From assembly GCA_944326795.1 (NCBI GenBank), contig CALVFJ010000016.1:1-36423 (forward strand): 36,423 nucleotides of DNA, written 5' to 3'. This DNA comes from an uncultured Erysipelotrichaceae bacterium. GTDB taxonomy: Bacteria > Bacillota_I > Bacilli_A > Erysipelotrichales > Erysipelotrichaceae. The notes under the pieces are model-generated. The model made no database searches, was not told the DNA's origin, and was given only the letters and a program-made list of their open reading frames with translations. This document shows, one piece after another, positions 1 to 36,423 of this stretch; within the stretch, counting starts at the first letter, position 1, and every line of letters starts with the position of its first letter. The translations under genes were made by a program, and so were the position numbers.

Positions 1-6
1 AATAAC

Positions 7-41
7 CAGATAAGAATATTCTAATTGTACATTCTTATCTG
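7..41. repeat. 11-bp perfect inverted repeat near the left edge
   Basis: CAGATAAGAAT at 7-17 is repeated in inverted orientation at 31-41, with a 13-nt spacer. It lies directly downstream of the minus-strand MobC-like gene. There is no U-run, so it is a poor intrinsic terminator. A second copy of TTGTACATTC (25-34) follows at 50-59. These repeats may be recombinase or relaxosome binding sites of the mobile element; that role is inferred. Confidence 0.5.
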
Positions 42-70
42 ATCAAATTTGTACATTCATATGTTGACAT

Positions 71-271
71 TTATAATGCTTTCCACACTCTTGTGTTTTT
101 TCCATCGATAACATAGTCCCTTTGCTCGATACAATGAATTAGATAATCTTGTTTGGTCAAACCACTCAATGCTACCTTGGTTTCAAGCATTTTGTTTTCT
201 TCTTCAGACACTCGAAATGCGATGGTTTTACTTCTAAAACGATTATATTTATCTCTGTTCTTTCTACTCAT
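71..271 (-). CDS. MobC-like / ribbon-helix-helix small protein of a mobile element
   Basis: A 66-residue basic protein. The N-terminal half (MSRKNRDKYNRFRSKTIAFR, then VSEEENKMLE) has the look of the MobC/relaxosome accessory and ribbon-helix-helix proteins often found beside integrases in Firmicutes integrative elements. These bind DNA as dimers near a transfer origin. The start at 271 is chosen over the longer frame from 295 because a good ribosome binding site (GGGAGGATATGG) precedes it. The ATG overlaps the integrase stop by 8 bases, so translation is probably coupled to the integrase. No relaxase or origin of transfer is visible; these would lie left of the window. The family call is by resemblance only. 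Confidence 0.6.
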   Translation of the reverse strand: MSRKNRDKYNRFRSKTIAFRVSEEENKMLETKVALSGLTKQDYLIHCIEQRDYVIDGKNTRVWKAL

Positions 272-1355
272 CGTCCATATCCTCCCATTCATCATTTAAA
301 GAATTCGCAATCTCAACTCCTTTCGATGGAAATAAATGCGCATATTTGTATGTGATACGAATGGATTCGTGACCTACTCTTTCAGCAATTGCCAATGCAC
401 TGAAACCTTTCTCAATCAACAATGAAACATGGCTATGACGTAAATCATGGATTCGAATACGCTTTACACCTGCTGCTTTGCTTCCTCTTTTTAGCTCATG
501 GTGAAGATATGATTTCGTGATTGGAAACACTCGATCATCATCCTTTAATCCATATAAACTTTTAAAATAGGTATACATTTCATCAGCTAGAAATTCAGTA
601 ATATCGATAGTTCTGTAACTATTTACTGTTTTTGGTGGTGTTATAATGTCCTTTCCATGGATTCTTTGAAGTGATTTATTGATACGTAATTTTTTCTTTT
701 TTAAATCAAAATCACTTCTCGTCAATGCTAATAATTCACCAAGACGAATACCACACCAATACAACACTTCGAAAGCACAGAAACTCACCGGCTTATCCAT
801 CATTTCTACAATGAAACGTTTGTATTCATCTGTAGTCCAAAATAACATTTCTTTCTTTTCTGGTTTTCCCATTGTTCCGACAACTTTAGCTGGATTTTGT
901 CGTAAACCATAGTAACGAATCGCATGATTAAACACTGCACTTAGTTGAGCATGAATCGTTTTTAACGTTGCATTAGAATAATTGTGTCCATCATCCAACT
1001 CTTTAGAAATAATCTCATTCTGCCATTTCATGACAATTGCTGGAGTGATTTCAACCAACTTATAACTAGCAAAGTAAGGACGGATGTTTTTCTCAATGAT
1101 ATTTTTCTTTGTTAAAAAAGTGTTTAGTTTTAAATGTGATTCACGATCACTATAATAAATTTCAATATAATCATTAAATACCATATCTTGATTTCCATCT
1201 AATCTAGCCATAAAACTATTCATGAATTGTTTTGCTTCTCGTACTGTTTTAAATCCTCTTTTAAACAATCTTTTATTCTCTCCTTTCCAATCTTTGTATC
1301 TTCTTGATACATAATACGTTTTTGTCTTCTCATCGTAGTAAATTCCCGGTTGCAT
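264..1355 (-). CDS. int: Tyrosine recombinase / phage-type integrase of the mobile element
   Basis: A 363-residue site-specific recombinase catalysing integration and excision of the element. The order is an N-terminal arm-DNA-binding region (Y-x-D-x-x-T-x-x-Y-x-V-x-x-R-Y followed by the F-KRGFKTVREAK block), a SAM-like core-binding domain, and the C-terminal catalytic domain. The catalytic signature is readable: Arg in CGIRLGELLALT, His and Arg in IHDLRHSH, His in VGHES, and the nucleophilic Tyr in YKYAHLF. The start at 1355 (MQPGIYYD) is preferred over 1373 because GGAGGTGA lies 8 bases before it. The gene overlaps the excisionase by 26 bases and the MobC-like gene by 8, so the three are co-translated. 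Length and domain order match Tn916-like and phage integrases of Firmicutes. It probably recognises the 3' end of guaA about 2 kb to the right. Confidence 0.93.
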   Translation of the reverse strand: MQPGIYYDEKTKTYYVSRRYKDWKGENKRLFKRGFKTVREAKQFMNSFMARLDGNQDMVFNDYIEIYYSDRESHLKLNTFLTKKNIIEKNIRPYFASYKLVEITPAIVMKWQNEIISKELDDGHNYSNATLKTIHAQLSAVFNHAIRYYGLRQNPAKVVGTMGKPEKKEMLFWTTDEYKRFIVEMMDKPVSFCAFEVLYWCGIRLGELLALTRSDFDLKKKKLRINKSLQRIHGKDIITPPKTVNSYRTIDITEFLADEMYTYFKSLYGLKDDDRVFPITKSYLHHELKRGSKAAGVKRIRIHDLRHSHVSLLIEKGFSALAIAERVGHESIRITYKYAHLFPSKGVEIANSLNDEWEDMDDE

Positions 1356-1539
1356 CTTTTGTTTCACCTCCATAGATTTTGTTAAAGAAGAAAGATCGAT
1401 TGATCTTACCGTGGAGAACTACATATCCTCCTTTGGCCATTTCCTGATTCATTTCTTGAATCAACTTATAAGCATAAGCTTTTGACATTCCCAATGTATC
1501 GGCCACTTCTTGGGCTGTCATGAACAATTTGTTTGACAT
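1330..1539 (-). CDS. xis: Excisionase-like small HTH protein
   Basis: A 69-residue protein with an N-terminal winged-helix/HTH motif typical of excisionases (MTAQEVADTLGMSKAYAYKL, a MerR/Xis-like recognition helix), followed by a short basic hairpin (GKINRSFFFNKIYG). Excisionases bend attachment-site DNA and direct the integrase toward excision. The ribosome binding site GAAAGGAGAGAT precedes the ATG. It is first in the minus-strand xis-int-mobC cluster and divergent from the XRE repressor gene, the usual switch layout of integrative elements. The assignment rests on size, motif and position. Confidence 0.8.
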   Translation of the reverse strand: MSNKLFMTAQEVADTLGMSKAYAYKLIQEMNQEMAKGGYVVLHGKINRSFFFNKIYGGETKDATGNLLR

Positions 1540-1561
1540 CTTAATCTCTCCTTTCTCAAAG

Positions 1562-1642
1562 CTGTTAAACTTTTTTGTTCACGTATATTATATTAAACAT
1601 ATTTGTTAACGTCACTGGTTTTGTTAACATTTTTGTTCTCTT
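1562..1642. promoter_or_regulatory. Divergent switch region with repeated TTGTTAAC-type operators
   Basis: Five related sites occur in 80 bp: CTGTTAAAC (1562), TTGTTCACG (1575), TTGTTAACG (1603), TTGTTAACA (1621) and TTGTTCTCT (1634). The outer pairs are each 13 bp apart. The two central sites contain the palindrome GTTAAC. They sit between the divergent xis and XRE genes and overlap both candidate promoters, as expected for an immunity-type repressor. The last site resembles a SinR-type GTTCTYT box. Binding by the adjacent XRE protein is inferred. Confidence 0.5.
1587..1614 (-). promoter_or_regulatory. Candidate promoter for xis-int-mobC
   Basis: Read on the minus strand, a perfect TATAAT (-10) lies at 1587-1592. 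The best -35 is a weak TGACGT at 1609-1614, with a 16-bp spacer. The -35 abuts a TTGTTAACG repeat, so a repressor bound there would block it. Confidence 0.4.
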
Positions 1643-1652
1643 TAGATATTAT
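1624..1652 (+). promoter_or_regulatory. Candidate promoter for the XRE repressor gene
   Basis: TTAACA (-35, 1624-1629), a 17-bp spacer and TATTAT (-10, 1647-1652) precede the gene start at 1699. The -35 is part of one TTGTTAACA repeat and the spacer contains another, which suggests autoregulation. Confidence 0.5.
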
Positions 1653-1698
1653 ACATGATATAATTAATATGACACTTTATATGAATCGAGGTGAAACC

Positions 1699-2127
1699 AT
1701 GGATATAGGGCAAAGAATTCGTTTCGTTCGTTTGTTTAGAGGTATGAAACAAGAAGAACTAGCCGAAAAAATCGGTTTAGGCGGTGGAGAAAACGGGAGA
1801 ACACGAATTTCTCAATACGAAAATGGAAAAAGGACACCGAAGGAAGATCTATTAGAAAAAATTAGTGATGCTCTTCAAATTGATTCTTTATATTTAAGCA
1901 ATAAAGAAAAAACCGATGCTTTAAATTTGGTTTTCACATTATTTGATTGGGATGAAGGTGGTCTCCCAATTGAAATCATCGAACACGATGATAAACTTCT
2001 ACTCGATTTAAACAATCCACTTTTTTCAGATTTCTTATTACAATGGGCAAATAAAAAAGCTGACCTAAAATCTAAAAAGATCAGCAAAGATGATTACATA
2101 GAGTGGAAGATCAATTATAAAGGTTAG
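1699..2127 (+). CDS. XRE-family transcriptional repressor of the mobile element
   Basis: A 142-residue protein with an N-terminal Cro/CI-type helix-turn-helix (residues 3-60: IGQRIRFVRLFRGMKQEELA, then ISQYENGKRTPKEDLLEKIS). An acidic C-terminal part of about 75 residues has no recognised domain. The start at 1699 is set by GAGGTGAAACC immediately upstream; an open frame continues back to 1603 but lacks a ribosome binding site. It is divergent from xis-int, with repeated TTGTTAAC sites between, so it probably represses excision and its own promoter. An insertion GGGEN between helices 2 and 3 of the HTH is slightly unusual. No ImmA-type protease gene accompanies it; the next gene is AbiH-like. 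Confidence 0.85.
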   Translation: MDIGQRIRFVRLFRGMKQEELAEKIGLGGGENGRTRISQYENGKRTPKEDLLEKISDALQIDSLYLSNKEKTDALNLVFTLFDWDEGGLPIEIIEHDDKLLLDLNNPLFSDFLLQWANKKADLKSKKISKDDYIEWKINYKG

Positions 2128-2200
2128 TTTTTAAAACGGACCTTCATTAATATAAGACCCATTTTCTTAATAAAACAATTCTAAAAAAGGTGATAATCAA

Positions 2201-3235
2201 GTGAAAGTATTAACTATAATTGGGAACGGATTTGATTTAGGTCACAATCTACCAACTAGAATCTATGATTTTATTCAATCAAATTGCAAATTTCAAGAAA
2301 AATATCAGATATTTAAAGGAACGAATAAAGGAACAAACTGGAATAAATTAGAATCAAATTATAAAGAGTTATTACATACAATCATGTCTAATAGACCTTA
2401 TGGAGATCCCGAAGAAGAATTAGACGAAATACTTAGTAATAGCAATTATGAAAAATATGGATATATTAGCTATCCTTCCATTTCTTCTGATAAATATATT
2501 AAGGAGATTAATGAAATCAAGCAATTAATAAAGTTATTAAGTGATTTCGAAAAAGACTTTTTATCATATTTACTAGCAAATTGTAATATAGACAAATTAC
2601 AAAGTATTCATCCAAGAAAAAAAATATTAGAAATTCTTAAATCATCGTCAGATATTATTAATTTTAATTATACTCAAGTGATTGAAGAAGTTTATCAAAT
2701 TAAACATGTTAATCATGTACATGGAAGCCTAAACGAAGGTAACATCGCAATCGGCACAGCTGCTCTTGACGAATTGAAAGAATCACTAGTAGATTTAACA
2801 TACCCTACAAAAAGACCATGCAAAAATAAATATGACTTTCAAAAAACAATGAAATATTACGTTGAAGACATGAATGGTCATTTACACGAAGATGATTCAA
2901 TTAAATCAATGTTTTACGAAATAGGACATTATATCGATAAAAATGAACATCAGTTATTTGAATTAATTGATAAGAAAAATAAAGAAGCTTTATCGTCTAG
3001 ACAACATATTGAGGAAAAGTTAAAAAAAGAAAAATACGATACTGTATTTATTCTAGGTCATTCGTTAGATGACGCCGATATGTCTGTATTCAAAAAAATA
3101 AATAAAGATGCAAAAATCTACTGCTATTATTATGAACATATGGACGATTGCGATTTTAAAAAAATGAAAGAAAACTTGCATAAATTAGGTAACACTTTTG
3201 AATTAATCCCTAACAACGATTTGTACGATATTTAG
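2201..3235 (+). CDS. AbiH-family abortive infection protein
   Basis: A 344-residue protein. The N-terminus IIGNGFDLGHNLPT, followed by Y-DF, is the hallmark of the AbiH family. The C-terminal VFILGHSLDDADMSVFK block is also typical, as is HVHGSLNEGNIAIG in the middle. AbiH proteins were defined by phage abortive infection in Lactococcus; their biochemical activity is not well established. The GTG start at 2201 follows AAGGTGATAATCAA. The gene lies 73 bp after the XRE gene in the same direction and is probably cotranscribed with it. It is very AT-rich compared with the chromosome to the right. It sits between the integrase and guaA, the usual cargo position for a defence gene. Family call is strong; phage specificity is unknown. 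Confidence 0.85.
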   Translation: MKVLTIIGNGFDLGHNLPTRIYDFIQSNCKFQEKYQIFKGTNKGTNWNKLESNYKELLHTIMSNRPYGDPEEELDEILSNSNYEKYGYISYPSISSDKYIKEINEIKQLIKLLSDFEKDFLSYLLANCNIDKLQSIHPRKKILEILKSSSDIINFNYTQVIEEVYQIKHVNHVHGSLNEGNIAIGTAALDELKESLVDLTYPTKRPCKNKYDFQKTMKYYVEDMNGHLHEDDSIKSMFYEIGHYIDKNEHQLFELIDKKNKEALSSRQHIEEKLKKEKYDTVFILGHSLDDADMSVFKKINKDAKIYCYYYEHMDDCDFKKMKENLHKLGNTFELIPNNDLYDI

Positions 3236-3270
3236 TCATCACGGAACATTATTCATCATTTTTTCTTAGA

Positions 3271-3289
3271 TGGTAGCATTTTGGTAGCA
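3271..3289. repeat. TGGTAGCA direct repeats, probable integrase arm-type sites
   Basis: TGGTAGCA occurs at 3271-3278 and 3282-3289, one helical turn apart, between the AbiH gene and guaA. Paired direct repeats of this kind next to an attachment site are typical binding sites for the arm-binding domain of tyrosine integrases. The assignment is inferred from placement and spacing. Confidence 0.45.
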
Positions 3290-3306
3290 ATCCTCGCCTA
3301 AACATT

Positions 3307-3335
3307 AAAAAAAGCCTTTAAATAAAGGCTTTTTT
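3307..3335. terminator. Bidirectional intrinsic terminator between the AbiH gene and guaA
   Basis: AAAGCCTTTA (3311-3320) pairs with TAAAGGCTTT (3323-3332) around a 2-nt spacer. It is flanked by an A-run on the left and a T-run on the right, so it can stop the plus-strand AbiH transcript and the minus-strand guaA transcript. Confidence 0.85.
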
Positions 3336-3347
3336 ACATTCTATTTA

Positions 3348-3380
3348 CTATTCGAACTCAATCGTTCCAGGAGGCTTAGA
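3348..3380. other. Predicted attachment site at the 3' end of guaA
   Basis: The 3' end of guaA is a known recurrent integration target for tyrosine-recombinase elements. Here the integrase, excisionase, repressor and candidate arm sites stop just left of the guaA stop codon. The core duplication cannot be confirmed because the other end of the element is outside the window, so the exact boundary is inferred. Confidence 0.35.
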
Positions 3381-4886
3381 TGTGATATCTAATAACACTC
3401 TGTTAACATGTGGAACTTCATTTACGATCCTATTAGAGATAACTGCTAATACATCATAAGGGATCTTTGCCCAGTCAGCTGTCATACCATCAATTGATGT
3501 TACCGCTCTGATAGCTACTGCATAAGCATATGTTCTTTGATCGCCCATTACCCCAACTGATTTCATGTTTGTTAAGGCTGTGAAATATTGCCAGATATCA
3601 CGTTGTAAACCAGCTTTAGCGATTTCTTCACGTAAGATCGCATCTGATTCTCTAACGATTTCTAGTTTTTCTTCGGTGATTTCTCCAATGACGCGAATAC
3701 CAAGACCTGGTCCTGGGAATGGTTGGCGCCATACCATGTCTTCTGGTAAACCTAATTCGATACCTAATTGACGAACTTCATCTTTGAATAATGTATTCAA
3801 TGGTTCGATCAATTTGAATTGCATATCTTCTGGTAGACCGCCGACATTGTGGTGTGATTTGATGGTTTGTGCTGTTTTGGTACCACTTTCGATAACGTCG
3901 GTATATAGCGTACCTTGTGCTAACCATTTGATATTTTCGCCTGCAACCAATTTCTTTACTTCTTCATCGAAGGTATAAACAAATTCGTTACCGATGATCT
4001 TTCTTTTCTTTTCAGGATCGGTTACGCCTGCTAATTTTGATAAGAATTTTGCAGATGCATCGATCTTGGTTAGGTTTAGCTTCATGTTCTTACCAAACAT
4101 TTCCATGACGCTATCGCCTTCACCTTTTCTTAATAAGCCGTGATCGATGAACATGCAATATAATTGGTTACCGATAGCTTTGTGTAATAGGGCCGCAACT
4201 ACGCTTGAATCAACTCCGCCTGATAAAGCTAATAATACTTTATCATCTTTTACTTGTTTACGGATCTCTTCGACCTTCATATCGATGAAGCTTGCCATTG
4301 ACCAGTTTGCTTGGGCATGACAAATTTCAAAGACGAAGTTTTTCAACATTTGTAAGCCATGTTCGCTGTTTCTTACTTCTGGATGAAATTGTACCGTATA
4401 GATCTGTTTTTCTACGTTTTGGCTAGCGGCAAATTCACATGTATCACTGCTAGCGATCTTTTCAAAGCCTGGAGCTAATTGACTTACTTGATCCCCATGT
4501 GACATCCATACCATTTGATGGGTATCTAAACCTTTGAACAATAAAGATTCTTTGATCGAGATATCAGCGCGACCATATTCTTTCTTTTCACAAGCTTTTA
4601 CCTGTCCGCCATTCATATAGTGGGTCATCTGCATGCCATAACAAATACCTAAGATAGGTAAGCCGGCTTCAAAGATCCTTGGATCGCACTTAGGAGCATC
4701 TTCTTCATATACGCTGTTTGGTCCACCGCTGAAGATGATACCTTTGACATCACCTAGAGCTTGGATCTCTTCTAGGGTCATCGTATTTGGGTGAAGTTCG
4801 CTATACACCCCGTATTCTCTGATTCTGCGGGCAATCAATTGGTTGTATTGACTACCAAAATCTAAAACTACTATTTTATCTGCCAT
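3348..4886 (-). CDS. guaA: GMP synthase (glutamine-hydrolysing)
   Basis: A 512-residue enzyme converting XMP, glutamine and ATP to GMP. The N-terminal class I amidotransferase domain has nucleophile Cys82 (LGICYGMQ) and the catalytic His168/Glu170 (QFHPE). The ATP-pyrophosphatase domain carries the P-loop SGGVDSS (222-228). The C-terminal dimerisation domain ends in [10 protein letters not shown]. Full length. Ribosome binding site CGAGGT precedes the ATG at 4886. It follows the purine permease gene by 49 bp in the same direction, giving a purine uptake and GMP synthesis pair. The last residues read IEFE where many homologues end IEWE. These codons are the presumed integration site, so the C-terminus may have been contributed by the element. 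Confidence 0.98.
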
Positions 4887-4935
4887 ATTTTTTACCTCGC
4901 CTATATTTTAACAAATTAACGTCATGTACGCTACT

Positions 4936-6261
4936 TTATTTCATGCAGTAATAGAAGATGAATATCAAGATCAAGATCCAGCAGATCGGACTTACTTCCT
5001 TAGCTTTTTTGCCAAATAGCATCGTCAAGCCATAGACGATAAAGCCCATTGCCAAACCATCAGAAATTGAATATGCCAAGACCATGAAGATGATGGTCAC
5101 AAAAGCGCTAGCGGCAATGCCCGTATCCTGCCAATCGATTTCTTTTAATTGTTTGGCCATCAAGATACCAACGACAAAGATCGCTGGTGCCGTTACGGCA
5201 TTTACCGAAATGCTAAGTACTAGCGGTGAAATAAACAATGATAATAAGAAGCAAATACCGGTAGTTACCGCGGTAAGCCCAGTTCTGCCTCCAGCTGCTA
5301 CCCCTGCTCCAGATTCTACGAATGAAGTAACTGTAGAAGTACCTAAGGCGGCGCCGACGACCGTACCTACCGAATCCGCTAATAAGGCTTTTTCAATATT
5401 TTCCATCTCACCTTTTTCATCGACCAGGCCGATGTTGTTACCTACAGCTACCAAGGTACCAGCCGTATCGAAGAAATCAACGAACAAGAAACTAAAGATA
5501 ACAATGAACCAGTTATCATGGGTGAATAGTCCGCCCATGCCCCGGATAAAGGCACCAACAGCTTCTGTATTGAATGATGTTGAGAAGGTAGATGATGGCA
5601 AGGTTGGCATATTGTTAATGCCCACAAAGCCTAAAGCGATACCTACGATTGCCGTTATCAACAAGCCATAGAAAGGTGCGGCATTGACTCCTTTGACCAT
5701 CAGACCGATAGTAACGATGATACCAAAGATAGCCAAGATCACAGCTGGATCTTTTAAGTTGCCTAAGGCAACGATCGTTGATTCATTAGCCACCACGATA
5801 CCAGCATTTTTCAAGGCAATGAAAGCAATGAAGAAACCGATACCTGCACCGATCGCTAATTTCATGTTCTTAGGGATCGAATTGATGATAAGCTTACGAA
5901 TACCTGTTACTGAGATGATGATAAAGACGACACCAGATACCAAGACTGCAGCCAAGGCTTCTTCAAAGGTATAGCCATAGCCTGCGCATACCGTATAAGT
6001 AAATAGCGCGTTAACGCCCATACCTGGCGCTAGACCAATTGGATAATTAGCTAAGATGCCCATCAGGATGCTTGCAATACCACTTGCAATGGCCGTAGCG
6101 AAAAAGACCGAAGCAGGATCCATGCCTGTTAGATCGCCACCTAAGATCGAAGGATTGACGCCTAAGATATAAGCCATGGCCAAGAAGGTCGTCAAACCTG
6201 CGATGATCTCTGTTTTGACGTTGGTGTGTTTTTGATTCAAATGAAATAATTTTTCTAACAT
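4936..6261 (-). CDS. NCS2-family purine (guanine/hypoxanthine-type) permease
   Basis: A 441-residue membrane protein of the AzgA/PbuG branch of nucleobase:cation symporters. It has about 12-14 hydrophobic segments and the family blocks TEIIAGLTTFLAMAYIL near the N-terminus, GLAPGMGVNALF, DFFDTAGTLVAVG and ESGAGVAAGGRTGL. The start at 6261 (MLEKLFHLNQKH) is preceded by AAGGGGAAAAT. The longer frame back to 6333 has no ribosome binding site and would overlap the hairpin after pyrG. Position directly upstream of guaA in the same orientation supports a role in purine uptake. Exact substrate (guanine, hypoxanthine or adenine) cannot be decided. No purine riboswitch fits in the 71-bp leader. Confidence 0.9.
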   Translation of the reverse strand: MLEKLFHLNQKHTNVKTEIIAGLTTFLAMAYILGVNPSILGGDLTGMDPASVFFATAIASGIASILMGILANYPIGLAPGMGVNALFTYTVCAGYGYTFEEALAAVLVSGVVFIIISVTGIRKLIINSIPKNMKLAIGAGIGFFIAFIALKNAGIVVANESTIVALGNLKDPAVILAIFGIIVTIGLMVKGVNAAPFYGLLITAIVGIALGFVGINNMPTLPSSTFSTSFNTEAVGAFIRGMGGLFTHDNWFIVIFSFLFVDFFDTAGTLVAVGNNIGLVDEKGEMENIEKALLADSVGTVVGAALGTSTVTSFVESGAGVAAGGRTGLTAVTTGICFLLSLFISPLVLSISVNAVTAPAIFVVGILMAKQLKEIDWQDTGIAASAFVTIIFMVLAYSISDGLAMGFIVYGLTMLFGKKAKEVSPICWILILIFIFYYCMK

Positions 6262-6295
6262 ATTTTCCCCTTTTTTTATTTTATCTAAAAGCATC

Positions 6296-6323
6296 AAAGA
6301 CACTTTAAATGTAAAGTGTCTTT
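6296..6323. terminator. Hairpin between pyrG and the purine permease gene
   Basis: A perfect 12-bp stem (AAAGACACTTTA at 6296-6307, TAAAGTGTCTTT at 6312-6323) with a 4-nt loop. The U-run in the minus direction is only UUU, so termination may be partial, allowing attenuated read-through into the permease gene. Confidence 0.55.
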
Positions 6324-6332
6324 TGTTAAACA

Positions 6333-7931
<1,599 letters not shown>

Positions 7932-7952
7932 CTATAATTACACATAAAAAAT

Positions 7953-8010
7953 AAAAAGAAGTCACTAAATGCGACGACAATTTGTCGTTTTTTTTTTAGA
8001 ACTTCTTTTT
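7953..8010 (-). terminator. Terminator/attenuator-like hairpin in the pyrG leader
   Basis: On the minus strand AAAAAGAAGT (8010-8001) pairs with ACTTCTTTTT (7962-7953), followed by ATTTTTTA, enclosing a second small stem (ACGACA/TGTCGT, 7974-7988). The 3' arm ends about 30 bases before the pyrG ATG. It lies after the ccdA stop and after a candidate pyrG promoter. It could therefore be either the end of the malQ-uppP-ccdA transcript or a pyrG attenuator. Read on the plus strand, the inner stem is followed by ten Ts (7988-7997), a strong terminator in the other direction. Confidence 0.6.
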
Positions 8011-8020
8011 CAACATAGCT

Positions 8021-8049
8021 ATGATATCAAATTTTGCTTTATATTACAA
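8021..8049 (-). promoter_or_regulatory. Candidate pyrG promoter
   Basis: Minus strand: TTGTAA (-35, 8049-8044), 17-bp spacer, TATCAT (-10, 8026-8021). Transcription would start just upstream of the leader hairpin, giving a leader of about 90 nt before pyrG. Confidence 0.5.
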
Positions 8050-8052
8050 CAA

Positions 8053-9228
8053 CTATCTTAGTAAATCATCAATAATTTGTACCATCTGTTCATGCTGAAC
8101 ATATCCTGGCACATAACCATAAACGCTTTGATCATCATCAAAGAAGAAAGTGCTAGGAAATCCTGAGATACCATACATCGAATGGACCAGATTCTTATCA
8201 TCATAGATGACCTCGATATCAAAATCGTTTTCTGCTAGATATTCTTCGATGCCTGCTTCATCTTTTTCACTGTCCATATTAGGCGAGGTGATCAGATAAA
8301 ATTTAACATCAGGATATAGCTCTTTTAAGCTCATCAGATCGCTGATCTCTTGCTTGCAGTAAGTGCACCAGGTCCTAAAGAACGTTAGTACCACATGCTG
8401 ATCCTTGATATCGCTCAGGGTGATGGTATTGCCCTTATTGGTCTGCAAGGTAAAATCATATTTTTGCATGTCGGTTTGTTCTTGGGTGCTGGCACTTTGT
8501 TGGCTGTTAGGATCAGCCATCGCGCTTTGCAAGGCCATGACCTGTTTGCTAGCATTGATGAACATGTAAGCGCCCATGACGATCATCAAGATACCGCCAA
8601 CGATCGTGGTATATCTGATGATATGTCTTTTTTGGTTGATGATGTTCAACAATTCTTCAGTAAACAATCCCACCAATAAGAACATGATGACAAAGCCTAC
8701 GATATAACATAAGATATAAGCTACCCCTAAGCTAATGCTGCCCGCGGTCGATGCTAGAACGATCGCACTGGTCAAATAAGGACCGATACAAGGGGTCCAA
8801 GAAAAGCTAAATAAGAAACCGAAGATCAAAGCATTGAGATAATTCATGTTATTTAGATCGATCTTGGCATTTAGCTTCTTTTCTTGCATCAAAAACGGTA
8901 CCTGGATGATACCTAAGGTATTCAAACCAAAAAATATCAGCAAGAAAGCACCAATAAAAGAAATGATCAAACTGTATTGGCTAAAGAAATCATTAAAGAC
9001 GCTAGCCGAAATCCCTAACAACAAGATAGCAAAGGAAATGCCCGCAACAAAGCAGCAGGTCGTAATGAAGACCTTAAGCCTTGAATAACTAACATTGCCA
9101 TCTTTATCAACGCTCTTGGCTACGCTAGCCAAATAGCCAAAATATAGCGGCAAGACCGGTAAGATGCATGGTGAAAAGAAAGACAACAGTCCTTCGGTAA
9201 ACATGCTGACAACAATCGACATTTCCAT
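8053..9228 (-). CDS. CcdA-type thiol-disulfide transporter fused to a thioredoxin-like (TlpA) domain
   Basis: A 391-residue membrane protein. The N-terminal CcdA/DsbD-beta-type domain (about residues 1-225) has six hydrophobic segments and the paired redox cysteines in FFSPCILPVLP (Cys21) and SWTPCIGPYLT (Cys147). After a Gln/Ser-rich linker (about 238-255) comes a TlpA/ResA-like thioredoxin domain with active site WCTYC (Cys288, Cys291) and the cis-Pro loop SGFPSTFFF. It should carry reducing equivalents across the membrane and deliver them outside through its own thioredoxin domain, for example to oxidised secreted proteins or cytochrome maturation. The start at 9228 lies 2 bases after uppP, whose last codons supply the ribosome binding site AAGGTGAT. 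The fusion of transporter and thioredoxin is known in Firmicutes. Confidence 0.93.
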   Translation of the reverse strand: MEMSIVVSMFTEGLLSFFSPCILPVLPLYFGYLASVAKSVDKDGNVSYSRLKVFITTCCFVAGISFAILLLGISASVFNDFFSQYSLIISFIGAFLLIFFGLNTLGIIQVPFLMQEKKLNAKIDLNNMNYLNALIFGFLFSFSWTPCIGPYLTSAIVLASTAGSISLGVAYILCYIVGFVIMFLLVGLFTEELLNIINQKRHIIRYTTIVGGILMIVMGAYMFINASKQVMALQSAMADPNSQQSASTQEQTDMQKYDFTLQTNKGNTITLSDIKDQHVVLTFFRTWCTYCKQEISDLMSLKELYPDVKFYLITSPNMDSEKDEAGIEEYLAENDFDIEVIYDDKNLVHSMYGISGFPSTFFFDDDQSVYGYVPGYVQHEQMVQIIDDLLR

Positions 9229-9230
9229 CT

Positions 9231-10070
9231 TTAGATCACCTTAAACAATACGCACGCAATAACAATGATACCTAAGGCGATACGATAATAACCAAAGATC
9301 GTAAAGTCATGCTTACGGATATACTTCATCAACGATTTGATCGCAATGATGCTGACGACAAAAGCTACCAACATACCGATCAACAAGATCGTAATGCCGG
9401 CAACATCCAAGCTCATCTTTAACTTGATCAGCTTCAGCAAGCTAGCTCCAAACATCATAGGGATCGCTAAGAAAAAGGAAAATTCACTAGCTACCTTACG
9501 CGAACAGCCTAAGATGGTTGCTCCTAGGATCGTTGATCCGCTACGGCTGGTCCCTGGGATCAAAGCCAACATCTGAAATGCTCCGATCTTTAAGGCCGTT
9601 AGATAATCCAGATCCTCCAAGGTCTTGATCGTTGCTGGCTTCTTGGTCTTTTCGATCACGATGAACAAGACGCCATATACGATCAAAGCAATAGCCACGG
9701 TCGTAGGATTATATAATAAGGTATCGATGATATCATCAAACAATAAACCCACGATCGCTGCCGGAACCGCTGCCACCGCTACCTTGAACCATAAGACCCA
9801 GGTATTCTTCTTTTGAACAGCCGTTTTTTTCGGACTAAAAGGATTCAATTTATTAAAATATAACAACAATACCGCTAAGATACTGCCAAATTGGATAACG
9901 ACCATGAACATATCTACGAATTCTTTATTCATGGCAGCGTCTTTATATACCTGCAGCGGCATAAAAGCATCTACCAAGATCATATGTCCGGTCGAACTGA
10001 TAGGCAACCATTCGGTAATACCCTGGACGATACCTAAGATGATCGTCTTGATAATTTCAAAAATAAACAT
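9231..10070 (-). CDS. uppP: Undecaprenyl-diphosphate phosphatase (BacA/UppP family)
   Basis: A 279-residue integral membrane enzyme that dephosphorylates undecaprenyl diphosphate so that the lipid carrier can be reused in cell wall synthesis; the family also confers bacitracin tolerance. Both signature motifs are present: GITEWLPISSTGH (17-29) and PGTSRSGST (172-180). About eight hydrophobic segments are visible. Start preceded by GAGGTTGAG. It sits between malQ (51-bp gap) and the ccdA fusion (2-bp gap), all on the minus strand, so they probably form an operon, although the functions do not obviously connect. Confidence 0.96.
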   Translation of the reverse strand: MFIFEIIKTIILGIVQGITEWLPISSTGHMILVDAFMPLQVYKDAAMNKEFVDMFMVVIQFGSILAVLLLYFNKLNPFSPKKTAVQKKNTWVLWFKVAVAAVPAAIVGLLFDDIIDTLLYNPTTVAIALIVYGVLFIVIEKTKKPATIKTLEDLDYLTALKIGAFQMLALIPGTSRSGSTILGATILGCSRKVASEFSFFLAIPMMFGASLLKLIKLKMSLDVAGITILLIGMLVAFVVSIIAIKSLMKYIRKHDFTIFGYYRIALGIIVIACVLFKVI

Positions 10071-10121
10071 ATTCTCAACCTCAGCTTTAAATTATAGCTT
10101 ATCGTCAGCTAATTTAAAAGC

Positions 10122-11537
10122 TTAACGTGCACTTTTTTTGATCATCCGTCGATACTTGCTCAAGACCTGCTTATATTCATCATAACTTTGGATGCGCGGA
10201 TTCCAATCCGGATCCCCGATGGTTCCTGGGGTATTGATGCGATAACGATCGGTCTTGTTGATTAGATCGAAGAAATTGATGATCGCATATTCACATGGTG
10301 AATTTAAGGCGTAAGCGATAAAATTATCATTCATCAGTTCATAACGATACTTATGTTTTTTAAAATATTCCTTGGCATGTTTTTTAAAGCTTGCTTTATT
10401 TTGGCTGAACCATGATCTCAAGGTCTGATTATCATGAGTACCGGTATAGATGATCAAATTTTCTTTCAGTTCTTGTTCATGCTTAGGATCAAAATTAAAT
10501 TGGATGACATGCATGCCCTTGAAATGATAATGATCGCGCAATTCTAAGACCTCATCCCTTAGCTCCCCTAGATCTTCGACCACGATGTTGATGCCCGGAT
10601 GCTGTTTGAAAAGTTCATCAAAAAATGCATAGCCTGGCGCTTCGCACCACGAACCATCAATAGCGGTAGGACACGTCGCTACGATCTTCCAATAGGTATC
10701 AAAGGCGCGAAAATGATCGATCCTTATGATATCGAACATCTTGGCCGTATAGCTCAAACGTTCGATCCAAAACTTAAAATTCGTCTTTTCCAGATATTCC
10801 CAATCATAGATCGGATTGCCCCAGCGTTGTCCGGTCGCACTAAAATAATCCGGTGGTACCCCGGCTATGAAGGTTGGCCGATTATCCTTATCTAATAAGA
10901 AACATTGTTTATTATCATATACATCATTGCTGTCTAAACCTACATAAAAAGGAATATCTCCCATGATCTGCAAGCCCTTATTATTGGCATAGGCTTTTAA
11001 TTCATGCCATTGTTTATATAACATAAACTGGATGAACTTTTCATAGTTGACCAGATCTTCATCCGTTTCTTCTAAGCTTAGCTTTTTCCATTCATTCCAA
11101 CAAACATCATCATTTAGATGCTTCAAGGTAATAAAACGCGCATAGCTATCGATCCAATCATTGTTCTTAATAAAATCTTCATATTCGTCATTACTGACAA
11201 AATTTTGATAGGCTTCAAAAAAATAAGGTCTTTTGAACAAGCGCACCTTATCATAATAGATCTTATCGACCTTGCCCGTGATCGGTTGGACCTTTTTGAT
11301 CAGCTTGGCTTTTTTTAATAGATCTAGCGATAGATAAAGCTCATCCATCGCATAGCTCGAATATGGCTGGTATGGCGAATTCCCATATCCCAAAGGATTA
11401 AGCGGCAAGATCTGCCAGATCTTAAATCCTGTCTTGACCAGCAGATCGACAAATTCATAGCTGGTCTTGCCAAAATCACCAATGCCATGAACGCTAGGCA
11501 AAGAGGCGATCGGCATCAAAACTCCGGCTTTTTTCAT
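10122..11537 (-). CDS. malQ: 4-alpha-glucanotransferase (amylomaltase, GH77)
   Basis: A 471-residue cytoplasmic enzyme that disproportionates maltodextrins. Recognisable GH77 blocks: LNPLGYGNSPYQPYSSYA near the N-terminus, MGDIPFYVG, the nucleophile Asp in DIIRIDHFRAFDTYW, the acid/base Glu in VVEDLGEL, and the third carboxylate in GTHDNQTLRSW. It is a little shorter than most family members (about 490-510) but all catalytic blocks are intact. It is transcribed divergently from glgP; the two act together, with MalQ lengthening dextrins that the phosphorylase then degrades. The 117-bp shared intergenic region contains a small palindrome over the malQ promoter. Confidence 0.96.
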   Translation of the reverse strand: MKKAGVLMPIASLPSVHGIGDFGKTSYEFVDLLVKTGFKIWQILPLNPLGYGNSPYQPYSSYAMDELYLSLDLLKKAKLIKKVQPITGKVDKIYYDKVRLFKRPYFFEAYQNFVSNDEYEDFIKNNDWIDSYARFITLKHLNDDVCWNEWKKLSLEETDEDLVNYEKFIQFMLYKQWHELKAYANNKGLQIMGDIPFYVGLDSNDVYDNKQCFLLDKDNRPTFIAGVPPDYFSATGQRWGNPIYDWEYLEKTNFKFWIERLSYTAKMFDIIRIDHFRAFDTYWKIVATCPTAIDGSWCEAPGYAFFDELFKQHPGINIVVEDLGELRDEVLELRDHYHFKGMHVIQFNFDPKHEQELKENLIIYTGTHDNQTLRSWFSQNKASFKKHAKEYFKKHKYRYELMNDNFIAYALNSPCEYAIINFFDLINKTDRYRINTPGTIGDPDWNPRIQSYDEYKQVLSKYRRMIKKSAR

Positions 11538-11564
11538 AAGTTACCTCATTATCAATACCCTATT

Positions 11565-11583
11565 ATTATACCGCAAAACTTGC
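11565..11583 (-). promoter_or_regulatory. malQ -10 element and adjoining palindrome
   Basis: A minus-strand TATAAT lies at 11570-11565. Directly upstream, GCAAAACTTGC (11573-11583) is a 4-3-4 inverted repeat in the spacer region, similar in style to LacI/MalR-family operators. No convincing -35 is seen. A control site shared with glgP is possible but unproven. Confidence 0.35.
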
Positions 11584-11654
11584 AAAAATACGGCCATTGT
11601 GTTAATCTATCGGCGTTGTCTTTAGTTTTTTAAAGCATTTAGGAGGATAAAGCT

Positions 11655-13910
11655 ATGCATTTAGAACAACAAATTGCTAAGCTTTTAAATAAAGATATTT
11701 CACAAGCTAGCAATCAAGAAATTTATGTTGCTTTGCTGCAATTGGTCAAGCAAGAAGCTGCTAAGATGCCAAAAGCCCAAGGCGATAAAAAATTATATTA
11801 TATCAGCGCAGAATTTTTGATCGGCAAATTATTGTCAAATAATTTGATCAATCTAGGCATCTATGATCAGATCAGCGATATCTTAGCTGCCCATGGCAAA
11901 GATATCAACATGATCGAAGAAGTTGAAAACGAACCATCTTTGGGCAATGGAGGATTAGGCCGCTTAGCAGCTTGTTTCCTTGATTCCATCGCAACCTTAG
12001 GCTTAAATGGTGATGGTGTTGGTTTGAATTACCACTTTGGCTTGTTCAAGCAAAGCTTCAAAGATCTAAAACAAGATGAACAGCCAAACCCTTGGATCAG
12101 CGAACCTAGCTGGCTAAATGATACCAAGATCAGCTTTACCGTCAATTTTGGTGATTTCAGCGTCAGATCCCATCTATATGATATCGATGTCTTAGGTTAT
12201 CACAGCGTAGCCAATAAGCTGCATCTATTTGATATCGAAAGCGTAGATGAAAGCATCGTCAAAGATGGCATCAATTTTGATAAAAGCCAGATAACCAAGA
12301 ATCTGACCTTATTCTTATATCCTGATGATTCGGATGAGGCTGGTCAGCTTCTAAGGGTATATCAGCAATATTTCATGGTCTCTAACGCTGCGCAATTGAT
12401 CTTGATGGAAGAAAAAGCCAAAGGTCATGATCTAAAAGATCTAGCCAAACATGTACAGATCCAGATCAATGATACCCATCCTACGATGATCATCCCTGAA
12501 TTGATCCGCTTATTGATGCTAGATGGCATCGGTTTGATGGAAGCTATGACCATCGTCAGCGATACCTGTGCTTATACCAATCATACGATCCTTTCGGAAG
12601 CTTTGGAAAAATGGCCGCGTAAGTTTATCTTAAAGGTTTGTCCAAATATCATGGCCATCATCGAAGCCTTGAACCTATATGTCGGAGTCATCTATACTGA
12701 TGATAAGGTCCAGATCATCGATGACCAAGATCGCGTCCACATGGCTAGGATCTGCATGCATTTTTCCCACTCGATCAACGGGGTCGCTCAGATCCACACC
12801 GAGATCTTGAAACACAGTGAATTAAAACCTTTCTTTGATCTATATCCGCAAAATTTCAACAACAAGACCAACGGCATTACCTTTAGACGCTGGCTGATCC
12901 ATGCTAACCACAAATTAAGCAAATACATTGATAGCTTGATCGGCGAAGGCTGGAAGACCAATGCCTATGAACTAGAAAATTTATTACGATACTATAATGA
13001 TGAACAGGTACTAGACCAGCTAGATGCCATCAAGCATGAAAACAAGGTTGCCCTAGCCAATTATATCCAAGAACATGAGGGCATCACGATCGATCCTGAT
13101 TCGATCTATTGCATCCAGATCAAGCGTCTGCATGAATATAAGCGACAGCAAATGAACGCTCTATATATCATCTATAAATACTTCCAGATAAAAGAAGGTA
13201 ATTTGCCAGCTCGGCCAATTACCATCATCTTTGGTGCTAAGGCGGCACCAGCTTATAAAACAGCCAAAAACATCATTCATTTGATCCTTTGTCTGCAAAA
13301 GCTGATCGACAGCGATCCAGAAGTAAGCAAATATCTAAAGGTCGTCATGATCCAAAACTACAATGTTACTTATGCGACCAAGCTGATCCCAGCATGTGAT
13401 ATCAGCGAACAGATATCATTGGCCAGCAAGGAAGCTAGCGGTACCGGCAACATGAAATTCATGCTTAACGGAGCTGTTACCCTGGGTACGGACGATGGCG
13501 CCAATGTTGAGATCCACCACCTGGTTGGCGATGATAACATCTATATCTTTGGTCAATCTAGCGATCAGGTCATCGCCCATTACAACAATCATGATTATAT
13601 TGCCAAAAACTATTATGATAATGATGCTTATATTAGAAAGATCATTGATTTCATCACCGATGAAAAACTATTGGCGATCGGCGGTGATGAGCAAATGTTG
13701 ACCGATCTAAAAAATGAGCTGATCAATAAAGACTGGTTCATGACCCTGTTAGATCTTGAAAGCTACTGTGATACCAAGGAACGCATCTTCGCTGACTATG
13801 AAGATCGCGCCCGTTTCAAAAGGATGTCTTTGGTCAATATCGCCAAGGCTGGTTTCTTCTCTAGCGATCGTACCATCAAACAATATAACGATGATATCTG
13901 GCATCTATAA
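11655..13910 (+). CDS. glgP: Glycogen/maltodextrin phosphorylase
   Basis: A 751-residue GT35 enzyme releasing glucose-1-phosphate from alpha-1,4-glucans. Family landmarks: [20 protein letters not shown] near residue 95, [20 protein letters not shown], and the PLP-binding segment [14 protein letters not shown] with the cofactor lysine. Length fits the short phosphorylases of clostridia-like bacteria, without the N-terminal regulatory extension of animal enzymes. An excellent ribosome binding site (AGGAGGATAAAGCT) precedes the ATG. It is divergent from malQ and ends at a strong bidirectional terminator. Together they form a small maltodextrin/glycogen use module. Confidence 0.97.
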
Positions 13911-13928
13911 AGCTTTTATATCATATAA

Positions 13929-13967
13929 AGTCCCATGTTTTCGCACTGAAAGCATGGGACTATTTTT
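13929..13967. terminator. Strong bidirectional terminator between glgP and icd
   Basis: AGTCCCATG (13929-13937) pairs with CATGGGACT (13953-13961), followed by ATTTTT on the plus strand and, on the minus strand, by TTTATATG. It serves the convergent glgP and icd transcripts. Confidence 0.88.
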
Positions 13968-13976
13968 GAGCTTTTG

Positions 13977-14978
13977 CTAGTGAAGCTTAGCAATGATGGC
14001 ATTGGTAAATTCTTTGGTCGTAGCTTGACCACCTAGATCAGGCGTCAGCCATTCTTTATGGAACAATACTTGATCGACCGCCTGACGGATGTTATTGGCA
14101 ACTGCTTGCTCATCAAGATGATCCAGCATCATGCAGGCCGACCACAAAAAGGCCGTAGGATTAGCGATGCCTTTGTCCGCGATATCAGGCGCGCTGCCGT
14201 GAACCGCTTCAAACATTGCATATTCGCTGCCTAGATTAGCGCTTGGCATAAGCCCTAGTCCTCCGATCAGCCCACTGGTCAGATCCGAAAGGATATCACC
14301 ATATAGATTAGGCATGACCAAAACATCATAGGCTTGAGGATATTGCACAAGCTGCATACACATATTGTCAACGATGCGATCATCGCATATGATATCCGGA
14401 TATTCCTTAGCAATTTCCTTAAAGCAGGATAAAAACAAGCCATCGCTCATTTTCAAGATATTAGCTTTATGGACGCAGGTCACTCGTTTACGGTGATTTG
14501 CCTTAGCATAGGCAAATGCTGCACGGATGATGCGCTCGCTAGCCTTACGTGTAATGATCTTGGTCGCATGAACCGTATCCGCATCGATCTGTTCTTCCAC
14601 CCCAACATAAAGATCTTCGGTATTTTCGCGGAAAGTAACGATATCGACATTAGCAAACGGGGTAATGATCGCCGGATTGCTTTTGGCTGGCCGCACATTA
14701 GCATATAGGTCATATTTTTTCCTTAACAAGACATTGATCGAACGAAAGCCCGAACCAATCGGCGTAGTGATCGGTGATTTCAATAAGACCTTATTTTTTT
14801 CAAAGGAAGCAAACGCTTCTTCGCTGATCAATTCACCACAGCACTCATATAAAGGAATACCTACTTGAAAAATCTCATATGCCAAAGGAGCCTTGGCAGC
14901 TTGCAAGATCGTTAGTACGGCATCCGTTATCTCAGGACCGATGCCATCGCCTTTAAATACCGTGATCGTTTTCATCAT
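13977..14978 (-). CDS. icd: Isocitrate dehydrogenase, NAD-type
   Basis: A 333-residue beta-decarboxylating dehydrogenase oxidising isocitrate to 2-oxoglutarate. It has the nucleotide-binding N-terminus GDGIGPEIT, the substrate segment SINVLLRKKYDLYANVRPAK and the block FRENTEDLYVGVEE, which point to the NAD-dependent isocitrate dehydrogenase group rather than isopropylmalate dehydrogenase. The metal site NLYGDILSDLTSGLIGGLG and the motif AVHGSAPDIA are also present. Start at 14978 (second ATG at 14975 equally possible) follows GGAGGATAGAG; the frame open back to 15053 lies inside citZ and has no ribosome binding site. It overlaps citZ by 26 bases, so the pair is translationally coupled. Homoisocitrate or tartrate dehydrogenase activity is a less likely alternative; the citZ/acnA context decides. 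Confidence 0.92.
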   Translation of the reverse strand: MMKTITVFKGDGIGPEITDAVLTILQAAKAPLAYEIFQVGIPLYECCGELISEEAFASFEKNKVLLKSPITTPIGSGFRSINVLLRKKYDLYANVRPAKSNPAIITPFANVDIVTFRENTEDLYVGVEEQIDADTVHATKIITRKASERIIRAAFAYAKANHRKRVTCVHKANILKMSDGLFLSCFKEIAKEYPDIICDDRIVDNMCMQLVQYPQAYDVLVMPNLYGDILSDLTSGLIGGLGLMPSANLGSEYAMFEAVHGSAPDIADKGIANPTAFLWSACMMLDHLDEQAVANNIRQAVDQVLFHKEWLTPDLGGQATTKEFTNAIIAKLH

Positions 14979-16299
14979 CTCTATCCTCCATCTTTTTATA
15001 ATCATATAGCTCTCCGACATAACGGGTAGCCGGACGCATGATACGGCCATCATATAATTTATTTTCGATATTATGCGCTAGCCAGCCAACCAAGCGGCTG
15101 CAAACAAATAATGGGGTATACAGTTCTTTAGGAATATCCAGCATGGTATATACCAAACCGCTATATAGATCGACATTAGCACAAATGTCGATGCCTTTGC
15201 GCTCTTTCATCAATGTCCGCGCAGCTTGCTCATAACATTGATAAAATTGAAAAAGCTTTTCTTGGCCTTTTTCTTTAGCTAAGCGTTCACAATAAGCACG
15301 GATGATCGTTGCCCGCGGATCAGATAGCGTATAGACCGCATGGCCGATGCCATAAAGAAGTCCGACATGATCATAAAAATCACGATCTAGGATGCGGATC
15401 AATACTTCCCGCATTGCTTTTTGGCTACAGTCCAAACCGATCTTGGTTTGAATGTGTTCCATCATTTCTACGACCCGCAAGTTTGCTCCCCCATGGCGCG
15501 GTCCTTTTAACGAGCCAATAGAAGCACTTATTGTCGAATATAGATCTGACCCGGTCGAAGAAACGACGACATTGGTAAATGTGGAATTATTGCCTCCGCC
15601 ATGATCAGCATGCAACATCAATAAAACATCCAATGTCTGAGCTTCCATAACGCTATATGCTGAATCTTCACGCAGAAGATATAACAAATTTTCCGCGATA
15701 GATAGCTGTGGCTGCGGATAATGGATCATCAAAGATTCACGATCACAATAATGGCGCTTCACCTTATATAATGACATGATCAGCTCGGGCATCTGTGCTA
15801 ATAAGCTCAGCCCCTGGCGCAATGTATTGGCTGGCGAGGTATCTTCTGGGGATGGATCATAATCAAATAACGCTAAGACCATCTGCTGCAAACGATTCAT
15901 AAGATGCGGCGAATGGGTCGGCAAGATATTAGTTTCCATAAAATGATCCGGCAATTCATAAGAAGCAGCCAAAGCTTCATGGAACGTTTGCAATTGCTGC
16001 CTATTTGGCAACCAGCCAAATAGCAATAGAAAACAAGTTTCTTCAAAGCCCATCGATGCCTTATTTTTTACCAATTCCTCAATTTCATAACCACGATAGA
16101 TCAATTTTCCCTCACTTGGGTATTTTATATCATTTTTATATTCATAACCAATGACATCAGCGATGCGCGTCAAGCCTACGCAAACACCGGTCCCATCTTC
16201 ATTTCGTAAGCCTTTTTTGACATTATAGCGACGGTATAGTTCATTTGCGATCTTATTATCTTTCATCGCTTGTTGAAGGTAGACATCGATCGAATCCAT
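14953..16299 (-). CDS. citZ: Citrate synthase
   Basis: A 448-residue enzyme condensing oxaloacetate and acetyl-CoA. Catalytic regions: LLMLHADHGGGNNSTFTN, GSLKGPRHGGANLRV, GIGHAVYTLSDPRA with the active-site His, and the C-terminal FVCSRLVGWLAHNIE containing the CoA/citrate arginine. It belongs to the longer (about 450-residue) form found in clostridia-like bacteria, which has an extra N-terminal region (residues 1-45). First gene of a two-gene operon with icd and divergent from aconitase, completing the route oxaloacetate to 2-oxoglutarate. The GAAAGGAACATTTGT leader gives a moderate ribosome binding site. A methylcitrate synthase role is unlikely since no propionate genes are nearby. Confidence 0.95.
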   Translation of the reverse strand: MDSIDVYLQQAMKDNKIANELYRRYNVKKGLRNEDGTGVCVGLTRIADVIGYEYKNDIKYPSEGKLIYRGYEIEELVKNKASMGFEETCFLLLFGWLPNRQQLQTFHEALAASYELPDHFMETNILPTHSPHLMNRLQQMVLALFDYDPSPEDTSPANTLRQGLSLLAQMPELIMSLYKVKRHYCDRESLMIHYPQPQLSIAENLLYLLREDSAYSVMEAQTLDVLLMLHADHGGGNNSTFTNVVVSSTGSDLYSTISASIGSLKGPRHGGANLRVVEMMEHIQTKIGLDCSQKAMREVLIRILDRDFYDHVGLLYGIGHAVYTLSDPRATIIRAYCERLAKEKGQEKLFQFYQCYEQAARTLMKERKGIDICANVDLYSGLVYTMLDIPKELYTPLFVCSRLVGWLAHNIENKLYDGRIMRPATRYVGELYDYKKMEDRDDENDHGI

Positions 16300-16310
16300 A
16301 CAAATGTTCC

Positions 16311-16383
16311 TTTCATAATTTTTTCATAATTGTATCATATTTTTTCACGAAATATGAAAACATTTTCTAACTTGTGTTACAAT
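16311..16383. promoter_or_regulatory. Divergent citZ / acnA promoter region with repeated TTTCAT sites
   Basis: Two copies of TTTCATAATT (16311 and 16322) lie 11 bp apart, and TTTTCA-N7-TGAAAA forms an inverted repeat at 16342-16360. Extended -10 elements are visible both ways: minus-strand TGA-TACAAT (16337-16329) for citZ and plus-strand TGT-TACAAT (16375-16383) for acnA. The repeats lie over and between the promoters, so a common regulator for the three TCA genes is likely; its identity is unknown. Confidence 0.5.
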
Positions 16384-16414
16384 ACCGTTATATCATGAGA
16401 AAAGGAGGGTAATC

Positions 16415-18337
16415 ATGCCCAATTTAACGAAAAAAATCATTAAAACCCATTTATGTGAAGGAAACCTCAATGCGCAAGAACCAATTGCGATCAAGATCGA
16501 TCAAACGCTTACTCAGGACGCGACCGGAACGATGGCTTATCTGCAATTAGAAGCCATGGGGGTCGATCAAGCAAAAACCGAACTTAGCGTTAGCTATGTC
16601 GATCATAATACCCTACAAAGCGGCTTTGAAAATGCCGACGATCATAAGTATCTACAAACCGTTGCTGAAAAGCATGGCATCTTATTTTCTCGACCAGGAA
16701 ACGGTATCTGCCATCAGGTCCATCTGGAACGTTTTGCCAAGCCTGGAAAGACCTTGCTAGGTTCCGATTCGCATACGCCGACTGCTGGGGGCATCGGATG
16801 CTTAGCAATCGGCGCCGGAGGTTTGGATGTAGCTTGTGCCATGGCCGGACGACCATTTCATTTACGAACGCCCAAAGTCATCGGCATTGAACTAAAAAAC
16901 AAATTACGTCAAGGCGTTAGTTCCAAAGATATCATCTTGAAGATATTGCAGCTATTGAGCGTCAAAGGCGGAGTTGGCAGCGTGATCGAATATTTTGGGG
17001 ATGGTGTTAGTTCCTTAAGCGTTCCTCAGCGTGCGACGATCACCAACATGGGGGCAGAGCTTGGGGCAACTTCTTCCCTATTCCCAAGCGATGAAAAGAC
17101 CAGATCTTTTTTGAAACAACAAGGACGGGAAACCGATTTTATCGAACTAAAAGCTGATGAAGATGCAACCTATGACCAAGTGATCACCATCGACCTAGAA
17201 GAACTAGAACCGATGATCGCTTTGCCTCATTCTCCTGATCATGTGGTAACGGTCAAAGAAGTGGAAGGCATGAAGATCGATCAGGTATGTATTGGCAGCT
17301 GCACTAATTCTAGCTATCACGATCTGGTATCGGTTGGCAACATCCTTAAAGGAAAAACCGTGCATCAAGATGTATCCTTGACGATCTCACCGGGTTCCCG
17401 TCAGATCTTTAAAGAATTATCCCAAAACGGCACCTTGACCGACATGATCATGGCAGGAGCTAGGATCTTAGAATGCACCTGCGGTCCTTGCATCGGCATG
17501 GGGCAATCCCCGATCTCTAACGCTGTTTCTTTGCGAACCTTTAATCGTAATTTCTATGGTCGCAGCGGTACCTTAAGCGCAAAGGTATGTCTGGTATCGC
17601 CTGAAACCGCCGCTTATAGCGCCCTTTGCGGTGAACTTCGCTCACCGTTAGGACTTTCATATGAAATACCTGTTGAACCGGCGATGATAAAAACCGATGA
17701 TAACATGTTCATCTTTCCAAAAGCAGCACAAGAAGCTGCTATGGTAGAAGTGGTCCGTGGCCCTAACATCCGCCCATTGCCGATCAATGCCCCGCTAGCT
17801 GATACGATCGACAAAAAAGTCATGATCAAGGTCGAAGACAATATCACGACCGATCATATTGCTCCTGCTGGCGCAAAAGTATTGCCATACCGCTCAAACA
17901 TCGAAAAGATCAGCACCTTCGTCTTTATGAACAATAAAGCTGATTTCCATGATTGCTGCATCGCCAACGGTGGTGGTTATATCATTGCCGGTGAAAATTA
18001 CGGCCAAGGATCAAGCCGTGAACATGCAGCATTAGCGCCGATGTATCTAGGGATCAAGGCTGTCATCGCTAAAAGCTTTGCACGTATCCACAAAGCTAAC
18101 CTGATCAATTTTGGCATCCTTCCTCTAACATTCACTTCCGCACAAGACTATGATCTGATCGACGAGATGGATGAGCTGCTGATCGAGCATGTATGTGATA
18201 TCTACCCTGGCGGTAAGCTTACCGTTTATAATAAGAGCAAGCAAAAAAGCTTTATGGTAAGCTACGACCTAAGTGATCTTGATATCAAGACCTTAAAAGC
18301 GGGCGGCACCTTAAATCTGATCCGTCAAGAACAATAA
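16415..18337 (+). CDS. acnA: Aconitate hydratase
   Basis: A 640-residue iron-sulfur enzyme interconverting citrate and isocitrate. Cluster ligands are seen in IGSCTNSS and [11 protein letters not shown]. The substrate-binding blocks [20 protein letters not shown] and [15 protein letters not shown] (swivel domain) are present. The length of about 640 matches the short aconitase subgroup (mitochondrial-like) of anaerobic Firmicutes rather than the 900-residue AcnA. Ribosome binding site AAAGGAGGGTAATC. It is divergent from citZ-icd, with a strong terminator after it. Together the three genes give an oxidative branch that makes 2-oxoglutarate for glutamate synthesis; no other TCA genes are visible. 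Confidence 0.95.
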
Positions 18338-18347
18338 AAAACTTTGT

Positions 18348-18387
18348 AGTCGGATGATAAGCTCATGGTTTATCATTCGGCTTTTTT
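18348..18387 (+). terminator. Intrinsic terminator after acnA
   Basis: AGTCGGATGATAA (18348-18360) pairs, with G-U pairs, with TTATCATTCGGCT (18370-18382), followed by a run of Ts to 18387. Confidence 0.85.
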
Positions 18388-18403
18388 ATGATCTAGATCA
18401 TTA

Positions 18404-18463
18404 TTCACCTAAAATTCACATTTAGTTAACGCTTTTTTCACTTTAAGGCTATATCATTATTAT
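18404..18463 (+). promoter_or_regulatory. htrA promoter with three phased TTCAC repeats
   Basis: TTCACCTAAAA (18404), TTCACATTTAG (18415) and TTCACTTTAAG (18437) are spaced by 11 and 22 bp, so they lie on one face of the helix. The last overlaps the probable -35 (TTTTCA, 18435-18440), with TATTAT (-10) at 18458-18463. Phased direct repeats suit an OmpR-type response regulator such as those controlling envelope-stress proteases. The regulator is not in the window. Confidence 0.5.
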
Positions 18464-18479
18464 CGTAAAGGAGGAAAAT

Positions 18480-19661
18480 ATGATGATTGAAAATGAAAAT
18501 ATCGTAATTGACAGTGAAACAGGCCAAGTTATGAACAATAACAAGCCAACAAAAAAAGACAAGAAAAATCATCCTGTCCTTATCTTTGTATTATGCATCG
18601 TAGTTAGTTTAGCAAGCGGCTTTGCCGGTGGATATATCGCATCCAAGAATACGAACCAAACCGTAATCTACAAAAATGAAAGCACCGTAGCAAATAGCAG
18701 TTTTGAAGATCCAACCAGCTTACAAAGCGTGATCGCCTCAGTTAAGGATAGCGTGGTAGAAATTAATACCGAAGTCGTTTCTGAAACTTCCAATTATTTT
18801 GGTTTCTTCGGCATGCCTAGCCAACAAGTGATCCAAGAAGGCGCCGGTTCAGGTGTCATCATCTCTACTGATGGCTATATCATTACCAACAACCATGTCA
18901 TCGATGGGGCAACGACCATCAACGTTCGCTTGACCGATGGCAATGTATATCCTGCAACCTTGATCGGTACCGACAGCAAGAGCGACATCGCTGTGATCAA
19001 GATCGAAGCCGAAAATTTAAGTCCTGCCGTTATTGGTGATTCTGATAAATTATTAGTTGGTGATGATGTCATTGCCATTGGCAATCCATTAGGTTCTTTA
19101 GGTGGTACGGCTACCGATGGTATCATCAGTGCTTTAAATCGTCAGATCACGGTTGAAAATGAAGTAATGAACCTGATCCAGACCAACGCAGCTATCAATG
19201 AAGGCAACTCTGGTGGCGGTTTATTCAATGCTAATGGCGAACTAGTTGGTATCGTCAATGCTAAATCTTATGGAACATCGATCGAAGGCTTAGGTTTTGC
19301 CATTCCGATCAACGACGCTATCAGCGTAGCACAACAATTGATCGAATCTGGCTATGTAACTGACCGTGCGACCTTGGGCGTATATGTAACTGAATTATCC
19401 CAAGATACCAATGGTTATAAAGCCGGTGTATATATTACCGAGACCATCGAAGGCGGAGCTGCCAGCAATGCTGGATTACAAGCTTACGATCGGATCATTG
19501 CTTTAAATGATGTCGAGATCTCAAACTACACCGACCTGAGCACCTGCTTAAATAACTACAAAGTAGGTGACACCGTAACTTTAACGATCGTCCGTGACGG
19601 TAAACAAATGAATGTTGAAGTTACCCTAACCCAGCCTATTGTGACAAGCGATGAGCAATAG
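18480..19661 (+). CDS. htrA: HtrA/DegP-like membrane-anchored serine protease
   Basis: A 393-residue quality-control protease facing the outside of the cell. Residues 1-30 are a cytoplasmic tail and 32-55 one membrane segment. A trypsin-like domain follows with His139 (TNNHVIDGA), Asp169 (SKSDIAVIK) and nucleophile Ser244 (EGNSGGGLF; most homologues have GNSGGPL). One PDZ domain spans about 295-385 (LGVYVTE to NVEVTL). Two tandem ATGs at 18480 and 18483 follow AAAGGAGG; the second has the better spacing. The promoter carries three phased TTCAC repeats, which suggests control by a stress response regulator. Its 3' end overlaps the convergent radical SAM gene by 26 bases. Confidence 0.95.
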   Translation: MMIENENIVIDSETGQVMNNNKPTKKDKKNHPVLIFVLCIVVSLASGFAGGYIASKNTNQTVIYKNESTVANSSFEDPTSLQSVIASVKDSVVEINTEVVSETSNYFGFFGMPSQQVIQEGAGSGVIISTDGYIITNNHVIDGATTINVRLTDGNVYPATLIGTDSKSDIAVIKIEAENLSPAVIGDSDKLLVGDDVIAIGNPLGSLGGTATDGIISALNRQITVENEVMNLIQTNAAINEGNSGGGLFNANGELVGIVNAKSYGTSIEGLGFAIPINDAISVAQQLIESGYVTDRATLGVYVTELSQDTNGYKAGVYITETIEGGAASNAGLQAYDRIIALNDVEISNYTDLSTCLNNYKVGDTVTLTIVRDGKQMNVEVTLTQPIVTSDEQ

Positions 19662-22071
19662 CTTCCAGCTTGGCAATAGAGATATATTTAACCGGATACT
19701 TTTGAGATATCCGATCAGCTTTGACATAGTCAACGTAGATCACTTGATCGAAAGTATCCAAAATTTCTAATCCCCTCTTGATACCAGGAATCTCTGGTAC
19801 GATCTGAGCAAGTGCTAAACGATAGTGCTTGCTCATTTTGTTATAGCGTTTAAGCTTTTTCGGAAGACGGCCGGTATTATTGGTGCTTAAACGATCGATG
19901 ACCATGACATCGCGCAGATGTTCTTCATCGATCAAAGGCATATCCTTAAAATAGCTATAGATAAGATCGGTATAGCTATCTAGATCGATCTTATAATCCA
20001 TCTTGTCTTGCAAATATTCGCCAAAGCCCAACAAGATATCAAATACGCTTTGTTCGGTCGTTTTGATGATATAGTCTAAAGTATTTAAGAAACGTCCGCT
20101 GTTGTTCATCCGCTCTAAGACATCTTCCAACCGATGGATCTTAGCCATTTCTTCAATGCTTAACCATGGGGTCCTTATGATCTCATATGGTGGCTCTTGA
20201 TGATATTCATATTGGTACTTATCCAGATCATCTGCCATAGGCGTACCGTGCAAGATCTTCAAAAATCCTAATTGCAGCATATGGGCATTTAGATGGTAAG
20301 CCGTATCAAAGCTTTGACGCAAGCTATCCATATCTTCAAAAGGCAAGCCAACGATCAGATCGATATGGATATGCATGTTTTGTTTAGCTAACAAACGTTG
20401 GATATTTTGCTTCAGCCTTGTCGTATTCGTCTTGCGATTGATATACGCCAAGGTTTTTTCATTAAAAGATTGCATGCCGATCTCTAACTGGAACAAACCC
20501 TTTGGCGCACTTTGCAAAAGTTCGATCGTTTCGTCATCCATGATATCTCCTGCTACCTCAAAATGGAAACAAACATCATCACTAAAGGTTTTGCCTGAAT
20601 TATCCATGATGAAGCGGATGATCTGCTTGCTGCGCTGTCTGTTGGCATTGAAAGTACGATCGACAAATTTGATGGTCTTGGTACCTGAATTAGCTAAGCG
20701 AATGATATTATCGAAAGTAGTCTTTAGGTCAAAAAAGCGCACCTTGCCACAGCGGCCGGACAAACAAAAATCACAGCTAAACGGACATCCTCGCGTGGTC
20801 TCGATATACACGATCCGTTTATCTACGCTGTTGATAAATGCCTCGGTATAAGGATTTACCGGATCTTTAGTTGACACATAGCTTTCTTTAACGATCAGCT
20901 TGCCATCTTGACGATAGGTAAGCCCTTTTATATCATCAAGAGCTTGTTGCTGATATAAAGCATTGGCCAAGGCGGCAAAGGTCTCCTCACCTTCACCGCT
21001 TAGGATAAAATCAACTTCCGGATGAGCTTCCATGATCTGTTCCTGATTATAGCTAACTTCCGGACCGCCTAGCACGATCAACACCTTACTATCGCTCTTA
21101 CGAATATTTTTGATCAGCTCATACATCTTGGTAATGTTCCAGATATAACAAGATAAGCCGATCAAACGCGGTTTGATCGCCAAGATATCCTGCGCCAGTT
21201 TAGCCATATCAACATGGATGGTCGTATCAAAAAGCGTCGTAGCTAGGTGTTTATCGCCATATGCTTCGATACCTGCTTCCAAACACCAGATTGCCAATGA
21301 TTTATGGACATATTTAGCATTTAAGCTAACCAAAGCGATATCATACATCAGATCATGCAAACAGTCTCGCAAATGATCATAAAATTTGACAGCCACCTTT
21401 TTGACCCTCGCATCACAGTTGCGCATGGCCATCTTACCAAAGGCTTCGATCATCGTTAGATCATTTTGACCATCACCTAAGGCATAAATTTCTGTTTCTT
21501 GATAGCTTTGGGCAATGATCCGCAAACCATTATCCTTGCTGCTTTCTTTCGCATAGATATCTAGATTATCATTATTGCTCAAAGCATTGACCGGAAAATG
21601 CTGCGTGATATACGCTTGGATCCGTGCTAATTTTTGCGGATCGCTGATCTTGACGAAGATCGCATTGGTAGCCTGCTTAGCTTTAAGCTCGTCATAGCTT
21701 AAACAATCTTCATTATATTTTCTTGCTCTTTCATCATCTTGATAATAGCCAAAATAATAACCATCGCTGATGCAATAGGTACAATCATTAGCTTGCAGAT
21801 AGCTTTCGATCGCGGCAAAGACCCTTGGATCCATATGATAGCTTTTGATCTCTTTGCCTTCTTTATCTAGGATGATGGTACCATTGCTGCATACCAAAAA
21901 ATCCAGCTGCAGATCCAACTTTGCTATTTCCTTAACGATCATCTTATAAGGACGACCGGTAACGATACCAAACTTATGCTTCTTTTGAAATCTTTTGATC
22001 ATCGCAATATCTTCACTGCTTACCTGATCATTGATCTTTAAGGTTCCATCATAATCTGAGCCAAATAACAT
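19636..22071 (-). CDS. HAD (Cof-type) phosphatase fused to a B12-binding-type radical SAM protein (DUF4080-like C-terminus)
   Basis: An 811-residue protein in one open frame. Residues 1-241 are a complete Cof-type HAD hydrolase: catalytic aspartates Asp6 and Asp8 in GSDYDGTL, TGRP (38-41), and the metal motif ALGDGQNDLTM (197-207). Residues about 244-400 form a B12-binding-type fold (IALVSLNAKYVH, LIGLSCYIWN, VLGGPEVS). The radical SAM domain follows, with the CxxxCxxC cluster at Cys429, Cys433 and Cys436 (RGCPFSCDFCLS). The C-terminal part (about 620-811) resembles DUF4080. The B12 part has no obvious D-x-H-x-x-G motif, so cobalamin binding is uncertain. There is no linker at the junction (residues 240-245). 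Met242 could start a separate gene, but no ribosome binding site precedes it. It is last in the operon and tail-to-tail with htrA. Substrates unknown. Confidence 0.85.
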   Translation of the reverse strand: MLFGSDYDGTLKINDQVSSEDIAMIKRFQKKHKFGIVTGRPYKMIVKEIAKLDLQLDFLVCSNGTIILDKEGKEIKSYHMDPRVFAAIESYLQANDCTYCISDGYYFGYYQDDERARKYNEDCLSYDELKAKQATNAIFVKISDPQKLARIQAYITQHFPVNALSNNDNLDIYAKESSKDNGLRIIAQSYQETEIYALGDGQNDLTMIEAFGKMAMRNCDARVKKVAVKFYDHLRDCLHDLMYDIALVSLNAKYVHKSLAIWCLEAGIEAYGDKHLATTLFDTTIHVDMAKLAQDILAIKPRLIGLSCYIWNITKMYELIKNIRKSDSKVLIVLGGPEVSYNQEQIMEAHPEVDFILSGEGEETFAALANALYQQQALDDIKGLTYRQDGKLIVKESYVSTKDPVNPYTEAFINSVDKRIVYIETTRGCPFSCDFCLSGRCGKVRFFDLKTTFDNIIRLANSGTKTIKFVDRTFNANRQRSKQIIRFIMDNSGKTFSDDVCFHFEVAGDIMDDETIELLQSAPKGLFQLEIGMQSFNEKTLAYINRKTNTTRLKQNIQRLLAKQNMHIHIDLIVGLPFEDMDSLRQSFDTAYHLNAHMLQLGFLKILHGTPMADDLDKYQYEYHQEPPYEIIRTPWLSIEEMAKIHRLEDVLERMNNSGRFLNTLDYIIKTTEQSVFDILLGFGEYLQDKMDYKIDLDSYTDLIYSYFKDMPLIDEEHLRDVMVIDRLSTNNTGRLPKKLKRYNKMSKHYRLALAQIVPEIPGIKRGLEILDTFDQVIYVDYVKADRISQKYPVKYISIAKLEAIAHRLSQ

Positions 22072-22080
22072 CTTATCCTC

Positions 22081-22920
22081 CTAAAATATTCCTGGTATCA
22101 ACCATGCTAGATACCAACCGCCAACCATCGATACGACATTGGCACAAACTGCATAAAGCAAGATCCGGCTTTTAGAAACGGCCATCTTTGTTCTTACCTT
22201 GTTATAGTATATCATTTCAATCACACATACAAGCACTTCAAACGGCACGAAAGCTAACATGAAAAGCAATGATCCCCCATAATAATTCACGATATTCAAG
22301 GCAACATTCAATAGGATCTGGGTCATGATATTTATCTTGACGATATTTGGCAAAGCTTCTTTTTTCCATAAGCCAAAAAATAAAGCAATCGCCAATTCGA
22401 TCATGATCGTTAAGATGATCCTGCCACCTAAAGAAAGCAATTCCCAGCGATAATCATAAGCTTCATGCAAGATCAGCTTTTCTTCGTCTTGTTTTAAGAC
22501 ATAGGTACTATCAAACGCATAAGTTTGATAGCTATCGCTTATCTGATAGGTATCGCTTTGTGGATAATACAGCAAGACCTTAAAATTTTTAGGTGGATAA
22601 TAGGTCCAGCTGATCATAGGTTCTTGACTTAGATCCCACACGATCTGCATGAAATGATAGCCATCCGTATCATCATAAGCAGCAAAGGCAGCAAAGATCT
22701 CTGGATCGATCTCTTGAGCTATATTTCTTTGTCCATAAAGATCATAAGCCTGATAAGGACCTGAAACATCCTGAGCCGATAAAAGCGTGGCATAGCAGCT
22801 CTCATCTTTAAGATCTTCCACGAATATCTCGATGATCGGTTTAGGACCTACATCCGCCTTAACATTCGTCGGAAATATTGCCCAGACGATAAAAAATAAA
22901 ATTATCAGATATTTTTTCAT
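22081..22920 (-). CDS. Uncharacterised exported membrane protein
   Basis: Not recognised as a named family. It has 279 residues. Residues 1-22 form a signal peptide (MKKYLIILFFIVWAIFPTNV, then KADVGPKP). An extracytoplasmic region of about 140 residues starts with ADVGPKP, a pattern seen at the mature start of a group of Firmicutes membrane proteins. Four predicted membrane segments then fill residues about 165-275, with short basic loops such as YYNKVRTKM. GGAGG lies 10 bases before the ATG. It is 9 bases upstream of the HAD-radical SAM gene in the same direction, and 116 bases after the methyltransferase gene. The context suggests a cell-surface role, but no function can be assigned. Confidence 0.8.
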   Translation of the reverse strand: MKKYLIILFFIVWAIFPTNVKADVGPKPIIEIFVEDLKDESCYATLLSAQDVSGPYQAYDLYGQRNIAQEIDPEIFAAFAAYDDTDGYHFMQIVWDLSQEPMISWTYYPPKNFKVLLYYPQSDTYQISDSYQTYAFDSTYVLKQDEEKLILHEAYDYRWELLSLGGRIILTIMIELAIALFFGLWKKEALPNIVKINIMTQILLNVALNIVNYYGGSLLFMLAFVPFEVLVCVIEMIYYNKVRTKMAVSKSRILLYAVCANVVSMVGGWYLAWLIPGIF

Positions 22921-22947
22921 GAGGGCTCAGCCTCCTTTCATAGTCAG

Positions 22948-23028
22948 TTAAAATTGTTTGATTTTTTTGACAAGAAAATCATCGATAATTTGAGCAAAAT
23001 GCAAATGTACGATCAAACTAGTCATCAT
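22948..23028 (-). CDS. Possible 26-residue small protein
   Basis: A short frame (MMTSLIVHLHFAQIIDDFLV and six more residues) lies in the 116-bp gap between the methyltransferase and the membrane protein genes. AAAGGAAATA precedes the tandem ATG. It starts 8 bases after the methyltransferase stop. Nothing else supports it; it could be chance. Confidence 0.25.
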   Translation of the reverse strand: MMTSLIVHLHFAQIIDDFLVKKIKQF

Positions 23029-23036
23029 TATTTCCT

Positions 23037-23786
23037 TTACTCTTTGATAGATCGGGTGGCATAAAAGGTCGGAATCCGATATTCATGCAGATTGCCATAA
23101 CCATTGGTATCTTCAAAGATCGCACTCAACCGTAAACCAGCATCAAGCTGTCCACCGATCTGATCTTCGATCGGATGTGAGAATTGGATGCCCCAATCAT
23201 TGTTGATCGAATCTTCATATACTTTAGGATCGTTTAGTGGATCAAACGGCAACTTATAACAGATCTTGGTTTGAGAATCATCAAAGACACAATTGATCTC
23301 ATTATCCAAGCCGCAGACCAAGATCCCTCCTTTTTTCAAGACCCTTGCGCATTCCTTGAACAACGAGCGAACATCTCGGATATAACAATTAGCAACCGGA
23401 TGGATGATGATATCAAAGCACTCATCACAAAACGGCAAAGGTTTGGTCATATCGCCTTGTATGATCGTGATCTCATAGCCTTCTCTTTTCGCCACCATGG
23501 CTTCACTTGCACACTGTTCAGCGGAAATATCTAGCAAGGTACACTTAGCTCCTAAAGCAGCCATGAGCGGCATCTGCTGACCCCCACCACTGGCCAAACC
23601 TAAAATATTTTTTCCTTTGACATCACCTAACCATTCATGTGGAATTGGTTTGGTTGGGGTCAGCAACAACTTCCACTCGCCATTTTGAGCAGCAAGAAAT
23701 TCTTCATGGGTAATAGGCTGTCCCCATTGCCAACCTTTTTTGCACCAGCCATCTATGATCTTCGCATTTTCTTCCTGATATCCCAT
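23037..23786 (-). CDS. Class I SAM-dependent methyltransferase
   Basis: A 249-residue cytoplasmic protein with a methyltransferase type 11-like fold. The SAM-binding motif I is NILGLASGGGQQ, the acidic ribose contact is in CTLLDISAEQ, motif III is IQGDMTKPLPFCDECFDII, and the segment ECARVLKKGGILV is typical. The start at 23786 (MGYQEENAK) is chosen for the GGGGGATCTT just upstream. A start at 23798 sharing one base with the preceding stop (TAATG) is possible by coupling. It follows the XRE gene. The substrate is not evident; homologues of this type act on small molecules. Confidence 0.85.
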   Translation of the reverse strand: MGYQEENAKIIDGWCKKGWQWGQPITHEEFLAAQNGEWKLLLTPTKPIPHEWLGDVKGKNILGLASGGGQQMPLMAALGAKCTLLDISAEQCASEAMVAKREGYEITIIQGDMTKPLPFCDECFDIIIHPVANCYIRDVRSLFKECARVLKKGGILVCGLDNEINCVFDDSQTKICYKLPFDPLNDPKVYEDSINNDWGIQFSHPIEDQIGGQLDAGLRLSAIFEDTNGYGNLHEYRIPTFYATRSIKE

Positions 23787-23797
23787 AAGATCCCCCA

Positions 23798-24010
23798 TTA
23801 ATCAAAATAAAATAATTCTTCAAATTTTTTATCTAGGGCTATGCACAAGATCAACGCCAATTTAGCGGTGGGATTAAATTGTCCCGTCTCGATCGAACTG
23901 ATCGTATTGCGCGATACCCCAACCATCGACGCTAAAGCGCTCTGCGACAAATTTTTCTCAGCACGGGCTTGTTTAAGTCGATTTTTTAATATTAGCTCAT
24001 TTTCCATCAT
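23798..24010 (-). CDS. Small XRE-family transcriptional regulator
   Basis: A 70-residue single-domain HTH protein (LKQARAEKNLSQSALASMVG, then VSRNTISSIETGQFNPTAKL), of the YozG-like type commonly paired with small membrane proteins in Firmicutes. The start at 24010 overlaps the preceding gene's stop as ATGA. The frame open to 24067 runs into that gene without a ribosome binding site. It probably represses its own operon through the palindrome at 24334-24347. The C-terminal KFEELFYFD tail is characteristic of this group. Confidence 0.9.
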   Translation of the reverse strand: MMENELILKNRLKQARAEKNLSQSALASMVGVSRNTISSIETGQFNPTAKLALILCIALDKKFEELFYFD

Positions 24011-24315
24011 TTTATCACGCTCATAGCATAACCAACAATGAAAATAAAGGAAATGACCATCCAGCATAAGCCAAAGATCAGATCGCTACGCTGGTTATTG
24101 AAATGATAACGATATAAGCTATGCACGCCTGACATGATACCGATGATGGCATAAAGGTCATACCACGATTCATCATCGGCAATCCGCAAAAGCATCAGCA
24201 TGCAGCAAGTCAGTCCGCCACCGATCATGCCATAGCGATACCCTTTTAGGTCGATCTGCAGCATCCTTTCATCCGGCTCTTTTCGCGCCCTAGCTAAGAT
24301 TTCTTCTTTGTTCAT
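24007..24315 (-). CDS. Small membrane protein, DUF6442-like, paired with the XRE regulator
   Basis: A 102-residue protein with an N-terminal charged stretch (MNKEEILARARKEPDER) followed by three hydrophobic segments (about 27-45, 53-66 and 80-99). The MNKEEIL-x-x-x-RKE start and the coupling to a small XRE gene match a widespread Firmicutes pair annotated as DUF6442/hypothetical. Ribosome binding site AAGGAGCTGAT. First gene of the operon downstream of a TTGACA promoter and palindromic operator. By analogy with other two-gene membrane protein/XRE pairs it may sense a membrane signal or modulate the regulator; that is inference. Confidence 0.75.
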   Translation of the reverse strand: MNKEEILARARKEPDERMLQIDLKGYRYGMIGGGLTCCMLMLLRIADDESWYDLYAIIGIMSGVHSLYRYHFNNQRSDLIFGLCWMVISFIFIVGYAMSVIK

Positions 24316-24333
24316 ATTATCAGCTCCTTATTG

Positions 24334-24382
24334 CCAAGTATACTTGGTAATTACAGTATATCATACCAAGTTTTGTTGTCAA
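24334..24382 (-). promoter_or_regulatory. Promoter and palindromic operator of the XRE operon
   Basis: Minus strand: TTGACA (-35, 24382-24377), 16-bp spacer, TATACT (-10, 24360-24355). A perfect 14-bp palindrome CCAAGTATACTTGG lies at 24334-24347, just after the start site. A further half site ACTTGGTA lies in the spacer (24371-24364). Both share the ACTTGG core, as expected for a dimeric XRE repressor acting on its own promoter. Confidence 0.7.
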
Positions 24383-24386
24383 CATA

Positions 24387-24413
24387 AAAAGCTTCTTACT
24401 TAGAAGAAGCTTT
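24387..24413 (-). terminator. Terminator overlapping the end of the ygiQ-like gene
   Basis: AAAGCTTCTT and AAGAAGCTTT form a perfect 10-bp stem around a 6-nt loop, followed by Us on the minus strand. The stem includes the last codons and the stop codon of the radical SAM gene, and it ends 4 bases from the -35 of the next operon. Confidence 0.8.
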
Positions 24414-26231
24414 CTTAGGCTTATATGTTTTTGTATGATGTTCATAATTATTTTTCAATGGCTTGACCAAACAATGCTTGCCATAACCGATCAGATCCTC
24501 GCGATGAGCCTTCTTTAAAGCCTCGATGACCAACGCCTGATTTTTCGGATAGGTATACTGCATCAAGACCCGCTGATATAATTTTTCTTGTTTGGTCTTA
24601 GCAACATAGATCGGTTTTTTGGTATATGGATCCATCTCTGTATAGTACATACAAGTTGATAGGGTCATTGGTGTCGGATAAAAATCTTGGACCTGCTGTG
24701 GAATATGATGGATGCTTTTTAGATATAAGGCTAATTCGATGGCATCCTCTAATTCACAGCCTGGATGAGAGCTCATCAGATAAGGTACCAAGTATTGGTT
24801 CTTGCCATATTCTTCATTTAGTCCGATATATTTATGCCTGAATTTCTCATATAGTTCATGATTACACTTGCCCATATAACGTAGCACCTTATTGCTGACA
24901 TGCTCAGGCGCGACTTTCAATTGACCTGAAATATGATGTTGGATCAATTCCCTAAAAAAGGTATCATCCGGATCATACATCAAATAATCATAGCGGATAC
25001 CGCTGCGAACAAAGACCTTCTTGACCCTTGGAATTTGACGTACAGCTTTTAAGATTTCCAAATAATCTTTATGAGATACTACCAGATTGCCACATGGCTT
25101 AGGATCTAGACACTGTCTGGTCTTACAGGTGCCATGTTCTAATTGGCGATAACAGCTAGGATGGTAAAAATTAGCTGTTGGTCCCCCAACATCATGGATA
25201 TAACCTTTAAAATCTTTATGTTGGGTTATCTTGGTAGCTTCTTCAACGATCGATTCCTTGCTGCGGGAAGATATTCGCCGTCCTTGATGCGAAGCTAACG
25301 CGCAAAAACTGCAAGCGCCGAAACAGCCACGATTGCTGATGATCGAAAACTGCACTTCTTCGATGGCAGGTATGTAGTGATATGTTGGATGGAAGGTCCT
25401 TTCATAAGGCAAGGAATAGGTTGCATCCATTTCTTCCTGCGTCAAAGGGAAAGCTGGTGGATTACAAACCACGAACCACCCTTGATATGGTTCGACCAAG
25501 ATATCGGCATTGATCGCATCGGTATTTTGATATTGCTTCAAGAAAGAATCACAATATTTGCTCTTATCCTTGCAGATATCCTCATAACTATCCAACATCA
25601 CATAATCATACAGATAATCGATATTCTTGCACTTATAAGCACTGCCACGGATATAAGTAACATCGTGAATATTCAAACCGCTGTTCAAAGCATCTGCCAT
25701 CTCCACGATACTGTTTTCCCCCATGCCATAAAGCAAAAGATCTGCTCCGCTATCGATCAGAATACTTTTTCTAACCTTATCATCCCAATAATCATAATGA
25801 GCAAAACGACGCAAACTAGCCTCGATACCGCCAATGATGATCGGCATATCATTGCCATAAATTTGTCGCAGTTTCTGACAATATACGATAGTGGCACGAT
25901 CGGGTCTTTTGCCCATGACACCATCATCCGTATAATTATCCTTATCTCTTTTACGTTTGTTGACCGAATAATGATTTACCATCGAATCGATATTACCAGC
26001 TGTTACCAAAAAACCTAACCGCGGTGTACCTAAGATCTGAAAGCTTTCTAGATCATGCCAATCCGGTTGCGAAATGATCCCGACCTTATAACCTTTTGCT
26101 TCCAAGCAGCGGGAAATGATGGCATGACCAAAGGACGGATGATCGACATACGCATCTCCTACGATATACACAAAATCGCATTGCTCCCATCCTCTAGCTT
26201 CCATATCTGCCTTGCAAATTGGCAAAAACAT
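24396..26231 (-). CDS. ygiQ: YgiQ family radical SAM protein (UPF0313)
   Basis: A 611-residue protein with the YgiQ N-terminal domain (FLPICKADMEARGW, VYIVGDAYVDHPSFGHAIIS) and a radical SAM core with the cluster cysteines in RGCFGACSFCALASHQGR. The conserved HDVGGPTANFY and APEHVS blocks and the C-terminal DFYPTPMTLSTCMYYT segment are also present. Full length for the family. The biochemical role of YgiQ is unknown. Ribosome binding site AGGAGGTAG. Last gene of the eight-gene operon starting at yaaA. Confidence 0.95.
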   Translation of the reverse strand: MFLPICKADMEARGWEQCDFVYIVGDAYVDHPSFGHAIISRCLEAKGYKVGIISQPDWHDLESFQILGTPRLGFLVTAGNIDSMVNHYSVNKRKRDKDNYTDDGVMGKRPDRATIVYCQKLRQIYGNDMPIIIGGIEASLRRFAHYDYWDDKVRKSILIDSGADLLLYGMGENSIVEMADALNSGLNIHDVTYIRGSAYKCKNIDYLYDYVMLDSYEDICKDKSKYCDSFLKQYQNTDAINADILVEPYQGWFVVCNPPAFPLTQEEMDATYSLPYERTFHPTYHYIPAIEEVQFSIISNRGCFGACSFCALASHQGRRISSRSKESIVEEATKITQHKDFKGYIHDVGGPTANFYHPSCYRQLEHGTCKTRQCLDPKPCGNLVVSHKDYLEILKAVRQIPRVKKVFVRSGIRYDYLMYDPDDTFFRELIQHHISGQLKVAPEHVSNKVLRYMGKCNHELYEKFRHKYIGLNEEYGKNQYLVPYLMSSHPGCELEDAIELALYLKSIHHIPQQVQDFYPTPMTLSTCMYYTEMDPYTKKPIYVAKTKQEKLYQRVLMQYTYPKNQALVIEALKKAHREDLIGYGKHCLVKPLKNNYEHHTKTYKPKKASSK

Positions 26232-26242
26232 GATACTACCTC

Positions 26243-26641
26243 CTATTCAAATTCATCAGTATAGGTAAAAACAAAATTGTCTCCATCTTCGATGCTGGTT
26301 TCACTAACGCCCATGCATATTCCAGCTTCTAAACAATCATCATTATTATCAGATTCATAGACCCAGAAATTGGTATCCGTGCTAGCTACGTCTAATATCG
26401 ATGTGATATATTTGCCATATTCGCTATCTTCCATGACAACCTTTAATTCTTCCTTATTTTCTAACGCATCAGCTAAGATCTCATATCTTGTTTCAATTGA
26501 TCCATTAAATAATTCTTTATCGTTGATTTCATCAACGACCTTGATATTGATGGTCATGGTTTCATCGCTCATTTCAGGTTGTTTGCTAGAACATCCTGCT
26601 AATACCATCAAACATAATAAACTAATAATAATTTTTTTCAT
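26243..26641 (-). CDS. DUF4430 lipoprotein, possible corrinoid-uptake partner
   Basis: A 132-residue lipoprotein: signal with lipobox LAGC (Cys17), then one domain with the DUF4430 pattern (INIKVVD, YEILADALENKEEL, ETSIEDGDNFVFTYT). DUF4430 resembles the C-terminal domain of transcobalamin and intrinsic factor, and in Firmicutes it is often next to ECF-type substrate-binding components. Its ATG overlaps the stop of the upstream S component (ATGA), a strong sign of joint function. GAGGAG precedes the ATG. The likely role is capture of a vitamin such as a corrinoid at the cell surface and transfer to the S component. Substrate is inferred, not shown. Confidence 0.8.
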   Translation of the reverse strand: MKKIIISLLCLMVLAGCSSKQPEMSDETMTINIKVVDEINDKELFNGSIETRYEILADALENKEELKVVMEDSEYGKYITSILDVASTDTNFWVYESDNNDDCLEAGICMGVSETSIEDGDNFVFTYTDEFE

Positions 26642-27141
26642 CTTGTGCTCCTCAATCTTTTTAAAACTTCATAACAAGGCTTAAATAGCACACAACAGGC
26701 AATAAAGCTAATAGCTCCTTGCAAAAAAGATGTTTTCAAGCCCATTAATAAGTATATCATCGTTAAATTTTTTGAAAATAACATAAATGGCAGCTGCAAT
26801 AATTGACCGGTCAAAAAAGATAATGATCCACATATAATACATAGCAACCAAGGAAATCTTAATAACCATCTTCGCATCATCGATATCAACAAGCTATAAA
26901 CCGGATATATGCATAAATACATCATGTTCCAAAAATTGACACCATTAAATACCAGCATGATGCTGCCAAATACCACGCTAGCCAAAAAAGCTTGTTCACT
27001 ACGAAAACTAACTGCAAATAAACAAATGGTAAATGTTATCAGTTCCAAATATAAGATATTGGAAAAACTAACAAATACGACATATTCTAAGCTAGCTAAC
27101 AAAGCAATCAAACAAAGATCATAAACCTTAAGCTTGTTCAT
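26638..27141 (-). CDS. ECF transporter S (substrate-binding) component
   Basis: A 167-residue integral membrane protein with six hydrophobic segments and an N-terminal charged start ([20 protein letters not shown]). An internal Ala/Ser-rich first helix and the segment [11 protein letters not shown] resemble S components of energy-coupling factor vitamin transporters. The energising EcfA/T genes are not in the window, as is usual for group II systems. Its ATG overlaps glyA by 14 bases and has no ribosome binding site, so it depends on coupling to glyA. The adjoining DUF4430 lipoprotein suggests a corrinoid or related substrate. The family call is by topology and context. Confidence 0.7.
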
Positions 27142-28354
27142 AGAAAGGATGGGCTTTACAAAGGGCAGCTACCGCTGTTTTAACTTTTTCTTTATTTGCA
27201 TCGCTGTCATCTTTTAAAACTTGAGCAATTAACTTTCCAATTTGATAAAACTCCGCTTCTTTATAGCCTTTGGTCGTCATAGCAGCGCTGCCTAACCTAA
27301 GCCCGCTAGTTATGAAAGGTTTCTCTTCATCAAAAGGAATAGCATTCTTATTTGCAGTGATATTTACGCTTTCCAAGATCAGTTGTGCTTGTTTACCGGT
27401 CTTGCCACAGCTATTTTTTACATCGACCAACAGCAAATGATTATCACTGCCATCGCTAACCAATTTAAAGCCTTCCTCTTTTAAAGCTTTAGCCAAAGCT
27501 TGAACATTAGCTAAGACCTGCTGACAATAAACTTTAAAGCTTGGTTCTAACGCTTCATGGAAACATACGGCCTTGGCAGCAATGATATGCATCAAAGGAC
27601 CACCTTGCGAACCTGGGAAAATTGCGCGATCGATGTCTTTGGCATATTTTTCTTTGCACATGATGACACCGCCACGTGGACCACGTAGGGTCTTATGGGT
27701 CGTAGTCGTTACAAAATCCGCATAAGGGATAGGTGATGGATGTAAACCGGTTGCTACTAGCCCAGCAATATGTGCCATATCCACCATCAGCATGGCTCCA
27801 ACTTCATCAGCAATCGCTCTAAAACGTGCAAAATCAATGAAGCGCGGATAAGCGCTAGCTCCACACACGATCAATTTGGGCTGATATTTTTTAGCAAGCT
27901 GCAATACCTCATCATGATCGATCATGCCAGTTTCCTTATTTACCCCATAACCATAAAATTGATAATTGATCCCCGAAAAATTCAAGGGATGGCCATGGGT
28001 TAGATGTCCGCCACTGTTTAGGTCCATGCCTAACACGACATCCCCATGTTGCAACACAGCATTATATACGCCCATATTGGCTTGTGATCCGCTATGTGGC
28101 TGAACGTTGGCATGTTCACAGCCAAATAGTTCCTTACAGCGGTTTATCGCTAATTCTTCCACTTCATCAACATGCTCACAGCCGCCATAATAACGCTTAT
28201 GAGGATACCCTTCAGCATATTTATTGGTCAAGATGCTACCGCATGCTTCTAGGATATCAGTTGAAACAAAGTTTTCTGAAGCAATGAGTTCAATATTATT
28301 TTCTTGACGGTCTAATTCTTTTTTGATCAAAGCTTCAAGCTGTTTATCTTGCAT
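27128..28354 (-). CDS. glyA: Serine hydroxymethyltransferase
   Basis: A 408-residue PLP enzyme converting serine and tetrahydrofolate to glycine and methylene-THF. Landmarks: [40 protein letters not shown], and [14 protein letters not shown] with the PLP lysine. Full length. The ribosome binding site GGAGG lies in the last codons of the preceding tsaC gene. It overlaps the downstream S component by 14 bases. The tsaC-glyA neighbourhood is common in Firmicutes. Confidence 0.98.
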
Positions 28355-28359
28355 AACTT

Positions 28360-28938
28360 TTATCCTCCAACGATTTCATCTATCATTTGCTGAGTAATGA
28401 TACCCGGCCTTAATACCTTATAACCATTGACGCAATCAACGATCGTACTAGCTTTTTCGCCTCCAGGCTTGCTATCATAGATCATTTCTACTTCAAGCCC
28501 TTCTTTTATTTCCTGGGCTGTCTGCATGACGGGCTGACCGCTTTTGTTAGCGCTGGTCATAAAGATCGGAACGTCTAGGCCTTTAATGATCTTTTTCAAG
28601 GTATCATCACAAGCCATGCGTACGGCGATCGTTTCTTTGCTATCATTCATCCACGGTTCGATGATATCTTTTTTCTTTAAGATCAAAGTGATAGGTCCTG
28701 GCATAAATCGTTCTGCCAGCTTACGATCTATATCATTAACCATGGCGATCTTTTCCAATTGTTCCATATCCGCAACCATGATCGGGAAAGACTTTTCCAG
28801 TGGTCGATTTTTAACATTTCTTAAATGCTCACATGCATTTTGGTGATCAAAACGCACGCACACGCCATAGACCGTATCGGTCGGATAAGCTACGACCCCG
28901 TCATTTTTTAAACATTCGATATATTCTTCTATCATCAT
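28360..28938 (-). CDS. tsaC: L-threonylcarbamoyladenylate synthase (Sua5/YrdC/YwlC family)
   Basis: A 192-residue YrdC-domain enzyme making threonylcarbamoyl-AMP for the t6A37 modification of tRNAs reading ANN codons. Family blocks: [56 protein letters not shown], and STIVDC. It lacks the C-terminal Sua5 domain, so it is the short YrdC/TsaC-like form. ATG at 28938 overlaps the upstream stop as ATGA; GATGGAGC serves as ribosome binding site. Confidence 0.95.
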
Positions 28939-30029
28939 CTTTGCTCCATCTTCGGTACCGTTATCAACGGTATCATTATTTCTTTTTCTTTTGATCCAGC
29001 GTGATCGCCTTTATCCTTTCGGTCAAACGGAAATAAAGATACATCCGTACAACCAATAGCTAGATAATCACCAATAAATTCTTCAAAACGCTCATGCGCT
29101 TGCCCGATGCCAAATATATTCATCCTTATTGCTTCTTCATGTGATAATAAGGCAAAGTCTTCGTTAAAATGCCGTCTAAAAGCTTTTTCAAAAGCTTCAT
29201 GATGATCATCCTTCACGTCAAAACTTATACATCTGGCCTCTATGGATGGCTTGCGTTTCAAACAAGCTAAGATATCCGGATAATCATCCAAGATCTTAGC
29301 TTTTACATCGATCTGACCATGATCAGCAATGATCAACAAGCCACAATCCTTATCCAAAGCATCTGCTAGCTGTTTTAAACATCGATCGACATCCTGCATC
29401 ATTGCTGCACAAATTGCAGAACTAGGTCCATGCTCATGCATACATGCATCAAGCTGATCAAAATAACCATAAATAAACGCAGGTTTAGCTGCAGCAGCTT
29501 TTAAGACATTATCAACAAATTGCTTAAGATCATCGGTACCATTTTTGCCCCAGCTTGGATATACTTCATCATATGTGATACCTTTAGCTGCCAGCTCATC
29601 CATCAGGGTCGTGATCTTTAATGCTTGATAGCTATGATCAGGATATGGCTTATTATTATACAAACCAACATTTCTAAATAAGACGATGGTATCATCCATT
29701 TCTTTAAAATATTGCGACCACCCTAACCATGCCGTTTCTTTAGGACTTTTTCCTGTTAAAAAAGCCGTAGTTGCAGCAGTAGTAGTTGGCGGAAAAACCG
29801 TTGGCATCTCCTTGACCATATTTTTCATCAAAAAACTATCTCGCTCAAGATGTTGTTTGATGATCCTAGAGCCCATGCCATCGATCAACAAGACGATCAA
29901 CGTTTTAAAATCATGTTTTTGCAGCCAACTGCTCACCTTAACATCCGGATCATGATACGTATCTAAGCCATAAAACTGCCGGATGGCATTGCTTAGCTGC
30001 AGCAAGCCCTCATCATATTTAACTAGCAT
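28935..30029 (-). CDS. Alkaline phosphatase-superfamily (type I phosphodiesterase-like) enzyme
   Basis: A 364-residue protein of the nucleotide pyrophosphatase/phosphodiesterase type. The metal and nucleophile regions are visible: LIVLLIDGMGSRI near the N-terminus, FPPTTTAATTAFLTGKSP (nucleophile Thr), YFDQLDACMHEHGP, LIIADHGQIDV, and HAGSKEKEIMIPL near the C-terminus. The start at 30029 (MLVKYDEGLL) follows GGAGGGAAAAG; the frame from 30050 has none. It overlaps bcp by 11 bases and tsaC by 4. Substrate unknown; homologues hydrolyse nucleotide or other phosphodiesters. No signal peptide, so probably cytoplasmic. Confidence 0.85.
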   Translation of the reverse strand: MLVKYDEGLLQLSNAIRQFYGLDTYHDPDVKVSSWLQKHDFKTLIVLLIDGMGSRIIKQHLERDSFLMKNMVKEMPTVFPPTTTAATTAFLTGKSPKETAWLGWSQYFKEMDDTIVLFRNVGLYNNKPYPDHSYQALKITTLMDELAAKGITYDEVYPSWGKNGTDDLKQFVDNVLKAAAAKPAFIYGYFDQLDACMHEHGPSSAICAAMMQDVDRCLKQLADALDKDCGLLIIADHGQIDVKAKILDDYPDILACLKRKPSIEARCISFDVKDDHHEAFEKAFRRHFNEDFALLSHEEAIRMNIFGIGQAHERFEEFIGDYLAIGCTDVSLFPFDRKDKGDHAGSKEKEIMIPLITVPKMEQR

Positions 30030-30486
30030 CTTTTCCCTCCAAATAAGCAATGACGTCGCTTGGATTAGTATCTGGCTTGACTTTTTCCATCACTTTTTCG
30101 ATATAACCATTTTCATCAATGATGAAAGTGCTACGTACTACTCCCATGAAACTTTTGCCATATAATTTCTTTTCTTTGACGACGCCATAAGCTTCAGCAA
30201 TCTTATTATCGGGATCGCTTAATAAGATAAATGGCAATTCATATTTTTGAGCAAAATTAACATGTGATCTAGCACTATCTTTGGAGATACCTATCAAAGC
30301 GATATCATGCTGCAAAAAATAATCATAGCTTGCTTTAAAAGCACAAGCCTGTTTGGTACAACCAGGCGTATTATCCTTAGGGTAAAAATATAAAACAACC
30401 TTTTTGCCTAAAAAATCATTTAATCTAACGATCTTGCCAGAAGCATCGCTTAAAGCAAAATCATAAGCTTTTTCCTGTACCTTCAT
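30019..30486 (-). CDS. bcp: Thiol peroxidase, BCP/PrxQ type
   Basis: A 155-residue peroxiredoxin reducing hydrogen and organic peroxides. The peroxidatic Cys43 and resolving Cys48 lie in NTPGCTKQACAF, the hallmark of the BCP group. FYPKD and LLSDPDNKIAEAYGV are typical. AAAGGAGGAGAT precedes the ATG, which lies inside the 3' end of yaaA (26-base overlap). With yaaA it forms an oxidative stress pair at the head of the operon. Confidence 0.96.
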   Translation of the reverse strand: MKVQEKAYDFALSDASGKIVRLNDFLGKKVVLYFYPKDNTPGCTKQACAFKASYDYFLQHDIALIGISKDSARSHVNFAQKYELPFILLSDPDNKIAEAYGVVKEKKLYGKSFMGVVRSTFIIDENGYIEKVMEKVKPDTNPSDVIAYLEGKDAS

Positions 30487-31186
30487 TTATATCTCCTCCT
30501 TTTACGAAGATCCAACGCTTATCATCAGAAAGCTTGTCACAATAACGATAGCCATCTTCATGATATGTTTTTAATAATTCCGGATCTTCTATCTTATGTA
30601 CGATGCAATAGTGCATCATCTTACCACGCTGGATCTTGCTACTTGTCGCTTTAGCCTTTAGATCAGCCTCTAAAAATTCGATCCTAAGTTGATCAACCTC
30701 AATGATTTGCGCATATTCCTGTGAACAAAGATTAATAAGTGGCAACGTTAAACGGCTCAAAAATTCATTTACTTGCTTACGATGATAATCAATGATCTTT
30801 TTACCGTCGATGATATCATCATAATCCAACCGATATAAACCAATATTATCGCTTGCTCTTAATAACCCATACAGACCACTTAAGATCCCAATATGATCAA
30901 AAGCATAATTTTTATCATCTTCGTTTAGATCATCCCATGCTAATTGCTTAAATTGCAAGCCATTAAATGCAGCGATCGCCAAGTTATCCTCTTGCATCTG
31001 AGCATACATATCTACGCATGCAGCAGCTAATTTATCATTTATATGCAACACTTGCTTAAACTTTTGTTGATCATAAGTTTTTAATACTTTGATCAGCTCA
31101 TCACAAGTCTTATGAAAAAGAGGCTCGCTTTTTCCATTTTCTTTGGTCTTACGCATCGTTTTTGTTGGTGAACAAAGTATCATCAT
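30461..31186 (-). CDS. yaaA: YaaA family peroxide stress protein
   Basis: A 241-residue protein. The blocks SPTKTMR, FNGLQFKQL, HIGILSGLYGLLRASDNIGLYRLD, and the LEADLKAKAT stretch fit YaaA (DUF328). In E. coli YaaA limits free iron under peroxide stress. The start at 31186 is chosen because GAGGT lies 8 bases upstream; the TTG at 31192 is only 2 bases from it. First gene of the eight-gene operon. A promoter (TTGAGC, 18-bp spacer, TAAAAT) is at 31235-31206. Confidence 0.93.
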   Translation of the reverse strand: MMILCSPTKTMRKTKENGKSEPLFHKTCDELIKVLKTYDQQKFKQVLHINDKLAAACVDMYAQMQEDNLAIAAFNGLQFKQLAWDDLNEDDKNYAFDHIGILSGLYGLLRASDNIGLYRLDYDDIIDGKKIIDYHRKQVNEFLSRLTLPLINLCSQEYAQIIEVDQLRIEFLEADLKAKATSSKIQRGKMMHYCIVHKIEDPELLKTYHEDGYRYCDKLSDDKRWIFVKGGDINEGTGKSL

Positions 31187-31205
31187 CTTCAATTACCTCG
31201 TTAAT

Positions 31206-31235
31206 ATTTTACAATAAATAAATAGTTATGCTCAA
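31206..31235 (-). promoter_or_regulatory. Candidate promoter of the yaaA operon
   Basis: Minus strand: TTGAGC (-35, 31235-31230), 18-bp spacer, TAAAAT (-10, 31211-31206). The start site would be about 10-15 bases before the yaaA ribosome binding site. Confidence 0.5.
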
Positions 31236-31250
31236 GAAAATAACCATATG

Positions 31251-31278
31251 TTAATGTTATAAACTTATATGTTAAAAT
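31251..31278 (+). promoter_or_regulatory. Candidate promoter placing the transcript start at an ATG (leaderless)
   Basis: TTAATG (31251-31256), 16-bp spacer, TAAAAT (31273-31278). Only six bases (31279-31284) separate the -10 from the ATG at 31285, so transcription would start at or next to the start codon. No ribosome binding site is seen upstream of that ATG. Confidence 0.4.
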
Positions 31279-31284
31279 ATTTTC

Positions 31285-31851
31285 ATGAAAATAAGAACGA
31301 TCATATATTTTTGTCTGCTGATATTATTATGTACAACATTTCCCCAGCATAAAGTAGTTCGCTTTACTTCATATCATCCTCATGATGCTTATGGTTCGGG
31401 AACATGCACAGCTAGTGGCTTATGCATTGATGATTTTACGACAAATGATGAAGGAATGTATCTATATGATAACAATGTCGTCATTGCCAGCGCTAATAAA
31501 AAAGCTACTAACACTGAAGATAGATTCATCCTTCCAGAAAGCTACCAAGATCATGATTATTATGAAGTAATAAATTTTACAATTGAAGACAAGCATTATC
31601 AAGGCATCATCCTTGATCTATGCGGTGCTTGTTATTGGCAAGAAGACCATCAGCGTTATGACATCTTCGTCAAAGATGCCGCTTCAGCCAAAGATCGTAT
31701 CGGAACGATCGATTCACCATCATCTTTTAATTTCATCCTCTTTCTTTTTGGTACCATCACGTATCTAGGGATATCATATTTTTGTAAAGCCAAAAACTTG
31801 ACTCTTAAACGATTAATGCTAAGATTAAAGCATGAGAAAAAATATCTTTGA
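31285..31851 (+). CDS. Secreted, membrane-tethered double-psi beta-barrel-like protein
   Basis: Not a named family. It has 188 residues: an N-terminal signal/anchor (about residues 4-20), an extracytoplasmic domain (about 25-140) and a C-terminal membrane segment (about 147-166) with a basic tail. The outer domain has features of double-psi beta-barrel/3D-type cell-wall proteins: FTSYHPHDAYGSGTCTASG at its start and GIILDLCGACYWQEDHQRYD, then IFVKD, at its end. Four cysteines (in GTCTASGLC and LCGAC) could form two disulfides. No ribosome binding site is visible and a promoter sits immediately upstream, so it may be leaderless. It overlaps the next gene by 20 bases. RlpA-like lytic activity is possible but not shown. 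Confidence 0.7.
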   Translation: MKIRTIIYFCLLILLCTTFPQHKVVRFTSYHPHDAYGSGTCTASGLCIDDFTTNDEGMYLYDNNVVIASANKKATNTEDRFILPESYQDHDYYEVINFTIEDKHYQGIILDLCGACYWQEDHQRYDIFVKDAASAKDRIGTIDSPSSFNFILFLFGTITYLGISYFCKAKNLTLKRLMLRLKHEKKYL

Positions 31852-33109
31852 AAACTATTCTAGCATTGCTACTAGCATCATTGCCATCATCTTAGGATGC
31901 TTATTTTTGTTGCGTCATGAATCATTATATTTTTTGATCAAGATTGGTTTTATCTTATTTGCCGCCTTGTTAAATATCAATCTCTTGTGCCAAATTTTCG
32001 ATAAAAAACATTTTGATCTGCCTAATATCATCTTATTGATTGCTGATTTATTTTTTTTGATCACTACCATCTATCACTTTGAAAAGATCATTCAGCTAAT
32101 TAACATGATCATGGGCATTTGGCTTTTATTTAAAGCTATCGTTCATATCATCGATAGCTATCGATGTAAGATCGATATGATCCATGGCACCATCAATAAC
32201 GCTATTAAAGGCCTTATTGATATCATTATAGGGTTTTCTTTAGTTTTACAACCTGATGGCAAAGCTTGGTTCGTTGCTTTGATCATAGGCATCTATCTCT
32301 TGCTTTTTGGTTTTTTTGATACAATCAGCAAGTTAAGCATGTATCTTCCACCTTATTTGCGACAAATTTACAAAAAACACACTAGCGTATCTTTGCCGGT
32401 CATCATAGATGCAATGATCCCCCAGAATTTTTATTTTTCCGCCAAAAAGTTTTACGCTTCTAATAATCTGCAGTTTTCAAATGATCCAGACAACGATCCT
32501 CCATTAGATCTTGAAGTATTGATCTATTTAAAAGGCAGCGGTCCAGAAGCTCTTGGTCACGTTGATATATCTTTTGATGGCTTAATATATTCTTACGGTT
32601 GCCATGATGCACATCATCGTCATCTAGGCGGAACATTTGGTGATGGTGTCTTGATAATTGCTCCTCGCAATCGTTTCATCAAACAAGCGATGGATGATAA
32701 TAAAATGATCATTAGCTACGGTTTTCATTTAACAGATAAAGAAAAAACAATTATCCAAAAGCGTATCGACGAATTATGCCTAAGAACGATTCCGTGGTCA
32801 TGTGATGCCAAGATCGCTTTAGCAAACGATCAAGATGCGCAAAACATCAATGACTATCCTTCTCGAGTATATAAAGCAGCCAATGCTGCCATGTATAAGT
32901 TTACCAAAGGACGTTTCAAGACCTATTTTGTCTTAAGTACCAACTGCGTATTACTTTCAGATTACTTGATCCGTACTCCTGAATTGAACCTGATAAATCT
33001 TTCAGGTATCGTCACGCCTGGATCATATATAAAATTCCTAAACGAAGAATATCTCCACCATACTTCATTAGTTTGGCGACGTTTGGTCTATAAAAAAAAC
33101 ATGGACTAA
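31832..33109 (+). CDS. Membrane protein (HdeD/DUF308-like) with a putative permuted papain-like C-terminal domain
   Basis: A 425-residue protein. Residues about 10-165 hold six to eight hydrophobic segments of the HdeD/DUF308 type. Residues about 225-400 form a soluble domain with a His followed much later by a Cys: GHVDISFDG (His243) and STNCVLLSDYLI (Cys372). This His-before-Cys order with a beta strand after His and a helix after Cys is typical of circularly permuted NlpC/P60-like peptidases/acyltransferases. An additional cluster CHDAHHRH (257-264) might bind metal. ATG at 31832 lies within the previous gene, with no strong ribosome binding site, so it is probably coupled. Enzymatic function is inferred from pattern only. 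Confidence 0.65.
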   Translation: MRKNIFENYSSIATSIIAIILGCLFLLRHESLYFLIKIGFILFAALLNINLLCQIFDKKHFDLPNIILLIADLFFLITTIYHFEKIIQLINMIMGIWLLFKAIVHIIDSYRCKIDMIHGTINNAIKGLIDIIIGFSLVLQPDGKAWFVALIIGIYLLLFGFFDTISKLSMYLPPYLRQIYKKHTSVSLPVIIDAMIPQNFYFSAKKFYASNNLQFSNDPDNDPPLDLEVLIYLKGSGPEALGHVDISFDGLIYSYGCHDAHHRHLGGTFGDGVLIIAPRNRFIKQAMDDNKMIISYGFHLTDKEKTIIQKRIDELCLRTIPWSCDAKIALANDQDAQNINDYPSRVYKAANAAMYKFTKGRFKTYFVLSTNCVLLSDYLIRTPELNLINLSGIVTPGSYIKFLNEEYLHHTSLVWRRLVYKKNMD

Positions 33110-33130
33110 TCAAACAAGATAGGTTATAAT
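33102..33130 (+). promoter_or_regulatory. Promoter of the fluoride riboswitch transcript
   Basis: TGGACT (-35, 33102-33107), 17-bp spacer, TATAAT (-10, 33125-33130). The predicted start is at about 33137, exactly where the aptamer helix begins. The -35 overlaps the end of the preceding gene. Confidence 0.65.
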
Positions 33131-33136
33131 CTTCAC

Positions 33137-33231
33137 GGGGAATGAAGTTCTCCCTTGGTCGTTGACCTAAACCGCGATATTAGCTGATGGCTTCTGCATG
33201 CTTTTTTATCATGCAGGTCATCAGCTTTTTT
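33137..33231 (+). ncRNA. Fluoride riboswitch (crcB motif) with overlapping intrinsic terminator
   Basis: The aptamer has GGGGAATGAAGTTCTCCC (33137-33154), a small hairpin GGTC-GTT-GACC (33157-33167), the conserved AAACCGC (33169-33175) and GCTGATGGCTTCTGC (33183-33197). The loop GAAG can pair with CTTC of the last segment, forming the diagnostic pseudoknot. The same 3' segment (33182-33199) is also the 5' arm of a terminator: it pairs with ATGCAGGTCATCAGCT (33211-33226), followed by a T-run. Fluoride binding would hold the segment in the aptamer and prevent termination, turning on the downstream antiporter. All conserved fluoride riboswitch elements I know of are present in order. Confidence 0.9.
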
Positions 33232-33252
33232 ATTTCTAAGGAGGATAGAATC

Positions 33253-34437
33253 ATGTTAACATCATTAGCTTATATTTTTATCGTCGGTCTTGCTATGGCT
33301 AGTATCTGTGATAAATTAAAACTTCCAAGGATCATCGGTATGCTATTTACTGGTATCATCTTAGGACCTTATGTCTTAGATCTTTTAGATCCTAACATCT
33401 TAACTATCTCTGCCGATCTTAGGCAGATGGCCTTAGTGATCATCTTATTAAAAGCCGGATTGTCATTAGACCTTAGTGATTTAAAAAAAGTAGGACGTCC
33501 AGCATTGATGATGTCTTTTGTTCCTGCCACTTTTGAGATCATTGGATATATCATCGTTGCGCCATGGCTTTTACATATCAGCGTCTTAGAAGCAGCTTTG
33601 ATCGGTTCGATATTAGCAGCTGTTTCTCCAGCTGTCGTAGTACCACGAATGGTACGATTAATGGATGAAGGATACGGTACCAATAAAAGCATTCCTCAAA
33701 TGATCATGTCTGGAGCCTCATGTGATGACATCTTTGTAATCGTCTTATTTTCAACATTCTTAAGCATGAATCAAGGACAACAGGCTAATTTAAGCAGCTT
33801 TTTGAATATTCCGATATCCATTGCTTCAGGAATCATCATTGGGATCATCGTCGGTTATATCTTGAGCAGCTTTTTTGAATATAACTATCGCCATGGTCAT
33901 CTAATCCGCAATAGCATGAAGATCATCATCATTCTTGCTATTTCCTTTTTCCTATTAGCTCTAGAAGATTACATTACAACTTCTGGCTTGTTAGCCATCG
34001 TTGCCATGGCTTGCACCATTAAACTAAGAAGCATACCTGTCATTTCTCAACGTTTATCAGAAAAATTTGGTAAGTTATGGTTGGCTGCTGAAGTCTTGCT
34101 ATTTGTCTTGGTTGGAGCAGCCGTAGATGTCCGTTACACCTTAACTGCGGGTATCGCAGCGATATTTGTTATCTTATCTGCTTTGTTATTTAGGAGCATC
34201 GGCGTCGCAATATGTATGATAAAAACACCACTTAACCTAAAAGAAAGAGTTTTTTGTATTCTAGCATACCTTCCTAAAGCAACGGTTCAAGCAGCTATCG
34301 GCTCTGTACCACTAGCAGCTGGCGTAGCTTGTGGACAATTAGCATTATCAATTGCCGTCTTAGGTATCTTGATAACTGCTCCGCTTGGCGCCATCGCTAT
34401 TGATGCAACTTTCAAACGCTTATTAATAAAAAAATAA
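33253..34437 (+). CDS. Cation:proton antiporter (CPA family) under fluoride riboswitch control
   Basis: A 394-residue membrane protein with about 12 hydrophobic segments and the sodium/hydrogen exchanger pattern: LKLPRIIGMLFTGIILGPYV near the N-terminus, the ILAAVSPAVVVPRM and SGASCDDIFVIVLF blocks in the region of the transport-site residues, and LPKATVQAAIGSVPLAAG in the C-terminal half. The start at 33253 follows AAGGAGGATAGAATC. A frame open from 33187 runs through the riboswitch terminator and is rejected. Antiporters are among the gene classes known to follow fluoride riboswitches, so it probably protects against fluoride, by pH/ion adjustment or some anion-related transport. No CrcB/Fluc or CLC-F gene is adjacent. 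Confidence 0.9.
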   Translation: MLTSLAYIFIVGLAMASICDKLKLPRIIGMLFTGIILGPYVLDLLDPNILTISADLRQMALVIILLKAGLSLDLSDLKKVGRPALMMSFVPATFEIIGYIIVAPWLLHISVLEAALIGSILAAVSPAVVVPRMVRLMDEGYGTNKSIPQMIMSGASCDDIFVIVLFSTFLSMNQGQQANLSSFLNIPISIASGIIIGIIVGYILSSFFEYNYRHGHLIRNSMKIIIILAISFFLLALEDYITTSGLLAIVAMACTIKLRSIPVISQRLSEKFGKLWLAAEVLLFVLVGAAVDVRYTLTAGIAAIFVILSALLFRSIGVAICMIKTPLNLKERVFCILAYLPKATVQAAIGSVPLAAGVACGQLALSIAVLGILITAPLGAIAIDATFKRLLIKK

Positions 34438-34467
34438 AAAAAGACTAAAATATTAAAATTTATTTCA

Positions 34468-34496
34468 TTGACAAAAATTTAACAAATGATTAAAAT
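34468..34496 (+). promoter_or_regulatory. Promoter of the flavin reductase lipoprotein
   Basis: Perfect TTGACA (34468-34473), 17-bp spacer, TAAAAT (34491-34496), 45 bases before the ATG. The AT-rich leader holds GGAGGG just before the start. The closeness to consensus suggests strong expression. Confidence 0.75.
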
Positions 34497-34540
34497 TCTT
34501 ATGTAAGCTTACAAAAAAAACATTTTTTTCGGAGGGAATT

Positions 34541-36271
34541 ATGAATAAAGTAGTAAAGGCTTGTTTAGCAGGTACGATGTGCCTTAGCTTAGCAGCATGC
34601 TCAACTAGTTCTGATCCAGCTACGACCACTACACCAAGCAGCACTACTGAAGGTGGAACCGTTTATGAAGCAACTGGCAGTGGTTATGGAGGAGAATTAA
34701 ACGTAAAAGTTACCATTGACAATGGTACGATCACCAATATCGAATTAGGTGAAAATCATGAAACTAACGTTGTCATTGATCGTGCTTTCCCTGTTATTGC
34801 AGAAAGAATTATCGAAGCTAACAGTCCAGTAGTTGACAGCGTAACTGCTGCAACTTTCTCATCATATGCTGTTAAATCAGCTGTTGCTGATGCTATGAGC
34901 CAAGCTGGCTTAGAAGCACCTGAAATCACGATGACCACAGCTGACGAAGAAAAACCAGCAACTGAACTAGAACCAGTAACTTGTGATATCGTGATCGTTG
35001 GTGGTGGACCATCTGGTCTTGCTGCTGCTATCGGTGCAAAACAAACTAACCCAGATGCAAATGTAATCGTTGTTGAAAAATTAGATATCCTAAGTGGAAA
35101 CGGTAAGTTCGATATGAACTTCTTCGATCTAATTAATTCTGAAGCTCAAAAAGCTGCTGGTAACGAGAAATATACCGTTAACCAAGTAGAAAACTTCATT
35201 GCTGATAAAGCTGAATCAGGTGAATCAGCTGAAAGAATCGAAGTTTGGGCAAATGAAGCTAACGAACTAGACGCTTGGTTACGCGAAATGGGCGTTGAAT
35301 TAAATTATAACTATGGTGGTACCAACCACTTAGCTGAAGAAGATCAATATTCTGGTGAAGTAATCCAAGCTGGTTTAGAAAAAACAGCTTACGAACTAGG
35401 CGTTGATATCCGTACTGGTACTGCTGGTACTGACCTAGTTATGACTGATGGCACTTGTACTGGTGTAACCGTAACAAATAACGATAACGAAAGCTATACG
35501 ATCAACGCTAGCGCTGTAATCGTTGCAACCGGTGGTTTCTGTGCAAATAAAGAATTACTAGCTGAATATGCTCCAGGATATGAAGTTATGAATACTTCTA
35601 ACCAAATGGGTGCTACTGGTGATTTTGTAAAAGTATTTGAAGAAAACGGCTTCATGATGGAAAACATGGGCAAAATGAGCGTTTTCTCTAATATCATCGT
35701 TCCTCGCCGTGACCTAACTGGCGGTGCCGATATGAACCTATTAGTTAATAAAGAAGGTGCATTATTGAACGATAACATCTCAGGTCTTGATCGTGGAACC
35801 ATGATCCAAGAACAAACTGATGGTGCTGCTTTCTATATCACTGACCAAACTGGTTATGATTCATTCTACCGTATCAGAAAACACGTTGGCTTAGGTTACT
35901 ATGCTCAAGGTGAAACGATCGAAGAATTAGCTGAAGCATTAGGCATCGATCCTGAAGGATTGAAAGCAAGTGTTGAACAATACAACGCTGATGCTGAAGC
36001 TCAAACTGAAAATGCCGTACTTGAAGAAGTACCTAGCCGTCCACTTGATGCTGAAGGCCCATATTATGGTGTTCAAGTTGAAGCTGCAAACCACATGACC
36101 AAAGGTGGTGTCGTAGCTAACGAAAAAGCTCAAGTATTATATGAAGATGGTAGCGTAGTTCCAGGCTTATATGCAGCTGGTGAAGTAACTGCTCAATCTG
36201 GTGGTTATGCACAATCAGTCGTATTTGGTAAAGTAGCAGGAGAAAATGCTGCTGCAAGCTTAAGCGAATAA
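34541..36271 (+). CDS. Extracytoplasmic FMN/FAD fumarate reductase-like lipoprotein
   Basis: A 576-residue exported flavoprotein. The lipobox SLAAC gives lipidated Cys20, followed by a Thr/Ser/Pro linker. The FMN-binding domain (about 40-120) ends in DSVTAATFSS (99-108), close to the D-x-x-T-G-A-T flavinylation signature, so Thr105 is the likely ApbE target; the usual Gly is Ala. From residue 148 a FAD-binding fumarate reductase/succinate dehydrogenase-type domain runs to the end: DIVIVGGGPSGLAAAIGA, and near the C-terminus NHMTKGGVV and VVPGLYAAGEVT. Such proteins accept electrons from extracellular transfer chains and reduce fumarate, urocanate, cinnamate-like or other acceptors. The substrate cannot be told. 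No apbE or fmnA/B genes are in view. Strong promoter and GGAGGG ribosome binding site. The codons look biased as for a highly expressed gene. Confidence 0.9.
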   Translation: MNKVVKACLAGTMCLSLAACSTSSDPATTTTPSSTTEGGTVYEATGSGYGGELNVKVTIDNGTITNIELGENHETNVVIDRAFPVIAERIIEANSPVVDSVTAATFSSYAVKSAVADAMSQAGLEAPEITMTTADEEKPATELEPVTCDIVIVGGGPSGLAAAIGAKQTNPDANVIVVEKLDILSGNGKFDMNFFDLINSEAQKAAGNEKYTVNQVENFIADKAESGESAERIEVWANEANELDAWLREMGVELNYNYGGTNHLAEEDQYSGEVIQAGLEKTAYELGVDIRTGTAGTDLVMTDGTCTGVTVTNNDNESYTINASAVIVATGGFCANKELLAEYAPGYEVMNTSNQMGATGDFVKVFEENGFMMENMGKMSVFSNIIVPRRDLTGGADMNLLVNKEGALLNDNISGLDRGTMIQEQTDGAAFYITDQTGYDSFYRIRKHVGLGYYAQGETIEELAEALGIDPEGLKASVEQYNADAEAQTENAVLEEVPSRPLDAEGPYYGVQVEAANHMTKGGVVANEKAQVLYEDGSVVPGLYAAGEVTAQSGGYAQSVVFGKVAGENAAASLSE

Positions 36272-36279
36272 GCTTATCA

Positions 36280-36423
36280 ATAGAGTAGAGGGAAAATAAA
36301 TTTCGCCCCTCTCATTGCACCGTACGTACGGTTCTCGTATACGGCGCTACATTTATATGTTAATTTACAACTACCTTAGATAGTATTTAAGGGGATTGAC
36401 CAGTCCTGGCCGATTCCCTTTTC
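36280..36423 (-). mobile_element. 3' end of a group II intron (domains V and VI), minus strand, truncated by the window edge
   Basis: On the minus strand a 34-nt domain V (36348-36315) reads AGCGCCGTATACG then AGAAC then CGTACGTACGGTGCAA. Its basal 8-bp helix includes the AGC triad with the conserved G-U wobble, and a 2-nt CG bulge precedes the upper stem. Domain VI follows: GAGAGGGG pairs with CCTCT and CTC around a bulged A (36286), the branch point. The intron end then falls at about 36280, 6 nt beyond the branch A, with the usual AT ending. The reverse transcriptase gene and 5' part lie right of the window. It is inserted just after the flavin reductase gene, opposite to it. Confidence 0.8.
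36389..36422. other. Long hairpin at the right edge
   Basis: AAGGGGATTGACCAG (36389-36403) pairs with CTGGCCGATTCCCTT (36406-36420) with one mismatch, followed by TT on the plus strand. It could be a plus-strand terminator or part of intron domain IV. The truncated edge prevents a decision. Confidence 0.45.

What the first reader, a model, noticed from the sequence alone, without database searches (positions are those of the whole stretch)
33102..34437. Fluoride riboswitch controlling a cation/proton antiporter with no CrcB or CLC-F nearby
The conserved aptamer segments (GATG-like loop with GTTC, AAACCGC, GCTGATGGCTTCTGC), the small GGTC/GACC hairpin and a pseudoknot complementarity are all present. 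The promoter is placed to start transcription at the aptamer. The 3' conserved segment doubles as the 5' arm of a terminator, giving a clear on-switch mechanism. The regulated gene is an antiporter, suggesting that this protein itself takes part in fluoride resistance, alone or beside a distant channel.
Basis: partly seen in the sequence, partly recalled or inferred. Interest (0 to 1): 0.75.

Follow-up and report, generated by a model that had tools for sequence, protein, structure and literature searches.

The report
Fluoride switch driving an NHA2-type exchanger
A fluoride-sensing type of RNA switch sits directly in front of a bacterial gene for a membrane exchanger whose closest solved relative is the animal protein NHA2; in the genomes searched here, those with this exchanger almost never carry the fluoride channel CrcB, so the exchanger, predicted to be switched on by fluoride, likely takes that channel's place in fluoride resistance.

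Summary
Rfam RF01734 (Fluoride) matches 33129-33203 at 41.0 bits (cut-off 34, E 3.7e-8), with a promoter-like site, a pseudoknot and a terminator that shares bases with the aptamer. The gene starts at 33253 and encodes a 394-aa PF00999 exchanger. The 81%-complete genome holds one fluoride riboswitch, no CrcB and no CLC. Riboswitch-driven Na+/H+ antiporters are already in print, so this is a new member of a known kind. I add three things. (1) The exchanger is of SLC9B/NHA2 type: the Glu of the NHA2-specific salt bridge is kept in 184 of 184 clade rows and in 0 of 20 paralogues. (2) Fluoride riboswitches precede it in 104 of 115 genomes of the window's order, 50 of 71 genes in a second order, and 5 of 5 plasmid-record loci opened, including Fusobacteriota and a cyanobacterium; 0 of 20 paralogue loci have one. 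(3) It excludes the Fluc channel CrcB: 0 of 30 and 0 of 38 CrcB genomes carry it, although 115 of 315 and 70 of 216 genomes do. It does not exclude CLC-F, and 134 of 315 genomes hold none of the three. Fluoride resistance in place of Fluc is the best reading; the transported ion is untested.

The parts
33102..33130 (+). promoter-like site, TGGACT - 17 nt - TATAAT; the first hexamer overlaps the stop codon of the upstream gene
   Evidence: 10 of 12 matches; consensus match only, number of sites not above shuffles
33129..33203 (+). fluoride riboswitch aptamer, RF01734
   Evidence: 41.0 bits, E 3.7e-8; own model R1 68.6 bits (the window was one of its 40 training rows)
33144..33148 (+). 5' side of the pseudoknot (GAAGT)
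   Evidence: helix 2, 100% of cells paired
33157..33167 (+). small hairpin GGTC/GACC inside the aptamer
33190..33194 (+). 3' side of the pseudoknot (GCTTC), also part of the terminator's 5' arm
33182..33231 (+). intrinsic terminator hairpin and T-run that competes with the aptamer
   Evidence: z -5.8; by a simple fold criterion an equivalent hairpin is found in 27 of 30 relatives tested, of 73 with a riboswitch
33238..33244 (+). ribosome-binding site AAGGAGG
   Evidence: read
33253..34437 (+). gene of a 394-aa SLC9B/NHA2-type cation/proton exchanger (PF00999)

Best explanation
A fluoride riboswitch (RF01734) lies directly upstream of a gene for an SLC9B/NHA2-type cation/proton exchanger and would switch that gene on when it binds fluoride, so that the exchanger likely serves as this bacterium's fluoride-resistance transporter in place of the Fluc (CrcB) channel. 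Shown: the aptamer, the overlapping terminator, the gene, the family and its NHA2 residues, the riboswitch linkage across the clade, and the exclusion of CrcB in the genomes searched. Inferred: fluoride stabilises the pseudoknotted aptamer, the shared strand cannot form the terminator, and transcription reads into the gene. Inferred, with less certainty: the exchanger runs electroneutral Na+ (or K+)/H+ exchange with protons moving in, which lowers the pH difference that traps HF as F- (F- accumulates about tenfold per unit of pH difference). In 71 of 115 antiporter genomes of the window's order it would do this without CrcB or any CLC; in some others it sits beside a CLC-F exporter.
For: Aptamer; terminator, with 27 of 30 relatives alike (30 of 73 tested). 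Own genome: one RF01734, no PF02537, no PF00654, one PF00999. Linkage: 104 of 115 antiporter genomes of the order have RF01734 32-246 nt upstream on the same strand, and 104 of the 120 riboswitch matches found in 315 genomes precede this gene; 50 of 71 genes in a second order; 74 of the 78 readable of 80 loci, one of them below the Rfam cut-off; 5 of 5 plasmid-record loci opened; control: 0 of 20 PF00999 paralogue loci. CrcB exclusion: 0 of 30 CrcB genomes carry the antiporter although 115 of 315 genomes do (one-sided Fisher 5e-7); 0 of 38 although 70 of 216 do (6e-8); 1 of 50 antiporter genomes behind my loci has CrcB. CrcB and CLC of any kind by contrast co-occur more than expected (23 of 30, expected 9.8). 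71 of 115 antiporter genomes have neither CrcB nor any CLC. Residues: Glu95 and Arg314 align with Glu214 and Arg431, and Asp158/Asp159 with Asp277/Asp278, of bison NHA2 (salt bridge and aspartates named in PMC8850199, passages). Glu95 is kept in 184 of 184 clade rows and in 0 of 20 paralogues.
Against: No fluoride experiment. The window's P3 has few pairs. 21 of 71 second-order genes have no detectable riboswitch in the stretch held (585-600 nt upstream, 154 nt for one), nor do 10 of 115 in the window's order, one more being split over contigs. 134 of 315 genomes of the order have neither antiporter, CrcB nor any CLC, among them a 99%-complete genome of the window's own genus (G238), so a fluoride transporter is not needed by all relatives and the case for a needed substitute is weaker. 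CLC-F is not excluded: 8 of 14 signature-bearing CLC-F genomes also hold the antiporter. Related genomes are not independent, so the Fisher values overstate certainty; both states do occur in different genomes within three genera (g7, g36, g79). The NHA2 exchange residues are kept, so nothing in the sequence shows fluoride transport. The direction of exchange is a guess.
Confidence: 0.62

Rival explanations
1. The protein exports fluoride itself (F- or HF, coupled to H+ or Na+), as a third bacterial fluoride exporter beside Fluc and CLC-F.
For: Exclusion of CrcB in two orders is what an interchangeable exporter would give; Fluc and CLC-F are themselves described as usually mutually exclusive (PMC11139923, section read). 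71 of 115 hosts in the window's order have neither CrcB nor any CLC. One insect SLC9B protein was proposed to be an H+-Cl- cotransporter (PMC9174904, passage).
Against: The NHA2 cation-exchange site is kept. The clade co-occurs with CLC-F in 8 of 14 CLC-F genomes. No anion site is recognisable.
Confidence: 0.25
2. General acid-load relief: HF entry acidifies the cell and the exchanger pumps protons out, a side service to fluoride resistance rather than a substitute for an exporter.
For: This is the review's reading of riboswitch-linked Na+/H+ antiporters (PMC11139923, passages).
Against: It does not predict exclusion of CrcB, nor hosts with no CrcB and no CLC at all. Raising the inner pH would trap more fluoride.
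Confidence: 0.2
3. The exclusion of CrcB is an accident of ancestry or habitat, and the riboswitch linkage alone is real.
For: Genomes of an order are related; CrcB is uncommon in both orders (30 of 315, 38 of 216); 134 of 315 genomes have neither antiporter, CrcB nor any CLC, and 108 of 216 in the second order have neither antiporter nor CrcB (CLC not searched there).
Against: Seen in two orders, with both states inside three genera, while CrcB and CLC co-occur freely.
Confidence: 0.18

Closest known systems
Fluoride riboswitch class (RF01734, crcB motif RNA)
   Same: Aptamer, pseudoknot and overlapping terminator; over the curated cut-off.
   Different: Short P3 and an extra small hairpin in the window's copy.
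Riboswitch-controlled Na+/H+ antiporters (attributed to Baker et al. 2012 in PMC11139923; C. difficile CLC plus NhaP-type operon in PMC11477304)
   Same: Same gene class under the same RNA.
   Different: Here the antiporter stands alone, with no CLC or Fluc in the genome held. The passages I read do not assign it to SLC9B/NHA2 type or report exclusion with CrcB.
SLC9B2/NHA2
   Same: Best sequence match among solved chains (E 5e-36), best Foldseek match (E 1.9e-17, 29% identity), same Asp-Asp and Glu-Arg pairs.
   Different: Bacterial, 394 aa without the N-terminal extension, behind a fluoride riboswitch, about 30% identical.
Fluc (CrcB) and CLC-F fluoride exporters
   Same: Riboswitch-controlled fluoride-resistance genes (PMC11139923).
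   Different: Other protein families; neither is in the genome held.

Membership tests
RF01734 fluoride riboswitch | covariance-model score over the curated cut-off | tested here: met
   41.0 against 34 bits, all 64 positions
RF01734 fluoride riboswitch | loop-to-3' pseudoknot | tested here: met
   5 pairs, 100% of cells standard in 40 sequences, one pair with a change on both sides
RF01734 fluoride riboswitch | expression platform that competes with the aptamer | tested here: met
   terminator 33182-33231; 27 of 30 relatives by a simple fold criterion without shuffle control
RF01734 fluoride riboswitch | binds fluoride with Mg2+ and changes transcription | not testable with these tools
   needs in-line probing or in vitro termination
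PF00999 cation/proton exchanger | Pfam score over cut-off and exchanger fold | tested here: met
SLC9B/NHA2 type | NHA2-specific Glu-Arg salt-bridge pair with the Asp-Asp motif | tested here: met
   E95, R314, D158, D159 align with E214, R431, D277, D278; E95 in 184 of 184 clade rows, in 0 of 20 paralogues
SLC9B/NHA2 type | tree position with animal SLC9B against other exchangers | not tested
   no animal sequence was put in the tree; the bacterial clade is separated from 21 other exchangers with FastTree support 98
SLC9B/NHA2 type | 14 membrane helices with the extra N-terminal helix | tested here: not met
   the 394-aa model aligns with NHA2 from its residue 113 on; the extension before it is absent
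SLC9B/NHA2 type | electroneutral Na+/H+ exchange | not testable with these tools
   needs reconstituted protein
Fluc (CrcB) | PF02537 match | tested here: not met
   the gene matches PF00999 alone; no PF02537 in the genome held
CLC-F | PF00654 match with GREGT/V and GEVTP signatures | tested here: not met
   no PF00654 in the gene or in the genome held; signatures as given in PMC11139923

The most novel reading that the evidence does not exclude
Bacterial SLC9B/NHA2-type proteins are a third, widespread family of fluoride-resistance transporters that moves fluoride or HF itself and replaces Fluc; fluoride handling is the clade's ancestral job, and the animal NHA proteins descend from that stock.
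Probability: 0.2. Interest if true: 0.88.

Novelty: new member of a known kind. Interest (0 to 1): 0.5.

Why it matters
Fluoride resistance in bacteria is described as resting on Fluc and CLC-F, with riboswitch-linked antiporters read as pH helpers. A clade that is largely under fluoride riboswitches, that excludes Fluc in the two orders searched, and that in 71 of 115 host genomes of the window's order stands without CrcB or any CLC suggests that the antiporter does the main job there. That is directly testable in such hosts. It also ties a human exchanger family, SLC9B, to a bacterial clade with a clear physiological trigger.

Tried and rejected
Rejected: that the gene starts at ATG 33187 (in-frame, but inside the aptamer and terminator; homologues begin at 33253). 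That the antiporter also excludes CLC: any CLC occurs in 44 of 115 antiporter genomes, and 14 genomes with the CLC-F signature include 8 with the antiporter. That the association belongs to PF00999 exchangers in general: a 28% identical homologue (L097) has no riboswitch match and neither have the 20 paralogue loci L202-L221. Folding energy of the aptamer alone is not below shuffles (z 0.21), as expected where a pseudoknot is not modelled.

Rows dropped and limits: one search kept the best 80 of 235 loci. L054 (reading frame of 134 aa) and two partial proteins under 370 aa were left out of the alignment and tree. L002, L011 and L153 have too little upstream DNA. G314 (28% identity) was dropped from the antiporter count (116 to 115). 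CrcB hits below the cut-off in G251, G287 and G531 were not counted as CrcB. My locus sets overlap: four proteins occur in both the 80-locus set and the order sets, so the linkage counts are not fully independent, and model R1 was built from some of the same loci. The tree is not a random sample: I fetched ten window-order antiporters without riboswitch on purpose, and L189 is labelled there without riboswitch although one search finds one (corrected, 153 rows have it and 33 do not). One search examined 60 CLC loci, covering 28 of the 44 antiporter genomes with a CLC; of the 14 called CLC-F, 11 have GREGT/V plus GEVTP as published and three (G045, G046, G048) have GKEGV plus GEVTP. Counting the strict 11 alone, 5 hold the antiporter. 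G047, G185 and G203 show partial or no signatures and may be CLC-F too; the broken CLC of G013 was not among the 60. The largest CLC class was sampled by 5 loci, all with chloride-type motifs. CLC was not searched in the second order.

Literature: Baker et al. 2012 is not held and is cited through the review. No paper holding 'fluoride', 'SLC9B' and 'riboswitch' together was found; searches showed none that states exclusion of CrcB by the antiporter, judged from listings and from the passages of nine papers that I read. The library is limited.

Full report
What is there. The RNA at 33129-33203 is a fluoride riboswitch by Rfam's own cut-off (41.0 against 34 bits, E 3.7e-8). A promoter-like site ends at 33130, so the transcript would begin at about the first base of the aptamer's P1. 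The 3' conserved segment is the 5' arm of a hairpin (33182-33226) with a T-run to 33231; folded alone it gives -23.5 kcal/mol, z -5.8. Aptamer and terminator use the same bases, so only one can form; that is the layout of a transcriptional on-switch. In 27 of 30 relatives tested (of 73 with a riboswitch) the same conserved segment pairs into a hairpin before a T-run by a simple fold criterion, without a shuffle control. The window's P3 helix is short, a mild point against full function. Nothing here measures fluoride binding.

How far the riboswitch goes with it. In 80 homologous loci (the best of 235; 63-91% identity), 73 have RF01734 over the cut-off upstream on the same strand, one of them about 730 nt away, and one more has it below the cut-off; two are cut too short, four have none. 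In the window's order, 104 of 115 antiporter genomes have the riboswitch 32-246 nt upstream on the same strand, median 47.5 nt, and 104 of 120 riboswitch matches in 315 genomes are of this kind; one more genome (G240) has the two on different contigs. In a second order (centred on a Cuneatibacter genome) 50 of 71 genes have it, counting one truncated and one weak match: 9 of 9 at 60% identity or more, 35 of 47 at 50-60%, 5 of 13 at 40-50%, 1 of 2 below; Rfam found no more in 20 of the 21 others. These sets share a few genomes. Five of the six full-length homologues on plasmid records, 35-54% identical, were opened: Acetoanaerobium, Peptoclostridium, Ilyobacter, Cetobacterium and the cyanobacterium Leptolyngbya. 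All five have RF01734 over the cut-off upstream on the same strand; in Peptoclostridium a CBS-domain gene lies between. As a control, none of 20 paralogue loci has a match. On the tree, rows without a riboswitch are scattered over 29 small groups (28 after correcting L189), and the deepest branch carries it; this suggests an ancestor that had it and repeated loss, though the sample was not random.

Fluoride exporters. The own genome (1.44 Mb, 81% complete) has no CrcB and no CLC of any kind and one PF00999 protein, this one. A same-genus genome 96% complete (G237) has antiporter and riboswitch and neither exporter; another, 99% complete (G238), has none of the four. In the order, 30 of 315 genomes have CrcB over the cut-off, and none of these has the antiporter (expected 11; one-sided Fisher 5e-7). 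In the second order, 38 of 216 have CrcB, again none with the antiporter (expected 12; 6e-8). Of 50 antiporter-bearing genomes reached through my loci, one has CrcB (L003's genome). Fisher tests ignore ancestry; still, both states occur in different genomes inside genera g7, g36 and g79, and CrcB and CLC co-occur more than expected (23 of 30). Against a simple 'every cell needs one' reading, 134 of 315 genomes of the order have neither antiporter, CrcB nor any CLC. Of the 115 antiporter genomes 71 have neither CrcB nor any CLC; among the 78 at least 90% complete and at most 5% contaminated, 44. By the CLC-F signatures quoted in PMC11139923 (section read), 14 of 60 CLC loci examined are CLC-F (11 strictly, three with GKEGV), 8 of them in antiporter genomes. 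One such pair is adjacent behind one riboswitch (L082), as reported for C. difficile (PMC11477304, passages). Hence the antiporter excludes Fluc but can work beside CLC-F.

What is known. PMC11139923 (passages and section 11) states that after the exporters the next most common riboswitch-linked genes are Na+/H+ antiporters, reads them as pH homeostasis, and says that about 15% of Flucs and 30% of CLC-Fs are under riboswitches, and that Fluc and CLC-F are usually mutually exclusive. So the finding as such is not new. The linkage seen here is tighter than those figures, though my sets are not the same survey.

Mechanism. Shown: RNA, gene, family, linkage, exclusion in the genomes searched. Inferred: fluoride relieves termination. 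Inferred with less certainty: the protein exchanges Na+ or K+ for H+ with protons entering, which lowers the trapping of HF as F-; this fits a substitute for Fluc better than proton extrusion does. Direct fluoride transport is not excluded, and one insect SLC9B protein was proposed to be an H+-Cl- cotransporter; the review that reports this saw no residue changes that would favour chloride in the model it examined (PMC9174904, passages).

Verdict. Observation confirmed; interpretation supported in outline; a new member of a known kind, with a comparative pattern that I did not find stated in the papers searched.

Noticed in passing
window 36280-36349 (-): Group II intron end (RF00029, 41.4 bits against 40) near the window's edge.
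   Followed up: no
plasmid records H7-H40 (not opened): 798 plasmid records, mostly Klebsiella and Escherichia, match the antiporter, 6 over most of its length; the 34 rows listed from H7 on match only the C-terminal 151 residues (244-394, 53.6% identity), mostly annotated 'cation:proton antiporter': what looks like a truncated relative spread on plasmids. Described only.
   Followed up: no
L039 2895-2983, L046 2904-2988: A GA-cis RNA (RF02987, 96.5 and 79.4 bits) sits between the fluoride riboswitch and the antiporter start in two loci.
   Followed up: no
L088 2113-2186 (-), and the like locus L087: In two genomes that carry CrcB (G090, G061) a fluoride riboswitch match of 44 bits lies before a gene pair whose first member is weakly NifU-like (below cut-off) and whose second is GGGtGRT (PF14057), not before CrcB (Pfam run on L088 only).
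   Followed up: partly
L086 859-930 (-): A genome of the window's own genus (G239) has a strong fluoride riboswitch match with no reading frame of 110 aa or more in the 858 bases behind it and no detectable antiporter.
   Followed up: partly
L223 2320-2380 and 2471-2884: In Peptoclostridium acidaminophilum a CBS-domain gene lies between the fluoride riboswitch and the antiporter.
   Followed up: no
MT837274.1 5470-6654: An unannotated 7.3-kb 'Bacteriophage sp.' record from human faeces holds a full-length 65% identical antiporter; possibly bacterial DNA.
   Followed up: no
window 34541-36271 (+): Next gene downstream: a flavoprotein with FMN-binding and FAD-binding domains, nearest to the flavocytochrome c model but below its cut-off, with its own promoter-like site at 34468-34496, probably not in the switch's operon.
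   Followed up: no
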